Shown: positions 1 through 64,000 of the stretch, in pieces
Numbering within the stretch: the first letter of the stretch is position 1
Layout of the letters: each line of letters begins with the position of its first letter
Notes under the pieces: generated by a model
What the model saw: only the letters and a program-made list of their open reading frames with translations
Told to the model about the DNA's origin: nothing
Database searches by the model: none
Assembly (NCBI GenBank): GCA_029213065.1
Contig: JARGPH010000004.1
Coordinates: 163,257-227,256 of the forward strand
Source: Verrucomicrobiales bacterium
Lineage (GTDB): Bacteria; Verrucomicrobiota; Verrucomicrobiia; Verrucomicrobiales; DEV007
Direction: 5' to 3'
DNA length: 64,000 nt
Program-made: the position numbers and the translations under genes

Positions 1-604
1 TCCGCCACTCCCAAAACATCTCTTCGCGCGGGGCCATATACTTTTCCAGATCGGCGAAGCTCAGCGGCACATAGTCGCAGGCATCGACGCCGACATCGCG
101 AACGAGATGACGCTGATTTTTCGCATCCTCCTCCTGCAGACGACCGTGAACGTGACCGTAGAGATGCCACGCTCCGTGAAAGGACTTGTCCCAACTCCGC
201 ATCGGGTAGTGATTCAGCCAGATCTTCTTTCCCTGCACTTTAATCATCCCCTGATCGATCGCCCTCGAAAACAGCGCGTCGAAACCGGGCGCATCGTGAT
301 TTCCCCGCACGAAGTTCACTTCCCGGCAGGCGATGCGATCCCGATAGGCAGCGGCCTCCTCCACCGTTCCGAGGCAAAAATCCCCGAGAATCCAGAGAAC
401 GTCGCCGGGAGCAACCCGCTCATTAATAGCGCCGATCAACGCCGCGTCGTGACGGGCAATCGTCTCCCGCGACACCTTCCACCCCGCGCTTTCCCCCTCC
501 GAACATCTATACCTTTCATCATCAGAGAGATAGGGGCGCTGACAATACTTAATGATATTTCCATGTCCGAGATGGAGATCAGAGGTAAACCAGGTTTCAG
601 GCAT
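1..604 (-). CDS. Metallophosphoesterase (calcineurin-like), 3' end cut by window edge
   Basis: Read on the minus strand from an ATG at 604, the frame stays open to the window edge, giving about 201 residues with the C-terminus missing. The metal-binding motifs of calcineurin-like phosphoesterases appear in order: DLHLGHGN near the N-terminus, GDFCLG, RGNHD and GHVHG. This pattern resembles the small cytosolic phosphoesterases of the COG4186 type; the natural substrate is not known for such proteins. It is divergent from the PcfJ-like gene, with about 250 bases between them. I am confident of the fold and not of the substrate. Confidence 0.85.
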   Translation of the reverse strand, partial: MPETWFTSDLHLGHGNIIKYCQRPYLSDDERYRCSEGESAGWKVSRETIARHDAALIGAINERVAPGDVLWILGDFCLGTVEEAAAYRDRIACREVNFVRGNHDAPGFDALFSRAIDQGMIKVQGKKIWLNHYPMRSWDKSFHGAWHLYGHVHGRLQEEDAKNQRHLVRDVGVDACDYVPLSFADLEKYMAPREEMFWEWR

Positions 605-819
605 AGGAGAGCGTGTTAGGGCAAACAAAAAACGAATCAGAAAAATCGATGTAACGTAATCCGGCAATCGAAAAAGCGGGGGTCAGGCAGCATAGCATTG
701 CAATCCGGTTCGGCTTGTCGTTTCATGAGCATCCCGATGCCCTCTTCCGCACAAAGTAGAGCAACGGGGTACTCCTTCACAAACGGATCACTCTGTATTG
801 TAAGGGATTCCCTTGAGGT

Positions 820-859
820 GCGCATCACCGGTTGGCCCGTTCCGCAATCGGTGATGCGC
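820..859. repeat. Perfect 11-bp inverted repeat ahead of the PcfJ-like gene
   Basis: Arms GCGCATCACCG (820-830) and CGGTGATGCGC (849-859) are perfectly complementary with an 18-base loop. The repeat lies in the gap between two divergent genes and its right arm contains the ATG chosen for the PcfJ-like gene. It could be an operator or an RNA hairpin that hides the start codon; the sequence cannot distinguish these. Confidence 0.6.
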
Positions 860-2032
860 CGTGGAACCCCTTTCAGCAGACCTCAGACGAAGTGGGACCC
901 CTTTGTTCCCGAATTTCGCCTCGTACATCCCTATCGACCGGCAAAGAAACAAATCGCGCGAAAGCGGTTTGAGAAGGATCAACTCAGCTTTGATTTCTTT
1001 GACGAAACCTACGCCCCGGGAAAGATCGAACCGACGACACCGGCGCAACGGAAAAAGAAAGCCCTCGATCAGTTCCGGTTTTCACTCCCGAAACCCGTCG
1101 CCCATGTCGTTGAGCCATTCCGGACGCACCAGTGGCCGCTTCTGAGCTTCCTTGCGCATGACGAAGGGGCACTCGACCTCGCCTCGAACAATCCAGCCCT
1201 CGCCTTTTTCCTCGCACAGCGCCTCCGGTGCAATCGCGACCTGATCCAATCGCTCGGCTGCAGTCAGATGCGCCAGCGTGAACTTCTCGACGTGCTCGGG
1301 CTGCCGTCTTCACCCAATGCGGTGAAGCTGTTCCGTAAAATTGCACCGTCCTCACTCAACGGGGACAACTGGCAATCCATCATCGAATTGCTGAAAACCG
1401 AACTCGGCTCCCCCAAGCCGCGCCTCAATCACCTCCCCTCGATCAATTCCGGTGTCGTCGAAATCCTCCTCGATCAGGGTGCCGCCGATGCCGCGCTACC
1501 CTCGCTTCTCATAGAGGTCGCGAAGGACCGGTCCGAAAACTACCGCGGCCGCATCGTTCACCTCATCACGAGCACCCTCCGGATGCAGGACGAGATGCGG
1601 GTCAGCAAAAAATGCGACCGTTTTCCCTCGGTGGAGCGTCTTCGAAGCGTTCACGACGAAGTTTCAGAGAACTACCGCCGTCGTGCCCATAAGTTGACGG
1701 AAGCCTCGCAGCATGAGAGCGATCATTTCCGGAATCCACCCATTCCCGGGATCGCCGGAAAAATTGAACCGGTCACGAGCGCTGCCCAGCTCGTCGACGA
1801 AGGCGAGGCCCAGGGAAACTGCGTCGCGAGCTACGCCTCGAAAGTGCGGGACGGAAATATCTTCATCTACCGGGTCCTCTTCCCGGAGCGCTCCACACTC
1901 TCCATTGTTCGCAGCTCACCCTTCTCCAGTTGGAGAATCGGGGAGCTCGAAGGGCGCTACAATACTGACGCCAGCCCCGAAACCGAAGATTTCGTGCAAG
2001 CCTGGCTCGATCGTCACGGCCAGATCGTCTGA
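854..2032 (+). CDS. PcfJ-like domain protein
   Basis: The frame is open from 698, but the first 50 or so residues look like non-coding sequence, so I chose the ATG at 854 (392 residues); the true start is uncertain. The C-terminal part carries the PcfJ signature: an EGEAQGNCVASYASKV stretch around residues 316-331, then IYRV, a Pro-Glu-Arg-Ser-Thr-Leu segment and RIGELEGRYN. PcfJ was named from a conjugative plasmid of Enterococcus, but chromosomal homologues are widespread and their function is unknown. No PcfK-like or conjugation gene is nearby, so a transfer role is not supported here. The N-terminal two thirds are not recognised. Confidence 0.75.
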   Translation: MRRGTPFSRPQTKWDPFVPEFRLVHPYRPAKKQIARKRFEKDQLSFDFFDETYAPGKIEPTTPAQRKKKALDQFRFSLPKPVAHVVEPFRTHQWPLLSFLAHDEGALDLASNNPALAFFLAQRLRCNRDLIQSLGCSQMRQRELLDVLGLPSSPNAVKLFRKIAPSSLNGDNWQSIIELLKTELGSPKPRLNHLPSINSGVVEILLDQGAADAALPSLLIEVAKDRSENYRGRIVHLITSTLRMQDEMRVSKKCDRFPSVERLRSVHDEVSENYRRRAHKLTEASQHESDHFRNPPIPGIAGKIEPVTSAAQLVDEGEAQGNCVASYASKVRDGNIFIYRVLFPERSTLSIVRSSPFSSWRIGELEGRYNTDASPETEDFVQAWLDRHGQIV

Positions 2033-2134
2033 ATTTCCAACTCACCGGATTACCGCAAACGCGGAGCAAATTGTAAGATTTTTGAACCAAAACCGGTCAA
2101 AGAACGTCTAACAGGTAACTCAAGAAACATCGCT

Positions 2135-2503
2135 ATGAACAAACGAACCTTTTTCAAAACCTCCCTTCTCTCCCTTTCGGCGCTGGCACTTGCTGCTGTC
2201 GCCACGGTTTCCGTTCAGGAAAGCCGTGCAGACTCCGGAGCTCTCAAGATCTACAAATTCGAAGCTGACTGGTGTGGCCCCTGCCAGCAAATGAAGCCGA
2301 TCTTCAAGAAAGTTTCCGGTGACTTCAAAGACGTGACCTTTCAAACCGTCGACGTCGATAAGGATCCGAAAACGACCGAGCGCTTCAACGTCTCAATCCT
2401 TCCCACCGTAATCGCCGTGAAAGACGGTGAAGTGGTCGGCACAACGACCGGATTCAAGAATGCGAACCAGCTGAAGTCCTTCATCAAGAAGCACAACCGC
2501 TAA
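2135..2503 (+). CDS. Secreted thioredoxin-family protein
   Basis: A protein of 122 residues with a signal peptide (basic Asn-Lys-Arg start, hydrophobic Ser/Leu/Ala core to about residue 25) followed by a compact thioredoxin fold. The active site WCGPCQQMKP has its cysteines at 47 and 50, and the conserved cis-proline sits in SILPTVI at residue 90. It should act as a disulfide oxidoreductase in the periplasm or on the membrane surface; the direction of electron flow cannot be read from sequence. It converges on tatC, and a hairpin at 2515-2544 follows its stop codon. Confidence 0.9.
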   Translation: MNKRTFFKTSLLSLSALALAAVATVSVQESRADSGALKIYKFEADWCGPCQQMKPIFKKVSGDFKDVTFQTVDVDKDPKTTERFNVSILPTVIAVKDGEVVGTTTGFKNANQLKSFIKKHNR

Positions 2504-2514
2504 ACCGCACCTCC

Positions 2515-2544
2515 GGAAGGGATACCTCCATCGGTATTCCTTCC
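2515..2544. terminator. Hairpin between convergent thioredoxin and tatC genes
   Basis: GGAAGGGATACC and GGTATTCCTTCC form a 12-bp stem with one G-T pair and a 6-base loop, 11 bases after the thioredoxin stop. No T-run follows on either strand, so it is terminator-like only by position and stability. Confidence 0.5.
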
Positions 2545-2648
2545 CCCTCCAAGGAGTGGCGTGCTTCCAGCCGCCAACACTGCCTTTCCGCCGCACGCAT
2601 TCCGCAAAGGAATCCCGAGCAAGAAAAGCCGGCAGGCACCGCCTCCGA

Positions 2649-4514
2649 TCACCCCAGCATGAGGCGGTGAATCATCGCATTGACCTTGTTCTCGGTCAGA
2701 CCGGGAACAATTTCCAGATCGGTAAAGGTCTCAAAAGGACGATGGTCGATGATGGACTCAGCAAGCTTTTCCCCGATGCCGGGAAGCGACATGAGCTCTT
2801 CCTTTGAAGCGTGGTTCATATCCACGACAGGACCTTCCGGCTCGCAGCCTTCGGAGTCATGAAGGTCATCGTCGAAAGTTGATTCTTCGACAAGGTCATC
2901 CGCGTTCGCGTCGTCTTCGCTCTCGTCATCCCCCTCACCCGGCTCCAAATCCTCCGGCTCAGCGTGATCACTTTCCATCCCCGCTGAGGTCTCTTTTTCT
3001 TTATCCTTATCCTTATCCCCCGCATCGTCTGCGGATTCACCATCCTTGTCAGGCCAATCCTGAACCGGCTCATGCGTCTCCTCACCGTGGTGAGGATCGT
3101 CCTCGTGCCCGTCGTGCCAGTAATGGTCGTCATCGTGCCAGCTCTCGTCGTGCTGGGTGTGATGATCATCGCCGGAGTGATAGGGATCCCCGTGGAAGCT
3201 GTCACGCGCCACCGTTTCAGCACTTCCCGAAACGCCTGAACCGGAGTCGTCGCTCTCAGAATGGTCACTCTCATGATCATAGAGATGCGCGTGCTCCCTT
3301 TCGTATTGCTCGATCTCAGCCTTGTGAATCTCCGCTTTCTCCTCTTCAGAAAGGTCATCGGCCGGCTTCTCGTAAAGGCGCTGCAAGCGCGTCTTACGGG
3401 CCTCTTCCTCGGCACGCGCCTTCTTGTCTTTTCCACGCTCGATGATTGAGGCGATGATAATACAAACCTCGTAGAGGAAAATCATCGGCCCACCCAACAG
3501 TCCCAGTGTCATGATATCCGGAGGCGTCAGGATCGCCGCCGCCACGAGAATGATAATCCACGCATAGGTCCGCGTCGCCCGCATTACCCGCGCCGTGAGC
3601 AGATCCAGCTTCACCAGAATCGTAACCACGACCGGCAGCTGGAAACTGATTCCAAAGACAAGCACCAGCCTCGCGATGAAATTGATGTATTGCCCGATTT
3701 GATAGACACTTTTGCCACCTTTTACCGGTATTATGACCAGCTTGTCGCGCGACTCATCGTAGCGCAGCGCGAAGTTCGAGCCTTCCATCGTTGCAAAGCT
3801 TCCCTGAATGTAGGTTCGAATCTCAGCCTTCATTTCAGGACTCAAGGCTGCTTTAGGCGCTTCGGCCTCAGGTTCCGCCCCTTCTTTTACGGGCGGAATC
3901 AACTGACCGTCAGGTCCAAGCAAAGAGACTTCCCCGATGGGCAGCGCCATTGCCTGAGCCGCCGGATCGGTGCTCCCTATTCGTTCGTTCTCGAACACAT
4001 AGAAAAACTTGAGCGCCACCGGTGCCGCGAGATAAAAAGCAAACGCCACCCCCGCCAGAAAGAGAACAAACCCAACCAGCGAACCGGGAATGATGGTTCG
4101 CTTTTCCACCTGGCGAAGCCCCGGAATGATGAACTGAAAAATAAAGTAAACCGTGAAGGGAAATGAAATGATGATCCCGCAGAAAAAGGACAGCTTCAGC
4201 ATCAGAACAATGAACTCCGGCGGGCTCAGCGTGATCAGATCAAACTTCGTCGAAAGCGGCACTCCCTCGGCGATTTCCGCCATCGGAAGCGTCGCCGGAA
4301 TTTGAATCAACTCGAAAATTTTCTCATTGAAGGTGAAGCAGATAACCGTCGAAACGGCAAGGACTGCGCCGACCTTCATCAGCATCGTTCTCAGATCTTC
4401 GAGATGATCCAGAAACGGCTTCTCATGAGCATCAAAACCTTCATCAGCACCGGGCCGGGCACGGGAAGCTGATTCTCTAATTTGAAACAATTTATCGAAA
4501 GCGGTCTTAAGCAT
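2649..4514 (-). CDS. tatC: TatC with enlarged periplasmic loop, His/Asp-rich tail and C-terminal HHH domain
   Basis: Twin-arginine translocase membrane subunit, 621 residues from the ATG at 4514 (the frame is open 27 codons further). TatC hallmarks are present: HLEDLR near residue 37, SPPEF before helix 2, FIIPGLRQVEKR and six hydrophobic segments ending near residue 360. Ordinary TatC proteins are about 250 residues. Two additions stand out. The loop between helices 3 and 4 has roughly 90 extra residues (about 175-270). After the last helix come a charged coiled-coil-like stretch, a tail with about 16 histidines among Asp/Glu/Ser (about 412-481), a strongly acidic stretch, and a ComEA-like helix-hairpin-helix pair (about 562-621) with LMSLPGIGEKLAESIIDHRP and IVPGLTENKV. 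No tatA or tatB is in the window. The DUF1501 and C26 genes here encode plausible Tat substrates. Confidence 0.92.
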   Translation of the reverse strand: MLKTAFDKLFQIRESASRARPGADEGFDAHEKPFLDHLEDLRTMLMKVGAVLAVSTVICFTFNEKIFELIQIPATLPMAEIAEGVPLSTKFDLITLSPPEFIVLMLKLSFFCGIIISFPFTVYFIFQFIIPGLRQVEKRTIIPGSLVGFVLFLAGVAFAFYLAAPVALKFFYVFENERIGSTDPAAQAMALPIGEVSLLGPDGQLIPPVKEGAEPEAEAPKAALSPEMKAEIRTYIQGSFATMEGSNFALRYDESRDKLVIIPVKGGKSVYQIGQYINFIARLVLVFGISFQLPVVVTILVKLDLLTARVMRATRTYAWIIILVAAAILTPPDIMTLGLLGGPMIFLYEVCIIIASIIERGKDKKARAEEEARKTRLQRLYEKPADDLSEEEKAEIHKAEIEQYEREHAHLYDHESDHSESDDSGSGVSGSAETVARDSFHGDPYHSGDDHHTQHDESWHDDDHYWHDGHEDDPHHGEETHEPVQDWPDKDGESADDAGDKDKDKEKETSAGMESDHAEPEDLEPGEGDDESEDDANADDLVEESTFDDDLHDSEGCEPEGPVVDMNHASKEELMSLPGIGEKLAESIIDHRPFETFTDLEIVPGLTENKVNAMIHRLMLG

Positions 4515-4727
4515 GATGATCGATTTGGACTGTAGCGGAGGGGACTCTAGCCGCAATTTAAGAAACGGCAAAGAGGCGCAAGCAACGGACTGCAATTACG
4601 TATCGCAGAATACTTGCTTATTTTTTCATAAAGACGCTACGCTTGCAGCTTGCATTGAAAAACGGGGGTGATATGTCTTTTATGTTGGATACTCTCCAAA
4701 CATAATAAATACAGTAGATTAAAGACC

Positions 4728-4967
4728 ATGTTCGGTTACGACGAGGACAAGCGGGGCCCCCAGGACGGGCCGATTCACACAGAGAAAATTCTCGCAGATC
4801 GCAAAATTTTCTTTCTGGACCTGAAAGAGAACGACCGCGGCCAGTTCGTGAAAATCACCGAGGATGTACGTGGACGCCGCGATACAATCATGGTTCCAGC
4901 TGAATTTCTCGACGATTTCATCACCGCTCTCCAGGACATCCGCGACGCCTCGGATCTCGAGGATTAG
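4728..4967 (+). CDS. Pur-alpha-like DNA/RNA-binding protein (DUF3276)
   Basis: A 79-residue protein starting MFGYDEDKRG, with the PUR-type beta-strand pattern: KIFFLDLKENDRGQFVKITE, then RRDTIMVPAEFLDDFITAL. It matches the DUF3276/PUR family of small single-strand nucleic-acid-binding proteins known in Bacteroidetes, spirochaetes and relatives. I used the ATG at 4728 because the product then begins at the conserved region; the frame is open from 4668. It sits 75 bases ahead of yicC and may be co-transcribed with yicC-gmk. The promoter region upstream is AT-rich. Confidence 0.8.
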   Translation: MFGYDEDKRGPQDGPIHTEKILADRKIFFLDLKENDRGQFVKITEDVRGRRDTIMVPAEFLDDFITALQDIRDASDLED

Positions 4968-5042
4968 TCTTTCTTTTTCCCCGAAACCGACGACTGCTGC
5001 GACCGGGCATTCCCCCGGCCCTTGAGGAATACCCATACACTT

Positions 5043-5918
5043 ATGAGAAGCATGACCGGATTCGGCCGCGGCGAAGCTGCGGCAAATGGATGGAAGATCG
5101 AGATCGAGCTCTCGGCGGTGAACCGCAAACAATCTGACATCAACGTCAACCTTCCCGGTTCACTCATTGAACTCGAAGCGGAAGTGCGACGTCTCATCGG
5201 CGAAGCCATTTCGCGGGGACGGGTCAACGCCCGCATCAATCTCAACCGCGAAGGCGGAAGCGTCAGCCAGCTCAGCTTCGACGAGGGCCTCGCCGGTCAA
5301 TACGTCGAATCCGTGAAAGCATTTGCTGAAAAAGCGGGGATCGACACTCAGATCGGTGCCGCCGACCTCTTTCGCGCTCCCGGCGTATTCAAACTCGACG
5401 ATGCCCGCGTCTCAGCCGACCAGGTGAAAGACGGCATTTTCTCCGCCCTCGCCGAATCCATCGTCCAGCTCATTAAAATGCAGGAGGAGGAAGGCGCCCA
5501 TCTCCACGACGATCTTTGCAGCCGCATCACCCAAATCGAAAGCGGTGTCGCGGTCGTGAAAGAATTCGCCCCCACCGTACCCGCCTCCTACCGCGAGAAC
5601 CTTCTTAAGCGCCTCAACGAGTCCGGAATCGACTGCGACTTCAGTGACGACCGCATTCTCCGCGAGATCGCCCTCTTCGCCGAGCGCTGCGACATCACCG
5701 AGGAACTCACCCGCATCGACCACCACGTCGCCCAGTTCCGGAAGTACTTCGAAAGTGAAGAACCGACCGGCCGCCCCCTCGATTTTCTCTGCCAGGAACT
5801 CAATCGCGAGTTGAATACGATCGGGAGCAAAGCGAACCACCCCCGCATCGCCCAGGAAATCGTAAACGCCAAAACCGAGCTCGAAAAATTCCGCGAGCAG
5901 ATCCAAAACGTGCAGTAA
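5043..5918 (+). CDS. yicC: YicC/YloC-family endoribonuclease
   Basis: A protein of 291 residues starting MRSMTGFGRGE, the diagnostic N-terminus of the YicC/YloC family. The C-terminal part has the family's DUF1732-type features (EEPTGRPLDFLCQELNRE and NTIGSKANHP). E. coli YicC and B. subtilis YloC are reported to act as endoribonucleases involved in RNA turnover. A TTG at 5022 would add seven residues, but family members begin at MxSMTGFG, so 5043 is preferred. It precedes gmk by 54 bases, the same order as in Firmicutes (yloC...gmk), which supports an operon. Confidence 0.92.
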   Translation: MRSMTGFGRGEAAANGWKIEIELSAVNRKQSDINVNLPGSLIELEAEVRRLIGEAISRGRVNARINLNREGGSVSQLSFDEGLAGQYVESVKAFAEKAGIDTQIGAADLFRAPGVFKLDDARVSADQVKDGIFSALAESIVQLIKMQEEEGAHLHDDLCSRITQIESGVAVVKEFAPTVPASYRENLLKRLNESGIDCDFSDDRILREIALFAERCDITEELTRIDHHVAQFRKYFESEEPTGRPLDFLCQELNRELNTIGSKANHPRIAQEIVNAKTELEKFREQIQNVQ

Positions 5919-5934
5919 AGCGTTTGATCACCGC

Positions 5935-5972
5935 GACCTAACAGGGTTAGGTCATGGACCCAACCCTGTTGA
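5935..5972. repeat. Short palindromic repeat, family C copy 1
   Basis: Overlapping inverted repeats between yicC and gmk: GACCTAAC/GTTAGGTC (8-bp stem, 3-base loop) and AACAGGGTT/AACCCTGTT further out. The CAACCCTGTT core recurs three times at 42619-42712 (copy 2). The element lies just ahead of the gmk start codon, so it would be in its 5' leader. Confidence 0.65.
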
Positions 5973-6614
5973 ATGAACATTCTTGATCTCCAGCGTCGCG
6001 GCTTGCTCTGCGTGGTATCCGGACCTTCGGGTTCAGGGAAGACAACGCTTTGCCGGCGCTTCTCAGACGAAGACAAAGGCGCGACTTACGCGATCTCAGC
6101 GACGACACGCGATCCCCGTGCCGGCGAGGAAAATGGCATCGACTACTTTTTCATGACTCGTGAGGAGTTCGAAACGAAGGCGAGCCGGGGCGAATTTCTC
6201 GAATACGCCGAGGTTCACGGCAATCTCTACGGCACTCTCAAGAGCGAAGTGATCCGCCACATCAGCGAGGGACGGGACGTTCTTATGGATCTCGATGTTC
6301 AGGGCGCTGCGCTGATTCGAAAACAGTCCGACACCCGGATTCAGGAAGCCTTCGTCGACGTTTTCATCCTCCTTCCCGGAGATGAAGAATTGCTGAAACG
6401 TCTCGGCGTTCGCGGAACCGAATCCGAGGAACAGGTCAATCTGCGCCTCCGAAACGCCCACGAAGAGATACGACACTGGCGCGACTATCGCTACACCATC
6501 ATCAGCGAAGACAAGGAGACTGACTTCGCCACCTTCGGCGCGATCATCAACGGCGAACGCCGCCGCTCATCCCGCCTCAAAGAAGGCCCCGCCGATGAGG
6601 CAACGGAGGAATAA
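5973..6614 (+). CDS. gmk: Guanylate kinase
   Basis: GMP + ATP to GDP + ADP, a cytosolic step of guanine nucleotide synthesis. The 213-residue protein carries a P-loop GPSGSGKTT at 17-25, the GMP-binding region with TTRDPRAGEENGIDYFF, and EFLEYAEVHGNLYGT followed by VLMDLDVQGA. Length and motif order are standard. The C-terminus is rich in charged residues. The gene follows yicC and precedes coaC, but no rpoZ is recognisable in the 226 bases between gmk and coaC, where many bacteria have it. Confidence 0.96.
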   Translation: MNILDLQRRGLLCVVSGPSGSGKTTLCRRFSDEDKGATYAISATTRDPRAGEENGIDYFFMTREEFETKASRGEFLEYAEVHGNLYGTLKSEVIRHISEGRDVLMDLDVQGAALIRKQSDTRIQEAFVDVFILLPGDEELLKRLGVRGTESEEQVNLRLRNAHEEIRHWRDYRYTIISEDKETDFATFGAIINGERRRSSRLKEGPADEATEE

Positions 6615-6840
6615 ACCGTCCGATCCGGACGCTCTACCGGAATCATGATCGAAACAGGGATTGAAATCCCTGCCTAAAATAAAGGGTCACTTCGCGACCA
6701 TTTTGAACCCGCGCGAGCCGCCCTCGCTCGAAGAATGATCGCATAGTAGCGGGAAAGATTTGCGCCTCACCGCCCAAGAACCAAGAACCCAAAGAAAAGT
6801 CACCACTTGCGCAAAGCTCCGCTGGAAACGACCTTCCCCC

Positions 6841-7401
6841 GTGAGCAATTCGTCTTCAGGAAAAAACATCGTTCTCGGCGTGACCGGATCCATCGCCGCC
6901 TACAAGGCCGCTGATCTCGTCAGTCGCCTCACCAAAAGCGGGCACGAAGTCCACGTCGTGATGACTAAGGACGCGCAGGAATTCATCACTCCGCTCACGC
7001 TTCAGGTCCTCTCCCGTCAACCGGTCACCACCGATCTCTACGACGAAAAGCAAAACTGGCATCCCGGCCACATCGAGCTCGCCGACAACGCCGATCTTCT
7101 CGTCGTTGCCCCCGCCACTGCCAACCTCGTCGCCCAGTTCGCGAACGGCCTCGCCGGTGACACCCTCGGCGCGATCCACCTCGCAACCCTTGCACCGGTT
7201 CTCATCGCCCCTGCCATGAACGGCAAAATGTGGCAACACCCTGCGACTCAGGCCAACGTCGAAACCCTCAAATCACGCGGCGTTTCCTTTATCGGCCCCG
7301 AAGAAGGGCTCCTCGCCTGCGGCTACGAAGGGATCGGCCGCCTCTGGCCTGTCGAAGGCATCGAAGCCGAAATCGAACGCCTCCTCGCAGAGAAGAGCTA
7401 A
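6841..7401 (+). CDS. coaC: Phosphopantothenoylcysteine decarboxylase (CoaC domain)
   Basis: FMN-dependent decarboxylation of 4'-phosphopantothenoylcysteine to 4'-phosphopantetheine in CoA synthesis. The 186-residue product from a GTG at 6841 shows GVTGSIAAYKAADL (flavin binding), catalytic His77 in PGHIEL, PAMNGKMW (124-131) and the reactive Cys160 in LLACGYEGIGR. The frame is open upstream to 6760, but those residues look non-coding. It ends at a TAA; six bases later the coaB ATG begins in the same reading frame, so the pair equals a CoaBC fusion interrupted by one stop codon. Confidence 0.93.
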   Translation: MSNSSSGKNIVLGVTGSIAAYKAADLVSRLTKSGHEVHVVMTKDAQEFITPLTLQVLSRQPVTTDLYDEKQNWHPGHIELADNADLLVVAPATANLVAQFANGLAGDTLGAIHLATLAPVLIAPAMNGKMWQHPATQANVETLKSRGVSFIGPEEGLLACGYEGIGRLWPVEGIEAEIERLLAEKS

Positions 7402-7407
7402 GCACCG

Positions 7408-8040
7408 ATGCATTTTCTCATCACCGCCGGGCCAACCCGCGAACCGATTGATCCGGTTCGCTATATCAGCAACCACTCGTCGGGAAAAATGGGATACGCC
7501 CTCGCCGAAGCCGCTCTCGCCGCCGGACACGAGGTCACCTTAATCTCAGGCCCCGTGTCTCTCACTCCGCCGGAAAAGGCCACCTTCCTTTCAGTCGAAA
7601 CGGCGCAGGAAATGTTCGATGCGGTCGCCTCACAGATCGCAAAAGCAGAAGTCGCGATCTTTTGTGCCGCCGTCGCTGACTATCGCGTCGCGGAGCAGGC
7701 CGATGAGAAAATTAAGAAATCCTCCGACACCCTCACTCTCGATCTCGTCAAGAATCCTGACATTCTCGGCAGCGCCCGGGGTGCGTTCGGCTTCAACGGC
7801 TTTCTCGTCGGGTTCGCCGCTGAAACCACCGACGTCGAAAAACACGCCATCGGTAAGCTTGAGAAAAAGGGCTGCGACCTCCTCGTCGCCAATGACGTGA
7901 GCCGCAGCGACATCGGATTTGATCATCAGGAAAACGAAGTGATCGCCTTCCATCGCGACGGCCGGAAAACGCCTCTCCCCCGCGCCCTCAAAAGCGAGAT
8001 TGGGAGAGAGCTGATTCGATTAATCGAGGCGTCTATTTGA
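7408..8040 (+). CDS. coaB: Phosphopantothenate-cysteine ligase (CoaB domain)
   Basis: Nucleotide-dependent ligation of 4'-phosphopantothenate and cysteine, the step before CoaC. The 210 residues start MHFLITAGPTREPIDPVRY and contain NHSSGKMGYALA, the CAAVADYRV segment, the substrate-binding KIKKSSDTLTLDLVKNPDIL and GFAAET. In most bacteria this is the C-terminal half of CoaBC. Here it is separate but in frame with coaC across TAA-GCA-CCG-ATG, with no clear Shine-Dalgarno site; it may be translated by re-initiation or, less often, as a readthrough fusion. A 120-bp palindromic repeat follows. Confidence 0.93.
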   Translation: MHFLITAGPTREPIDPVRYISNHSSGKMGYALAEAALAAGHEVTLISGPVSLTPPEKATFLSVETAQEMFDAVASQIAKAEVAIFCAAVADYRVAEQADEKIKKSSDTLTLDLVKNPDILGSARGAFGFNGFLVGFAAETTDVEKHAIGKLEKKGCDLLVANDVSRSDIGFDHQENEVIAFHRDGRKTPLPRALKSEIGRELIRLIEASI

Positions 8041-8050
8041 GGGGCTTGAT

Positions 8051-8173
8051 AGGGCGATATCCCCGGATGTGGCGGCGAGAGCCAACGAGTGGCCGACGAA
8101 GCCGACAGGTCCGTCGCAGCGGAGAGGCAGCGCATTCCACTCGCTTGGCGCTCGCCGCCACACGATTCGCCCT
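8051..8173. repeat. Dispersed imperfect palindrome, family A copy 1
   Basis: Arms 8068-8092 (TGTGGCGGCGAGAGCC...) and 8137-8162 (...GGCGCTCGCCGCCACA) pair almost perfectly around a 44-base centre, with an outer AGGGCGA/TCGCCCT pair. Related copies lie at 28554-28642 and 32361-32463. This copy is reversed relative to the other two. Confidence 0.8.
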
Positions 8174-8248
8174 ACCCGAGCTCCCTTTTCCGCGCATACA
8201 CCCGCGTCAGTGATTGACCCGCAAGATCCGAAGCAATACCTTCCGGCG

Positions 8249-10450
8249 ATGTTGAACAAGTGGATCAATCTTCTCATTCGGGGACGCTGGGGTTTTGCGA
8301 CGATTTTAATCGCGGCGATGACCGCTTCGTTGTGGATCATGCCGGAGCTGAACTTCAGCTTCAACCTCGGCCGGATGCTCCGTGGCGACGAGGCCCGCGT
8401 TGTCGATGTGAAAGAGTTTTACTCGACCTTTCCTCCCTCCGACGGCCACGTCATGCTCAGCGCGTCAGCGGATCGAACCCTGACAGTGAACGATTTGCGC
8501 GCCACCGAAGCGTGGGCGGATCAGCTCCGCGCCCTTCCGGAAGTGAAGACGGTCATTTCCCCCAATCTCCTCCTCAACCTCAAACTCGACGGATTCACCC
8601 TCGACGAATGGGCGCGCCTCGGCGGAACCGGGAGCGAGCCGCTCGTGCTCGGAGACGGTCCGGGAATGGAAACCTTCAAAGGCAATCTCATCTCGCGGGA
8701 CCTGAAATCCGTGGCTCTCTATCTGGTAAAGGAAAAGGGAATGAGCCGGCGTGCCCTTCACGATGCCGTGGAAAGAACCATGAATCCCCCGTGGCCGGAC
8801 GCAAAACTACGCATCGTCGGCACCGACTACCTCCTCCAGCAAATGGGCGGATTGCTCCGTTCCAATTTCCGGGCCGTGCTCCTTCTGGAGGTCATCGCGC
8901 TACTCCTCATTATCCCGTTTTTCATGCGGTCACTGCGCCGCGCCTACCTCCCTGTCCTCATTTCATGGGCGGCACTGTCATTTTACTTATCGATCTTCAT
9001 TCTCGCAGGACAGAAATTCGGTCCCATGCACCTCGCGGGACCGGGGCTGATTCTCATCATCGGCCTCGCCGACGCGATTCACCTTCAGCAAAAATTCGAT
9101 GACGCCCGCGCCGAGGGTCTTGGGATCACCGAGTCTCTCCGCGCCATGTTTCGCAGTGTCGGGAAAGCCTGCGCGCTCACCTCGCTGACAACCGTCTGCG
9201 GCTTTCTGAGTCTGTTAGTTGCTCAACACGAAGAGATTTACGACTTCGGGATCTGGTGCGCCATCGGCGTCGCGACCGCCTACGTTACCGTGATCATTTT
9301 TCTCCCCGTCGCCCTGATTTTCTTTCCCGGAAAAGGAGCTCCCGCTCCGATGCGATCGCTCATCAACACACGGGTCCTGCGCCGCTTTGCCGCTCCCGTA
9401 ACGGTGCTGCTCGTCATTCTCGCTGCCGGCGTCTTCCGCACAAAGATGGATTCCTCGCTCGATCGCGAGCTTCCGGAGTCGCTCGAGGTGGTTCAGAACG
9501 GGAACTGGTTCGCCGAAAACTTCCGGGGACTGGACCGCATCGAAGTCGATCTCCACGCCGATCTTCGCGACCCGAAAGTATTCACTCTCGTGGAACGAAT
9601 GCAGAACGATTTGCGAACCTTTCCGGGCATTTCGGGCTCCCGGTCCTACGTCGATGCCATTCAGATGACCCTCGCCCCCGACGTCGTCGAAACCGAAGAC
9701 GGCCCCATGCTCGGGGTTCAGGCGCTGGGTTCAGGAGGGGCTTTTCCGGAAACCCTGCTCAACCGCGACCTCGACCGGGCCTGCATCGTTTTTTACCGGA
9801 CCCGTGGCTTCGGCACCGACGGCTACGAAGCCTTTCGTGATCGCGTCGCCGATTACGCAGACGAACTCCCCGGAGGCGGAACGATGAAACTCAACGGCTC
9901 CCTCCCGATGTTTTACGACAGCACCACCCTGATGTCGAAGACGATGGTGATGAGCCTCGCCTGCTCCCTCGCGATGATCACGATCATTCTCATCGTTGTC
10001 CTCCGCTCCGTGAAACTGGCACTCCTCTGCCTCGTTCCCAATGCAATCCCTCTTCTTGTCGTCGCCGGCATCAGCGGCTGGATGGGCGCATCGCTTCACC
10101 TCGGAATTCTCATCGTCTTTTCGATTGGCCTCGGATTGGCCGTTGATGATACGATCCACCTCATGGTTCGTTTCAAGCAGCTTCAAAAGGAGAAACCGAA
10201 TGACAGCCATCGCACCCTCATGGATGAAGCGATTGTCTCGACCGGCTTCGCGATCGTCCTCACCTCGGTCGTCCTCCTCATTTCCGCCGCCTGCTTCCTC
10301 AGCTCGAGTTTTACGACCTTGCGATGGACCGGAGTCACCCTCGGCATCGTCGCGATCACAGCGCTCCTCGCCGACCTCATTGTCCTGCCCTGGCTCATCG
10401 AAAAATTCAACCGCACCGACCCGACGAAACCACGCCCTGCCTCGACATGA
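8249..10450 (+). CDS. RND-superfamily (MMPL/SSD-type) membrane transporter
   Basis: A large integral membrane protein, 733 residues from the ATG at 8249. The two-fold RND layout is visible: one helix, an extracytoplasmic domain (about 40-230), a five- to six-helix bundle, a second extracytoplasmic domain and a second bundle. Motifs typical of the MMPL/SSD group occur in both bundles: GLADAIHL in the first and GLGLAVDDTIHLMVRF in the second. The frame is open from 8069, but those codons lie in a repeat element. Substrate unknown; such exporters often move lipids or other hydrophobic molecules. It overlaps the next gene by four bases (ATGA), so the pair is translationally coupled. Confidence 0.85.
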   Translation: MLNKWINLLIRGRWGFATILIAAMTASLWIMPELNFSFNLGRMLRGDEARVVDVKEFYSTFPPSDGHVMLSASADRTLTVNDLRATEAWADQLRALPEVKTVISPNLLLNLKLDGFTLDEWARLGGTGSEPLVLGDGPGMETFKGNLISRDLKSVALYLVKEKGMSRRALHDAVERTMNPPWPDAKLRIVGTDYLLQQMGGLLRSNFRAVLLLEVIALLLIIPFFMRSLRRAYLPVLISWAALSFYLSIFILAGQKFGPMHLAGPGLILIIGLADAIHLQQKFDDARAEGLGITESLRAMFRSVGKACALTSLTTVCGFLSLLVAQHEEIYDFGIWCAIGVATAYVTVIIFLPVALIFFPGKGAPAPMRSLINTRVLRRFAAPVTVLLVILAAGVFRTKMDSSLDRELPESLEVVQNGNWFAENFRGLDRIEVDLHADLRDPKVFTLVERMQNDLRTFPGISGSRSYVDAIQMTLAPDVVETEDGPMLGVQALGSGGAFPETLLNRDLDRACIVFYRTRGFGTDGYEAFRDRVADYADELPGGGTMKLNGSLPMFYDSTTLMSKTMVMSLACSLAMITIILIVVLRSVKLALLCLVPNAIPLLVVAGISGWMGASLHLGILIVFSIGLGLAVDDTIHLMVRFKQLQKEKPNDSHRTLMDEAIVSTGFAIVLTSVVLLISAACFLSSSFTTLRWTGVTLGIVAITALLADLIVLPWLIEKFNRTDPTKPRPAST

Positions 10451-11898
10451 AAAGAGCTCTCATTTTCACCCTGACCACAGCCCTTTCCCCGGCGCTCGCT
10501 GAGGAAGTCAATTACTCGCGCGACATCGCACCTGTCGTCCAGGAAAGCTGCGCCGGTTGCCACCGTGAAGGAGGTGGAGCGCCCTTCAACCTGACCGACT
10601 ACGAATCCACTAAACGAAAGGCGAGAACGATACAGCGTGTTGTTGAGAAGCGCTACATGCCACCCTGGCACGCCACCGATGGTGACATTCCGCTCGTGGA
10701 TGACCGGCGCCTCACCGACGGGCAAATCGAACTTTTCAAAAAATGGGTCGAAGCGGGCCGCCCCGAGGGAGATCCCGCCGACCTGCCCGCGCCGCGTGAG
10801 TATCCGGACGGGTGGAAACTCGGCGAACCCGACCTCGTTCTGAAAATGGCCGATGCCTATGAGCTTCCCGCCGATGGCCCTGACATTTACCGAAGTTTTG
10901 TGATTCCCACCGGCCTGAAGAAGGACAGATACCTCAAAGCAATCGAGTTCCGCCCCTCGACTCCCGCCGTTGTTCACCACTCGCTCTTCTCCGTCGACAC
11001 CAAAGGCCGCGCCCGCAAAGCCGATCAGGAGGACCCCGAACCCGGCTTTGCCGAAATGCCGATTGGAGAAGGATCCGGTCGCGGCATCGGAGGCTGGGTT
11101 CCCGGAGCCAGCCCGCGCCCCCTGCCCGACGGTCTCGCTCATCACATTCCGGCGGGAAGCGACATTGTTCTCCAGTCGCATTTTCACCTCACCGGAAAAC
11201 CTGAAAGGGAACAATCCGAAGTCGCTCTCTACTTCGACAGTAAACCACCGGAACGGCATTTCACCACGATCCAGCTGCCGCCCGCATTCGGTGCCTTCTC
11301 CGGAATCGACCTCGCTCCCGGCGAGAGCGAAACGGTCGTAACCGATTCATTCGAACTGCCCGTCGCAGTGCGTGCCTTCGGCGCTCATCCGCATTCGCAC
11401 TACCGGGGAAAATCTCTCTCCATGACCGCTCATCTTCCCGACGGCCAATCGCTCGCCCTCCTCGACATTCCGGATTGGGACATGAACTGGCAGGAAGAAT
11501 ATCGATTCACCGAAGAAGTTGCCCTTCCGGCAGGGACCCGCCTCGAGGCGACTGTCGTCTGGGATAACTCCGCCGAATCGAGTGACAATCCTGTCGTTCC
11601 CCCGGTCCGGGTGCGCTGGGGTCTCGAATCCTACGATGAAATGGGCAGCATCGATCTCTTCGTGATTCCGGAAGGCAACAGGAAGCAATCAGCAGTCGCT
11701 TTGAAAACGCTCAACAACGCGAAACGCGATCACCTCGTCTGGAAGGCGGGAAGCCACGTCGTCGGACCGGACAAATTGACCGTTTTTGGAAAACTGCGCA
11801 ACGAGGCCATCGCCCGCTTCGACGCGAACAACGACGGTATCCTCGGACGTGACGAACGCGCCCGCGCAAAGCAAAGCCTGCAGGCGGTCCTGCCGTAA
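10447..11898 (+). CDS. Cytochrome c / copper type II (PHM-like) monooxygenase with EF-hand
   Basis: An exported protein of 483 residues. After a signal peptide (1-19) comes a c-type haem site CAGCH at 35-39 in a cytochrome-like domain with MPPWH at 71-75. Next is a region resembling peptidylglycine alpha-hydroxylating monooxygenase: His177-His178 and QSHFH (243-247) suit the CuH site, while HSH (316-318) followed by GK and Met399 in DEMG suit the CuM site. An EF-hand loop (459-470) lies near the C-terminus. The family is annotated as ascorbate-dependent monooxygenase; its substrate in bacteria is unknown. Here the haem domain could deliver electrons in place of ascorbate. Its stop directly abuts that of rlpA. 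Confidence 0.82.
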   Translation: MKRALIFTLTTALSPALAEEVNYSRDIAPVVQESCAGCHREGGGAPFNLTDYESTKRKARTIQRVVEKRYMPPWHATDGDIPLVDDRRLTDGQIELFKKWVEAGRPEGDPADLPAPREYPDGWKLGEPDLVLKMADAYELPADGPDIYRSFVIPTGLKKDRYLKAIEFRPSTPAVVHHSLFSVDTKGRARKADQEDPEPGFAEMPIGEGSGRGIGGWVPGASPRPLPDGLAHHIPAGSDIVLQSHFHLTGKPEREQSEVALYFDSKPPERHFTTIQLPPAFGAFSGIDLAPGESETVVTDSFELPVAVRAFGAHPHSHYRGKSLSMTAHLPDGQSLALLDIPDWDMNWQEEYRFTEEVALPAGTRLEATVVWDNSAESSDNPVVPPVRVRWGLESYDEMGSIDLFVIPEGNRKQSAVALKTLNNAKRDHLVWKAGSHVVGPDKLTVFGKLRNEAIARFDANNDGILGRDERARAKQSLQAVLP

Positions 11899-12351
11899 TC
11901 AGAATATTTCCATCACCTCGACCCGGCAGGGAGCCACGCCATTCTTAACAAAGTCGAGCTTGCCGGCGACGCCTATGGAAACGTCGACGATACGACCGTG
12001 ACTGTATGGCCCGCGGTCATTGATCCTCACAATCGCGGAGCGGTCATTATTGAGGTTAGTCACTTTCACGAGAGTTCCCATCGGCAGGGTTCGATGGGCG
12101 GCAGTGTTTCCCGAATCCCTCAGCCGCTCTCCACTCGCGGTTCTCGTTCCCCCGTTCGTGCGGACACTGTACCAGGACATTTTTCCCTCATGAACCTGGC
12201 CGGTTTTGCGCAGCCCCGGACTGGTATGAGGAAGCGCCTCTTCGATCCGCTCCGGCACACTCAGCTGCCCACCCGAAGTCCCTAGAGATTCGCAGGACGG
12301 GAGGAGGAGCAGGAGGGAGACAGCAAGACCAAAGAGGAGAAGTCGAAACAT
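11899..12351 (-). CDS. rlpA: RlpA-like septal ring lytic transglycosylase lipoprotein
   Basis: A 150-residue lipoprotein precursor: hydrophobic leader and a lipobox-like LLPSC near residue 20, then a double-psi beta-barrel with KMSWYSVRTNGGTRTASGERL, THRTLPMGT-like AAHRTLPMGTLVKVTNL and the signature RINDRGPYSHGRIVDVS. RlpA proteins cleave peptidoglycan glycan strands lacking stem peptides; this one lacks the SPOR domain of the Pseudomonas enzyme. The ATG at 12351 places the leader directly at the start. It is divergent from ompH and converges with the copper monooxygenase gene with no bases between the two stops. Confidence 0.9.
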   Translation of the reverse strand: MFRLLLFGLAVSLLLLLPSCESLGTSGGQLSVPERIEEALPHTSPGLRKTGQVHEGKMSWYSVRTNGGTRTASGERLRDSGNTAAHRTLPMGTLVKVTNLNNDRSAIVRINDRGPYSHGRIVDVSIGVAGKLDFVKNGVAPCRVEVMEIF

Positions 12352-12468
12352 GATGAAACTTCCGGTAAATGCGGTCATTGAAAAGCACTTTTACCGTTCC
12401 CCGGCCTCCGGCTCCGCCACTCCCCGCTTTCATTGGAACCCTTTTTTACTTCGATATTGATCCATTCC

Positions 12469-13032
12469 ATGCCAAAAAAGAGCATGCTGAAAAACGGGCT
12501 CCTTCTTCTCTTTTTCCTAGTCGCCTTTCCCTGTCTCTCGCGCGCCGAAGAGCCTATCAGGATCGCCGTGCTCGATATGCAAAAAATCTTCGCGAATCAC
12601 CCGTCAACGGAGAAGGCCACGAAAGAACTTTCCGCCGCCCGGGAAACCTCCCGCGCTGACTTCAAAAAGAAATCGAACTCCCTCAAACAAATCCTCCAAA
12701 AGCATCAGGAACTGATTCGTGCCGGGAAAAAGAAGGAAGCCGAACAAGAGCTGATTAAAGCAAACGAAGCCGAAAAAGCGATCGCAACATTGCGATCAAC
12801 CGGATTGCGTGATCTCGAAGAATCCTTTCGCAAAGCCAAGCTCGAGATCATGAAGGACATCCAGAAATCAGTCGCCGAATTCAACAAGGACGCACGATTC
12901 GCTGTCGTTCTCGATCAATCCTCCTCCTCCTCGAACGGGCTCCCGCAGGTGGTCCACGCGCCCGGAGCGACCGAGATCACAAACGAGGTGATTTCCTTCA
13001 TCAAAAAGAACGCTGAAGCAAAACCGGAGTGA
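12469..13032 (+). CDS. OmpH/Skp-family periplasmic chaperone
   Basis: A protein of 187 residues with a signal peptide (MPKKSMLKNG then a Leu/Phe-rich core ending LSRAEE) and the OmpH/Skp body: RIAVLDMQKIFANHP, a long Lys/Glu/Ala-rich coiled coil (about 45-140) and FAVVLDQSSSSSNG near the end. Skp trimers hold unfolded outer-membrane proteins in the periplasm. The stop overlaps the GTG of namZ, so the two are coupled. Clients could include the inverse autotransporter encoded 3 kb downstream, which is inference. Confidence 0.88.
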   Translation: MPKKSMLKNGLLLLFFLVAFPCLSRAEEPIRIAVLDMQKIFANHPSTEKATKELSAARETSRADFKKKSNSLKQILQKHQELIRAGKKKEAEQELIKANEAEKAIATLRSTGLRDLEESFRKAKLEIMKDIQKSVAEFNKDARFAVVLDQSSSSSNGLPQVVHAPGATEITNEVISFIKKNAEAKPE

Positions 13033-14135
13033 GCACCCCACCCGTCATTCTCCCGGTCGACCGGCTCGACCACCTCTGGCCTGACCGACTCAGAAACCGG
13101 CGGGTCGGGGCCGTGCTTCACGCCGCCTCAATGACGAGTCGCCTCGACCCGACCCTTGCAGTGCTCGAATCGCTTTCCTCCTCCGGTAAGATCAAACTGA
13201 CCGCCCTCTTCGGACCTCAACACGGATTCGAAACGACGACTCAGGACAACATGATCGAGTGGGCCAGTTACCGGCATCCACGACTCGATATTCCGATCCA
13301 CAGCCTCTACGGGGAACACCGCGAACCAAGCGACGAAATGCTCGACGGCGTTGACATTCTCTTCATCGATCTCATGGATATCGGAGCGCGTTACTACACC
13401 TTTATCTGGACGATGTTTCTCTGCATGAAAGCGGCGGAGCAACGCGGCATCAGCGTCGTCGTCGCAGACCGTCCCAACCCGATCAACGGCATCGACATTG
13501 AAGGGCGACCGCAGGAGCCTGATCATCTCTCTTTCGTAGGACTTTACCCGCTACCGATCCGTCACGGGAAAACGATTGGCGAACTGGCGCGGCACTTCCA
13601 AGCGAAGTGCTTCCCCGGCGTGGACCTCGAAGTGCTCCCGATGGAAAACTGGAATCGTGAACAGTTCTACGACGAGACCGGCCTTCCCTGGGTGATGCCG
13701 TCCCCTAACATGCCAACGATCGACACCGCGATCGTCTACCCGGGAATGTGCTTGTTCGAAGGAACCAATGTTTCGGAAGGACGTGGAACGACGAGACCAT
13801 TTGAGCTCTTCGGCGCTCCGTGGATCGACGGCGAAAGGCTAACCGGTGAACTGAATTCCCTCTCACTCCCCGGCGTCAAGTTTCGGGCCGCTTCATTCGA
13901 GCCCGGCTTTCAAAAGTACGCCGGTAAAATCTGCCGCGGCGCGCAGTTCCACATCACCGACCGCCGTGCTTTTCAACCCGTCGCGACCGCACTAACAATA
14001 CTCAAAATTCTCAAAGAGGAATATCGCTCCGACTTTGCGTGGAAAGAGCCACCCTACGAATATGAATTCAAAAAGCTCCCGATTGAGATTCTCTGCGGTC
14101 GACCTGAGTCTGCTATTTTCGATGAAACCGTTTAA
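13029..14135 (+). CDS. NamZ-like exo-beta-N-acetylmuramidase (DUF1343), short C-terminus
   Basis: DUF1343-family protein of 368 residues. Family motifs are clear: FGPQHGFETT, HSLYGEHREPS, DILFIDLMDIGARYYTFIWT, DRPNPING, RHGKTIGELA, MPSPNMPT and GTNVSEGRGTTRPFELFGAPW. B. subtilis NamZ releases terminal N-acetylmuramic acid from muropeptides. No signal peptide is visible, suggesting a cytoplasmic role in wall recycling, or a mis-set start. The protein ends shortly after PIEILCGRPES, whereas homologues usually run on for some 30 residues; the end overlaps the next gene by 14 bases. Start is a GTG overlapping the ompH stop. Confidence 0.88.
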   Translation: MSTPPVILPVDRLDHLWPDRLRNRRVGAVLHAASMTSRLDPTLAVLESLSSSGKIKLTALFGPQHGFETTTQDNMIEWASYRHPRLDIPIHSLYGEHREPSDEMLDGVDILFIDLMDIGARYYTFIWTMFLCMKAAEQRGISVVVADRPNPINGIDIEGRPQEPDHLSFVGLYPLPIRHGKTIGELARHFQAKCFPGVDLEVLPMENWNREQFYDETGLPWVMPSPNMPTIDTAIVYPGMCLFEGTNVSEGRGTTRPFELFGAPWIDGERLTGELNSLSLPGVKFRAASFEPGFQKYAGKICRGAQFHITDRRAFQPVATALTILKILKEEYRSDFAWKEPPYEYEFKKLPIEILCGRPESAIFDETV

Positions 14136-14874
14136 CCTTACCACCATCATGATTTGTCTCGCCGGCCTCGCCCCCGCGCTGAAGGCAGCGGGCCCTGAAG
14201 TGACGTGGCGCGAAATTCTCGCGACACCCATTCCGCGCGAGGACTTCATGAAAACGCCGGAGGAATTTGCTGCGGTGATCCCTCCGCGCGCTGTCGCCGC
14301 CGAAGGGATCCGCCCCTTCACCGAAGTGCTCAAAGCGATCTATGAAACCTTCGAGAAGCCACCCACGACCCACTACTTTTTCTGCACGGTTTACTACACC
14401 CCGCGCGAAGCAGGATTCACCGAAGAGCGGGGATTCAACACCACCCCCGACTCGCTGAGAGCGCTCCGCTCGAAGAAATTTCCCCATGACTTTGTGAAAG
14501 CGACTTACGTCGAAGGCTTCGGGCGTCTCGCTGATCCGGTGAACGGGCGGCCCTATTTGTCTTACGACGGAAAGTTTCACACCCGTATTCTCGGGAACCG
14601 CAACAACACCCTCCTCGACCGCGAATCGATTGCAGTGCATCGCGGGAACCCGCTCTTTGGAAAAACAACGCGAGCCTGGATACTCGACCCTGAACTCTAC
14701 AACCAGTTCGGCGCGGTGCGTTTTCAAGTCGGCGATACCGGTGGAGGACTCTACAAAAGCCAAATCGATCTCTACTGGGGCGAAGACGATCCCCTCGGAC
14801 CGGGAGCGGATGTTTGGCGACCAGCGTCGTGTGATGTCGCGGTGAGCTGGATGGTTCCGGTGTTGGTTTGGTAG
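14122..14874 (+). CDS. Secreted 3D-domain (MltA-type double-psi barrel) protein
   Basis: A protein of 250 residues with a signal peptide (1-23, cleavage near LKAAG). The C-terminal half matches the 3D domain of MltA-like lytic transglycosylases and related proteins: ESIAVHRGNPLFG at about 168-180, then VGDTGGG at 203-209 and QIDLYWG at 214-220, with the characteristic aspartates at 205 and 216. The N-terminal half is unrecognised. A peptidoglycan-cleaving or -binding role in the periplasm is the likely reading, given the neighbours rlpA, ompH and namZ. The start overlaps the namZ end by 14 bases. Confidence 0.75.
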   Translation: MKPFNLTTIMICLAGLAPALKAAGPEVTWREILATPIPREDFMKTPEEFAAVIPPRAVAAEGIRPFTEVLKAIYETFEKPPTTHYFFCTVYYTPREAGFTEERGFNTTPDSLRALRSKKFPHDFVKATYVEGFGRLADPVNGRPYLSYDGKFHTRILGNRNNTLLDRESIAVHRGNPLFGKTTRAWILDPELYNQFGAVRFQVGDTGGGLYKSQIDLYWGEDDPLGPGADVWRPASCDVAVSWMVPVLVW

Positions 14875-14946
14875 GCGCTACGCGCCGTGGGAAGGTGAAA
14901 TAGTGGAAAGGTAAGAAGGTCGTCGGTTGTCGACAACATGCGCCGC

Positions 14947-15022
14947 CCCTAAATCCCTAAATCCCTACCCTTGAATCCCTAAATCCCTACCCTTGAATCC
15001 CTAAATCCCTACCCCTGAATCC
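14947..15022. repeat. 22-bp tandem repeat, G-rich on the minus strand
   Basis: About three copies of a 22-bp unit built from AATCCCT heptamers, plus a leading partial copy. On the minus strand it reads as runs of GGG separated by 2-6 bases, which fits the four-tract quadruplex pattern. The stop codon and last codons of the acetyltransferase gene lie inside the right end. Confidence 0.85.
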
Positions 15023-15485
15023 ACCCGCGATACGGCCCCGGCTCGGAGCCTTCGATGGGGATTGCTCCGACGGTTTTCTGATAGTATTCGTTCGCGCCGG
15101 AGTAGCCGATGACGGCGTAGGCGTAACCGGCATCCTCCATTGCCTTCAACGCTCTCAGCAGGAGCGCGGTTCCGACTCCCTGCCCACGACTCGATTCGAT
15201 GACTCCGGTGGGACCGAAAAAGCCGCGGAAGCTCGTGTCGTAACAGGCGAACCCGGCGAGACGCGACTCTGCATCCAACGCCACGAAACAGGTGATGGGA
15301 TGTCCTGAAAAAGCCATCTCCACTTCCGAGGCCCAGCGTTGACTGAAATGCTCAGCGACCCAATCGACGACGAAACGACGTTCCGGTGACATCGGGCGTT
15401 TGATCACAAAGCCAGCTGCGGCAACTGAGGCCATCGTCGGCTGTGTGTCGGGTAAATCGTAGAGTTTTACGAGCAGGTCTCCCAT
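15009..15485 (-). CDS. GNAT-family N-acetyltransferase
   Basis: A 158-residue GCN5-related acetyltransferase. The acetyl-CoA-binding motif A is seen as GVIESSRGQGVGTALLLRAL at about 93-112, followed by AYAVIGYSG and EYYQKTVGAIPI, the usual motif B region. An N-terminal helix-strand set (about 20-75) completes the fold. Substrate unknown. The stop codon (TAG, 15009-15011) falls in the G-rich tandem repeat, so the last residues are encoded by repeat sequence. Confidence 0.85.
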   Translation of the reverse strand: MGDLLVKLYDLPDTQPTMASVAAAGFVIKRPMSPERRFVVDWVAEHFSQRWASEVEMAFSGHPITCFVALDAESRLAGFACYDTSFRGFFGPTGVIESSRGQGVGTALLLRALKAMEDAGYAYAVIGYSGANEYYQKTVGAIPIEGSEPGPYRGWIQG

Positions 15486-15524
15486 TTTGAAATGCCACCA
15501 GCATGCACGGAAACCGGATATGGT

Positions 15525-15722
15525 TCAAGTTCGCTCGATAGCGAATGGGCGACCAAACCGGGCGACCAGGCTCCGGGCTAGAATCTCAACAGGTTGTGAG
15601 GCATCCGGCTCGTAGATATCCTTCCATTCATCCGAGGGCGGTGAAATAATGAGATCTTCAGCGGAAGCCGACTGGAGGCTGAATGCCGCAAAGACGCAGG
15701 TAACAAGCAGTGTAAATTTCAT
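15525..15722 (-). CDS. Small secreted hypothetical protein
   Basis: An open frame of 65 residues starting MKFTLLVTC with a good signal peptide (Ala-Phe-Ser-Leu core, likely cleavage after SASA), then a mature part of about 43 residues with DEWKDIYEP and RSLVARFGRP. No family recognised. The clear leader is the main reason to accept it as a gene. It lies upstream of the acetyltransferase gene and could be in one transcript with it. Confidence 0.5.
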   Translation of the reverse strand: MKFTLLVTCVFAAFSLQSASAEDLIISPPSDEWKDIYEPDASQPVEILARSLVARFGRPFAIERT

Positions 15723-16053
15723 GATCAATGAACGGTTATTTCACCGAATTGTGCCTTCATTAGAATAGGAATACAGCTGAGTTAAGCCCTCAGAAATTGA
15801 GAACAACTAATGAAGGAAGGAGCGATTTCGATTCCTAAGAATCAACTTCAATACGGCAGATCATGCAGACAAAAAAGGAGGTGCTTTTACTTCCTTTTGG
15901 TCTCTGCGGCGGGAATTCGGACCAATTGCCCCTCGCTTCCTTGACTTTTACCCATTATGAATCAAATAGTAATTCTAAGGGCGGCATCTCCGATCGTAGG
16001 CGAACGTCTCTATAATGCGGTTCCCACGAGATTCCTTAAATAACTTTTCGATC
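15723..16053. other. Intergenic region with RNA-like inverted repeats ahead of the autotransporter
   Basis: No gene seen. It holds a 10-bp inverted repeat CCTTCATTAG (15754-15763)/CTAATGAAGG (15807-15816) enclosing a small CTGAG/CTCAG hairpin, a second hairpin AAAAGGAGGT/ACTTCCTTTT at 15873-15898, and a TATAAT box at 16011-16016. This may be a long 5' leader, or a small RNA plus terminator. Confidence 0.45.
16011..16016 (+). promoter_or_regulatory. Candidate -10 box upstream of the inverse autotransporter
   Basis: A perfect TATAAT, 38 bases before the chosen ATG at 16054. No good -35 hexamer is present at the usual spacing. It overlaps a possible upstream ATG at 16015, which argues that translation starts at 16054. 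Confidence 0.35.
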
Positions 16054-18474
16054 ATGAATTCCAAGCAATTGCTGAGAAAGCTAAATATCGGCGCGCTTCT
16101 CGTGATGCTATCCATCGCTAGTGTTACTTACGCCCAGAACACAGGTCCAGCGTTTCTCGCTGCACCAGTGCTCGACGACAGCAGTTCTGTTGGGGGAATT
16201 TGGTTCGAAGACTTTTTTCCTTATACTACAGCAGTTCCAATCACTCTTTCCACAAGAGCCGGCAATGAAACGACCGAGATGCAGGCTGAGACAACCGTGC
16301 CACTCTTTTTCAGCCCATCAGGCGACCGCCTCTTATCGACGACCCTGGTTTTAAACCGGTCCGGTGCCAATGATTCCTCCAGCGTAGGAGCCAATTACCG
16401 TTGGCTTACGGCGGACGAAAGCATGATCGTTGGATTTCGTATTCATGGTGATTTCACCGACACCGCCTCTGGGAATCAATTCGGACAGCTCGGCCTGGGC
16501 TTTGATTTGTTTACCAACAAAGGAATCGATTTTCACGGAAACCTTTACCTCGCTGAAAATGATTCCAAAATCACTGACCGGTTGACCAACAGAACCCGGA
16601 GCCAAGACATCGATTTCTCGGACCCTTTCGCAACAGGAAACGAGATTCAGCAGATCAAGACGACCAACATTGTAGATGTTCTCGACGAGTATGAGTTCCG
16701 CGAAGTAGGACGACGTGGCGGCGACTTACGAGCCGTCGTAGACGTCCCCATTGTTAGCGATTTCATCGCGACACGAATGAGCTTTGGGGGGTATCACTAT
16801 GAAGGGAATTTTGGCGGAGCAGACCTTACGGGGCTACTTGCCGGCATTCAATTTTTCCCCTTTCGCGGAGTCGTCGTAGGCGCAGATTACTACGGACACG
16901 AAGAATTGCATGGCGACAATTGGTTCTTCAGCGGGGGAGTTACGATCCCAGTGGAAGGAGAGAACTTTCTCGATCCACGCGAATGGGGTCGCGGATTGGC
17001 AAAGGCGTTCTCGCAACGTCCGAAGTCACGTCAGGCAACAGGTCGCGAATATATGCAGGCGAAAATGCTGACCGGACCAGTTAGAGAGAGCCGCATGACT
17101 ATCGAGCAATCCGGCCCCCTCCTCGTCAATTCATTCAACCGCTCACAATCCACCACTGAAACCAAAGTAATTGCATCGGACATTGTATTCGTGAACAACG
17201 GAGCGGCAGTCGGCAATGGCATTCTCGCGGGAAGCGCCGCCGGCACAGGCACGGCGGAACGCCCCGTCGATACAATTCAAGCGGGAGCCAACATCGTCCA
17301 GACAGGTTTCGGCGGCATTGCTACGGTCTACACTCAGGCAACCGGCACTGCCTACGCAGAAGATGTCGTAGTCGACTCGACCGGGACCAACCTTGCATCC
17401 GGCACGATATCAACCCCGCGCGTCCTTGCTGGACCGGCCACGCAAATCGTGTTCACCTCCAGTTTCGTGGCTGTTGCAGCCTGTGGTGGAAAATCGTTCG
17501 GCGGGGACACACCTCGAGTAAATATGGATGGCGGATTCGCATTCGACACGGTTCAGTCTGCTACTGTTCAAGGGTACTCGATCACCACCGGATTGGGATT
17601 CGACCCTGCAGGAATTGCAAACTTAGGAACCGGAATTAGCGCGAACGATGTCTCGGAGTTCACGGCCGACCGAAACATGATCAGTTCAACGGGCGGTCAG
17701 GGAATAGCGATCGAATCCGACGTAGCAACGCTCGTCAATGTGACAGACAACGTCGTCAGCCTCAGTTCAGATGAGGCTCTCGAAATGATCGTCGGTGCAA
17801 CATCCGGCAACTTAAATGTGACAGTCACCGGGAATGAATTTCTCGATGCAAGTGGCGATGGCGTCTTCATCGACATCGACACCGATGGCGTTGGGACGAC
17901 CTCATCGACCCTCATTTCCGGGAACACTATTCTTCGCGCTTCCGGGGCTGGAATCGATATCGATTCAGCCTTCAATAATGGAAGCACTAATACGGTCGAG
18001 GTCTCTTCGAATATGATCAGCAACTCGGGCAACAATGCTCTCGAAATTGATTCCGACGTAGGCAGTGGCGCTAATAAGAGCCTCCTCATCACAGGCAACA
18101 CTTTTCTGAACGCCGGATCAACTGGCGTGCAAATCGATGCCGATTGGGATGGTGGCTCAACCGTTTCACTTAACTTGTCGAACAACCGCATCGAGATGAG
18201 CAACGACGATGGATTTGACTTACACATCGATCCCAGTGCTCCGAATCATAGCGGGATCATTGCCGGGAACGCCTTCATTAACAATGGAGGCGATTCAATC
18301 GAGTTGACAGTTCATCTTGGCGATCCAATGCCGTTCTCGGGAACTGGCAACACGAGCGTCGGCGCCGGTACCGGACTCATGCTGAACGACAGCGACACTG
18401 CCGACGCGACCGGGTCAATCGAGATCAACAATACGGTGATCAATTTCCCGAACCCGGGTGATATCGCGGAATAA
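16054..18474 (+). CDS. Inverse autotransporter (type Ve) with right-handed beta-helix passenger
   Basis: A secreted protein of 806 residues. After the signal peptide (MNSKQLLRKL..., cleavage near TYAQN) residues of about 30-310 show alternating hydrophobic/polar strands typical of an outer-membrane barrel (SVGANYRWL, IVGFRIHGDF, LGLGFDLFTNKGIDFHGNLYL, RMSFGGYHYEGNF, GVVVGADYYGHEEL). A linker with LTGPVRESRMTIEQ resembles the segment after intimin/invasin barrels. The passenger starts at about 370 (GTAERPVDTIQAGANI) and has repeated coils of 25-35 residues with VTGNEFLDASGDGV, ISGNTILRASGAGI, ITGNTFLNAGSTGV and IAGNAFINNGGDSI: a PbH1-type beta-helix. The N-terminal barrel and C-terminal passenger fit type Ve secretion; an adhesin or surface enzyme is inferred. 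Confidence 0.75.
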   Translation: MNSKQLLRKLNIGALLVMLSIASVTYAQNTGPAFLAAPVLDDSSSVGGIWFEDFFPYTTAVPITLSTRAGNETTEMQAETTVPLFFSPSGDRLLSTTLVLNRSGANDSSSVGANYRWLTADESMIVGFRIHGDFTDTASGNQFGQLGLGFDLFTNKGIDFHGNLYLAENDSKITDRLTNRTRSQDIDFSDPFATGNEIQQIKTTNIVDVLDEYEFREVGRRGGDLRAVVDVPIVSDFIATRMSFGGYHYEGNFGGADLTGLLAGIQFFPFRGVVVGADYYGHEELHGDNWFFSGGVTIPVEGENFLDPREWGRGLAKAFSQRPKSRQATGREYMQAKMLTGPVRESRMTIEQSGPLLVNSFNRSQSTTETKVIASDIVFVNNGAAVGNGILAGSAAGTGTAERPVDTIQAGANIVQTGFGGIATVYTQATGTAYAEDVVVDSTGTNLASGTISTPRVLAGPATQIVFTSSFVAVAACGGKSFGGDTPRVNMDGGFAFDTVQSATVQGYSITTGLGFDPAGIANLGTGISANDVSEFTADRNMISSTGGQGIAIESDVATLVNVTDNVVSLSSDEALEMIVGATSGNLNVTVTGNEFLDASGDGVFIDIDTDGVGTTSSTLISGNTILRASGAGIDIDSAFNNGSTNTVEVSSNMISNSGNNALEIDSDVGSGANKSLLITGNTFLNAGSTGVQIDADWDGGSTVSLNLSNNRIEMSNDDGFDLHIDPSAPNHSGIIAGNAFINNGGDSIELTVHLGDPMPFSGTGNTSVGAGTGLMLNDSDTADATGSIEINNTVINFPNPGDIAE

Positions 18475-18518
18475 ACGGAGCTTTCACCGCCACCGCGTTC
18501 GGTGCTATCCTCCGGCTC

Positions 18519-20006
18519 ATGCCTCGATTCCTGTTTCGCCCTGTCGATGTGGCCACGCTGGGTTTCTTCCGTCTTATTTGGGGGGTACTACTGACGGCGG
18601 AGGCGCTGTCCCGCTTCCGCCATGTCACGGGAATTTACTCTCCGGAATTTGCTCATTTCCGCTACCTGATAGCGCAATGGGTTCCGTTGCCCGGCAGCCA
18701 CGCATTCCTTTACCTCGAATGCGCACTTCTCACGATTGCCGGTCTCGCCATTCTCTGTGGTGTGTGGTTCCGGACTGCATCGGTAATTTACGGGCTGACG
18801 TTCCTCCATCTATTCCTCATCGACGAGGTCTACTACAACAATCACTTCTACCTCACGGTGTTGGTCTGTTTTCTGATGGCGATGACGCACGCCGACCGCG
18901 CCTTCAGCATCCGTTCCTACCGCGCGCGCGACAGTGATGGCTGCGCACCCGCCGACACGGTGCCATCGTGGGAATACTGGTTGATACGCGGACAAATCCT
19001 CATTCTCTACGTCTTCGGAGGAATCGCAAAACTGAACGGCGATTGGATCCGCGGCGAACCGCTGCGCTACTGGTTCAGCATGGGTGACCAGATCAAGTGG
19101 CCGCTCAATCTGGTCGCCTCACAGGATTGGTTCGCGATGATGGCCTCGTGGGGAGGAATCTTCATTGATCTCGTCTGTCCGTTTTTTCTTCTCTGGAAAC
19201 GAACCCGCTGGATCGCGATGACGGTATTCATCTCCTTCCACCTCATGAACAGCCAGCTTTTCAAAATCGGGCTCTTCCCCTGGATCGCGATCGGGCTTCT
19301 AGTTCCGTTCTTCGCACCGTCAACCGCACGTACCGCCTGGGGATGGCTTCAGCGCTTCGTGGCCGGCGTCCGACGGATCCGCATGCCCGAACTCGATACA
19401 CTATCTCACTCCTCGAGAATTCCACCGCAGTGGATCGCTGCTATATTCGTCGTCTATTTCTCCATCCAGATCGCCGTCCCATTTCGCCACTTCCTCTGGG
19501 GTCAGCGGCCCGATTGGACCGAAGTGGGGCAGAAATTCTCGTGGCGCATGATGCTGCGCAACAAAGACGCTTACATCCGCTTTGTATTCGACCCGCCCGA
19601 GGCCGAGAATTGGCTCAATGCGAACCCGGACAAACGTCCCAACATCGCTTCAGAGCATATTGAGAGAATGTCAGAACACCCATGGATGCTACTTCAATAT
19701 GTCCGGTATTTGGATGAGAGCCTTGCCGCCAACGGTTATCCGGACACAAAAATTTACGTTCACTCAGTTGTATCGCTGAACGACCGCCCCTACCGCGTCA
19801 TGATCGATCCAACTGTCGATCTCACCGAGTCGGCTTACCCTCTTTGGGGAATTCCTGAATGGATCGTCCCTCTCGATCCCACCGCGACGCAGGAGACCCG
19901 GCCCTTGACAGAAAAAGACCGCATCGTTGCAATCCAGAAAGGCTTTGCAGACTACCTCAAGCAATCCCCCGATAAACGCCCGCTCGGCCTGGGAAAGGCG
20001 GAGTAG
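18519..20006 (+). CDS. HTTM-domain (vitamin K-dependent gamma-carboxylase-like) membrane protein
   Basis: A polytopic protein of 495 residues starting MPRFLFRPVDVATLGFFRL. Several helices in the first 300 residues match the HTTM domain: FFRLIWGVLL, DEVYYNNHFYLTVL, and ILYVFGGIAKLNGDWI, the region that in gamma-carboxylases holds the active-site lysine. The C-terminal third is soluble and unassigned (WTEVGQKFSWRMMLRNKDA). Bacterial HTTM proteins have been proposed to modify quinones or proteins by epoxidation or carboxylation, but functions are mostly untested. The gene follows the autotransporter by 44 bases in the same direction. Confidence 0.82.
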   Translation: MPRFLFRPVDVATLGFFRLIWGVLLTAEALSRFRHVTGIYSPEFAHFRYLIAQWVPLPGSHAFLYLECALLTIAGLAILCGVWFRTASVIYGLTFLHLFLIDEVYYNNHFYLTVLVCFLMAMTHADRAFSIRSYRARDSDGCAPADTVPSWEYWLIRGQILILYVFGGIAKLNGDWIRGEPLRYWFSMGDQIKWPLNLVASQDWFAMMASWGGIFIDLVCPFFLLWKRTRWIAMTVFISFHLMNSQLFKIGLFPWIAIGLLVPFFAPSTARTAWGWLQRFVAGVRRIRMPELDTLSHSSRIPPQWIAAIFVVYFSIQIAVPFRHFLWGQRPDWTEVGQKFSWRMMLRNKDAYIRFVFDPPEAENWLNANPDKRPNIASEHIERMSEHPWMLLQYVRYLDESLAANGYPDTKIYVHSVVSLNDRPYRVMIDPTVDLTESAYPLWGIPEWIVPLDPTATQETRPLTEKDRIVAIQKGFADYLKQSPDKRPLGLGKAE

Positions 20007-20147
20007 AAAGGAGCATCTGAACCGGCCTCCCGGCGACCGGCTACAATTCCACATCCGGGCGTGGCTTGCCTGTAACCGGTGACCGCCACCTGCCCATACA
20101 TCTCCGAGGCATTACCGTGAGGACAAATCCGGAAGAGTCCACCGACG

Positions 20148-20825
20148 TCAGGGCTCCTCAGATTCCTCCTGCTCCGCTAACATCTTCTCGTATTCCTCCC
20201 GCTTATCGTTAGTCGGAATGGCACAATGCGCATCAGGGTCAATTTGAACGGGAGAATCAGAAATCCGACTCCTGAGACGGTCGATATCTGAAGGCGGTAA
20301 CCGCAAATAGTAGTGATCAAGCTCAAGGCCCGATTCCACTTCGCTTCTTTCGATAAATTGAAAACCGAGATTCTTAAAAAATTTCTCAGTTCCGTTCCCG
20401 GCACTCGTCATCGAGACAATCCTTACACCTCTTGCCACTGACAATAGTGAAAGCCTATAGGCCAACATCAGCATTCCATACCCTTGCTTGTGATACTTTG
20501 GATGAACAAATCCAAATGAAATCACGGCAATTTCGATGTCATCTGAATATTCATAAAGAGCGATCCCTCCACTTCCAATAACCTTACCATCCAGCTCCAA
20601 AACAAGAGTGAGAGTCCCGTCGCTTTGAAGGTTATCTTCAAAATTTTGAACGCAGTCTTTGGGGAACTGCCCGTTATCATTGCTCAAATAGATTTGGCGG
20701 CACGACTCAAGATCGGCGGCACGATAGCGCCGAATTAGAGCAGCCGGAAAATCCTCACTGATTCGATCAAGATCGAGGAGCCCTCGTCCCCAAACGCATC
20801 GACGAATCAATTTCCAAATTTTCAT
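20148..20825 (-). CDS. GNAT-family N-acetyltransferase with C-terminal extension
   Basis: A protein of 225 residues from the ATG at 20825 (a GTG two codons earlier is possible). The GNAT core is RRYRAADLESCRQIY, LVLELDGKVIGSGGIALY, FGFVHPKYHKQGYGMLMLAYR (acetyl-CoA motif A, about 108-128) and FFKNLGFQFIERSEVE. A charged C-terminal tail follows (about 185-225, ending EEYEKMLAEQEESEEP). Substrate unknown. It is followed by less GC-rich sequence and lies in a run of small accessory genes on the minus strand. Confidence 0.85.
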   Translation of the reverse strand: MKIWKLIRRCVWGRGLLDLDRISEDFPAALIRRYRAADLESCRQIYLSNDNGQFPKDCVQNFEDNLQSDGTLTLVLELDGKVIGSGGIALYEYSDDIEIAVISFGFVHPKYHKQGYGMLMLAYRLSLLSVARGVRIVSMTSAGNGTEKFFKNLGFQFIERSEVESGLELDHYYLRLPPSDIDRLRSRISDSPVQIDPDAHCAIPTNDKREEYEKMLAEQEESEEP

Positions 20826-20939
20826 TTCCACTGATTCCGGTCAGGTCTTGTCTGATGGTGATTGTTCCGCTTTGCGCCCGTGCAGCTCAAGCATTCGAAT
20901 TGAGATCTCTGTCTTGAATAGAATGGGCAAAAGCACCGG

Positions 20940-21305
20940 CTACCGGGACTCCGGCGGATCCATGAAGGGATCCATGCGGTAGTCTGCTCCAATGTCATCC
21001 ATATAGAACTCCACTTTCCCGCAGTTTCGGCAGGCATAGAGGATCAGATTCTCCCGATTCAAAAACAGTTCGGCGAGGTCTCCCATGATCCCGACGCGCG
21101 ATCCTTCGTGAAAACGCCGGACCCCGGCATATTCCATCATGTGATGGCATCGCAGACACGAGCGCATTTGCTTCATCCGCTCATCGTATTTTCTCTGCGC
21201 CTCGTCAGAGAGTTCGACGTTAACCGCCTTCGGATTCCCACATTTCCAACAAACCTCCCAGTCGTCGTCCCCGGTAGTTGCCTTACAAATTGCGCACGTC
21301 CACAT
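20940..21305 (-). CDS. Small zinc-ribbon protein
   Basis: A 121-residue protein with four CxxC pairs: Cys4/7, Cys19/22, Cys50/53 and Cys92/95, which should make two zinc ribbons. The start MWTCAICKATTGDDDWEVCWKC resembles zinc-ribbon heads of signal-transducing proteins. The second half (CLRCHHMMEYAGVRRFHEG...ILYACRNCGKVEFYM) looks like the ribbon plus nucleotide-like insert found in several uncharacterised small proteins. Function unknown; it stands alone on the minus strand upstream of the acetyltransferase gene. Confidence 0.7.
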   Translation of the reverse strand: MWTCAICKATTGDDDWEVCWKCGNPKAVNVELSDEAQRKYDERMKQMRSCLRCHHMMEYAGVRRFHEGSRVGIMGDLAELFLNRENLILYACRNCGKVEFYMDDIGADYRMDPFMDPPESR

Positions 21306-21427
21306 AGTCAGTAAAAAGGTTTAGCTCTCCCGTCCCTGACTGAGAGATCCGGGCAATTGTGCATGAAACGGCTGCGTCAAAAAAGCCATTTTAATTGCCA
21401 AAATAAGTAGTCAACTCCTCCATTGAT

Positions 21428-21793
21428 TCAGATTGAATCCTCCGAGTTATTCGACCTTGTCATTTTCGGAGGAGGGCTTGCGGACCATAGATGAGGTGCC
21501 ACACGAGCCCCGTAGGGCTGCTCTTTAGTCAATAGATAGTATAGTATGGAAGCGAAAGGCCCAAATAGGAAGTGCCCCACTACCCAACCCACACTCTCAC
21601 ACTGAATTGCGTCGACAAGCGTTTGCCAGAATAAAATAAACAAGCGCAGCCCGGCCGCGGATATCAATATTCCAAAATACTGCCACCTACCTGAGTTTTC
21701 GTCAAAATCCCCGGGAATAAGGCCAAGGGCCACTCCAGCTATCCAAATCGCCAACGTCACGAGCGATGCCCTAACAGTATTGCTGCGATTCAT
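21428..21793 (-). CDS. Small membrane protein, function unknown
   Basis: From the ATG at 21793 the product has 121 residues starting MNRSNTVRAS. Three hydrophobic stretches are visible: SLVTLAIWIAGVALGLIP, YFGILISAAGLRLFILFW, and VGWVVGHFLFGPFASILYYLL. A polar tail ends the protein. The frame is open to 21937, but the extra residues have no hydrophobic or conserved character. No family recognised. Confidence 0.55.
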   Translation of the reverse strand: MNRSNTVRASLVTLAIWIAGVALGLIPGDFDENSGRWQYFGILISAAGLRLFILFWQTLVDAIQCESVGWVVGHFLFGPFASILYYLLTKEQPYGARVAPHLWSASPPPKMTRSNNSEDSI

Positions 21794-22001
21794 ATTAAAT
21801 CCGAACAGACTGTATTCCCGACGTCCATTCCAAGGTTGAAACCGGACATCTCCTGCTGGTTTTTGTCTGTGATAGACATAAAAGCAGAATGACGCAATCA
21901 GATGAGAACTGAAAGAAGTAATTTGTGCGCCCGGCAAATGCCCAGTTCAGCCTACACGCCACGCTACTAGCCGTTTCCGAACGCAGCGGCCCTGACAAAA
22001 C

Positions 22002-22832
22002 CTATTCCCCAGCCCCTGAAGGCTGTGTCCCCGCGCCCGCGACAGGCTTGGGAATCGCAACAGGCTCAGTCCCTTCCGGTCTCAGCTCTGGCTTCGGCTC
22101 GACTTGTGGCCGTTTCATTGCGGGAAGATCCACTTTCTCCTGAGCCTTCTGATCGGCATCGCCAAAAGTCACCGGAGCAGTTCCTCCCGATGGTATATGA
22201 GGAGCCGGGATAACTCCTTTTTTCGAACCTCCTCCTTTTGCCAGCGGAGGCAGTTCATCTTCGAAACTCAGACGCCCCTTCGCCATCTCTTCGGCGGTAA
22301 GGTCTTCACCTGTTGCTTCTCCTCCCGCAGAATCTTCATGTCCGAACGGGTTCGCTTTTTTCAAGCCTTCGGTGATTCCTGATTTGGCTTCGTCAATCGA
22401 AGACGCGTTGTATCCGAGAAAGTAAAAGATCACGAGGGCTGCGATGAGGACAGCGAGGATGAAATTCAGGAAAACGGGGGCACCACCGGGTTTCCCGGAC
22501 CGACGACGGGGAAAGAGCGATTTGCTCCCCCCGCGAAAAAGGCTGTCCTTTTTGATCGTGTCCTTCATCTCCCCCATGAGCTCATTGTCGGAGAAACGGT
22601 TCGTTTCCGAAGTGCTCAGATCCTCAAGGAAATCAGCGACATCCACCTCGAGGTATTCGCTGTAATTACGAATGAAGCTCTTGGCATAGGCAACACTCGG
22701 GAACATCGAAAAGTCATCGGCTTCGATGCTGCGAATCGTACTGGTATGTATATGCGTTTCGTGAGCTACATCTTCAATCGATAAGCCTTTTTCACGACGC
22801 GTATTGCCAAGTTCCTGTCCGATAGTTGCCAT
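22002..22832 (-). CDS. RodZ-like membrane protein with N-terminal helix-turn-helix
   Basis: A protein of 276 residues from the ATG at 22832 (MATIGQELGNTRREKGLSIEDVA). The N-terminal helix-turn-helix of the HTH_25/RodZ type spans about 3-70 (THIHTSTIRSIEADDFSMFPSVAYAKSFIRNYSEYLEVD). One transmembrane helix follows a basic segment (RRRSGKPGGAPVFLNFILAVLIAALVIFYFL). The outer part is Pro/Glu/Lys-rich and disordered, without the DUF4115 beta domain of E. coli RodZ. RodZ links MreB filaments to the wall machinery; whether this one does is inference. It is 102 bases downstream of ftsK on the same strand. Confidence 0.75.
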   Translation of the reverse strand: MATIGQELGNTRREKGLSIEDVAHETHIHTSTIRSIEADDFSMFPSVAYAKSFIRNYSEYLEVDVADFLEDLSTSETNRFSDNELMGEMKDTIKKDSLFRGGSKSLFPRRRSGKPGGAPVFLNFILAVLIAALVIFYFLGYNASSIDEAKSGITEGLKKANPFGHEDSAGGEATGEDLTAEEMAKGRLSFEDELPPLAKGGGSKKGVIPAPHIPSGGTAPVTFGDADQKAQEKVDLPAMKRPQVEPKPELRPEGTEPVAIPKPVAGAGTQPSGAGE

Positions 22833-22933
22833 AAGTGGCAGGGAATTATCCCGCGATTCATTGATAGAACCATTTAGTTGAGATTTCGCATATAGTTCAC
22901 GAAATCGATACTTCCACAACCTTCAGATGAAGA

Positions 22934-25615
22934 TTAGTCAAAGTCATTCGAAAGGTCGACGAGTATTTCACGCGGCTTGGCGCCATCGCCGGGACCGATA
23001 ATGCCGCGGCTTTCGAGGATATCGATCATTCTCGCGGCACGGGTGTATCCAAGGCGAAGACGTCGCTGGAGGAGTGAGGTAGAGGCTTTTTTCTCCGAAT
23101 AAATCACCTCAAGGCACTTTTCGAGGACCTCTTCGTCGGCGTCGGAAATCTCTTCATCACCATCGTCCATGCTGCCTGATTCGATCGCGGCATGCGCATC
23201 ACTTTCAAAATTCGGGGTCCCCTGTGAAGCGCACGCATCGACGAGATCCTGCGCTTCTTCGTCGGTAATGAGCGCTCCCTGAGCACGAATGAGCTGAGCG
23301 CTTCCCGGTGGCAGGTAGAGCATGTCACCCTTACCGCAGAGATTCTCCGCTCCGTTCGAATCGAGGATAATCCGACTGTCCGTCTTCGACGAAACCTGGA
23401 AGGCGACCCGGGAAGGAATGTTCGCTTTGATGACACCGGTAACGACTTCGGCACGCGGGGTCTGTGTCGCAACGATGAGGTGAATTCCCGCAGCACGGGC
23501 TTTCTGAGCGATACGGGCAATCCCGCTCTCAACGTCCGCAGGAGCGGTCTGCATGAGATCGGCAAGCTCATCGATGATCACAACGATGTAGGGAAGACTG
23601 TCCGGCAAATCGTCATCGCCGGAAGGCGGCGGTGAGGTCTCACGCGCGGCGGGCATCTCAACCGAGAGGACTTCCTTCGCGAAACCACCTTCACTTTCGA
23701 GCTCGTCACTGATTCTGACGTGGTGAGCCATTTCCAGCTCAGGCTCCATCGCGAAGGGTGCGCCCGAATCGATTTCCCGCAGATCAATATCAGCATCTGC
23801 AGCCGCGGCGGCTTCTGCGGCTGCCTCGGCGGCATCTGAATCAGCGGCGAGATCTCTCGCCCGCATTGCATTGAAGCCCTCGAAATTCCGGGTGCCCACT
23901 TTAGCAAAAAGCGCGTAACGACGCTCCATCTCATTGATGACCCAACGCAGCGCAAGAAGCACTTTCTTCGGATCGGTCACCACGGGAACGACCATGTGAG
24001 GCAAGTCATTGTAGAGCTGCATCTCGACGACCTTCGGGTCAATCATGATGAATCGCAGCTCATCCGGAGTGAAACGATAGAGGAGACTCGCAATGATGCT
24101 GTTGATACAAACACTCTTACCGCTACCGGTTGCACCGGCGACGAGAAGGTGAGGCATTCCCGCTAAATCACCGACGATGGTATTACCGTAAACGTCCTTA
24201 CCGAGAGCGAGCGGTAACTTCGCTTTACTGTTGCGGAAGGCGTCGTCTTCGAAAAGTTCACGCAGCGCCACGGGGATCCGGTCCGAGTTCGCGATCTCGA
24301 TACCCACGGTGTTTTTCCCGGGAACCGGCGCGAGGATATTGATGCGCTCGGCCCGGGTAGCCCGCGCGAGGTCGGCTTCCAGCGAAGTGATACGATTGAC
24401 GCGAAGGCCGGGAGCGGGAACGAGCTCGAAGCGGGTGATCGTCGGTCCCCGCGTGATGTCTCCCGGCTCCACGTCGACGCCGAAGGTGCTCAGTGTATCG
24501 ACGATGGTATTCTGTTGATCGAAAAGCTGGTTCTCATCGGTCGGCTCGGTCTCGTCCTCACAGTAATTGAGAATCGAAAGTGGTGGCAGCTCGTAGTCCT
24601 CGAACTCGCTGCCGCAGCCGAGCACGGTGCTCTCATCCTTTTTCTTGTCGAAGAGCGAACCGGCCGCTTCCTCCGGGGAAAGTTTCCGATTGGCGCGTTG
24701 CGCGGAATCAATGATCTTCGGTTCCGGCGCTTTCGCCTTCGGCTCGGTAAACAGGTCGGGCTGATCAGGATCATCGTCGACTGCCTCTTTAGCGGCGACA
24801 CGCTCTATTTTAGCAGGCTTCTCCGTTTTTTCCGGTTTCTCCGCCCTGGCACGCTCTGAAACGCGGTGTCTCGATCTCGCTGAAGCAGGAGGTCTGAGCT
24901 TGTCAATGAACGCGGAGATCGGAATGCCGTTCTCGCGAAGGTCACTGATGAGCTCGCCACACTTTTCCCGCACCATCGCCGCGAAATGGAACGGGTGAAT
25001 TCCTGTAATGACGATCAGTGAAATCGCGTAGGCAATCGACATGACGATGACCGAGCCAACCGATCCGAGGAATTGCTCCAAGACTTTATGACCGAGAACA
25101 AACCCGAAGAAACCACCAACACTGCGGGGAAGATTGAGACGGGAAGACCAATCCTGAAAGAACCAGGGTTGGAATTCAGCGAGACAGGCCGCGGAAAAAA
25201 TCAGAAGAACAAAGGAAATCACATTCCGGGGATGGAACGGACGTGTCCCTGTCAGAATCTGAAACGCCCACCAGCCCAGCACTGCTGGAATGAGATAACT
25301 CGCCGCACCGAAGAAAAAATAAGCGTAACCCGCCGTGACCGCCCCGACCGGCCCGATAAAATTGTTCACCATCCCGTTGTTGGCCGCCTGACTGCTGAAA
25401 GGCACCCACGACGGTAAATCCGCCGGTGAATACGAAATCAAGGCGAGAAGAAACATGAGACAGAGCCCCCCCAGGACAATGGCCACAACCTCGTGAAACG
25501 CATACGGCCCGTCCACTGGAACCCGCTTCGCTCTCGGAGCCGCCTTGGGCCTTGAACTCGCTTTCTTACGACTGGCAGTCTTTCGTTTTGCGGGGCTGGA
25601 GGTCTTGGCTGCCAT
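22934..25615 (-). CDS. ftsK: FtsK/SpoIIIE-family DNA translocase
   Basis: A protein of 893 residues from the ATG at 25615. A basic Lys/Ala/Ser leader precedes four membrane helices (about 40-205), then a charged linker. The motor has Walker A GATGSGKS at 494-501 and Walker B YIVVIIDELADLM at about 676-688; the C-terminal winged-helix gamma domain is at about 825-885 (LLQRRLRLGYTRAARMIDILESRGIIG). It pumps DNA through the division septum and helps dimer resolution at dif. Between the YALF.KVGTRNFEGFN motif and Walker B lies an insert of about 90 residues with an Ala-rich run, longer than the short loop usual there. An AT-rich intergenic region with a repeat fragment separates it from aspS. Confidence 0.95.
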   Translation of the reverse strand: MAAKTSSPAKRKTASRKKASSRPKAAPRAKRVPVDGPYAFHEVVAIVLGGLCLMFLLALISYSPADLPSWVPFSSQAANNGMVNNFIGPVGAVTAGYAYFFFGAASYLIPAVLGWWAFQILTGTRPFHPRNVISFVLLIFSAACLAEFQPWFFQDWSSRLNLPRSVGGFFGFVLGHKVLEQFLGSVGSVIVMSIAYAISLIVITGIHPFHFAAMVREKCGELISDLRENGIPISAFIDKLRPPASARSRHRVSERARAEKPEKTEKPAKIERVAAKEAVDDDPDQPDLFTEPKAKAPEPKIIDSAQRANRKLSPEEAAGSLFDKKKDESTVLGCGSEFEDYELPPLSILNYCEDETEPTDENQLFDQQNTIVDTLSTFGVDVEPGDITRGPTITRFELVPAPGLRVNRITSLEADLARATRAERINILAPVPGKNTVGIEIANSDRIPVALRELFEDDAFRNSKAKLPLALGKDVYGNTIVGDLAGMPHLLVAGATGSGKSVCINSIIASLLYRFTPDELRFIMIDPKVVEMQLYNDLPHMVVPVVTDPKKVLLALRWVINEMERRYALFAKVGTRNFEGFNAMRARDLAADSDAAEAAAEAAAAADADIDLREIDSGAPFAMEPELEMAHHVRISDELESEGGFAKEVLSVEMPAARETSPPPSGDDDLPDSLPYIVVIIDELADLMQTAPADVESGIARIAQKARAAGIHLIVATQTPRAEVVTGVIKANIPSRVAFQVSSKTDSRIILDSNGAENLCGKGDMLYLPPGSAQLIRAQGALITDEEAQDLVDACASQGTPNFESDAHAAIESGSMDDGDEEISDADEEVLEKCLEVIYSEKKASTSLLQRRLRLGYTRAARMIDILESRGIIGPGDGAKPREILVDLSNDFD

Positions 25616-25778
25616 GTAGCGGTTCGTGGTCGTGAAAAAAGAACCGCGATTCCAGTAATTATAGAAAAGCGGCAATAAAGAGTGAAAATACGACTAAATA
25701 TGAACCCTTTAGCAATTTAGATCAACGAATATCTCGGATATCTTAATGTTTTGAACCGCCTTTGCTGAGCGCTGAATC

Positions 25779-25797
25779 GGAATAAAACTGATTCCGA
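25779..25797. repeat. Fragment of repeat family B (copy 3)
   Basis: CGGAAT-AAAACTG-ATTCCG matches the left hairpin of the two full family B copies (33946-34023, 35237-35342) at all but one base. The right hairpin with GGAACGA/TCGTTCC is absent. Confidence 0.6.
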
Positions 25798-25866
25798 CAG
25801 CGCAGCCTACCCGTCTGATTCTCTACTTCTTCACTCCTCTACTCCTCTACTTCTCTCACCCCTTCT

Positions 25867-25898
25867 CCAAACGGCCTTGATTCGGGGCCGTTTGGCCC
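25867..25898 (+). promoter_or_regulatory. Two mutually exclusive hairpins in the aspS leader
   Basis: CCAAACGGCC (25867-25876) pairs perfectly with GGCCGTTTGG (25886-25895). A smaller hairpin GGGCC-GTTT-GGCCC (25885-25898), followed by TATTTT, uses the same bases and cannot form at the same time. The layout suggests attenuation, about 50 bases before the aspS ATG. Confidence 0.35.
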
Positions 25899-25949
25899 TA
25901 TTTTCCCCGCCTTCCGCATAGAGCGGATCTCATCATTCATAATTCTGTC

Positions 25950-27719
25950 ATGTACCGAACCCATCATTGTAACGAACTCCGAAAATCCGATGCCGGCGAG
26001 ACGGCGACTCTCGTGGGTTGGGTAAATACCAAGCGTGACCAGGGCGGGGTTATTTTCATCGACATTCGCGACCGCGAGGGCGTCACCCAGTGCGTTTTCC
26101 GTTCCGAGGAAAGCGCTGAGGCCACCGAGCTCAGCCACAAGCTGCGCGGCGAAGATGTCGTTCAGATCACGGGAAAAGTGGAAGTTCGCCCCGAACTCGA
26201 CGGCGAATCCACTTTCAATGAAGCTATCCAAACCGGTGAAATTGAAATCGTAGCGACCGGTCTCAAGGTCCTCAACAAGGCGGAGGTGCTCCCGTTCCAG
26301 CTCGATAAGGAGCTCAGTAACGAAGATCTTCGCATGAAGTATCGTTACCTCGATCTTCGTCGTCCCCGCATGGCGAAGAACCTGAAGATGCGCCACACGA
26401 TCACCAAAGCGATCCGTGATGACCTCGACGATCAGGGTTTCCTCGAAATCGAAACCCCTATCCTTTCCAAGTCGACTCCGGAAGGCGCTCGTGACTTTCT
26501 CGTTCCAAGCCGTCTCAGCCCCGGTAAATTTTACGCCCTTCCCCAGGCACCACAGCAATACAAGCAGTTGCTCATGGTTGCCGGTGTGGAGCGTTACTTC
26601 CAGATCGCCCGCTGTTTCCGCGATGAGGATCTTCGTGCCGACCGCCAGCCCGAATTCACTCAGGTCGATGTCGAGGCGAGCTTCGTGACTCAGGAAGACA
26701 TCTATTCAATGATGGAGTCACTCCTCGCGCGTTCCTTCAAAGCGTCACGCGACGCCGACGTTTCCGCACCGTTCCCGCGCATCACCTATCAGGAAGCGAT
26801 GGACAAATACGGCAGTGACAAACCCGAGCGACGTTTCGGTTGTGAAATCGTGGACGTCTCCGAACACTTCAAAGACTCCGGATTCGGTGTCTTCAAACGC
26901 GCCATCGAAGGCGGCGGTGTTGTCCGTGCCATCAATGCAAAAGGATTCGCGGGAGTTTCCACCGGTCAGATCAAACGCCTTGAGGAAATCGCCAAAGAAG
27001 CCGGCGCGGGCGGGCTTGCCTACATTCAGGTTCGTGGCGCTGCGCATGACACCTGGCGCTCTCCCATCGTGAAATTCTTCAGCGAAGAGGAACTCGCCGC
27101 GATCGAAAAAGATCTCAATATCGAAGAAGGCGACCTCATCCTTTTCGGCTGCGATAAGTGGGCGACCGTCTGCGACGTACTGGGACGCCTTCGCCTCGAG
27201 TGCTGCGAGATGAACAACTGGCTCGAAGGAAAAGACGACGAGCTCGATTTCTTCTGGGTCACCGATTTCCCTCTCCTCGATTTTGATGAGGAGGAAGGCA
27301 AGTGGAACGCGGTTCACCACCCCTTCACCCGCCCTCACCCTGACGACGTTGCTCTTCTCGACGACGAGTCCCGCTGGGGCGAAATTCGCGGCGCTGCTTA
27401 CGACGTCATTCTAAACGGAAACGAACTCGGTGGCGGAAGCCTCCGAATTCACGAAGCCGATCTTCAGGCGAAAATGTTCAACGTTCTTGGAGTCGACGAC
27501 GAAGAGCAGGCCGAAAACTTTGGTCACATCCTCGGTGCCTTCCAGTATGGTGCTCCTCCACACGGCGGGATCGCCCTCGGCCTCGACCGTCTCGTCATGC
27601 TCGCCTGCGGCGAAGACAGCATCCGCGAAGTGATTGCCTTTCCGAAGAACAACAAAGGCTCCGACCTCATGTCCGCGAGCCCTGCTGAAGTCGATTTCAA
27701 ACAGCTTCGTGAGCTCTAG
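25950..27719 (+). CDS. aspS: Aspartyl-tRNA synthetase
   Basis: Charges tRNA-Asp (or tRNA-Asp/Asn) with aspartate. The 589-residue class II enzyme has the N-terminal OB anticodon-binding domain (VGWVNTKRDQGGVIFIDIRDREG), motif 2 (FRDEDLRADRQPEFTQVD), the bacterial GAD insertion domain (about 300-410) and motif 3 (GIALGLDRLVMLACGEDSIREVIAFPK). The length is standard for bacterial AspS. Whether it is discriminating is not clear from sequence. The leader contains the overlapping hairpins described separately. Confidence 0.97.
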   Translation: MYRTHHCNELRKSDAGETATLVGWVNTKRDQGGVIFIDIRDREGVTQCVFRSEESAEATELSHKLRGEDVVQITGKVEVRPELDGESTFNEAIQTGEIEIVATGLKVLNKAEVLPFQLDKELSNEDLRMKYRYLDLRRPRMAKNLKMRHTITKAIRDDLDDQGFLEIETPILSKSTPEGARDFLVPSRLSPGKFYALPQAPQQYKQLLMVAGVERYFQIARCFRDEDLRADRQPEFTQVDVEASFVTQEDIYSMMESLLARSFKASRDADVSAPFPRITYQEAMDKYGSDKPERRFGCEIVDVSEHFKDSGFGVFKRAIEGGGVVRAINAKGFAGVSTGQIKRLEEIAKEAGAGGLAYIQVRGAAHDTWRSPIVKFFSEEELAAIEKDLNIEEGDLILFGCDKWATVCDVLGRLRLECCEMNNWLEGKDDELDFFWVTDFPLLDFDEEEGKWNAVHHPFTRPHPDDVALLDDESRWGEIRGAAYDVILNGNELGGGSLRIHEADLQAKMFNVLGVDDEEQAENFGHILGAFQYGAPPHGGIALGLDRLVMLACGEDSIREVIAFPKNNKGSDLMSASPAEVDFKQLREL

Positions 27720-27760
27720 GTGAAGTCGACCGATCAGGAGAAAAAAGACTGATCCAAACT

Positions 27761-28519
27761 ATGAAAGGCAAATCCCGAATCATCCGCATCGTTCTCATCG
27801 CCGCCATCCTCGGCTACGGCTACTGGAAGCGCGGACAGATTCAGGGGGACGCGCCTGACACAGCAAAAGGAGACGGGCCGACCGCGGTCCTCAAGGAGAT
27901 CGATTTCTCGAAAGAGGAATCGACATCCGACAAGCCCACTGCGATCCTCAAAAAGGTCGATTTTTCCGGAGCAAAAAACAAAGCGGAAAAAGTGCGTGGT
28001 TACGACAAATTCACCGACACCCGCCTCATCGAGCGGGACGGCAACGACGGGGACAGCTTCTTCGTGAAAGCGGGCGGTCGTGAATTTGAATTCCGACTCT
28101 ACTTCGTTGATGCGCCTGAGAAATACCTCAGTGATCGCTATGAGAATCAACGCCGCCGTGTTGCCGAGCAAGCGAGCGAGATGGGCGGCATTTCCCCCGA
28201 GCAGGCCGTGGAAGTGGGCCTGGAGGCAAAGGCCTACACCGAGTCACAACTCAAGGGAAAGACCTTCACGATCTACACCCAGTGGGAGGAAGTCTACGAC
28301 GGCGAGCGCTACTATGGGTTCGTCGAACTCCCCGACGGCAGCTATCTCGGGAATCACCTCGTCGAGCAGGGCCTTGCGCGGATTCACACGAAAGGCCCCG
28401 GTTCGAAAGAGAACCCGATCCCAACGCCACGCGGCGATTCTTTCCACGAACACCGCGATTATCTGGGCATGCTTGAGCGCAAAGCCCAAAAAGCAAAGCG
28501 CGGCGCGTGGGGTAAGTGA
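27761..28519 (+). CDS. Membrane-anchored thermonuclease-family nuclease
   Basis: A protein of 252 residues with a single N-terminal hydrophobic helix (IIRIVLIAAILGYGYW) and a C-terminal staphylococcal-nuclease (SNase) fold. Residues equivalent to the catalytic set are present: Asp in DGDSFFV, Arg in EFRLYFVDAPE with its Asp and Glu, and Arg in GERYYGFVELPDGSYLGNHLVEQGLARI. It should cleave nucleic acid with calcium, outside the inner membrane. The linker has a near-duplicate, PTAVLKEIDFSKEES and PTAILKKVDFSGAKN. A family A palindrome follows. Confidence 0.85.
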   Translation: MKGKSRIIRIVLIAAILGYGYWKRGQIQGDAPDTAKGDGPTAVLKEIDFSKEESTSDKPTAILKKVDFSGAKNKAEKVRGYDKFTDTRLIERDGNDGDSFFVKAGGREFEFRLYFVDAPEKYLSDRYENQRRRVAEQASEMGGISPEQAVEVGLEAKAYTESQLKGKTFTIYTQWEEVYDGERYYGFVELPDGSYLGNHLVEQGLARIHTKGPGSKENPIPTPRGDSFHEHRDYLGMLERKAQKAKRGAWGK

Positions 28520-28553
28520 GGCGTGCCTGCGGCATCACGAAAGCGCTGAGCAA

Positions 28554-28642
28554 TGTGGCGACGAGCGCCAAGCGAGTGGTGCGCAGCCTGACGGCCATAC
28601 CCACTCGCCGAAGCGCCCTGTGCTCCACTCGTTGACACTCTT
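28554..28642. repeat. Dispersed imperfect palindrome, family A copy 2
   Basis: Left arm 28554-28579 (TGTGGCGACGAGCGCC...) is close to the family consensus; the right arm from 28625 keeps CCACTCGTTG but decays after that. It lies between the nuclease gene and the PDZ gene. Confidence 0.7.
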
Positions 28643-28767
28643 AGAGTCTCAAATGCCTCCGCCATTTGTTGATTGAAAAACGTTTCGTTTCTTCCTTTTG
28701 GCTCCGAAACCTTTTTCCCATTTTCGCTCGTCGCAGGAGGCGATCCTGTTCTATCTTCGGCCACTTC

Positions 28768-30162
28768 ATGAAAAGGCTTCACCTCGTTCTGCTTTTCCTC
28801 ACGATCTCTCCCGGAGCCTCAGGAGAAGACATCGACTGGCGACAGATCGCCACGGAAACCGACGAACCCTCCTACGCGCTCGAAATCATTCAGGTTACGC
28901 CCGGTTCCCAGGCGGCCAGACTGAGACTCAAGTCAGGCGACTACTTCATGCAGGTGGGCCATCAGCTCGTGAGGGAATTCGGGCTCCGGCGCTCCGGCGG
29001 GGAAGATCGATTCTTCTTTGTCCGGAAAGGCGGCAGAGAAGAGGAAGCGGTCGTCAAAGGCGGTGTTATTGGCCTGCGCTTCCGCGAAGCGCACCGTCCG
29101 TGGCTGGGCTATCTCAGAGGCGAAATCGGAACTTCCGATCCCAAGTGGGACGACGCGGTCGTCAAGGCACTGGAACTCATGCGAGAGGCCCCCGAAGAAG
29201 CGATCGAGGAATGGGAGAAGGCCGTCACTGCCGGCTATCAAAAAGACGAACTTTCCGCCTTCTTCGACGCCTATACGAAATGGCGGCTTGGTCGAATCGC
29301 ACCGGTGCAAAAAGCCTTCGACGCAATCCTCAAAGAGTTCGAAGTGATCCCGTTTGTCTATTACGTCGGATTGGAAGACATGGCGATCGCCTTCCACGAA
29401 CTGGACATCCTCCGTGCGCTCCATGAACTCGACCCCGATTCCTCGACCCTCAAGGAAGCCGACATCGAGAAGTGGGAACAGATCAGCGATGAGGACAGCC
29501 CTGCCTCACCCGTAGTCCTCGCAACAATTGGGAAACGCCATCACAAACGGATCACCCCCGAACTGACCCTTGGTGACAAAGAAGGGACCAAAGGCATCGT
29601 TTCCCCCGATTTCCTGATTAAGAACAAGCCTCTCGGAGCCTCACCGGGACACTACCGGCTCTCCCATCTCGCCCATCCCGACGGAATCACGAAACTTCAT
29701 CTCCGTATGAAATTCAGAATCGCGAGCTTCGGGAATCATTCCCGAAATCTGTCAGCTGCGAGACTTCGCCTTTATTCCAAAACCGGAGACGACGAGACGA
29801 TTCGAATCTCAGAAACAATGGTCGAAGCTCCCGAGAGCGGGGACAGCTACCTCTCGTTCTTCCCCACCGGATCAACCTCACGTCGCCGCTTTCGGTTACC
29901 CGAAATCTCCATTCCGAGACTGAAAAGCGAAAAGGAAGACTTCGGCAGCGCAAGAGAGGACATTCCCGAAGACCCTCAAAATCTTTCCGACCTCATCACC
30001 CTCGACCTTGTATGCGATGAAAAATCCGTCGCAGTCTATTGCAATCGTGTCGCGCTTTCCGATCTGCCACACCCACGCAATTTAAAAGACCTCGCAGTGA
30101 GCTTTCATGTCAGCGGCGTCGCCGTGGTGCCCGAGAGCTTCGACGTCTGGACATTAAAATAA
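28768..30162 (+). CDS. Secreted PDZ-domain protein
   Basis: A 464-residue protein from the ATG at 28768, with a signal peptide (MKRLHLVLLFLTISPGASGE). A PDZ-like domain follows at about 30-100 (ALEIIQVTPGSQAARLRLKSGDYFMQVGHQLV). The remainder (helical region about 110-230, then beta-rich about 270-464) is not recognised and shows no protease triad. A role in binding or presenting periplasmic protein ends is plausible but not shown. The next gene starts seven bases after its stop, so the two are probably co-transcribed. Confidence 0.65.
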   Translation: MKRLHLVLLFLTISPGASGEDIDWRQIATETDEPSYALEIIQVTPGSQAARLRLKSGDYFMQVGHQLVREFGLRRSGGEDRFFFVRKGGREEEAVVKGGVIGLRFREAHRPWLGYLRGEIGTSDPKWDDAVVKALELMREAPEEAIEEWEKAVTAGYQKDELSAFFDAYTKWRLGRIAPVQKAFDAILKEFEVIPFVYYVGLEDMAIAFHELDILRALHELDPDSSTLKEADIEKWEQISDEDSPASPVVLATIGKRHHKRITPELTLGDKEGTKGIVSPDFLIKNKPLGASPGHYRLSHLAHPDGITKLHLRMKFRIASFGNHSRNLSAARLRLYSKTGDDETIRISETMVEAPESGDSYLSFFPTGSTSRRRFRLPEISIPRLKSEKEDFGSAREDIPEDPQNLSDLITLDLVCDEKSVAVYCNRVALSDLPHPRNLKDLAVSFHVSGVAVVPESFDVWTLK

Positions 30163-30168
30163 TCGAGC

Positions 30169-30699
30169 ATGGAACATCCTGACACGGAATCATTTCACGA
30201 AGAGAAATCGAAAGCAGCCGTCTATTTCGTCTGCGCCTTTCCGGGCCTTCTCGGCATCGCGATGCTAATCGGTTTTTTTGATTCGCTCTCCAATCTCGAC
30301 GGGGATGCCCTCTTTCTCCTCGTTCTCGGTTCTGCATTTATTGCCTTCGCCGTTCTCTTTTACCGATTCTCCTTCCAGCCCCGCTACGAACTGACAAAAC
30401 GGGAACTCCGGATCCGGAATTTTTTCGGGGTGAAAACAATCCGCTACGACGAGATCATGGCTCTCGCCCGATACAGCAAGACATTCCGCCCGAAGAAAGC
30501 CGGCGGCGGCTCACTGCCGATGGTTCTCACGACTCATCACCTCGAAATCAAAACGCGGGACGGGAAAACAAAAACCTACACCCTGCCATCTTTTCTCAGC
30601 AACAGCCGACTTCTCGAGTCGATTGAGCGACGGACTCACAAGACGATTGAGAAACTCCCCGACCACTACGAGAAAGGCCTTGAGCCTCCCACTGAATAA
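30169..30699 (+). CDS. Membrane protein with PH-like domain, function unknown
   Basis: A 176-residue protein with two membrane helices (AAVYFVCAFPGLLGIAMLIGFF and ALFLLVLGSAFIAFAVLFY). A cytoplasmic domain follows with the strand pattern of bacterial PH-like domains (YELTKRELRIRNFFGVKTIRYDEIMALARYSKTF..., then LEIKTRDGKTKTYTLPSFLSNS). It closely follows the PDZ gene and converges on the DUF3137 gene with 11 bases between the stop codons. Confidence 0.6.
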   Translation: MEHPDTESFHEEKSKAAVYFVCAFPGLLGIAMLIGFFDSLSNLDGDALFLLVLGSAFIAFAVLFYRFSFQPRYELTKRELRIRNFFGVKTIRYDEIMALARYSKTFRPKKAGGGSLPMVLTTHHLEIKTRDGKTKTYTLPSFLSNSRLLESIERRTHKTIEKLPDHYEKGLEPPTE

Positions 30700-30710
30700 A
30701 TTGAGACCGA

Positions 30711-31682
30711 TCACTCTTTCGACCAGATCCGGGTGTTGAGATCAAGCTCCTCAATCGTCTCGAGGAAGTATTTCAGCTCGAACAACATCCCTCCAATCTG
30801 ACTGGTGTCTGTAGCCGGCAACGCCGTTTTAGGCTCGAGATAGGATTCGCTGTGGGGAACTGCGAGAGTGAGGCAGGAGTCCTTAAATCCAAGTCGGACC
30901 TCTTTTCCAAATCGCTCACGAAGATCGAGAATGCGGCGGAGCATCGCCGTGCTGAGAATGTAACGCGCCTCGACCTCGTCGGTGGAATACACCGCGAAAG
31001 CCCGCTCGAACTCGGGATCTTCGAGACGGATCAGGTTCGTCTCACGCCGACCACCCATTTTCTGAAAAAAGCGGCCCACATTTCCAAGTGCTTTTTCGGC
31101 TTTGTCAGGGAGAACGAACGTCCGGCCATGGAAATCCTTGTGAAAATCCGCGATGAGCATGAGCCCCTTAAAAATCGTCACGTAATAAGTTTCGGTCTTG
31201 CCGTTACTGTCCCTGCGAGTGCGCCTTTCCTCGGCGTTGATCTCCGCCAACTGAAGGAACGTTTTCCCGTAGGTTCCATGAATCAGATCCTCAGTTCGGT
31301 AGCGATCCGGACTCGTCGTGAACAACTCCGTCCCCTCAAAAGCACCTGTAGAGATGCCGGCACCGGGTTCGTATTTCAAATCCTTATCGATCGACTGCAA
31401 CAACCCGGGTATCACGGCCTTTTTGTAGTCAGTCACATAAGTTTTCCCCAGCGATGCGGCACGCACCTGATAAAGAATAACCCCGACAACAAACCAGATT
31501 CCCGTAGCGATAAACCCTGCGATTCTCGCCTCGATCAGAAACGATCCCGCGAACAAGGCAATGAGCGGAATGAATAGAATCAGCAAATACGTCTTCTGAC
31601 GTCTTCGGTAGAGGAGCCTGCCCTTTTCGAGCCCTTCAAGCGTCGGGATCAAGCTGGAGGTAATTTCGGAGATATCCTTCAT
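30711..31682 (-). CDS. DUF3137-domain membrane protein
   Basis: A protein of 323 residues with two membrane helices near the N-terminus (YLLILFIPLIALFAGSFLI and GFIATGIWFVVGVILYQV) and a large soluble DUF3137 domain: TELFTTSPDRYRTEDLIHGTYGKTFLQLAEI, VTIFKGLMLIADFHKDFHGRTFVLPD, and FERAFAVYSTDEVEARYILSTAMLRRI. The ATG overlaps the lemA stop (ATGA). LemA and DUF3137 genes commonly sit together; their function is not established. Confidence 0.85.
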   Translation of the reverse strand: MKDISEITSSLIPTLEGLEKGRLLYRRRQKTYLLILFIPLIALFAGSFLIEARIAGFIATGIWFVVGVILYQVRAASLGKTYVTDYKKAVIPGLLQSIDKDLKYEPGAGISTGAFEGTELFTTSPDRYRTEDLIHGTYGKTFLQLAEINAEERRTRRDSNGKTETYYVTIFKGLMLIADFHKDFHGRTFVLPDKAEKALGNVGRFFQKMGGRRETNLIRLEDPEFERAFAVYSTDEVEARYILSTAMLRRILDLRERFGKEVRLGFKDSCLTLAVPHSESYLEPKTALPATDTSQIGGMLFELKYFLETIEELDLNTRIWSKE

Positions 31683-32242
31683 TGATCCATCCTGACATTA
31701 ACTGAAGAGCGCGCGTCCGCACCCGCTTCAAAAAAGTCGTGTCGCTGAAACCCGAAGGCATTCGCGACAAGATTGGAGGGGAAACTCTCCACCGCGTTAT
31801 TGATCTCAAAAACCGCTGCGTTGTAGGCCCGGCGCGCCGCCGAGATCTGTTCCTCCACCTCGGTGAGAGTTCGCTGCAGGTTCATGAAATGACCGCTCGA
31901 CCGGAGATCAGGGTAGTCCTCCGCCACCGCCATGAGCCGGTGCATCGCCGGTCCGATTCGCTCTTCGACCCGAAGCCGGTCAGACTCCGAAAGACTGCCT
32001 GAATCGATCTGGCGCCTCGCCTCGATCAGCCGCGTGAAGGTTTCCTTCTCATGCGTCGCATAGCCCTTCACCGTCTCGACGAGATTCGGAATGAGGTCAT
32101 GTCGCTTCCGAAGATTCACATCAATACTCGAGAAGGCGCTGCGCACCATGTTCCGCTTCGAAACAAGACTGTTGTATATAAAGATCAGGATAAGGCTGAG
32201 AAAAGCCCCGCCTCCAATCAGTAGCATGAGGGTGGATCGCAT
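31679..32242 (-). CDS. lemA: LemA-family protein
   Basis: A 187-residue protein with one N-terminal transmembrane helix (LMLLIGGGAFLSLILIFIYNSLV) and the LemA helical body: VRSAFSSIDVNLRKRHDLIPNLVETVKGYATHEKETF, then RLMAVAEDYPDLRSSGHFMNLQRTLTEVEEQISAARRAYNAAV. Family members are membrane-tethered helical proteins of unknown role, named after a Listeria antigen. It is translationally coupled to the DUF3137 gene. Confidence 0.92.
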   Translation of the reverse strand: MRSTLMLLIGGGAFLSLILIFIYNSLVSKRNMVRSAFSSIDVNLRKRHDLIPNLVETVKGYATHEKETFTRLIEARRQIDSGSLSESDRLRVEERIGPAMHRLMAVAEDYPDLRSSGHFMNLQRTLTEVEEQISAARRAYNAAVFEINNAVESFPSNLVANAFGFQRHDFFEAGADARSSVNVRMDQ

Positions 32243-32360
32243 GATGGACTCAGAGTAGACGAACGAGCAGCGACTTCGCCACTACAAATCCGGCGCAAAG
32301 TTGGAACAGGAGCTGCAGGTTCAGGTCGCCCCCCCTCATTTCCGACGAGTAGCAGAGCCA

Positions 32361-32463
32361 TGTGGCGGCAAGCGCCATGCGAGTGGAATGCGCAGCAGGC
32401 CAGCCGGGAACTTTACCCATCGACTGATGGGCTCCGTCCTCCACTCGTTGGCACTCGCCGCTA
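32361..32463. repeat. Dispersed imperfect palindrome, family A copy 3
   Basis: Arms 32361-32386 (TGTGGCGGCAAGCGCC...) and 32441-32463 (CCACTCGTTGGCACTCGCCG...) are complementary apart from a few bases. An inner hairpin with CCCATCGACTGATGGG lies at about 32415-32430. It is located between lemA and argG. Confidence 0.75.
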
Positions 32464-32526
32464 CTCAGGCCAAAATGAAATGAAGCAGTCACTTCTGACT
32501 GCGCTCAAATCCTCAGGCCAGAAACC

Positions 32527-33834
32527 TCAGTTCCTCGCCAAGCGACGAGTCGCTTCGCTCTTGAGGCGCAGCGCATTGAGGTGAATGAACCCGGACGCAT
32601 CGTCCTGGTTGTAGGCGTGCTCGGCTCCGCCTTCCATTGTTGCGACGTCCTCGTTGTAGAGGCTCAGCGCGGAACGACGTCCTGCAGTGATCATGTTGCC
32701 TTTGTAGAGCTTCACTCTCACTTCACCGGAAACGGATTTCTGTGTCTCAGTCACGAGCGTCTGAAGCGCTTCACGCTCTGGAGCAAACCAGAAGCCGTTG
32801 TAGACGAGCTGTGCATACTTGGGAATGAGTCCGTCACGAATGTGCATGACCTCGCGGTCCATGGTGAGACTTTCCATCTGACGGTGTGCATCCATGAGGA
32901 TCGTGCCGCCTGGAGTTTCGTAGATGCCACGGCTCTTCATCCCGACAAAACGGTTTTCGACCATGTCGATCCGGCCGATGCCGTGCTTGCCACCTAGGAA
33001 GTTGAGAACGCGCATTACGCCGTAAGGATTCAAGAGGGTATACTCACCCTCTTCACCCTGTTTGGACACGTCACCGAGCTTCGCGAGGACGTCGTCCATC
33101 GCATCGAGTTTGAGTCCGATACAGTTGCCTTTATCGAAGAGAAACTGAACGTATTCCGGTGTGTCAGGCGCTTCTTCAGGAGAAACACTGAGCACATACA
33201 TGTCGCGGTCGTCGTCGCCGGTCGCGTCATACCATGGATCTTCGAGAACACCGCTTTCGAAGCTGATGTGAAGAAGGTTACGGTCCATGCTGTAGGACTT
33301 TTTCGCGGAAGCCTGAATCGGAATGTTGTTGTCCGCCGCGTATTGAATCATCTCGGCACGGCCGGGAAACTGGTCGCGGAAACGCTGCTGGCGCCAGGGG
33401 GCGATCATCTCGATATCGGGAGCGAGCGAAGCAACTGAAAGCTCAAAACGCACCTGGTCGTTTCCTTTTCCGGTCGCGCCGTGAGCGATCGCATCCGCGC
33501 CGTATTCACGGGCAACGCGGACCATGCCCTCGGAAATGCAGGGACGGGCGATCGAGGTGCCGAGAAGATACTGGCCTTCGTAAATCGCCTCGGCCTGAAC
33601 CATGGGATAGATGAAATCCTTGGCAAAAGTCTCTTTGAGATCGTCGATGATGCAGGCGGAAGCACCGGTCGCGAGTGCCTTTTCCTCAAGCCCGTCGAGC
33701 TCCTCCTGCTGACCGACGTCGGCGCAATAGGCGATGATTTCCGCCTGATAAGTGTCACGCAACCAGGTCACGAGAACAGAGGTATCAAGGCCACCCGAGT
33801 AGGCCACTACGATTTTATTGATGGAGTCGCTCAT
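32527..33834 (-). CDS. argG: Argininosuccinate synthase
   Basis: Citrulline + aspartate + ATP to argininosuccinate, the penultimate step of arginine synthesis. The 435-residue protein begins [21 protein letters not shown] with the ATP-pyrophosphatase SGGLDTS loop, and has [19 protein letters not shown] and [16 protein letters not shown]. No other arginine gene is in the window, so arginine genes are scattered in this genome. The stop is followed by repeat-bearing intergenic DNA. Confidence 0.96.
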
Positions 33835-33945
33835 AGAAAAAATGCGTTCAGTCTTAAGGCGTGAATTCTACCCGTTGCCGCGAGGGTTGCAAACGGGATT
33901 GCAAAGAGAGAAAAAAAGACGCTGACCCGAAAGGAAGCCCGGGAG

Positions 33946-34023
33946 TAGCGGAATCAAGATGATTCCGAAAGTGCGTCCTGATGTCGACGACCTCCGGAAC
34001 GAGTTTCGTTCCGCTACACGCGC
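33946..34023. repeat. Repeat family B copy 1 (two-hairpin element)
   Basis: Two hairpins in one element: TAGCGGAATCA..TGATTCCG at the left and CGGAACGA-GTTT-CGTTCCGCTA at the right, with TAGCGGAA/TTCCGCTA as outer ends. The gap contains GTCGACGAC. A direct-repeat partner lies at 35237-35342, so the STN-like gene is bracketed. Confidence 0.75.
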
Positions 34024-34085
34024 CATGCTACTGAAAGCCATTGCTTCGCGAAACGCTACTGTGCTATTTTTCCCTCAACACCCTG

Positions 34086-35213
34086 ATGAAGATCTCCAAA
34101 CTTCTTTCATTCTCCCTTCTCTTTTGCTCCGGGCCAGCCACCGCGCAGGAGGCTGTTCGGGAGCCGATTAATGGAGGGTTCGGCTTCAGTGCAGGGCCAA
34201 TCAAGCCCGAAGCAGAAGTCAATGACGGAGGGCGCGAGAGCTGGATTCGACAAAAACTGAAATCCATTACGATTCCCAAATTGTCTCTCGAGTCGGTTCC
34301 TTTGGATGAAGCTCTCGAATTGCTTGTGAATCGTAGCGTGGAACTGGACACTCGGGAACCGGATCCCACAAAAAGAGGCATTAGCATGGTCCTGCGACCT
34401 GAGTGGAGCTCCCATAAAGGCAGAGCCGCTGCTCCTGAAGTATCCGCCCAAGGCGAAAACCTGTCTCTGGGCGAAGCCATTTCCCTCGTTGCCCGGTCCG
34501 TTGACAAAAAATGGAGAGTGAGCAACGGAGCGGTGGTGGTTGGAGGTCAAATATGGGGGCCGCGAATTGATGAGAACCTCAGCCCGGAGATAGCCAAAAC
34601 CCTGGCGGAATGGAATACCATCACTCTGCCTTCGATCAATTTCGAGAACACACCGCTCTCCGAAGCGCTGAGAACCATTCAACAAAAGGCTGTCGAATTC
34701 GACCCCATAGCGCCGACCCGCCCCATCGATCTGAAGATTCACCCGTCAACAGAACCCCTTGAGAGTGCAGGCCACCGTATCGATCTCAAGCTCCGCAATG
34801 CCACCGCTTACGATGCCCTGGCTCATAGTTTCGCTCAAGGCGGCTACGATTTTGAGGTGCGTGAGAAGGAATTCCACATCGATGATCTTGGGACAAATAC
34901 ATATATTCTAGAATGGGATCACTGGCTGTGGATGATGCGCATCGCGAAACGTGATCCGGGTTTCACTCCGCCCAATTTTGATCCAACCGATAAATCCATT
35001 CGAATGTTCGGAATCAAACATGCCAAGCAGATTTACGAAGATTGCGGCACCGAAGTAAATGAGGGTGAAAGTTTCATTTATAGCGTGGTGACCATACAAA
35101 TGATCACCCGCCTCGGCAGCATTAATTATGAGCGAGTTCAGAAGATCCACAAAACCATGAATGACTGGAGAGCCGGTCGGATCGACGAGTGGCATCTGGA
35201 TTGGCTGCCGTAA
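34086..35213 (+). CDS. Secreted protein with STN-like repeats, function unknown
   Basis: A protein of 375 residues from the ATG at 34086, with a signal peptide (MKISKLLSFSLLFCSGPATAQE). Two repeats resemble the short STN (secretin/TonB N-terminal) module common in Verrucomicrobiota proteins: IPKLSLESVPLDEALELLVNRS at about 75-96 and LPSINFENTPLSEALRTIQQKA at about 182-203, each followed by a Pro/Asp-rich stretch and a beta-rich block (LSLGEAISLVARSV and TAYDALAHSFAQGG). No secretin or receptor domain follows. Two direct copies of repeat family B bracket the gene, which may mark it as a movable or recently inserted unit. Confidence 0.65.
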   Translation: MKISKLLSFSLLFCSGPATAQEAVREPINGGFGFSAGPIKPEAEVNDGGRESWIRQKLKSITIPKLSLESVPLDEALELLVNRSVELDTREPDPTKRGISMVLRPEWSSHKGRAAAPEVSAQGENLSLGEAISLVARSVDKKWRVSNGAVVVGGQIWGPRIDENLSPEIAKTLAEWNTITLPSINFENTPLSEALRTIQQKAVEFDPIAPTRPIDLKIHPSTEPLESAGHRIDLKLRNATAYDALAHSFAQGGYDFEVREKEFHIDDLGTNTYILEWDHWLWMMRIAKRDPGFTPPNFDPTDKSIRMFGIKHAKQIYEDCGTEVNEGESFIYSVVTIQMITRLGSINYERVQKIHKTMNDWRAGRIDEWHLDWLP

Positions 35214-35236
35214 AGGAATTCAGGCAGCAATCAAAG

Positions 35237-35342
35237 TAGCGGAATCAAACTGATTCCGAATAAGCGATCTCCTGCCGACGACATTCGAATCGCCACCCGG
35301 CGGAGCGCCGCCCGACGGAACGAGTTTCGTTCCGCTACACGT
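35237..35342. repeat. Repeat family B copy 2 (two-hairpin element)
   Basis: Same order and direction as copy 1: CGGAATCA-AAC-TGATTCCG, a spacer with CGACGAC, and GGAACGA-GTT-TCGTTCC followed by GCTACACG. The spacer is about 30 bases longer and has its own GGCGGAGCGCCGCC palindrome. Confidence 0.75.
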
Positions 35343-35423
35343 GCCGCCTTAACGAAGCGGAGAAAAAGTTCCTCATTTTGCGACCGTCGCGCTTTCTTGC
35401 GGCCTAAACCCTTCTCCCGCGCC

Positions 35424-35455
35424 ACAAAAAAAGCGGAGTCTCTCGACTCCGCTTT
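35424..35455 (-). terminator. Rho-independent terminator of tkt
   Basis: On the minus strand an 11-bp perfect stem (AAAGCGGAGTC/GACTCCGCTTT) with a 4-base loop is followed directly by a T-run, 22 bases after the tkt stop codon. Confidence 0.9.
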
Positions 35456-35477
35456 CAAAGTTTGGTTAGCCACCGGT

Positions 35478-37469
35478 TCAGCCGAGGCTCTTGACAACGC
35501 TGACGAGATTCGCAGCGGTCATGCCGAGTTGCTCCATGACGGTGTCGCCCGGTGCACTGATACCGAAGCGGTCGATGCCGACGACTTCGCCGGCGCAACC
35601 GACATACTTCCACCAGAGATCGCTGACTCCGGCTTCGATCGCGACTCGCTTCGTGCAGGAGCAGGGAAGAACCGACTTCTTATACTCATCGGACTGACGC
35701 TCAAAGCGCTCGAAACAAGGCATCGAGACAACGCGGACGCCGTCTCCGAGCTCAGTGGCCGCTTCCATGGCGTGCTGAAGCTCACTTCCGGTCGCGAGGA
35801 GAATCGTGGTGAGTTCACCGGTCTCTTTCTTCGCGATGTATCCGCCTTGAAGAACACCTTCACGACGAACTTTCACCGGAATCTCATTCAAGGTCGCAAC
35901 GCTCTGGCGAGTGAGAAAAAGCGCGGTAGGTCCGTCTTTTCTCTCGATCATCGCGGCGAAGGCACCTGCTGTTTCCTCAGGATCGCCGGGGCGAATCACG
36001 TCGAGATTCGGAATAACACGAAGTCCGCTCACGGTCTCAACAGGCTGGTGAGTAGGACCATCTTCCCCGACACCGACGGAATCGTGTGTGAGAATGTAAC
36101 CGACAGGCAAACCGGCGAGACCGGCGAGACGGATCGAAGGACGAAGGTAGTCAGCGAAAACCGCGAAGGTTGCCCCGCTGACGCGGAAAATGCCGTCGTA
36201 GGCAACGCCGTTGCAGATCGCACCCATGCCGTGCTCTCGAATGCCATACCAGACGTTGCGGCCCGAGGCGTCTTCTTTCGTAAAGTCACCACTCGATTTG
36301 ATGTAGTTCTTCGTCGAGCCGTAGAGGTCGGCACTTCCACTGATGAAGTTGGGAACCGCTTCTGCGACGGCCTGAATCACTTCACCGCCGGCGGCACGAG
36401 TTGCGTTCTTGTAGTCAGCGGGGAACTCAGGGATGAGGTCGAGAAGGTTCTCGGGGAGATTGCCGTCGACGCCGTCTTCGAGCTGGCTCGCAAGCTGCGG
36501 GTTGCTCGCTTTCCAGGAATCGTAGGTATCCTGCCACTGAGCAAATTCAGCAGCCTGCTTTTCTTTGCGATCCGCGAAGAAAGCGCGCGTTTCGTCGGAA
36601 ACGAAAAAGGTTTCATCGGGAAGCCCGAGCCCTTTGCGAGCGGCCTCGGCGAATTTGGCTCCACCTTCACCGTGTCCGGCGGCGGTTCCGGCGACCTCTG
36701 GAATGCCTTTTCCGATGATGGTTTTGGCTTCGATCAAAGTCGGCTTGCCGTTGCGATTGGATTTCGCTTCGTTGATCGCAGCGGAAACCGCGTCGAGATC
36801 GTGACCGTCGACTTGCACGGCGTCCCATCCGAATGATTTGAAACGATCGCAGGCGTTGTAACTCTGTGTCACGTCGGCCATGGCGTCGAGAGTGACGTCA
36901 TTTGAATCATAAATCAGAACGAGGTTATCGAGCCCGAAGTGACCGGCGAAAGCGATCGCTTCAGCGGCAACCCCCTCCTGAAGACACCCGTCACCGGCGA
37001 GGGCGAAGATGGTCTGGTCGAAAAGGGTGTGATCAGCAGTGTTGTATTTCGCTGCCGCCATTTTAGCGGACATCGCGTATCCGACCGCGTTGCCTACGCC
37101 CTGGCCGAGTGGGCCGGTTGTGGCTTCGACGCCTTCGGTCTCATCATACTCGGGGTGACCCGGGGTGAGACTGTGAAGCTGGCGGAAATTCTTGATCTCT
37201 TCGAGAGAAAGATTGTATCCCGCGAGGTGAAGCCATCCGTAAATGAACATGCTTCCATGTCCTGCTGAGAGGATGAAGCGGTCGCGGTTGAGCCACTTGG
37301 GTTCAGCAGGGTTGAAGCGCATCGCGTCTCCGAAAAGAACCGATCCAATGTCGGCGGCGCCGAGTGGCAGACCGAGGTGGCCGGAGCTGCAGGCGTGGAT
37401 GGCATCAATGGCGAGGCCGCGGGCTTCAGTCGCGGCGCGGGACAGGGCTTCTTTATTCAGATCACTCAT
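35478..37469 (-). CDS. tkt: Transketolase
   Basis: Thiamine-diphosphate enzyme of the pentose phosphate pathway. The 663-residue protein is standard in length, with the N-terminal [53 protein letters not shown] and the cofactor-binding [32 protein letters not shown]; the second domain has [13 protein letters not shown] and [19 protein letters not shown]. It is divergent from hisG. A strong terminator follows at 35424-35455. Confidence 0.97.
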
Positions 37470-37667
37470 AAAATTCTCGGTTCCTTTAAAATAGAGTCAC
37501 TAATTGACTCGTCGCGCGGCATCATTGGCGAATTTAGAGCCCGAATCAAGTGGTCATTAGAAACGGTGTTTTCACATTTTTCATGACCTGGTGGCCATTT
37601 CATTCATAGGAGACTCTTGAAAAACACGGGTGACAGATCGACTTTTCGCGGCAATGTAGGTTCAAAC

Positions 37668-38555
37668 ATGGCTGAAGAAACAGACAACATTCTTAAGGTG
37701 GGTTTGCCGAAAGGGAGCCTTTTTGAGCCCACAATGGATCTCTTTGAAAAGGCGGGATACAACATCCACGGAGCATCACGCTCCTATCGCCCTTCCATCG
37801 ACGATAAGGAACTTCAAATACGAATCATTCGTGCTCAGGAAATCGGTCGCTATGTCGACCATGGCTTCCTCGACTGCGGTATCACGGGCATGGACTGGAT
37901 CGCAGAAAACGGTGCCGATGTGCATGTCGTCTGTGATCTTCCCTACAGCCGCGCCACCTCCAATCCGACCCGCTGGGTCCTCGTGGTGCCAAACGATTCT
38001 CCGATTCAAAGCGTCAAAGACCTTGAGGGTAAACGAATCGCGGCGGAAGCAGTCGGCATCGTCGAGCGCTATCTTGAGAAAAACGGGGTCAACGCCGAAG
38101 TCGAATTCAGCTGGGGTGCCACCGAGGTGAAAGTCCCTGAGCTCGTTGATGCGATTGTCGATATCACCGAAACCGGTTCTTCGCTCCGCGCCAACAATCT
38201 CCGCATCGTCGACGAGCTGATGCAGAGTTACCCGCAGTTCGTTGCGAAAAAAGAGTCCTGGGAAGATCCCTGGAAGCGGGCCAAAATCGAGCGCATCGCG
38301 GTGCTTCTCAAAGGTGCGCTGACCGCCCGCGACATGGTCGGTCTCAAGATGAATCTCCCGGAAGACTGTCTTGAGAAAGTGCTTGAAACACTGCCTTCAC
38401 TTCGCAAACCAACCGTCGCAAAACTCACTCAGGACGGGTGGGTAGCGGTCGAAACCGTGCTCACGGAACGCCAGGTTCGCGACATGGTTCCTGAGCTTTT
38501 AGAGCAGGGCGCTGAAGGAATCATCGAATACCCCTTGAATAAAGTCATTGGCTGA
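37668..38555 (+). CDS. hisG: ATP phosphoribosyltransferase, long form
   Basis: ATP + PRPP to phosphoribosyl-ATP, the first step of histidine synthesis. 295 residues from the ATG at 37668: [58 protein letters not shown], and the C-terminal ACT-like regulatory domain (about 215-295) that marks the long, HisZ-independent, histidine-inhibited form. A TTG at 37617 has a better Shine-Dalgarno match (AGGAG five bases away) and would add 17 residues, so the start is open. No other his gene is nearby. Confidence 0.94.
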
Positions 38556-38624
38556 ACGATACTCGCGGCCCTCCCCTCATCGGCGATTCGATTTGGAGAG
38601 GCATTGAATTAACTGTTTTTCATC

Positions 38625-38729
38625 ATGGGATCTCTCAAAAAGAAAAGAAAGACCAAGATCAACAAGCACAAGCGCAGTAAGCGCAGTAGGGCAAACCGCC
38701 ATAAGAAGCGTTTGCGCTATAAGAGCTAA
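38625..38729 (+). CDS. 34-residue bS22 / COX24-AURKAIP1-type ribosomal protein
   Basis: A tiny, very basic protein: MGSLKKKRKTKINKHKRS then KRSRANRHKKRLRYKS. The pattern MGSLKKKRKxKxxKHKRxKRxRxNRHKKR is that of the AURKAIP1/COX24 domain, found in Bacteroidetes and actinobacteria as the small 30S protein bS22 and in mitochondria as mS38. Two thirds of the residues are Lys or Arg. It lies 69 bases after hisG and 17 bases before the TPR gene, and it is too short for routine gene calling. The match is by motif, not by search. Confidence 0.85.
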   Translation: MGSLKKKRKTKINKHKRSKRSRANRHKKRLRYKS

Positions 38730-38746
38730 TCGTTGAACTTGGCAAC

Positions 38747-40738
38747 ATGAAAACAATGCAGCAAGGTGGGCCTCAAATGATGGATCACCGCTGCATTGTT
38801 GCATACGGACAGGGATTTTTAAGCTTTTTAAGCGATTCCCTGCGACTTTCGGCCTTCGCTGCTTTCTCCGGCCCCACCGTTTTCGGACTGAGACTGGGAT
38901 TGAGCGCGAGTTTGTATTTCTGTGGCTCTGCAAAAGCAGACATCACCGCAGACGACTACGCACAGGTCTACGTAAACCAGTATTTCGAGCCGGATAAATC
39001 GCTGACCCTTTCTCAGGAAGGGAAAAACAAAAGCGAAGCACTTGCCCGATACTCACAGGGACGTTCCCTCGAACAAAAAGGGCGGCCCATGGAAGCGGTA
39101 AAAGCTTACCGCGCCGTCCTCAAAAATCAGCCCGATCAGTTTTTCCTGGCACGGAAAACCGCCTACATCCTCGCACGCTCCGGCCAAACCGAGGAGGCGC
39201 AGGAATTGCTCGAGGAAAGTCTCGTGCAAAATCCGGATCAACCCTACGCATACATCTCGCTCTCCGAATTCCTCGCCACCTATCAGGATGACGCGGAACG
39301 CAAGGAACGCGCTTTTGATATCGTAAAGGAAGCGGTCGAGAAGTTCCCCGACGAGCCGGCAGTTTACGAGCACCTCGTAAAGCTTTTCGTCGCTTCAGGA
39401 CGCCGCACCGAAGCCCGTGAAATCATTTCCAAGGCGGCCGCACGGGAAAATACCGATCCGATCTACTGGATCCGACTCGGAAAAATCGCCGGTCAGGTCT
39501 GGAACGCACAACGCGGTGCGCCGATGACGGATGCGAGCCTTCTCAACGGCATCTACGCAAAAGCGCTCGAGCACGCCGGAACGAACTGGGCTGTGATTGA
39601 GCGTGTCGGTGATTTTTATCATGCCACCGCACAATTCGATCGCGCGATCCACGCCTACACCGAGGTCCTCGGGGCAACGCCTGACAATCTCCCTCTTCGG
39701 GAAAAACTCGCCGCGGTCTACGGCGGAAAAGGCGATCAGGAGAAAGTCATTTCCACCTATATTGAGATCGTCGAAATCGATCCTGACAACGCCGAATACC
39801 GCAAGCGGCTCGCCGGCGTCTACATGCGCCTCCAACAGTTCAAGGAAGCGATTCCCCACCTCGTCAAAGCCTTCGAAATTTCCAAAGGAACGCTCGAAGA
39901 ATACCGCGCTCTCGGTGAAATGATGCTGGAGAACGGGGAACTCGAATCGACGATCGAATTCGTTGAGCAGGCGATTTATCAATTTCCCGACGCCCCTGAG
40001 TTCCCCCTGCAAAAAGCCCGGGCACTCGCCGGCCTTCAGGATTGGGACAAAGCGATCATTGAATACAAAGCAGCGGAAAAGAAGGCTTCGACCGAGCGCC
40101 CCGATTTGATGAACGAGGGCTTTTATTTCCAGTATGCGGCTGCTGAGGAGAGGTCCGGAGATCTTGAAACGGCGGAAAAACTGTTCAAAAAAACGATGGC
40201 GCTCATCACTGCGAACGAGCGCTCCAAACAGCCGGACGACCTCCGCTATCGTTCCTTCACGGCGACGACCTACAACTACCTCGGCTACATGTGGCTCGAA
40301 AACGGTCTCAACATCGACGAAGCGGGGGAACTCATCAAAACCGCTGCCGATCTCGATCCTGAAAGCGGTGCCATTGCCGACAGCCTCGGTTGGTTCCACT
40401 TCGTGAAAGGCAATTACGAAGAGGCCGAGACCGAGATGGAGCGGGCTATCAGGCAGACTGGAGAGGACAATCTGGATGGCGTCATTTTCGAGCACATGGC
40501 TCAGGTGCAGTACGCGCTCGGTAAAAAAGAAGAGGCAATCAAGTTTTTGAAAAAGGCCGTTGAACTGAGCCCCGAGAAAGAGGAATTCAAAACCCGTCTC
40601 GCCGAGTACGAGCGGGGTGAACCGTTCAAGCCATTCGTGATTAAATCGACGGAAACAAAGGCCCAGCCTGACAAAGAGGAGAAAGCGGACAAGACGCCGG
40701 CTCCCGAAAAAGCGGCACCAACGCCTCCCGCAGAGTGA
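38747..40738 (+). CDS. TPR-repeat protein, exported
   Basis: A protein of 663 residues. After an unusual N-terminal stretch with a hydrophobic segment near 35-60 (LSAFAAFSGPTVFGLRLGLSASLYFCGSAKA), which can act as a signal peptide, at least ten tetratricopeptide units cover about 95-640: GRPMEAVKAYRAVLKNQPDQ, GQTEEAQELLEESLVQNPDQPYAY, FDRAIHAYTEVLGATPDN and GKKEEAIKFLKKAVELSPEKEEF. The C-terminal tail is Lys/Glu/Pro-rich. TPR arrays serve as scaffolds for protein contacts, often in the periplasm for envelope assembly. The stop overlaps the DUF1853 start. Confidence 0.85.
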   Translation: MKTMQQGGPQMMDHRCIVAYGQGFLSFLSDSLRLSAFAAFSGPTVFGLRLGLSASLYFCGSAKADITADDYAQVYVNQYFEPDKSLTLSQEGKNKSEALARYSQGRSLEQKGRPMEAVKAYRAVLKNQPDQFFLARKTAYILARSGQTEEAQELLEESLVQNPDQPYAYISLSEFLATYQDDAERKERAFDIVKEAVEKFPDEPAVYEHLVKLFVASGRRTEAREIISKAAARENTDPIYWIRLGKIAGQVWNAQRGAPMTDASLLNGIYAKALEHAGTNWAVIERVGDFYHATAQFDRAIHAYTEVLGATPDNLPLREKLAAVYGGKGDQEKVISTYIEIVEIDPDNAEYRKRLAGVYMRLQQFKEAIPHLVKAFEISKGTLEEYRALGEMMLENGELESTIEFVEQAIYQFPDAPEFPLQKARALAGLQDWDKAIIEYKAAEKKASTERPDLMNEGFYFQYAAAEERSGDLETAEKLFKKTMALITANERSKQPDDLRYRSFTATTYNYLGYMWLENGLNIDEAGELIKTAADLDPESGAIADSLGWFHFVKGNYEEAETEMERAIRQTGEDNLDGVIFEHMAQVQYALGKKEEAIKFLKKAVELSPEKEEFKTRLAEYERGEPFKPFVIKSTETKAQPDKEEKADKTPAPEKAAPTPPAE

Positions 40739-41622
40739 GTTCGAGCCACTTTCGATCAGCGCCGCGAATGAACGCGGAGGATGTGAACAACGATCAGCTC
40801 CTTGCCGATCTCGACTGGATTTTAACCTGCCCGTCCCTCTGCCTCGACGAACGCGTCGCCGCGCTTTCCGACATCACTGACGCCGGGGCATCGGCTGATC
40901 TGAACCCGGTGCGGGAATTTCTCGACTCGAATGCCTGGCACCGCGTCGGCTACTACTTCGAGTCCTTCATCGAATCACTCCTGCGTGGAAGCAGACAGAT
41001 CGAGAACCTCCGACACAGTATTCAGGTATTCGAGGGAAAACAAACCCTCGGGGAACTCGACTTCATCTTCGACCACCCCGACAGCGGCACCACTCACCTC
41101 GAAGTCGCCTTGAAGTATTACCTCTACTTTGAGCCGGAACACGCTTCAGGGAGTCATTTCATGGGGCCCAACGCGACGGATAACTTTGAGAAGAAATGGG
41201 CAAAACTCGCGAACAAACAGCTCCCCTTCGGCGGAAGGCATTTTCCCGAAATTGATCAAAGCGTCGCGATCACCAAAGGACAGATCTTCTATCATCCCAA
41301 CGGGGAAGCCCCGCCCTCGCTTCCCGAACCGATGAATCCGAATCACCGCAAAGGCATCTGGATTCGCGAATCCGAACTCGATTGGTTTTCCCAATTCGGA
41401 ATCGAAGCTGCCGGGGCGATTCTCCAGAAACCGTTCTGGCTTGGAGCACCGCGCCAAGGCATTGCCATACCGGCGCTTGTCGATGAAATCGAATCGCACT
41501 TCGCAGAGCGGAAGCACCCCCTCCTCGTCAGTGTGATCCATGTAGAGGGCAAATCAGTCAGGGAACTCGAGCGACTCTTCGTTGTCTCCGATCAGTGGCC
41601 CGATGAGAAAATAGCTAGATGA
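40735..41622 (+). CDS. DUF1853-family protein (PD-(D/E)xK-like fold)
   Basis: A 295-residue protein starting with GTG at 40735, overlapping the TPR stop; an ATG at 40768 is an alternative. DUF1853 features: [78 protein letters not shown] and [14 protein letters not shown]. The GELDFIF...[10 protein letters not shown] segment has the Asp/Glu-x-Lys spacing of PD-(D/E)xK nucleases, suggesting a nuclease-like fold. No function is established. It is followed by a strong palindrome. Confidence 0.82.
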
Positions 41623-41624
41623 GC

Positions 41625-41693
41625 CCGGGAACGCCGACGTCCTCGTCGGCTTCTCTACCTGTGCTCTGCCGACGAAGACATCGGCGCTCCCGG
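41625..41693. repeat. Long hairpin (repeat D) after DUF1853 gene
   Basis: Two 26-base arms, 41625-41650 and 41668-41693, are complementary with three mismatches around a 17-base loop. The arms contain CGCCGACGTCCTCGTCGGC. No T-run follows. It may act as a rho-independent-like stop or belong to a dispersed palindrome family. Confidence 0.7.
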
Positions 41694-41737
41694 CATCCCG
41701 TTCTCGACATGCCTATGCATTTCAGATAGCAAAAGGC

Positions 41738-42526
41738 ATGAACGAACCAACCCGTCGCACTCTCATCGCCTCCGCGCTTGTTGGCGTGGCGGGATTTTTC
41801 GGATTTCAGCTGGGGCAGGAGTACCCCGACTCAGTTTCCCGCAATACCGGCGATGCCCCGCTCATCGGGATCGCGAGCCTCACAAGTGAAAATTACGTGA
41901 GAGCGGTGCGCGACTCCGGCGGCATACCCATCGTGCTCCCGAACACTGACGGTTCGACCGAAAAGGTCGCCGCCTATCTTGACCTCCTCGACGGATTGCT
42001 CATGCCGGGCGGCGCTGACATTCCCCCCTCCGAATACGGAGAGGAACCCCACGAAACCGTCAAACTCCTCGACGATGATCGCTTCCTTTTCGAAAAAGCG
42101 ATCAGCAAAGCCTGGATCGAGCAAACTGACAAACCGCTCCTCGGGATCTGCCTCGGAAGCCAATGGGTCAACGTGGCGAGCGGCGGATCCCTCGTCCAGG
42201 ACATCCCCTCCGCCTTGGGAGGAAACCATCGCGACGTCGATCACGAAGTCATCCTCGAGCCCGATTCGAGGCTCAGTCAGATTTTTGGAGAAAGCACCTT
42301 CGAAGTGAACTCGTTTCACCATCAGGCCGTCAAAGACATCGGCAGCGGGCTCCGCATCGTCGCCCGCTCATCCGACGGCGTCATCGAAGCGACCGAGTCG
42401 ACCGATCCCAACCGCTTCCTCATCGGCGTGCAATGGCACCCCGAAAAGCTAATGCCCGAAGACCAACGCCAGGCGAAGTTGTTAAAAGCCTTCATCGAAG
42501 CCGCGAAAGAAGCGCGGGTGAAGTGA
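41738..42526 (+). CDS. Peptidase C26 / PuuD-like gamma-glutamyl hydrolase with twin-Arg leader
   Basis: A class I glutamine-amidotransferase-like hydrolase of 262 residues. The nucleophile elbow LLGICLGSQ and the His of VQWHPEK form the C26 catalytic set, and [15 protein letters not shown] and VNSFHHQAV are typical of gamma-glutamyl-gamma-aminobutyrate hydrolase (PuuD). The N-terminus [23 protein letters not shown] looks like a twin-arginine signal or anchor, which is unusual for this normally cytosolic family, so it may work outside the membrane. Substrate uncertain. Confidence 0.85.
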
Positions 42527-42618
42527 ATGCCAACGGCATTCCGCATTCCAGCCCGGGGTTCTCGCATACCCGGGAGTTTCAAACGCAGCCTCATGCATAC
42601 CCGGGCCTCAACCCGGCA

Positions 42619-42712
42619 CATTCAACCCTGTTCGCTCACTGACCTAACCCTATCAGGTCGGGCATTCAACCCTGTTAAGCTCCCCCATCCAACAGGGTTG
42701 AATCGTCGATTG
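42619..42712. repeat. Short palindromic repeat, family C copy 2
   Basis: CATTCAACCCTGTT occurs twice in direct orientation and AACAGGGTTGAAT once inverted, with GACCTAACCCTATCAGGTC between. The same core makes up copy 1 at 5935-5972. Just before it GCATACCCGGG is duplicated (42563 and 42595 areas). Confidence 0.65.
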
Positions 42713-42777
42713 TCATGACTTGCGGGACGGCTGAGAGGCTTTACACTCCACGCCACCCAAATAAGCGACTTTTAATC

Positions 42778-45336
42778 ATGGCACAGCGACGGAAACAGTT
42801 TCCTTTCGACGAGTTCGAACCCAAATGGCAGAGCCGTTGGGAAGAGCAGAAGACTTTCTCAGTACCAAATCCGGGGGAACCGGGATTTGATGCTTCGAAG
42901 CCGAAGTATTACGTGCTCGATATGTTCCCCTACCCCAGCGGGGCGGGACTTCACGTCGGTCACCCCGAGGGCTACACCGCGACCGATATCATCACGCGCT
43001 ACAAGCGCATGAACGGGGTCAATGTCCTCCACCCGATGGGGTGGGATGCCTTTGGACTTCCGGCAGAACAGCATGCCATCAAAACGGGCGAGCACCCGCG
43101 CATCAACACGGAGAACAACACGAACAATTTTCGTCGTCAGCTCAAAAGCCTCGGCTTTGCCTACGACTGGGAACGCGAGATCAACACGACCGATCCCAAC
43201 TACGTGAAGTGGACGCAGTGGATCTTTCTCCAGCTCTACAATTCCTACTACTGTGAGGAGGATCAGAAAGCGAAGCCGGTTTCCGAGTTGGAAGCGAAAG
43301 GGCTCAGTCGTGATGAAATCGACGACCTCCGCCTTGCCTACGTCGCGGAAACACCGGTGAACTGGTCGCCGGATCTCGGCACCGTTCTCGCGAATGAGGA
43401 AGTCGAAGAGTGGCGCGCAAAAGGCCACACCGTGGAGCGTCGCCCGCTGCGTCAGTGGATGTTGCGGATCACCGCGTATGCTCAGCGTTTGATCGATGAA
43501 CTCGAAGGCCTCGACTGGCCTACGGGAATTAAATTGCTCCAGACCAACTGGATCGGTCGCAGCGAGGGCGCTGAGGTCGATTTCACGATCAATGGCGAAA
43601 AGGTCACCGTTTTCACAACCCGTCCCGACACACTTTTCGGCGCGACTTATATGGTTCTTGCTCCCGAGCATCCACTCGTTGATCAAATCGCGACGGATGA
43701 GCAGAAAGAAGCGATCGCGGCTTACAAAGTGGCCTGTGCTTCCAAGTCCGACCTCGAACGAACCGAGCTCGCGAAAGACAAGTCCGGCGTTTTCACGGGT
43801 GGTTTTGCGATCAATCCGGTGAACGACGAGAAGATCCCCGTCTGGATCGCCGACTACGTCATGATGAGCTACGGCACCGGAGCAATCATGGCAGTGCCGG
43901 CACACGACGCGAGGGACAACGAATTCGCGGAGAAATTTGAGATTCCTATCATTGAGGTGGTTCAGGCCCCTGAAGGCAACGAAGAGAAATGCTTCACCGG
44001 AAACGGCACGGCAATCAACTCCGGCTTCCTCGACGGGCTTTCCACTCCGGAAGCCAAAGAGAAAATCTCCGCCTGGCTCGAGGAAAAAGGCCTCGGTAAA
44101 AAGACGATCAATTTCAAGCTCCGCGACTGGCTCTTTTCCCGCCAGCGTTACTGGGGCGAGCCGTTTCCCATCGTCTGGCGCGATGGTAAGCACGAGGCGA
44201 TCTCCGAGGACGAGTTGCCTTTGCTCGCTCCTGAGTTGGAAGATTACAAGCCGACCGGAACCCCTGAACCGCTTCTTTCCAAAGCGACTGACTGGGTCAA
44301 TCTCGGCGACGGGGTGAAGCGCGAAACGAACACGATGCCTCAGTGGGGCGGATCGTGCTGGTATTACCTTCGCTACTGCGATGCGCAGAATGACAGTGCC
44401 CCTATCAGCAAGGAGGCCGAAGAATACTGGTTGGGCAAAAACGGCAATCCGGGCGGCGTCGATCTCTACATCGGCGGCACCGAGCACGCCGTGTTGCACC
44501 TTCTCTACGCGCGTTTCTGGCACAAGGTCCTCTTTGATCTTGGTCATGTCTCGACTCCCGAGCCATTCCAGAAGCTCGTGAATCAGGGGCTCATCATGGG
44601 TGAAGACGGACAGAAAATGTCCAAGTCACGCGGCAATGTCGTGAACCCGGATGAAGTCGTCGAGCTCTACGGAGCGGATTCACTTCGTCTCTATGAAATG
44701 TTCATGGGACCTCTCGAGCAGGTCAAGCCATGGTCAATGAAAGGTGTCGAGGGCGTCTTCCGTTTCCTCGCCCGCGTCTGGCGTCTCGTCATGGACAGCG
44801 ATCAGGAAGGCAACTGGGCCCTCAGCGATAAGCTCGCGAAAATCGATCCTGACAAAGGAACCAACAAAGTGGTTCACGCGACGATCAAAAAGGTCGGTGA
44901 CGACATCGAGTCTCTGAGCTTCAACACCGCAATTTCCCAGATGATGGTTCTCACGAACGAGCTCACGAAGCTCGATCAAATTCCTGTTTCATCTGTGGTA
45001 ACGCTTTTGAAAGTGTTGAATCCTTTTGCGCCTCACCTCACCGAAGAGCTCAATGCGACCCTCGCAGCGGCCTTTGACTCGGTCAGCAGCGACGACCTTT
45101 CCGGGCAGGATTGGCCGGCCTTTGACGAGGCCTGCCTCATCGAGGACGAGATCGAAATCGTGATCCAGGTGAATGGGAAAGTCCGCGATAAGATCTTCAT
45201 TCCAAACGAGGCATCGAAAGAGGAAGTCGAAAAACTCGCCCTCGAAAGCGAGAAGGTGCAGTCGTTCATCGAAGGGCTCACGATGCGGAAAGTGATCGTT
45301 GTTCCCGGCAGATTGGTGAATATCGTCGCGAATTAA
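42778..45336 (+). CDS. leuS: Leucyl-tRNA synthetase
   Basis: Class I synthetase of 852 residues from the ATG at 42778 ([23 protein letters not shown]). HIGH-type motif [15 protein letters not shown], the editing CP1 domain (about 220-410, with [19 protein letters not shown] and [10 protein letters not shown]), the leucine-specific region and the KMSKSRGN motif are all present. The length is standard. The frame is open to 42715, but those codons lie in repeat C. Confidence 0.97.
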
Positions 45337-45395
45337 CCCCTCGCTCCCGCCATTGCAGGAAATCTCGAAAGGGCGCATAGTGAAGGCCGGTAGTC

Positions 45396-46385
45396 ATGCC
45401 AGCTAAATCACATCGCCCGGAGATTTCCGTTGGTTTGTTCGTCCTTGTAGGATTTTTCCTCCTCGGATGGCTTCTCCTGCAGTTTGCAAAATCGGGGAGC
45501 GATCGTCGCGGCGGCTACCCCATCACGGTTGAGGTTCGCGACGCCTCCGGAATTCGGGACGGTGTTCCGGTGCGGCTTGGCGGGATTGATATCGGCACCG
45601 TTTCCGCACGGCCTCAGCTGAACAGCGAATCGACCGTGATCGAAGTCCCCCTGACCATTTATCCGGACATCAAGATTCCTGCGGGTTCTGCCGTCCAGAT
45701 CGCGACGAGCGGGCTCATGGGTGACAGTTTTGTCCGCATTCTGCCCCCGGCGGGTTCATCGGGTGAATTTATCGAAGAGGGCGCGCGGATCAGAGCCGCC
45801 GAAACAAAAACAATCAACGATCTCACCACCAACGCCGGCACCGCCATCGAGGAGGTCGAATCGACGATGACGGCGATCCGGGATTCGGTTCAGCATCTCA
45901 ATGAAATTTTCACGCGGATTGAAAAAGGAGTCCTCAACGAGACTAACATTAAAAATCTCAGTGAGCTCCTCGTCGAGATGCGCACGCTCTCGGATCAGCT
46001 CAAAACGGCAACTGAGGATGCAGGGCCACTTCTCAAAGACACCTCGAGAGCGATCAACTCCGTGAATGATGCTGCCGGAACCGCCAACAAGACCTTCGCG
46101 AAAATTGACGGCACGATGCAGGAGTTCAACAAGACGCTGGGAACGATCAACCCGGCGGTGACGGAATTTGATGAATCGCTCGGCGACCTGCGCGGGATGA
46201 TTGCCACGGTGAATGCGCTCGTGAAGGAAATTGATCAGGGGGATGGCCTCGCAGCGGCTTTAATCAATGACAGGAAACTCAAAGCGGATCTTGAAGAGTT
46301 TGTGACCAAATTGAACAAGAACGGAGTGCTTTTTTATCCCAAAGAAAATGGTATTCTTGAGCGAAACCGGCCAACACGGCCCTAG
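45396..46385 (+). CDS. MlaD-family (MCE domain) lipid-transport protein
   Basis: A 329-residue protein with one N-terminal membrane helix (VGLFVLVGFFLLGWLLLQFA) and an MCE domain at about 40-125: ITVEVRDASGIRDGVPVRLGGIDIGTVSA, IPAGSAVQIATSGLMGDSFVRI. A long helical, heptad-like region follows (about 145-300). MCE proteins bind lipids and bridge inner and outer membranes in Mla-type transport. No ABC permease or ATPase partner lies in the window. Confidence 0.87.
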   Translation: MPAKSHRPEISVGLFVLVGFFLLGWLLLQFAKSGSDRRGGYPITVEVRDASGIRDGVPVRLGGIDIGTVSARPQLNSESTVIEVPLTIYPDIKIPAGSAVQIATSGLMGDSFVRILPPAGSSGEFIEEGARIRAAETKTINDLTTNAGTAIEEVESTMTAIRDSVQHLNEIFTRIEKGVLNETNIKNLSELLVEMRTLSDQLKTATEDAGPLLKDTSRAINSVNDAAGTANKTFAKIDGTMQEFNKTLGTINPAVTEFDESLGDLRGMIATVNALVKEIDQGDGLAAALINDRKLKADLEEFVTKLNKNGVLFYPKENGILERNRPTRP

Positions 46386-46393
46386 CCATCTTT

Positions 46394-46894
46394 ATGTCCT
46401 TTTTGTTTCTGTTTAAGCGTTTTGAAATCTGGCTGCTGCTTGCTGTAGTTGTCGGACTTTTCTTCGTCGCTTTTTCACCGGAAGAGGTGGAAACGGAAGT
46501 CACTGAACGGACGGAAATCCTGGTGCTTTTAGAGAAGAAACTGGAAGTGGAACTACCCGGGAATAAAGGACCGGAGACCGTTGAACCGGAAGAAGAGCCT
46601 GCTTTCGCCGTTAAAGAGATCAAGGTGCGCCCCGATGGCGGCGGCAAGGTTGTCGAGGTGACTTTGTCAGGCCGTGCACACAACGGAGAGGAAACGCCCG
46701 TCAATGACGACACGCTCAAGGCAATGACCGCTGCCGGTGAGCCCGTGAGCCCATTCTTTGAACCGTTCCGTGAAACGCTCACTTTTTATCCCGACGAGGC
46801 ATCACTGATTACAACCCGCTGGTGGCTCGAAAAACCGACCGATGCAATTTGGCTGGAGTTTCAGGGGCAACGTGTCGAAGCTGTGCTTCCCTGA
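46394..46894 (+). CDS. Membrane-anchored hypothetical protein
   Basis: A 166-residue protein with a single N-terminal helix (FEIWLLLAVVVGLFFVAFSP), a Glu/Val-rich stalk and a beta-rich C-terminal domain (KEIKVRPDGGGKVVEVTLSGRAHNGEE, ETLTFYPDEASLITTRWWLEKPTDAIWLEF). No family recognised. It starts eight bases after mlaD and ends 15 bases before coaX, so it is probably part of one operon. Confidence 0.65.
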   Translation: MSFLFLFKRFEIWLLLAVVVGLFFVAFSPEEVETEVTERTEILVLLEKKLEVELPGNKGPETVEPEEEPAFAVKEIKVRPDGGGKVVEVTLSGRAHNGEETPVNDDTLKAMTAAGEPVSPFFEPFRETLTFYPDEASLITTRWWLEKPTDAIWLEFQGQRVEAVLP

Positions 46895-46909
46895 TTTTTT
46901 TCCTCGCCT

Positions 46910-47659
46910 ATGACCCAGGAGCGATCCCGTTTTTTACTCATCAACAACAATAACACGCGAACCAAGTTCGCGCTGGCGTCTGATGATGGGCTCGTCGCCC
47001 ACAAGTCGATTGCGACAGCTGACGTGAGCCGTGAGAGCGTCGCGTCTCTCCTCGACAACTGGGAATACGACGACGTCATTCTCGCTTCGGTGGTGCCTGC
47101 CAGCGTATCGGCTCTCAAAAAAGCGCACTCCGGAGAAAGATTCGTGGAAGTGTCTCACCGGATTCCTCTCGGAGTTGAAATCGATTTCCCCGATCCATCG
47201 GGGATCGGCGCGGACCGCCTTGGCAATGCCGCAGCGGTGGCCGGTCAATACCCGGGCGAATCCGTCATTGTCGTGGATTTTGGAACGGCGGTCACTTTTG
47301 ACATCGTGGACTCAAGACCGGCCTACATCGGCGGCGTGATCGCCCCGGGCCTCGATGCGATGCGACATTACCTTCACCAGCGCACCGCCCTCCTCCCCGA
47401 GATCGAAATCTCCCGTCCTGCCTCGGCAATCGGAAAATCGACCACTCACGCGATGCAATCGGGCGGCTTCCACGGGTATCGCGGTCTCGTGCGCGAAATC
47501 CTCCTTCAGATCGAAAAGGAAACACAATTCCCCTCGAAAGTGATTGCGACGGGCGGATATGCGAGTTTGATGGCAGAGGATTTCCCCGAGATCGAAAAAG
47601 TGTCTCCCTACCTGACGATGGAAGGGCTCCTTCGAATCGCACAGATCAATTTTTTATGA
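46910..47659 (+). CDS. coaX: Type III pantothenate kinase with altered phosphate loop
   Basis: Pantothenate phosphorylation, the first committed step of CoA synthesis. 249 residues with the CoaX pattern: GIGADRLGNAAAV (98-110), VVDFGTAVTFD (121-131, catalytic Asp123), GGVIAPGL, and VIATGGYASLM. The N-terminal phosphate loop, normally DxGNT, reads NNNNT here (12-16), so the conserved Asp is Asn and the Gly is Asn. Either the enzyme tolerates this or activity is changed. The gene overlaps the ROK kinase start (ATGA). Confidence 0.9.
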   Translation: MTQERSRFLLINNNNTRTKFALASDDGLVAHKSIATADVSRESVASLLDNWEYDDVILASVVPASVSALKKAHSGERFVEVSHRIPLGVEIDFPDPSGIGADRLGNAAAVAGQYPGESVIVVDFGTAVTFDIVDSRPAYIGGVIAPGLDAMRHYLHQRTALLPEIEISRPASAIGKSTTHAMQSGGFHGYRGLVREILLQIEKETQFPSKVIATGGYASLMAEDFPEIEKVSPYLTMEGLLRIAQINFL

Positions 47660-48591
47660 GCAAAACAACGCAGGCTATAGGGGTGGATTTCGGAGGGACT
47701 TCCGTAAAACTCGCCGTCGTCGAGGGTGCTGAACTGATTTCCGACCAACACCGTATTCCGACTCAGGATTTCAAGGATGCCGATTCGCTGATTGATCGCA
47801 TCGTTGCCGAGATCGACGTCTTGAGGTCCGCTTTTCCCGCTGTCAATGCGATCGGTTTCGGAGTCCCCGGGACCGTCGATTTTGCAGCAGGCGTGACCTA
47901 CAACCTCACGAACGTGCAGGGCTGGGCCGAGGTTTCGCTGCGCGATATCATGAAGGAGAAGACCGGTCTTCCGGTCGTCGTGGAAAATGACGCCAATTGC
48001 ATGTGTTTCGCGGAATGGCGATACGGCGCAGCGGAGGGATTTAACAACGTCATCTGTGTCACCCTCGGAACCGGCGTCGGCGGCGGATTGATTTTGAACG
48101 GAGACCTCTACCGTGGCAGCCAGTATGCCGCCGGTGAGATCGGGCAAATGAGCATCGATTATCAGGGGGTTCCCGGCCCTTACAACAACACAGGCGCTCT
48201 CGAACGCTACATCGGCAATCGCCAGATCACCGAGTGGGCCGCCCGTCTCTATGATGAAGCGGGAGTGGCAAAACCGGAAGATACCTCGCCGGAAAGCATG
48301 GCAAAGCTCGCTCAAAGCGGCGATCCGATCGCTGATCAACTTTGGAAAAATGTCGCAAGCTGCCTCGGCTCCTGCCTCATGAGCACGGTTTATCTGCTCA
48401 ATCCTGATGCCATCGTCATCGGTGGTGGCGTAAGCCACGCGGGCGACGTTCTCTTCAAACCGCTTCAGGATTATCTGGAAAACTCTCTCACAAGTGAGTG
48501 TTTTAAACACCTCGCGATCAAACACGCCCGTTTCGGTAATACGGCCGGCATCATTGGCAGTTCCGCACTCGCCGTTTCCATTTCCGAGTGA
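47656..48591 (+). CDS. ROK-family sugar kinase without the zinc motif
   Basis: A 311-residue protein with the ROK fold: GVDFGGTSVKLAVVEG (phosphate loop 1), GFGVPGTVDF, VENDANCMCFAEWRYG, VTLGTGVGGGLILNGDLYRG and VIGGGVSHAG. The usual CxCGxxGCxE zinc-binding motif is absent; the segment reads GVPGPYNNTGALERYIGN. It is probably a glucokinase or related hexose kinase, with substrate uncertain. The gene is coupled to coaX and followed by an O-antigen ligase gene after 16 bases. Confidence 0.88.
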   Translation: MSKTTQAIGVDFGGTSVKLAVVEGAELISDQHRIPTQDFKDADSLIDRIVAEIDVLRSAFPAVNAIGFGVPGTVDFAAGVTYNLTNVQGWAEVSLRDIMKEKTGLPVVVENDANCMCFAEWRYGAAEGFNNVICVTLGTGVGGGLILNGDLYRGSQYAAGEIGQMSIDYQGVPGPYNNTGALERYIGNRQITEWAARLYDEAGVAKPEDTSPESMAKLAQSGDPIADQLWKNVASCLGSCLMSTVYLLNPDAIVIGGGVSHAGDVLFKPLQDYLENSLTSECFKHLAIKHARFGNTAGIIGSSALAVSISE

Positions 48592-48607
48592 TAAAAATCA
48601 TCTCCCG

Positions 48608-49885
48608 ATGGCTTCTGAAAAATCACTCTCTCTGCTCCGCGCGAGTCTGATTTTTTTCCTCGCATCATTGTTGCTGGGTTCCGCGGCGATGTATGTGCAG
48701 TTCGTCATCGTGTCTGTGTTAGTGATCTGGTGCTTCAAGTGGAGCGGCCTGAAAGAATCGATCCCTGCGCTCATCAAACCCACTGGTCCCACCTGGGTGA
48801 TGTTGCTTCTTTTTGCGGGCATTTTTACGGCGACACTTCTCGCGAGCGATATTGTTTCGATCTCTCAGATGGGAGAATTAAAGTGGCTGATCTTCCCTCT
48901 CGTCTTTGCATTGGCATCGAGCACAATCTTGAAGAAGTCCGAATTGAAGGCGATTGAGAAAGTCGCCATCGTATTTTTGGTCCTTCTCTCGGTTTTTTCG
49001 GCGATCGACTCAGTCTATCAGGTGATAACCGGTAAAAGCATCGGTCGTCTCCTTCTGTTCGGCGCAGAACCCTTCGCACCCAATCGGGGTTCGGGCCTGT
49101 TGAAAAACCCGATCCCGTTCGCACATGTTGCAGGCTCGCTTTTCCAGATAGGAATCGCCGGAGCTATGATTTCTTTTTCAATCGGAAAGCAAAAACTGGC
49201 GGCGATTCTATCAGGGCTTTCCCTGATCTTTTTCCTCTGCGTTCTGAGCAGCCTGGCCCGGGGTGCATGGCTTGCCATTGCTCTCACTGCTTTATTTTCT
49301 CTGGTTGTGACTCCTCATCCTTTCAAGCGCGTCAACATGATTGGTTTGGGTGTGGCAGCGCTTATCGGAGGACTTACCCTGGCCTGCAATGACACTCTCT
49401 TCGAGCGATTTCGCTCCTCATTCGATCCGTCCGTGGAATCCAGTTCGATACGACTCCACCTCTGGGACGCGAACGTAAAAATGCTCGGCAACCATCCCTT
49501 CGGCATCGGATTCAACGCAAACGACATTCTCCTTCCTGAAAAACTCGCAGAACTGGGATACCCGGCACTTTCCTTCCAAACCCACCCGCACAATGAGTAT
49601 CTCGACTACGCAGTCGCCACCGGCTTTCCGGGGGTCCTACTCTACCTCGGGGTTACGATCTGGTTGCTGGTCCTTACCGTTAAATTGCTGCGCCGCGCGA
49701 ATCTGCAGGATGACCATTGGAATGTATTTCTTCTCACCGCCTCGGCGCTGGTTCAGTCGTTTCTCAACGCCTGCGCCCTGACCGACCAATTCTCCACACC
49801 CGGCCGCTTTCTGATCTGCCTCGCCTGGGCCATTCCGATTGCCATTGCGGCAAAGAATCGGGACTCCTCCGCAATCAGGAACTGA
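48608..49885 (+). CDS. O-antigen ligase (WaaL/Wzy_C) family membrane protein
   Basis: A polytopic protein of 425 residues from the ATG at 48608, with about 10-12 helices. The large loop in the second half carries RLHLWDANVKMLGNHPFGIGFNAND and FQTHPHNEYLDYAVATGFPGVLLYLG, the Wzy_C signature with the catalytic-region His in PHNEYL. Family members join glycan chains to lipid A core or polymerise O-units. No glycosyltransferases flank it, so the glycan is unknown. Confidence 0.85.
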   Translation: MASEKSLSLLRASLIFFLASLLLGSAAMYVQFVIVSVLVIWCFKWSGLKESIPALIKPTGPTWVMLLLFAGIFTATLLASDIVSISQMGELKWLIFPLVFALASSTILKKSELKAIEKVAIVFLVLLSVFSAIDSVYQVITGKSIGRLLLFGAEPFAPNRGSGLLKNPIPFAHVAGSLFQIGIAGAMISFSIGKQKLAAILSGLSLIFFLCVLSSLARGAWLAIALTALFSLVVTPHPFKRVNMIGLGVAALIGGLTLACNDTLFERFRSSFDPSVESSSIRLHLWDANVKMLGNHPFGIGFNANDILLPEKLAELGYPALSFQTHPHNEYLDYAVATGFPGVLLYLGVTIWLLVLTVKLLRRANLQDDHWNVFLLTASALVQSFLNACALTDQFSTPGRFLICLAWAIPIAIAAKNRDSSAIRN

Positions 49886-49901
49886 GGACCTCGCCCCGCG
49901 T

Positions 49902-51182
49902 TCACGCAAAGAGCCCTACCAGAGGCCTGCCCTTATCCGCGAGAGTGAATGGACGCATGCTCGGTGAGTAGAGCACCTGATCGAGCGGAAGCCCGAGGGC
50001 GTAACCGATCGTCGCGTTGAGGTCGGGAACCTTCACTGCGTTCTCAACGACCTTGGATCCACGCTCGTCGGTTTTTCCAAAAACCTGTCCGCCTTTGATG
50101 CCGCCGCCGGCGAGAAGGCAACTGAAGGCCTGCGGGTGGTGATCGCGTCCCTCGTTGGCATTGATCTCAGGGGTTCGTCCAAATTCGGTCGCGAGAACGA
50201 CGAGAGTGTCGTGCAACATTCCGCGTCGCTGCAAATCGATCAGCAAGGTGGAAAGCGCGGCATCGAGTTTCCCCGCCATGTCCGGGACGTTCACGAAATT
50301 CGAGTTGTGAGTGTCCCAGCTCCCGAAGGAAACTTCGACGTGATTCACCCCGTTCTCGGCAAGGCGACGAGCGAGGAGACAGCCCTGACCGAAAGCATTC
50401 CTACCATAGCGCTCTTTGAGGCCATCGGGTTCGCCAGCGAGATCAAACGCGGCAAGATCTTTGCTCCGCATCAGCTTGATCGCATCGTCATACATGTCGG
50501 TATAGGCACGCACGTTTTTCTGATCGTATTTCTCAACAAAGGGAGCATCGAGCTGCTCGGCAAGGTTCCGGTGAAAATTGAACCGTTCTTCATTCATCCC
50601 CGGCATCATTTTGCTGTTCTGCAGTCCGCCTTCGGGATCGCGCACAGCAAGAGGAGAGAGACTGCTTTCAAAAAAACCCGATCCCGGGTGCTTCGAGTCG
50701 TTCCCAATGAGCACGTTCCCGGGGAGCGCAGGATTGTTCCGACCGTTAAACTTCAACGCCCACGCGCCCATCGCGGGGTGACGAATCGAGCTGCGCATTT
50801 CGTAGCTCGTGTGCATGTAATAGTTACCCTGCTGATGCGCCCCCTGCGTTGAGGTCATCGAATTGATCACCGCAAGATGTTCCGCCTGACGGGCGAGCAA
50901 AGGGAGATTGTCCGAAAGCTTCATCTCATCGACCGGCGTGTTGATTTGCCCGGTCGCTCCCATCACTTCGTTTTTCCCCTTCGGGTCCAGCGTATCGAGG
51001 TGGGACATTCCTCCGGTCATGTAGAGATAAATGACACGTTTAGCAGTGGGAATCTGCTTCAGCGGGGAAGCTCCCACACCGGCAGCACGACCGAAATCAG
51101 GAAGGCCGGCCATGGCGCTCACTCCGAGAAATGACTTCGCGGCACGGGAAACAAAACGACGTCGGGAAAGTTCGGAGTTCAT
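49902..51182 (-). CDS. DUF1501 protein with twin-arginine signal
   Basis: A 426-residue exported protein. The N-terminus MNSELSRRRFVSRAAKSFLGVSAMAGL is a Tat signal (SRRRFV). DUF1501 motifs: VIYLYMTGGMSHLDTLDPK, LAVINSMTSTQGAHQQGNYYMHTSYE, HPAMGAWALK, VLATEFGRTPEINANEGRDHHPQAFSCLLAGGGIKGG. The fold is sulfatase/alkaline-phosphatase-like. Genes of this type pair with DUF1549/1553 genes in Planctomycetes and Verrucomicrobiota, as here; their substrates are thought to be complex polysaccharides, but this is unproven. Confidence 0.93.
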   Translation of the reverse strand: MNSELSRRRFVSRAAKSFLGVSAMAGLPDFGRAAGVGASPLKQIPTAKRVIYLYMTGGMSHLDTLDPKGKNEVMGATGQINTPVDEMKLSDNLPLLARQAEHLAVINSMTSTQGAHQQGNYYMHTSYEMRSSIRHPAMGAWALKFNGRNNPALPGNVLIGNDSKHPGSGFFESSLSPLAVRDPEGGLQNSKMMPGMNEERFNFHRNLAEQLDAPFVEKYDQKNVRAYTDMYDDAIKLMRSKDLAAFDLAGEPDGLKERYGRNAFGQGCLLARRLAENGVNHVEVSFGSWDTHNSNFVNVPDMAGKLDAALSTLLIDLQRRGMLHDTLVVLATEFGRTPEINANEGRDHHPQAFSCLLAGGGIKGGQVFGKTDERGSKVVENAVKVPDLNATIGYALGLPLDQVLYSPSMRPFTLADKGRPLVGLFA

Positions 51183-51275
51183 CGGTTGAAGAAGTAGAGT
51201 AGGAAAGAAGTAGAGCAGTAAAGAATTCAGGAGGGAGGACCTGACTTTACCGATACGGAGAGAAGACTTTTTGAT

Positions 51276-53531
51276 TTACTGCACGAAAAGGAATTGGCGT
51301 GTGTTCAGGAGCGTCCAGATGATTCCTTTGACGCTGCCCGATTCGGGATCGGATTCCCAGGCTTCACGGAAAATGCCACGTTCATGCGGGGTGGGTAAGC
51401 GGCTCAGCATCGAAAGGTAAATGGTGTCAAGGCGCTCCGGAAATGACTTCGAGCTGCCGATGTCGCGGGATAAAACCGAGTACTTGTTGGTGATCCCGGC
51501 GATGACCGGGCCGTTCAAAAGAGCTAGCGCCTGAGTCACAGAAGCCTGATCGCTGCTGTTTTCGATCAGCTCGCGATCACTCTGCCCGAACTCGCGCAGG
51601 AAGTGCCCCGGAGCGGTTGGAGAACTCAAATCCGAAGCCCGCTGCATGCGGCGCAATATCGTTTTCGAGAACGTTTTAAAAGCGCGCTTGTCATCTTTTG
51701 TCTTCACTTTCCAGTCAATCTCCTCACGGGCCTCTATCTCTTTCCGCTGCTCATTGAGCGCCTTCTGCTCGTCCTCAAACATGGCCGCGACGAGTTGATC
51801 GACAATCCCCGTTCCGCTGTCTTGACCGATGATGGCGTCCATTCCTTCAGCTGCGGTGGCATGATCCTTGAGAACGGCAACTGCGAGGTCATTGAGAAAT
51901 GACTCACTTTGTTCTCCCGAGGCGGCGACATCAAATTTTGGTTTCAAACCCGCGAGTCTTTCTTCGAGGCCTTCACGGAAAACTTTTTCCTCGATCAAAT
52001 ACCGAAGTCGTTGCCGAATCTCGCGGGCTGCGGCGGAGGCTTCACGAATTTTATCGGGATCCCCTTCGAGGCGTGCCTCCGTCACTTTGACGAGAGCCGC
52101 CTCAATCTCAGTGGAAAGCTCTTTCTGCACTTTTGAGATCTCGAGAATGTTCCGCATGAACTGATTGGAATTCTGAGTCTCGATCGATTCCGCAACGAGC
52201 TGCACCCCGGCGATGCGACGCTTCGCGAACAGCTCACGACCCCGATTTCTCTCATCGGGATTCTCAACCGTCAACGCCACCAGCGAATCCCAGATTTGCT
52301 CAGCACTGAGACGTCGCAGGATCGGTCCCGCAAAATAGTAGGGAGCACCGGGAACAGGTTCCTCAAGAGTCGACTCCCGCTGGTAGGCCTTAGTGCTGTA
52401 TATCACTTTCTGAAAAGCCTGAATATCGTAATCGAGGTCGATGAAGAGCTTCGTAAGATAGTCCATCAACTCCGGATTCGACGATTGTGTGTGATCTTTC
52501 AAATCATCAACCGGCTCAAAGACTCCGACCCCGAAAGCACGCTTCCACAGCCGGTTCGCCATCACCTTGGTAAAGGCTGGATTCTCAGGTGAGGTGAGCC
52601 ATTCCCCGAACGCCTCAATCGTGGAGGTGCTGCCGCTGATGACCGCCTCGTTGCCCATCAGGGTGGCGGGTTTCACGACCGCTTTCGGCTTCGCGTCATC
52701 GTATTGATAGTCGTGAGGGAGCCTTAGGCTGCGGTCGGTTTCGTAAACGCTACTGAACCGAATCGGTATCAAAATTTCGCTGGCTGCTTTTCTTAAATCA
52801 CTGGTTCGCTCCTTACTGAGCCCCTTCTTTTCCTGATACTTTTTCAACGCTTGTCGGGCAACCGGGTGATTGTTCGTAGTCAGCATCCCATAGGTGAATG
52901 CGGAAAGGTGGTAGTAATCCATCTGAGTCCACGCATCAAAGGGGTGATCGTGGCACTGAGCGCAAACGATCTGCGTTCCGAGGAAGAGTTGAGAAGTCAT
53001 CGCGAGGTTGTCGAGAGGCATCCCGTAATCCCTGAGGTAGTATCCAATCGCCGGATTCTCCCACGAGTTACCGCTCGCAGTGACAAGCTCGTATACGAGA
53101 TCGTCGTATCGCTTGTTCGATCGTATCGACTCCTTGAGCCACTGCTCATAAGCCATCCCCGAAGGATTACTCTGGCCACTACCTGAAATGGTGGTCCGGG
53201 CGCGAAGGAGATCCGCCCAGTAGTTGAACTGATGGGAAACGTACCCCTCGGATCCGATCAGTTTCCCGACGATTTCGGCGCGCTTTTCCGGATTCTCAGA
53301 TTCAACAAAATCGGTCACTTCGACCCGCGTCGGAATTCTACCAACGAGATCGAGGTAAACGCGTCTTACAAAAACCGAATCATCGGCGATTTTATTGGGC
53401 GCAAGCCCCTCCGCTTTCAACTTCTGATTGATCAGTTGATCGATTTTTGCCGACGGAGGCGTCTCTGCCCCTTCGGCAGACGAGGTTGCCACCAGTGCTG
53501 CGGCAAAAAGAACGGAAAGTAAGCTTCTCAT
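51276..53531 (-). CDS. DUF1549/DUF1553 exported protein
   Basis: A 751-residue protein with a signal peptide (MRSLLSVLFAAALVATSSAEGAE). DUF1549 covers about 30-240 (DSVFVRRVYLDLVGRIPTRVEV; NYWADLLRART; VCAQCHDHPFDAWTQMDYY, containing a CxxCH sequence). DUF1553 covers about 300-520 and 640-750 (FGEWLTSPENPAFTKVMANRLWKRAFGVG; FLREFGQSDRELIENSSDQASVTQALALLNG). The CxxCH suggests haem c attachment, though DUF1549 proteins are not proven cytochromes. It directly precedes the DUF1501 gene on the same strand; the pair is a hallmark of this phylum group. Confidence 0.92.
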   Translation of the reverse strand: MRSLLSVLFAAALVATSSAEGAETPPSAKIDQLINQKLKAEGLAPNKIADDSVFVRRVYLDLVGRIPTRVEVTDFVESENPEKRAEIVGKLIGSEGYVSHQFNYWADLLRARTTISGSGQSNPSGMAYEQWLKESIRSNKRYDDLVYELVTASGNSWENPAIGYYLRDYGMPLDNLAMTSQLFLGTQIVCAQCHDHPFDAWTQMDYYHLSAFTYGMLTTNNHPVARQALKKYQEKKGLSKERTSDLRKAASEILIPIRFSSVYETDRSLRLPHDYQYDDAKPKAVVKPATLMGNEAVISGSTSTIEAFGEWLTSPENPAFTKVMANRLWKRAFGVGVFEPVDDLKDHTQSSNPELMDYLTKLFIDLDYDIQAFQKVIYSTKAYQRESTLEEPVPGAPYYFAGPILRRLSAEQIWDSLVALTVENPDERNRGRELFAKRRIAGVQLVAESIETQNSNQFMRNILEISKVQKELSTEIEAALVKVTEARLEGDPDKIREASAAAREIRQRLRYLIEEKVFREGLEERLAGLKPKFDVAASGEQSESFLNDLAVAVLKDHATAAEGMDAIIGQDSGTGIVDQLVAAMFEDEQKALNEQRKEIEAREEIDWKVKTKDDKRAFKTFSKTILRRMQRASDLSSPTAPGHFLREFGQSDRELIENSSDQASVTQALALLNGPVIAGITNKYSVLSRDIGSSKSFPERLDTIYLSMLSRLPTPHERGIFREAWESDPESGSVKGIIWTLLNTRQFLFVQ

Positions 53532-53643
53532 TGGGAAAAATCGGAAAGGTCCTTACTCTTAAACGTTTTAAACAGACCGGGGTTTCGACGGAATTGCGCC
53601 ATCGAATCAAATTTTCAGAGGCAGCACTGGATCGGCCGGACCC

Positions 53644-54651
53644 TTACGCCAGCTCGGCAAAAATGAGACGTCCTGCGCTGGTCTGAACCGCACCGGCAAC
53701 AACCACTGCCTTCCGCTCCCCGATGTGAGGTTTGCCGTGATTCACAACAATCATGGTGCCATCGGGCAGATACCCAACCGCCTGATGCTCGTCTTTCCCC
53801 TCCTTAACGAGTTCGAGATCGAGTTCATCGCCGGGAGCGACGACAGGCTTCAACGCCATCGCCAGTTCATTCAAATTAAGCACTCCGATCCCTTTGAGAC
53901 GGGCCACTTTCCCCAGATTGGAATCATTCGTGATGATACGGGCACCGAGAATGTCGGCGAGCTGAATCATTTTATCATCAACGGAGAGTCCATCGCGGAA
54001 GGGCTCATCGTGAATCGTGACATCAAAGCCCTCGGTCGACTTCATCAAACTGAGCGAATCGAGCCCCCGCTTGCCGCGACTGCGTTTGATTTCATCATTG
54101 GCATCCGCCATTTTCTGGAGCTCTTCGAGAACGAATTTAGGGACAACGAGGGTTCCCCCCAGAAATCCTGCCGCACAAATTCCGGAAAGCCGACCATCGA
54201 TGATGATATTGGTATCGACCATCGTCGGAAGATCCTGCAACGCATCCTGACGAAAACGGACGTAGGGAATCAGCAGGGAAAATTCTTCACGCTTGCTGCG
54301 AAGCGCGAGCATGACGCCGATGAACCCGAAAGCGAGGAAGATCGCAAGATTGAATATATTTCCCGCCAGCTCAAAGCGATCGAGGCTCGCTTCAAAAAAG
54401 CCGATCCGGGTCACCAACCAGCCGCAGAGGAGGCCAATGAGAAGGCCGAAGGTTCCATGGGAAAACGACCGGATACTGAGCGGGCGCAGGATAATGTCCA
54501 ACACGATAATAATCGAAGCGAAACCAATCCCCAGCATGGCCCCAAACCACCAGATGTGGCTCGCAACCCCGGTGGCGACGGTAGCGCCAACAAATCCTGA
54601 CAGAAGCAGGAAAAACATGCGCACGACATTGAGTAAGGCACCGGAATTCAT
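53644..54651 (-). CDS. PIN/TRAM-domain membrane protein (YacL-like)
   Basis: A protein of 335 residues from the ATG at 54651. Four membrane helices lie in the first 120 residues. A PIN nuclease-like domain follows (TMVDTNIIIDGRLSGIC, GKRGLDSLSLM, SVDDKMIQLADILGARIITNDSNLGKVA, with the acidic set), then a TRAM RNA-binding domain (VAPGDELDLELVKEGKDEHQAVGYLPDGTMIVVNHG). This layout equals YacL-type proteins of Gram-positive bacteria, whose RNA target is not known. Confidence 0.9.
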   Translation of the reverse strand: MNSGALLNVVRMFFLLLSGFVGATVATGVASHIWWFGAMLGIGFASIIIVLDIILRPLSIRSFSHGTFGLLIGLLCGWLVTRIGFFEASLDRFELAGNIFNLAIFLAFGFIGVMLALRSKREEFSLLIPYVRFRQDALQDLPTMVDTNIIIDGRLSGICAAGFLGGTLVVPKFVLEELQKMADANDEIKRSRGKRGLDSLSLMKSTEGFDVTIHDEPFRDGLSVDDKMIQLADILGARIITNDSNLGKVARLKGIGVLNLNELAMALKPVVAPGDELDLELVKEGKDEHQAVGYLPDGTMIVVNHGKPHIGERKAVVVAGAVQTSAGRLIFAELA

Positions 54652-54727
54652 CAAAGTGTAGTTATCTCGGGGCCATTATACCCAAAATAGCACATTTTGC
54701 GATCAGTCGTTTACACACCTCTCCGCA

Positions 54728-55591
54728 CTACCGCACACTGCGGGCCGCAACCCATTTCCCCCTGCGCAGGAAGTCCTTGAGGATGATGTCAGAAGCCGCA
54801 GCGGAGTCGGTAACCGCTTTCACCTGAGAAGTGAGACATCCCGAGACGATCACTTCGCCGGCATCGCTGAGACGGGCTGGAAAAGAGGGAAAAAGCTGAA
54901 CGAGAAGATCACTGAAGAGATTGGCGGCAATTAAATCGAATTGGCCCAATGCCTCATCGTGAATCAACTCAAGAACATCAGCTTCGATAAACTCAATCCG
55001 ATCCGAACAATCATGAGCCACCGCATTGATGCGCGCGTAGTCGAGCGCCATGTCATCATTTTCGACCGCAACAATCTCCGTTGCTCCCAGCTTGGCGGCC
55101 GCAACCGCGAGAATCGCGCTGCCACAACCGAGATCGAGGACCCGCCAGGGCCTGTCCCCCTGTTTCCCCGCAAAATCGGCTAAAAACCGGAGACACCCTG
55201 CCGTAGTGGGGTGCGCCCCGGTCCCGAAAGCGAGCTGGGGTGGGAAACTGAGAATCGTTCTGCCGGGATTTTCAGCCCGCAGTTCAGCGAGAATCGTTTC
55301 GTCTTTTGACTCCGTCACGATAATCTGGTCACGAATCCTGAGAAGGACACCGGCATCCGGCTCCCCTGAAGGTTGCCAATGATCCGGCTTCAACTCGCTG
55401 ATACCGCCGCCAAACCTTCCCTGAAGTTCCAACGCCGCCTCACGGGTCGTTGTATAACTGTTTAGCTGCCAGCGCTTTCGGTTGACCAGTTTTTCCGCCG
55501 TGTAGGCGACTTCCGCCATGACCAGCTTCGTTTCCCAATCATCGAGTTGTTCGTCGGTAACATATTTGGACCAACGAAAAAGAGTTTCCAT
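54728..55591 (-). CDS. prmA: Ribosomal protein L11 methyltransferase
   Basis: SAM-dependent trimethylation of ribosomal protein L11. The 287-residue protein has the PrmA arrangement: an N-terminal substrate domain (METLFRWSKYVTDEQLDDWETKL) and a class I methyltransferase core with FGTGAHPTT (about 140-148), VLDLGCGSAILAVAAAKLGA (SAM-binding) and AANLFSDLLVQLFP. Length and motif order are standard. The tRNA-Gly terminator sits just upstream. Confidence 0.92.
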   Translation of the reverse strand: METLFRWSKYVTDEQLDDWETKLVMAEVAYTAEKLVNRKRWQLNSYTTTREAALELQGRFGGGISELKPDHWQPSGEPDAGVLLRIRDQIIVTESKDETILAELRAENPGRTILSFPPQLAFGTGAHPTTAGCLRFLADFAGKQGDRPWRVLDLGCGSAILAVAAAKLGATEIVAVENDDMALDYARINAVAHDCSDRIEFIEADVLELIHDEALGQFDLIAANLFSDLLVQLFPSFPARLSDAGEVIVSGCLTSQVKAVTDSAAASDIILKDFLRRGKWVAARSVR

Positions 55592-55620
55592 AACGGCAAT
55601 TCGGGAGAAGAGAGATCTGA

Positions 55621-55662
55621 AAAATAAAAAAGACCGACCGGGGAAAACCCTGGACGGTCTTA
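55621..55662 (-). terminator. Rho-independent terminator of tRNA-Gly
   Basis: On the minus strand AAGACCG..CCAGGG-TTTT-CCCCGG..CGGTCTT forms a stem of about 15 bp with an A-A mismatch, followed by TTTTTTATTTT. It lies about 30 bases after the tRNA 3' end and before prmA. Confidence 0.9.
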
Positions 55663-55691
55663 AACCTACTTAATGCGGCTCCATTAAAAAA

Positions 55692-55766
55692 TGGAGCGGG
55701 TGAGGCGATTCGAACGCCCGACATCAACCTTGGCAAGGTTGCGCTCTACCCCTGAGCTACACCCGC
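55692..55766 (-). tRNA. tRNA-Gly (GCC)
   Basis: The 75-base cloverleaf on the minus strand has acceptor GCGGGTG/CACCCGC, a D arm with AGCTCAGGGGTAGAGC, anticodon stem CAACC/GGTTG with loop TTGCCAA (anticodon GCC), a T arm with GTTCGAATC, discriminator T and an encoded CCA end. It reads glycine GGC/GGU codons. A terminator follows. Confidence 0.97.
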
Positions 55767-55894
55767 ATTCGCTATCCCCTTCGGGTAGCGCGGACGGTAA
55801 TGTGGCGAGTTCGGGAATCTTTTCAAGGGAATTTTTTCATCAATTTCGGGTAGCAACCAAAATGAGGAGAGGCTAAGCATCTGTGCGTATCCCC

Positions 55895-56731
55895 ATGAAG
55901 AAATTCGGAAACAAACTCGACGAGATCCTCAAAGATAAACAGGCAGAGGTTGAAAAGCTTTTGCCTCTGCAGGACAAATTGCAGTTCTCCGCCCAGGCGA
56001 GAGAGGATTTCCGTTCCTTCTCAACCGCTCTGGGCGGCGCGATTCGACATCTCGAGGACGATGAAGGATACGGAAAGAATGAACTCTCCGTCATTGCCGA
56101 GGTCAAAAAAGGCTCCCCCTCCGCGGGAACGATCGTCACGGATTTCGATCCTGTCGCGATCGCGAGAGACTACGCCGAGGCCGGAGCCAACGCACTCTCC
56201 ATCCTCACCGACGAGAAATACTTCCAGGGACACCTCTCCTACCTCCACCAAATCCGGGAGGAGGTCGATCTTCCTCTCCTTCGAAAAGATTTCATCATTC
56301 ACGAAGTCCAGATCTATGAATCAGTCGTCGCCGGAGCTGATGCGATTTTGCTGATCGTGGGTGCACTGGAGCAGGAGGAACTCATTCAGCTCCACGACAT
56401 TGCAACCAACTACCAACTCGACGTCCTCGTCGAAGTTCACAATCTCGAGGAAATGGAGCGCGCTCTCGACACCGACGCGCAAATCATCGGGATCAACAAC
56501 CGCAATTTGAAAACCTTCGACGTCGATCTCCACGCCACCGAATTGCTGAGTGAAGAAGTCGGCCCCGAGCACATTCTCGTCAGCGAGAGTGGCATCTACA
56601 CCGGCGAGGACACGCAGCGAATTCAATCATGGGGAGCCGACGCCATTCTCGTCGGGGAGGCTCTGATGCGCTCTCAGGATAAAATCGCCAAAATGGCCGA
56701 ACTGAAAGGCTTCGATCCGAATTACTCATGA
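55895..56731 (+). CDS. trpC: Indole-3-glycerol phosphate synthase
   Basis: Ring closure of CdRP to indole-3-glycerol phosphate in tryptophan synthesis. The frame starts with GTG at 55883; the ATG at 55895 gives 278 residues beginning MKKFGNKLDEIL. Beta/alpha-barrel motifs: VIAEVKKGSPSAG, LSILTDEKYFQG, LPLLRKDFI (catalytic Lys), VLVEVHNLEEME, IIGINNRNLKTF and LVSESGI. No other trp gene is adjacent. The stop overlaps the start of the carboxypeptidase gene. Confidence 0.96.
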   Translation: MKKFGNKLDEILKDKQAEVEKLLPLQDKLQFSAQAREDFRSFSTALGGAIRHLEDDEGYGKNELSVIAEVKKGSPSAGTIVTDFDPVAIARDYAEAGANALSILTDEKYFQGHLSYLHQIREEVDLPLLRKDFIIHEVQIYESVVAGADAILLIVGALEQEELIQLHDIATNYQLDVLVEVHNLEEMERALDTDAQIIGINNRNLKTFDVDLHATELLSEEVGPEHILVSESGIYTGEDTQRIQSWGADAILVGEALMRSQDKIAKMAELKGFDPNYS

Positions 56732-57549
56732 TTCGTCTCGTTTCGGCTGTCCTTCTTTTTTCGTTTACGTCCGCGTTCGACGCGGCAGCTCAACTTATCG
56801 CCCAACCGGTTGCACTGACGCCACCCGAAGTCACTGCGGGGAGCGTCTACTCGGTCGATCTCAGCAACGGCAGAGTCATTTGGGAAAAAAATATCCACGA
56901 GAAACGGCCGGTCGCGAGCACTCAGAAGCTCATGACCGCTCTCATCATTGCCGAGGGAGGAAATCTCGAAGGCATGGTTCCGGTCAAGAGCACCGATGGC
57001 AGAGTCGAGCCGAGGAACATTTGGATCACTCAGGGCAGCTCCTACAAGCGCGGCGTCCTCCTTCAGGTCATGTTGATGCGGAGCTACAACGACGCCACGA
57101 AATGTCTCGCCCGTGACCGCGCCGGCAGTCAGGGGGAATTCGCGAAATTGATGAATGCCAGAGCCGCGGAACTGGGCATGGAAAACTCTCACTTCGTCAA
57201 CGCCCACGGTCTCACCGAGGAGGGCCAGTATTCCACGGCACGCGACATGATGATCCTCGCCGCAGCGGCATATTCGAATCCCGATATCCGCCGCATCGTT
57301 CAGATCAAAGATTACTCATTCAAGTATGACGGCGGAAAATCTGTTCCCGTTAAAAACAGCAACGAATTGCTACACACCTACTCAGAGTGTGTCGGTATGA
57401 AAACCGGCTACACCAAAGCGGCCGGCCGCTGCCTCATCGCCGCAGCGGTTCGCGGAGAGAAAACGGTTCTGGCGGTTGTGTTAGGAAGCAATTTTGACAA
57501 CATCTGGACCGATTCCGAAACCGTCTTGCGATGGTCTCTCGACAACTAG
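56728..57549 (+). CDS. D-alanyl-D-alanine carboxypeptidase (S11 family)
   Basis: A 273-residue secreted penicillin-binding protein: signal peptide (MIRLVSAVLLFSFTSAFDAAAQ), SxxK motif S64-T-Q-K67, SxN motif S119-Y-N121 and the KTG triad in GMKTGYTKAAGR. It trims the terminal D-Ala from peptidoglycan stems. The C-terminal PBP5 stalk and amphipathic anchor are missing, so it is likely soluble in the periplasm. The ATG overlaps the trpC stop. A hairpin (57555-57584) follows. Confidence 0.93.
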   Translation: MIRLVSAVLLFSFTSAFDAAAQLIAQPVALTPPEVTAGSVYSVDLSNGRVIWEKNIHEKRPVASTQKLMTALIIAEGGNLEGMVPVKSTDGRVEPRNIWITQGSSYKRGVLLQVMLMRSYNDATKCLARDRAGSQGEFAKLMNARAAELGMENSHFVNAHGLTEEGQYSTARDMMILAAAAYSNPDIRRIVQIKDYSFKYDGGKSVPVKNSNELLHTYSECVGMKTGYTKAAGRCLIAAAVRGEKTVLAVVLGSNFDNIWTDSETVLRWSLDN

Positions 57550-57554
57550 TCTGG

Positions 57555-57584
57555 ACATTCCGATTTCGTCTCGACTCGGAATGT
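57555..57584 (+). terminator. Hairpin after the D,D-carboxypeptidase gene
   Basis: ACATTCCGA and TCGGAATGT form a 9-bp perfect stem with a 12-base loop, six bases after the stop codon. No T-run follows; it may stabilise or end the transcript. Confidence 0.4.
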
Positions 57585-57630
57585 ATTCGGCCTCGCTGGC
57601 GGGATCGTCAGCGATTTAAACATTGCCGGC

Positions 57631-57652
57631 CGACGGACTTTAAAGTCCGTCG
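57631..57652. repeat. Perfect 22-bp palindrome across the csbD stop codon
   Basis: CGACGGACTTTAAAGTCCGTCG reads the same on both strands. It contains the last codons and TAA of the CsbD gene on the minus strand. Confidence 0.8.
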
Positions 57653-57825
57653 ATGATGTCCTTTACTTCCTCCTTGGTTTTGCCAAGACGGCGCTGAAGC
57701 CGGCCGTATAGCTCCTCCTCATTTCCCTCGGCATATTCGAGGTCGTCATCGGTAAGATCGGCATACTGCTGTTTCAGCTTACCTTTCAAAATGTGCCAGT
57801 TCCCTTCAAGTTGATCAGTATTCAT
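57640..57825 (-). CDS. CsbD-family small stress protein
   Basis: A 61-residue acidic helical protein: NTDQLEGNWHILKGKLKQQYADLTDDDLEYAEG then EELYGRLQRRLGKTKEEVKDII. This is the CsbD pattern; B. subtilis CsbD is a sigma-B-dependent general stress protein of unknown mechanism. A second, diverged member is encoded on the opposite strand 244 bases away. Confidence 0.92.
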   Translation of the reverse strand: MNTDQLEGNWHILKGKLKQQYADLTDDDLEYAEGNEEELYGRLQRRLGKTKEEVKDIIDGL

Positions 57826-58069
57826 TTTCGTATCTTGTTAGTGTTGTTTCGCAATCCCCCGAATCGTTCAGGAAATTGTCGGTTACTATCTATTTGCAGA
57901 AATCAAGCCAGACGCTTTTCCCCCGTGTTTTCGGGACTTCCATGAAACGGAGGGCTTCCCGCCATTGCAAATTTCATGAGAGGGAATGCAGTTCGCACTC
58001 TCTGAAAGTGCTCCCATGCGATGCCGGCGGGATTCTCCGGCTGGCACAGATGCTGCAATTCTAACAGGG

Positions 58070-58291
58070 ATGAAAAAAGAACAGCTTAGAGAGAACTGGG
58101 ACTACATACGTTCTGAATTGAAGAGGAAGTATTCACACCTGTCGGAAGAGGATTTAACTCTCTCAGAGACCGACTGTGCTGACGAAGCGCTCGCCTGTCT
58201 TGCTCAAAAACTGGGGAAAGACAGAGAGGACCTCCGTCAGGAAATCGCTCTTACCTTCGCGGGAGACGAACAGTCACGGGTCGAGTCATAG
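58070..58291 (+). CDS. Diverged CsbD-like small protein
   Basis: From the ATG at 58070 (AGGG directly before it) the product has 73 residues: MKKEQLRENWDYIRSELKRK, then YSHLSEEDLTLSETDCADEA and LAQKLGKDREDLRQEI. The helix pattern, EENW-like start, LSEEDL and GKDREDL positions align with CsbD, but the family Gly residues (LEGNW, EGKxEEL) are replaced. Likely a paralogue of the gene at 57640. A GG-N10-GC sequence at 58042-58057 resembles a sigma-54 promoter, though too close to the start codon for a leader. Confidence 0.7.
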   Translation: MKKEQLRENWDYIRSELKRKYSHLSEEDLTLSETDCADEALACLAQKLGKDREDLRQEIALTFAGDEQSRVES

Positions 58292-58316
58292 CGCGTTACC
58301 TCGAGAGATGACGCGC

Positions 58317-61300
58317 TCAGGCACTCACCGCAGTTCCTTTCGCAATCCACCCACTCAGCATTCTTGCGGAAACGAATTCATCGGAAACACAAAACGCACT
58401 TCCCGCTTCAAGAACGACCTGGTGCCCGTTGGCCCGGGTCACCTCTATGTGAAGCGGTCGGTCGCCGGGAAATTGATTCGCCGTGTCCTTAATCATTTCG
58501 ATGGCAGACAGGGTGTCTCGGACGGCGTCGAGTTGCAAAACGACAGGCGTCGCAAAAGGGGCACCGTTTCCATTCGCCCCCGAGGCAGCGCGAGCAGCAG
58601 AGGCGGGTGCCCCCTCCATCGCGGAATGATGCTCTACCTGATTTCCACCGCGCATTGAAGAGGGATCGACAGACATGGGAACCGCATTGGGATCGGGCTT
58701 GATCTCCGTGATGTCGTCAGCAGTGAGCCGGTTTGTCTCAGTTCTGGAGTCCTGTTCGATCTTCGCTTTCAGCTCGATCACGTTTCCTTTGACGAGAATA
58801 GGGTTACACTTCTGGTAGACTTCATTCCAGCACATTACCTCGGTGGAGCCGGTGAAATCCTCAATCAGCAGGATCGCGAACGGCTTCCCCTCCCGCTTCG
58901 TGTATTTGACGGTCGCCTCGGAAATGAGACCGGCGTATCGCTGATTCTTCTTCCCGGGCTTCATCGCGCCAAGCTCGGAAATCTTGTTATAGTTCCCCTT
59001 TTCGATCACGCTCTTATATTCGTCGAGCGGGTGGCCAGTGACGTAGAATCCGAGGAGGTTTTTCTCGTGAGACAAATACTCGCGCTGATTCCATTCGACG
59101 CGATCCTCCTCGATAATGTCCGGGGCTGGTGCGGCGGACATGAGTTCATTCATGTCGAAAAGAGCTCCCTGTCCGGTGATGCGATCTTTCTGCGCGGCGC
59201 TCGAACCGGCGATGATCTGACCGACTTTGGAAAACATATCATCGCGGCGCTCCATCGTGAAGTCGAAGGCGCCCGCTTTGATCAAGTTCTCGAGAATCTT
59301 CCGGTTCACCGACTTGGAATCAAGCCGACTCGCGAAGTCCTCAATCGATTTGAAGAGCCCGTTTGCCTCGCGCTCTTTGATGGCCACTTCCATCGCAGCT
59401 CCACCGACATTCTTGATCGCTGCGAGTCCAAATCGGATCGCTTTGCCGCCGTCAGGTGTCGTCTCAGGGGCGAACTTGAGCTTACTCCTGTTCACATCCG
59501 GAGCGAGAATCTCATGCCCCATACGCTGGCACTCGGCAACGAACACGGAGATTTTCTCGGTGTTATTGATCTCATTACTGAGAACCGCCGCCATGAATTC
59601 AACGGGGTAATTCGCTTTGAGGTAAGCCGTGTGATAACTGATCAACCCGTATGCCGCCGAGTGGGATTTGTTGAAACCGTATCCCGCAAATTTCTCCAGC
59701 AAGTCAAAGATCTCGTTGGCCTGCTTTTCGGGGATGTTGTTCACCCGGTCGCACCCCTCGACGAACATTTTCCGCTGCTTCACCATTTCGGAGAGCTTCT
59801 TTTTACCCATGGCACGACGGAGCAAATCCGCCTCACCGAGTGAGTAACCGGCGAGAAGGTTGGCAGCCCGCTGCACCTGCTCCTGGTAGATCAAAATCCC
59901 GTAGGTTTCCTCACTCGCCTCCTGCAGGAGCGGATGAAGATAAGTGACCTTCTTTTTCCCGGTTTTACGGTCGATGAAATCGGGGATGAGGTCCATCGGA
60001 CCGGGACGATAAAGCGCGATCAACGCAATAATATCCTGAATCCGGTTAACCTGGAACTGACGACAGAGCGCCATCATTCCGCCGGATTCCAACTGGAACA
60101 CTGCGGTCGTTTCCCCCCGGTTGAGCAGGTCAAAGGTCGGCTTGTCGTCGAAACCTTCGTTGTCGATTTCAAAATCCGGGGTGTGATCGTGGACGAGGTC
60201 AACCGCGTCCTGGATCACGGTCAGGGTTTTCAAACCCAGAAAGTCCATCTTCAACATCCCGAGATCCGTAAGCGGACTCATCGCGAACTGGGTCACAACC
60301 TCCCCCTCTTTACCGCGAATAAGAGCGACGTGCTCCATCAACTCGCGATCACCGATCACGACACCCGCCGCGTGAATACCGGTGCCCCGCGTGAGGCCCT
60401 CAAGGAAAGTCGAGTACCGCCAAAGCTCGGCGATGGTCGGGTTGTTCTCGATCTCTTCGCGGAGTTCAGGATTCTTCTTCTTCGCGTCAGCAAGGGTGAT
60501 TCCGAGTTCACCGGGAATCATTTTCGAAACACGGTCCCCCTCAGTGAAGCTCAAGCCCATGACACGCCCGACATCCCGAACCACACTCTTCGCCCCGAGA
60601 GTCTGGAAGGTGACAATGTGAGAAACGGCGCGCTCGCCATACTTCCGGCGCACATACTCGATCACCTCGGGCCGGCGGGTCTGACAGAAATCGATATCAA
60701 TATCCGGAGGGGAAACACGCTCCGGATTGAGGAATCGCTCGAAAATGAGCCCGAACCGAATCGGGCAGAGATCGGTAATCCCCAACACATACGCCACAAT
60801 TGATCCCGCAGCCGATCCACGACCCGGTCCGACCGGAACCCCGTTGTCCTTCGCCCATTTCACGAAATCCCAGGTAATGAGGAAATAGGAGACGAATCCC
60901 ATTTTCTCCATGATCCCGATTTCATAATCGAGACGGGTCCGGAGCTCCGGGTCGGTCGCAGCACGTTCGCCGTAACGCCATTCAAGACCTTCAAAACAGA
61001 CTTTACGAAAGTAGGCCTCACGCGGACTGCCATCGGGCGATTCGAACTGAGGGTATTTCTCCGAACTGGTCGAATCGAGATGGATTTCGACATTGCACAT
61101 CTCCATGTACTCGAGCGTGTTCTTACAGGCTTCCGGAATCTCCTTGAAGAGCTTCCGCATCTCGTTTGTCGTCTTGAAGTAGACTTCAGGAGAGTACTTC
61201 ATCCGGTTCTCATCCATGATGAGTGAACCGGTGCCGATGCAGATCATCGCGTCATGGGCATCGTGATCGGCCCGGTTGAGAAAGTGCACGTCGTTCGCAC

Positions 61301-61961
61301 CGATAACCTTGAGATCAAATTCTTTGCTGAATTTCAGCATCTGCTTGGTACAAAGCGCCTGCTCACTGAAGCCGTGGTCATGGATTTCCAGGTAAAAACG
61401 ATCCTTCCCGAAAATATCGACAAACTCGCCGATGCTTTTACGGGCATTGTCGAGGTCACCGTTCTGAATGAACTGATTGATTTCCCCGTTGATGCACCCG
61501 CTCATGCAGACGATGCCTTCTGAATATTTGGCGAGCGTCTCCTTGTCGATCCGCGGCTTGTAATACATCCCCTCGAGGTGACTGATACTCGTGAGCCTCA
61601 TCAGATTCGCGTAGCCCTCGTTCGTCGCCGCGTGAATCGTGAGATGGGAATTGCGCTTCTTCTTGGTCCCCCCAACCGCAATCGGATCCGCTTTTTTATC
61701 GGTCAAAGCGACACCGGGAGGGGTTAAGTAAGCCTCCATCCCGATGATGGGTTTCACAGAAAACTCCTCATCGTTGCTTTGTGTCCGTTTACAGGCCTGA
61801 AAAAAGTCAATCGCCCCGAAAATATTGCCGTGATCCGTCATCGCGACGGCAGGCATTTTGCTGCGCTGGGCTTTTTTGATGAGATCTTTGATCCTCACCG
61901 CTCCATCCAAAGTCGAGTATTCAGTATGGAGATGCAGGTGGATAAAGGGATCGGTCGCCAT
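58317..61961 (-). CDS. dnaE: DNA polymerase III alpha subunit
   Basis: Replicative polymerase of 1214 residues. PHP domain at the N-terminus (HLHLHTEYSTLDGAVRIKDLI), polymerase core with PPDIDIDFCQTRR (catalytic aspartates) and GRGSAAGSIVAYVLGI, fingers and beta-binding region, tandem HhH, and OB domain near 1000-1100 (TVKYTKREGKPFAILLIEDFTGSTEVMCW). It ends with an extension rich in Ala and Gly. It converges on the second CsbD gene with a small AGCGCGT/ACGCGCT hairpin over both stops, and is divergent from the kinase gene. Confidence 0.97.
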   Translation of the reverse strand: MATDPFIHLHLHTEYSTLDGAVRIKDLIKKAQRSKMPAVAMTDHGNIFGAIDFFQACKRTQSNDEEFSVKPIIGMEAYLTPPGVALTDKKADPIAVGGTKKKRNSHLTIHAATNEGYANLMRLTSISHLEGMYYKPRIDKETLAKYSEGIVCMSGCINGEINQFIQNGDLDNARKSIGEFVDIFGKDRFYLEIHDHGFSEQALCTKQMLKFSKEFDLKVIGANDVHFLNRADHDAHDAMICIGTGSLIMDENRMKYSPEVYFKTTNEMRKLFKEIPEACKNTLEYMEMCNVEIHLDSTSSEKYPQFESPDGSPREAYFRKVCFEGLEWRYGERAATDPELRTRLDYEIGIMEKMGFVSYFLITWDFVKWAKDNGVPVGPGRGSAAGSIVAYVLGITDLCPIRFGLIFERFLNPERVSPPDIDIDFCQTRRPEVIEYVRRKYGERAVSHIVTFQTLGAKSVVRDVGRVMGLSFTEGDRVSKMIPGELGITLADAKKKNPELREEIENNPTIAELWRYSTFLEGLTRGTGIHAAGVVIGDRELMEHVALIRGKEGEVVTQFAMSPLTDLGMLKMDFLGLKTLTVIQDAVDLVHDHTPDFEIDNEGFDDKPTFDLLNRGETTAVFQLESGGMMALCRQFQVNRIQDIIALIALYRPGPMDLIPDFIDRKTGKKKVTYLHPLLQEASEETYGILIYQEQVQRAANLLAGYSLGEADLLRRAMGKKKLSEMVKQRKMFVEGCDRVNNIPEKQANEIFDLLEKFAGYGFNKSHSAAYGLISYHTAYLKANYPVEFMAAVLSNEINNTEKISVFVAECQRMGHEILAPDVNRSKLKFAPETTPDGGKAIRFGLAAIKNVGGAAMEVAIKEREANGLFKSIEDFASRLDSKSVNRKILENLIKAGAFDFTMERRDDMFSKVGQIIAGSSAAQKDRITGQGALFDMNELMSAAPAPDIIEEDRVEWNQREYLSHEKNLLGFYVTGHPLDEYKSVIEKGNYNKISELGAMKPGKKNQRYAGLISEATVKYTKREGKPFAILLIEDFTGSTEVMCWNEVYQKCNPILVKGNVIELKAKIEQDSRTETNRLTADDITEIKPDPNAVPMSVDPSSMRGGNQVEHHSAMEGAPASAARAASGANGNGAPFATPVVLQLDAVRDTLSAIEMIKDTANQFPGDRPLHIEVTRANGHQVVLEAGSAFCVSDEFVSARMLSGWIAKGTAVSA

Positions 61962-62101
61962 GGCAGAAAAACGGAGTCGGAAAGAGGGGTCCCCATCATA
62001 AAGAATGCCCGAATCGGAGCAAGGGCGATGTAGGGAAAAATTCGCATTTCCCCCTGCTTATCGCACGACCGCCCCCCGGATCCCCCTTACGAAAAGCCTT
62101 C

Positions 62102-62130
62102 TTGATTATTTAATATATATTAACTATATT
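62102..62130 (+). promoter_or_regulatory. Candidate sigma-70 promoter of the Ser/Thr kinase gene
   Basis: TTGATT (62102-62107), a 17-base spacer and TATATT (62125-62130) match the -35 and -10 consensus in position and mostly in sequence, within an AT-rich patch. Transcription would start about 40 bases before the ATG at 62177. Confidence 0.55.
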
Positions 62131-62176
62131 TACTCAACCTTCCTGTTTGTGACTTTTTTGGTATTTCAGTGAATCT

Positions 62177-63157
62177 ATGACCCGGTATGAAATAGGAGAG
62201 CGAATAGGAAGAGGTGGGATATGCGCCGTCTTCCGCGCTTTCGACAACCACTTGCAGCGGGAGGTAGCTGTGAAACGACTGCTGCCACTGGAAAAAACCC
62301 TGCTCGAGGAACCCGATGAAGGAATTCTCAGTCGCGAAGTGCTCGTGCTGGCGAGACTTCAACATCCCAATGTAGTCACCGTCTACGAATTTGACGAAGA
62401 CGAGAATGGTCCGTTTGCAGTGCTTGAGCTTATCGAGGGAGAATCACTGAGAAAGGTGATCGATGACGGAGCACTCAGTTACTCTGACTTCGTTGAAATC
62501 GCCGGGCAAATCATCGATCCGCTCATCTCGGCGATGGAGTTGAATTTACTGCACCGCGATATCAAACCGGAGAACATCATGCTCTCACAGCTTCGCTCCG
62601 GCAGAATTCAGGTGAAAATCCTCGATTTTGGCCTCGCCAAGATCACCTGCAAACCGAGGGTCCAAACCGTCGACCTTTCCGGATCATTTCTCGGATCAGT
62701 CAGCTACGCGGCACCCGAACAGTTTGAACACGGACTCCTAGATCAACGCACCGACCTCTACTCGCTCGGCTGTGTCTTCTACTATGCACTGACGCAAAAT
62801 TCGCCCTTCAAGGGCAGAAATTGTGCCGAGACGATGAACAACCATCTCTCACATCGCGTTAAGCCGCTGCAGACATTCAGACCCGACCTGCCTCGGTCGA
62901 TCTGTGATTTCGTGATGATGCTGATTGAGCGCGATCCGGCAGACAGACCCGAAGACGCACTCGAAGCTTACGGTCTCCTTCGCCGGGCCGTTGCGCTCAG
63001 TAAAACACCGAACGGGAGACTGAAACGGACCCGGTCCCCTCAAAGCAACGGAAGTAAACAGGCGCACCACACTCTCATCGCGACTCAGGACCAGACTCCC
63101 GCTGAGGAATCCCGCCACGAGGAAGCCGCGACCATGGTCGCAGCAGCGGGATACTGA
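62177..63157 (+). CDS. Hanks-type serine/threonine protein kinase
   Basis: A 326-residue protein. The kinase core is complete: glycine loop GERIGRGGICAVFRAF, VAVKRL Lys, HRDIKPENIML (catalytic loop), DFGLA, GSVSYAAPEQF (APE motif), and DLYSLGCVFYYAL. After about residue 270 there is only a polar tail (KRTRSPQSNGSKQAHHTLIATQD) with no membrane helix, so it is probably cytosolic. Targets are unknown. It is divergent from dnaE. Confidence 0.93.
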   Translation: MTRYEIGERIGRGGICAVFRAFDNHLQREVAVKRLLPLEKTLLEEPDEGILSREVLVLARLQHPNVVTVYEFDEDENGPFAVLELIEGESLRKVIDDGALSYSDFVEIAGQIIDPLISAMELNLLHRDIKPENIMLSQLRSGRIQVKILDFGLAKITCKPRVQTVDLSGSFLGSVSYAAPEQFEHGLLDQRTDLYSLGCVFYYALTQNSPFKGRNCAETMNNHLSHRVKPLQTFRPDLPRSICDFVMMLIERDPADRPEDALEAYGLLRRAVALSKTPNGRLKRTRSPQSNGSKQAHHTLIATQDQTPAEESRHEEAATMVAAAGY

Positions 63158-63200
63158 GCGATCCGGAAAAAGCGACCGGAAACCCACCTCAGCTAAGGGA

Positions 63201-64000
63201 TCACTCCTTCAATTTCGCGATCAGGAAATCTTCGAGGGAGCCGTAGGGGTCATTTTCAGGGATCACATCGGGAGCGGTGACGAGGCATTCGAGTCCCAGC
63301 TCGGTCATTTTCTCCTGCAGTTTGAGCCCGAGCTTCACGTGGTGAACCCAGACGCTCGAACTCGTTTCAAGAGTCACCTCGCTATTGGGACGGCTGTAGA
63401 ACATGTAAGCAGGCACATCATCTTTCGTGAGATGATTAATCGGTGAGGCATCGATCATAAGCTTTTTCACCCGATCGCTTTCCCAATCAGCCTCATCCCC
63501 GACATCGTAAAAGATTGGTAAAGCGGGACCGGAAACCAATTCTGGAAGGCCAAACCATTCGCGGAAATCGTTCAGGTCATAAGTGGATTGACCATTCATC
63601 GTCCCGGCCGCGACGATGCGGGTCGACTGGCGGGAAACCGGGTCATCACTCTCAGGATCGGCGAGATCTTCGTGAAAACCGAGCCAGAGAGAGATCCCGG
63701 CCCCGGCTGACCCGCCATAGCAGGCCACTTTCTCCGGATCCAGGTTCCACTCAGCGGCGCGGCTGCGGACTGTCTGCAAGCCGCGGGCGGCGTCTTCCAT
63801 CATAATGGGGTACGGACCGACATCGGAAAGCCGGTAGTTCATCGCTACAAAGGAAATCCCCGCCTCGAGGTACTTTTTTACCACGGTCGGTGGGAGAGCG
63901 GTTTTATCACCCGAGCGAAAGCCGCCGCCATGGATGAAAACAACGAACGGGGTTGGCTCTGTGGCATCAGGAACGAGCCAGAGGTCGAAAGCCTGTTTCT
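63201..64000 (-). CDS. Alpha/beta-hydrolase (carboxylesterase, BD-FAE-like), 5' end cut by window edge
   Basis: The open frame enters from the right edge, so the N-terminus is missing. About 266 residues are visible. The oxyanion-hole motif HGGGF lies near the start of the visible part (about 63925), then the nucleophile elbow GGSAGAG (CYGGSAGAGISLWLGF) and a late His in WVHHVKLG. An internal GTG at 63884 is not the true start. The pattern fits hormone-sensitive-lipase or BD-FAE-like esterases. Substrate unknown. Confidence 0.85.
   Translation of the reverse strand, partial: KQAFDLWLVPDATEPTPFVVFIHGGGFRSGDKTALPPTVVKKYLEAGISFVAMNYRLSDVGPYPIMMEDAARGLQTVRSRAAEWNLDPEKVACYGGSAGAGISLWLGFHEDLADPESDDPVSRQSTRIVAAGTMNGQSTYDLNDFREWFGLPELVSGPALPIFYDVGDEADWESDRVKKLMIDASPINHLTKDDVPAYMFYSRPNSEVTLETSSSVWVHHVKLGLKLQEKMTELGLECLVTAPDVIPENDPYGSLEDFLIAKLKE

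Follow-up and report, generated by a model that had tools for sequence, protein, structure and literature searches.

TatC proteins are known as proteins of about 250 residues and, to our knowledge, are usually described as compact and without partner domains. A glutamate in TM4 is common among them, yet it is not a defining residue. In solved Tat complexes TatB is disordered past its amphipathic helix, and it is because of this disorder that the pre-transport step is not visible in them. The solved TatBC complexes contain three copies of TatC (PMC13323110). Folding quality control in E. coli requires two parts of TatB, its membrane-near helices and the histidine patch that directly follows (PMC9436932). 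The TatC family, the HHH_3 superfamily and large inserts in periplasmic loops of TatC are already known; such inserts have been reported for the TatC proteins of Nitratifractor and Myxococcus, for which no helix-hairpin-helix (HHH) domain is reported (PMC13323110). In V. cholerae ComEA, the HhH1 hairpin binds DNA, and K63, which lies three residues past the second glycine of GIG, is essential (PMC3879209).

The window, by which we mean the whole stretch of 64,000 nucleotides analysed here, contains a Verrucomicrobiales tatC gene with a product of 621 residues. This protein differs from the usual TatC in an insert in the second periplasmic loop, a glutamine in TM4 and a cytoplasmic arm of about 260 residues tipped by an HHH domain (Table 1). 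No earlier description of a TatC-HHH fusion was found in the open-access literature searched, and a study on TatC diversity (PMC3827258) yielded, for the terms searched, no mention of tails or fusions.

Table 1. Features of the tatC gene, in window coordinates
Feature	Residues	Coordinates	Strand	Basis
tatC frame, 621 aa: TatC, cytoplasmic arm and C-terminal (HhH)2		2649..4514	minus	ORF, Pfam/NCBIfam
Core part 1: TM1-TM3 and short first periplasmic loop	32-179	3978..4421	minus	Pfam TatC 36-174; AF2 helices 32-61, 98-132, 135-179
Insert in second periplasmic loop, predicted helix-strand-strand	180-271	3702..3977	minus	Loop comparison, AF2
Core part 2: TM4-TM6	272-360	3435..3701	minus	Pfam, alignment, AF2
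Juxtamembrane helical region with conserved EQYExEHAHLY	361-418	3261..3434	minus	Genus alignment, AF2
His/Asp-rich disordered segment with conserved HDESWHxDDHYWH	419-490	3045..3260	minus	Alignment, AF2, composition
Acidic disordered tether with conserved ESDHAEPEDL	491-556	2847..3044	minus	Alignment, AF2, composition
(HhH)2 / HHH_3 domain, starting CxPxGP and ending RLMLG	557-621	2652..2846	minus	Pfam, AF2, Foldseek

The TatC core and its periplasmic insert

The frame described in an earlier note on this DNA proved to begin with an ATG at 4514, a start position that is kept among relatives in the alignment, and to stay open without a break for 621 codons. It encodes the sole TatC of the genome (96% complete). 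Its identity as TatC is borne out by profiles and fold alike. Pfam TatC (PF00902) matches in two stretches with an E value of 3.6e-52 and 177.6 bits against a cut-off of 25.1 bits, and the NCBIfam tatC equivalog TIGR00945 is passed with 158.3 bits against 132.7. A full-length AlphaFold2 (AF2) model built on 33 related sequences has six transmembrane helices and the TatC fold with a well-predicted core. Foldseek searches with this model returned TatC structures first (9e02, 4b4a and 4hts; target TM 0.77-0.88), then the ComEA-related 2duy, and the core aligns with TatC of A. aeolicus as well as with newer cryo-EM structures.

The glutamate after TM2 at the signal-peptide site is present (E137, the equivalent of E. 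coli E103), and GLRQVEKR of the window TatC aligns to ALYSHEKR of A. aeolicus. The TM4 glutamate, equivalent to E. coli E170, is replaced by Gln292 in FGISFQ (codon 3639-3641, minus strand). According to a table in the diversity study, exchange of E170 for alanine lowers transport in E. coli (PMC3827258). Glutamine occupies this site in the whole genus, in the clade with the second-loop insert and in genus g16, and glutamate in most others; the exchange does not strictly track the HHH domain, as g22 combines HHH with glutamate. The one family f5 sequence has glutamine here too, as do two loci, L135 and L149, from a distant family.

The second periplasmic loop measures 98 residues against 11 in insert-free relatives. 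This amounts to about 87 extra residues, close to the roughly 90 that the earlier note had assigned to a periplasmic loop, and places them in the second one. The insert lies in the first periplasmic loop of most relatives, among them most other families of this order, and in the second loop of the main HHH clade. The window TatC resembles the Nitratifractor and Myxococcus proteins in having a large periplasmic-loop insert, and differs from what is reported of them in its HHH domain.

A helix-hairpin-helix domain on a disordered tether

Past the core, the TM6 helix extends to residue 382 in the AF2 model and is followed by further helices at 390-407 and 409-416, after which residues 419-557 are disordered. 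Histidines reach at most 15 per 70 residues (407-476), nearly the 16 or so counted in the earlier note, with 14 in 419-556, and the acidic run described there is real, with 31 Asp or Glu among the 66 residues of 491-556. From the known TatC topology and the six predicted helices we infer that the C-terminus lies on the cytoplasmic side, which supports the earlier placement of the HHH domain in the cytoplasm.

HHH_3 (PF12836) matches residues 563-613 with an E value of 1.3e-12 and 48 bits against a cut-off of 27, and Pfam HHH matches as well (E 2.7e-7). The domain is predicted with confidence both within the full-length model (pLDDT of about 90 for 558-618) and when the last 66 residues are modelled alone (88.7). 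A Foldseek search of the PDB with the HHH domain alone placed ComEA (8dss) first with a TM of 0.87 and 2duy second with an rmsd of 0.7, followed by chains of PsbU. Pfam HHH_3, AF2 and Foldseek thus agree with the ComEA-like HHH pair that had been read from the sequence. The domain shares the (HhH)2 fold and about 40% identity with the DNA-binding domain of ComEA. In contrast to ComEA, it is fused to TatC in the cytoplasm, is net negative, has a short inter-hairpin loop and carries Leu or Met at the position of the essential lysine. The ComEA-specific NCBIfam models were not reached (TIGR01259, 30.2 against 152.35; TIGR00426, 27.8 against 53.1), and Pfam PsbU (PF06514) scored 21.8, under its gathering score of 24.5. 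In the alignment PsbU resembles the TatC domain as an HHH fold in a membrane-complex protein with a degenerate hairpin and a hydrophobic residue at the K63 position, but it is an extrinsic lumenal protein of photosystem II, unlike the cytoplasmic TatC HHH. A search of the genome with HHH_3 found no stand-alone ComEA. The only other HHH_3 protein found there is a 305-residue frame on contig C48 (L088, 805-1692, plus strand), exported-looking and, judged by eye, probably nuclease-like, with its HHH at the C-terminus.

Distribution and origin of the terminal modules

An order-wide search of 289 genomes recovered the same fusion, with a C-terminal HHH on TatC, in 43 sequences from seven genera (g1, g15, g16, g17, g20, g21, g22) of one uncultured Verrucomicrobiales family, a recurrence well above what chance would give. 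Named relatives are Verrucomicrobiales genomes assembled from metagenomes, in part under labels such as 'Akkermansiaceae bacterium UBA...', and no cultured organism was seen among those with HHH. Genomes of the same genus have this long frame too, and all 30 TatC proteins read in the genus (29 genomes and the window) end in HHH, with an invariant CxPxGP ahead of the domain and a conserved R-x-M-x-G end. In genera g17 and g21 (L092, L093, L094, L099, L101) a further acidic extension trails the domain, and HHH is thus not the last element of every such TatC.

When only the TatC core (231 columns) was used for a maximum-likelihood tree, all HHH tails fell into one group with support of 94/87, and by this comparison of sequences we show here that the TatC-HHH fusion arose once. 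Two rows inside the clade lack HHH, and both stop at contig edges. The possibility that HHH has been lost or stands separately in relatives was therefore rejected, as the module-less members are truncated by contig ends. The earlier note had named two findings that would speak against a genuine fusion. A separately encoded HHH is excluded, since all clade members whose tatC is complete at the 3' end have the domain in frame; an assembly error or other join of two genes is ruled out by the same frame in many independent metagenome assemblies. In close genus pairs dN/dS is 0-0.12 for HHH, 0-0.07 for the core and 0.05-0.41 for the disordered segment. The low value for HHH, near that of the core and below that of the disordered segment, indicates that the domain is kept by purifying selection.

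Outside the order, TatC frames are mostly 250-380 residues long among the matches listed, and HHH was absent from a sample of 20 of the longest TatC tails in other families and orders; a rare independent TatC-HHH fusion may exist elsewhere in the phylum. In another family of the same phylum, the TatC proteins at L130 (G363) and L132 (G496) carry a different long C-terminal extension, and at L132 a seventh hydrophobic segment after TM6 is followed by more than 130 further residues.

Within the order, genera g18, g23, g25, g27, g28 and g29 form a separate group (99/97) in which the tail ends in a helical repeat with a hydrophobic residue every four positions (GPTEELKRxLREELK...; L103-L105, L107, L108, L110, L111, L113, L114, L116, L118, L119, L121, L123, L124). 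This repeat sits where HHH sits in the window TatC. In genus g2 (L012/L056, genome G034), TatC residues ~481-509 are weakly SAP-like (LMRKRKHELMDIAESLGCGIEGTKKEIVSMILHHY; SAP_new25 E 0.011, below cut-off), possibly a second nucleic-acid-type module on a TatC tail. The remaining genera have acidic tails without a terminal module. Since long acidic tails are general across the order while the terminal modules differ among genera, it seems that the acidic tail came first and that the terminal module is the part that can be exchanged. Tails rich in histidine occur in three of the five families compared (f1, f2 and f3; group means of 3-9% His), with or without a terminal module, and so are not specific to HHH-bearing TatC; the tails of family f4 have almost no histidine and those of f6 little.

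Proposed protein docking and possible nucleic acid binding

We compared 33 TatC-HHH domains with what is known of DNA binding by ComEA. The equivalent of K63 is Leu or Met in 31 of them and Ile or Asp in the rest. A hydrophobic residue at this position is shared by 2duy and by the nuclease-type HHH proteins found in the class, and as the short-loop HHH subtype generally does without that lysine, its absence is a weak argument on its own. The net charge is negative in 33/33 (mean -5.3, range -1 to -14), whereas control HHH_3 domains from Tex-like and other proteins of the same class, a set that leaves out L248 (frame misread), are mostly positive (mean +2.9, n=23). The difference gave p ~2e-9 in a Mann-Whitney test of sequences that are related and hence not independent, and net charge by itself does not exclude nucleic acid binding. 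The GxG of the second hairpin is lost in 17/33 and that of both hairpins in 7/33, yet the domain is retained, and about 30 acidic residues sit immediately upstream of it. PsbU, a photosystem II protein, is among the nearest folds. As sister genera have a helical repeat in place of HHH, a function common to both modules could do without nucleic acid. The negative charge, the lost GxG hairpins and the acidic upstream segment together argue for protein binding, and the sequence features point to a protein-docking device more than to a DNA tether. Chromosome tethering, which the earlier note had put forward, is accordingly disfavoured, and a protein-protein use of HHH, one of the three roles it offered, is the one that this comparison favours.

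The genome encodes one TatA-type protein of 81 residues; TatB, or a second, longer TatA/B protein, was not found in it, and the TatA_B_E profile (PF02416) has no match in the arm of the window TatC. With a single TatA, no TatB found and an arm that repeats the TatB order of helices followed by a His-rich part, we consider the best explanation, at a probability of about one half, to be a flexible cytoplasmic arm that presents HHH for protein docking, possibly with a TatB-like role. The cytoplasmic C-terminus of TatC would have grown into a long arm made of helices continuing TM6, a His/Asp-rich and acidic tether and an (HhH)2 tip, hanging into the cytoplasm beneath the Tat core complex. The tether would provide reach and a charged, His-rich surface, and HHH would bind a partner at the translocation site, which may be another Tat subunit, the cargo or its chaperone, or HHH itself across TatC subunits. 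From family knowledge we infer a trimeric TatC core here as well, and with three TatC copies per solved complex, each core complex would have three such arms beneath it.

By analogy, the arm may do part of the job of the E. coli TatB cytoplasmic domain, in which a flexible stretch with a histidine patch likewise comes after membrane-near helices, within the Tat receptor complex (PMC9436932). The two are not homologous, however: TatB is a separate, single-span protein without a folded tip, and the likeness is by analogy alone. The description of the TatA/B C-terminal domains as dispensable for transport (PMC13186574) and the E. coli structures, in which cargo contacts the core complex via the signal peptide only (PMC13323110), both count against a docking arm with a possible TatB-like role. 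Akkermansia-type relatives have one TatA and a short TatC tail, which shows that a Tat system can lack TatB without having such an arm. TatA copy number was considered as a correlate of the TatC tail and rejected, as no pattern with tail type was seen. It is doubtful that the arm has taken over the cytoplasmic task of TatB outright, with the His-rich part sampling cargo folding and the HHH tip or the helical repeat recruiting a cytoplasmic partner. Were it so, the Tat receptor would have a docking arm of its own in the cytosol, built in and exchangeable. A conserved, clade-specific and exchangeable folded module on TatC offers a handle on pre-transport events under the Tat core complex. With it one can also ask if an HHH of the ComEA type is able to switch from DNA to protein binding.

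The earlier note had also offered metal sensing by the His tail as a possible role. The working part could instead be the His/Asp-rich segment, through metal binding, buffering or pH- or metal-gated control of the translocase, with HHH merely capping or protecting the tail. His-rich tails across f1, f2 and f3 irrespective of the terminal module, and the conservation of HDESWHxDDHYWH and EHAHLY in the genus, speak for this. It is nevertheless unlikely, given how little histidine the tails of f4 and f6 contain, and given that the segment is fast-evolving and variable in length while HHH is the better conserved part.

We regard it as quite unlikely that HHH binds DNA or RNA and in this way anchors the Tat site at the nucleoid, in line with the chromosome tether of the earlier note, or at mRNA. 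ComEA is the nearest relative in fold and sequence, GxG is canonical in hairpin 1 in 26/33 and in both hairpins in 16/33, a lysine equivalent to K62 is kept in 16/33, and one sister-genus genome has the weak SAP-like end. Weighed against these are the uniformly negative charge beside mostly positive controls, the acidic stretch directly upstream, the helical module of the sister clade, the persistence of the domain in the 7 species with both hairpins degenerate and, less tellingly for a short-loop HHH, the hydrophobic residue at the K63 position.

Self-association of HHH, a particular form of protein docking that would cluster TatC oligomers or make them more stable, appears distinctly improbable as the specific role. 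By analogy with the solved TatBC complex and its three TatC copies (PMC13323110), three HHH domains would lie together, and a regular helical repeat replaces HHH in sister genera, but the 4-residue period of that repeat is unlike the heptad of a classical coiled coil. That the extension is a nearly neutral decoration without a specific role, or the product of two genes joined in assembly, is highly improbable: tail length and composition do differ strongly between genera, but the dN/dS of HHH is low, the fusion has a single origin with HHH retained in every complete sequence, and the assembly join is already refuted by its recurrence.

The divergent neighbour of tatC (4731-4967, plus strand) encodes a PurA-like ssDNA/RNA-binding domain (Pfam PurA, E 1.8e-9). 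A functional link between the two genes was rejected as an explanation because only genera g1 and g20 were seen to have the order PurA, YicC and Gmk beside tatC, and it was not found in the other HHH genera. On the other side, convergent with tatC, a gene for a PcfJ-like protein (698-2032, plus strand; Pfam PcfJ, E 9.5e-10) adjoins one for a thioredoxin with a signal-like N-terminus (2135-2503, plus strand; Pfam Thioredoxin, E 1.3e-20), and both are kept beside tatC in many members of the genus.
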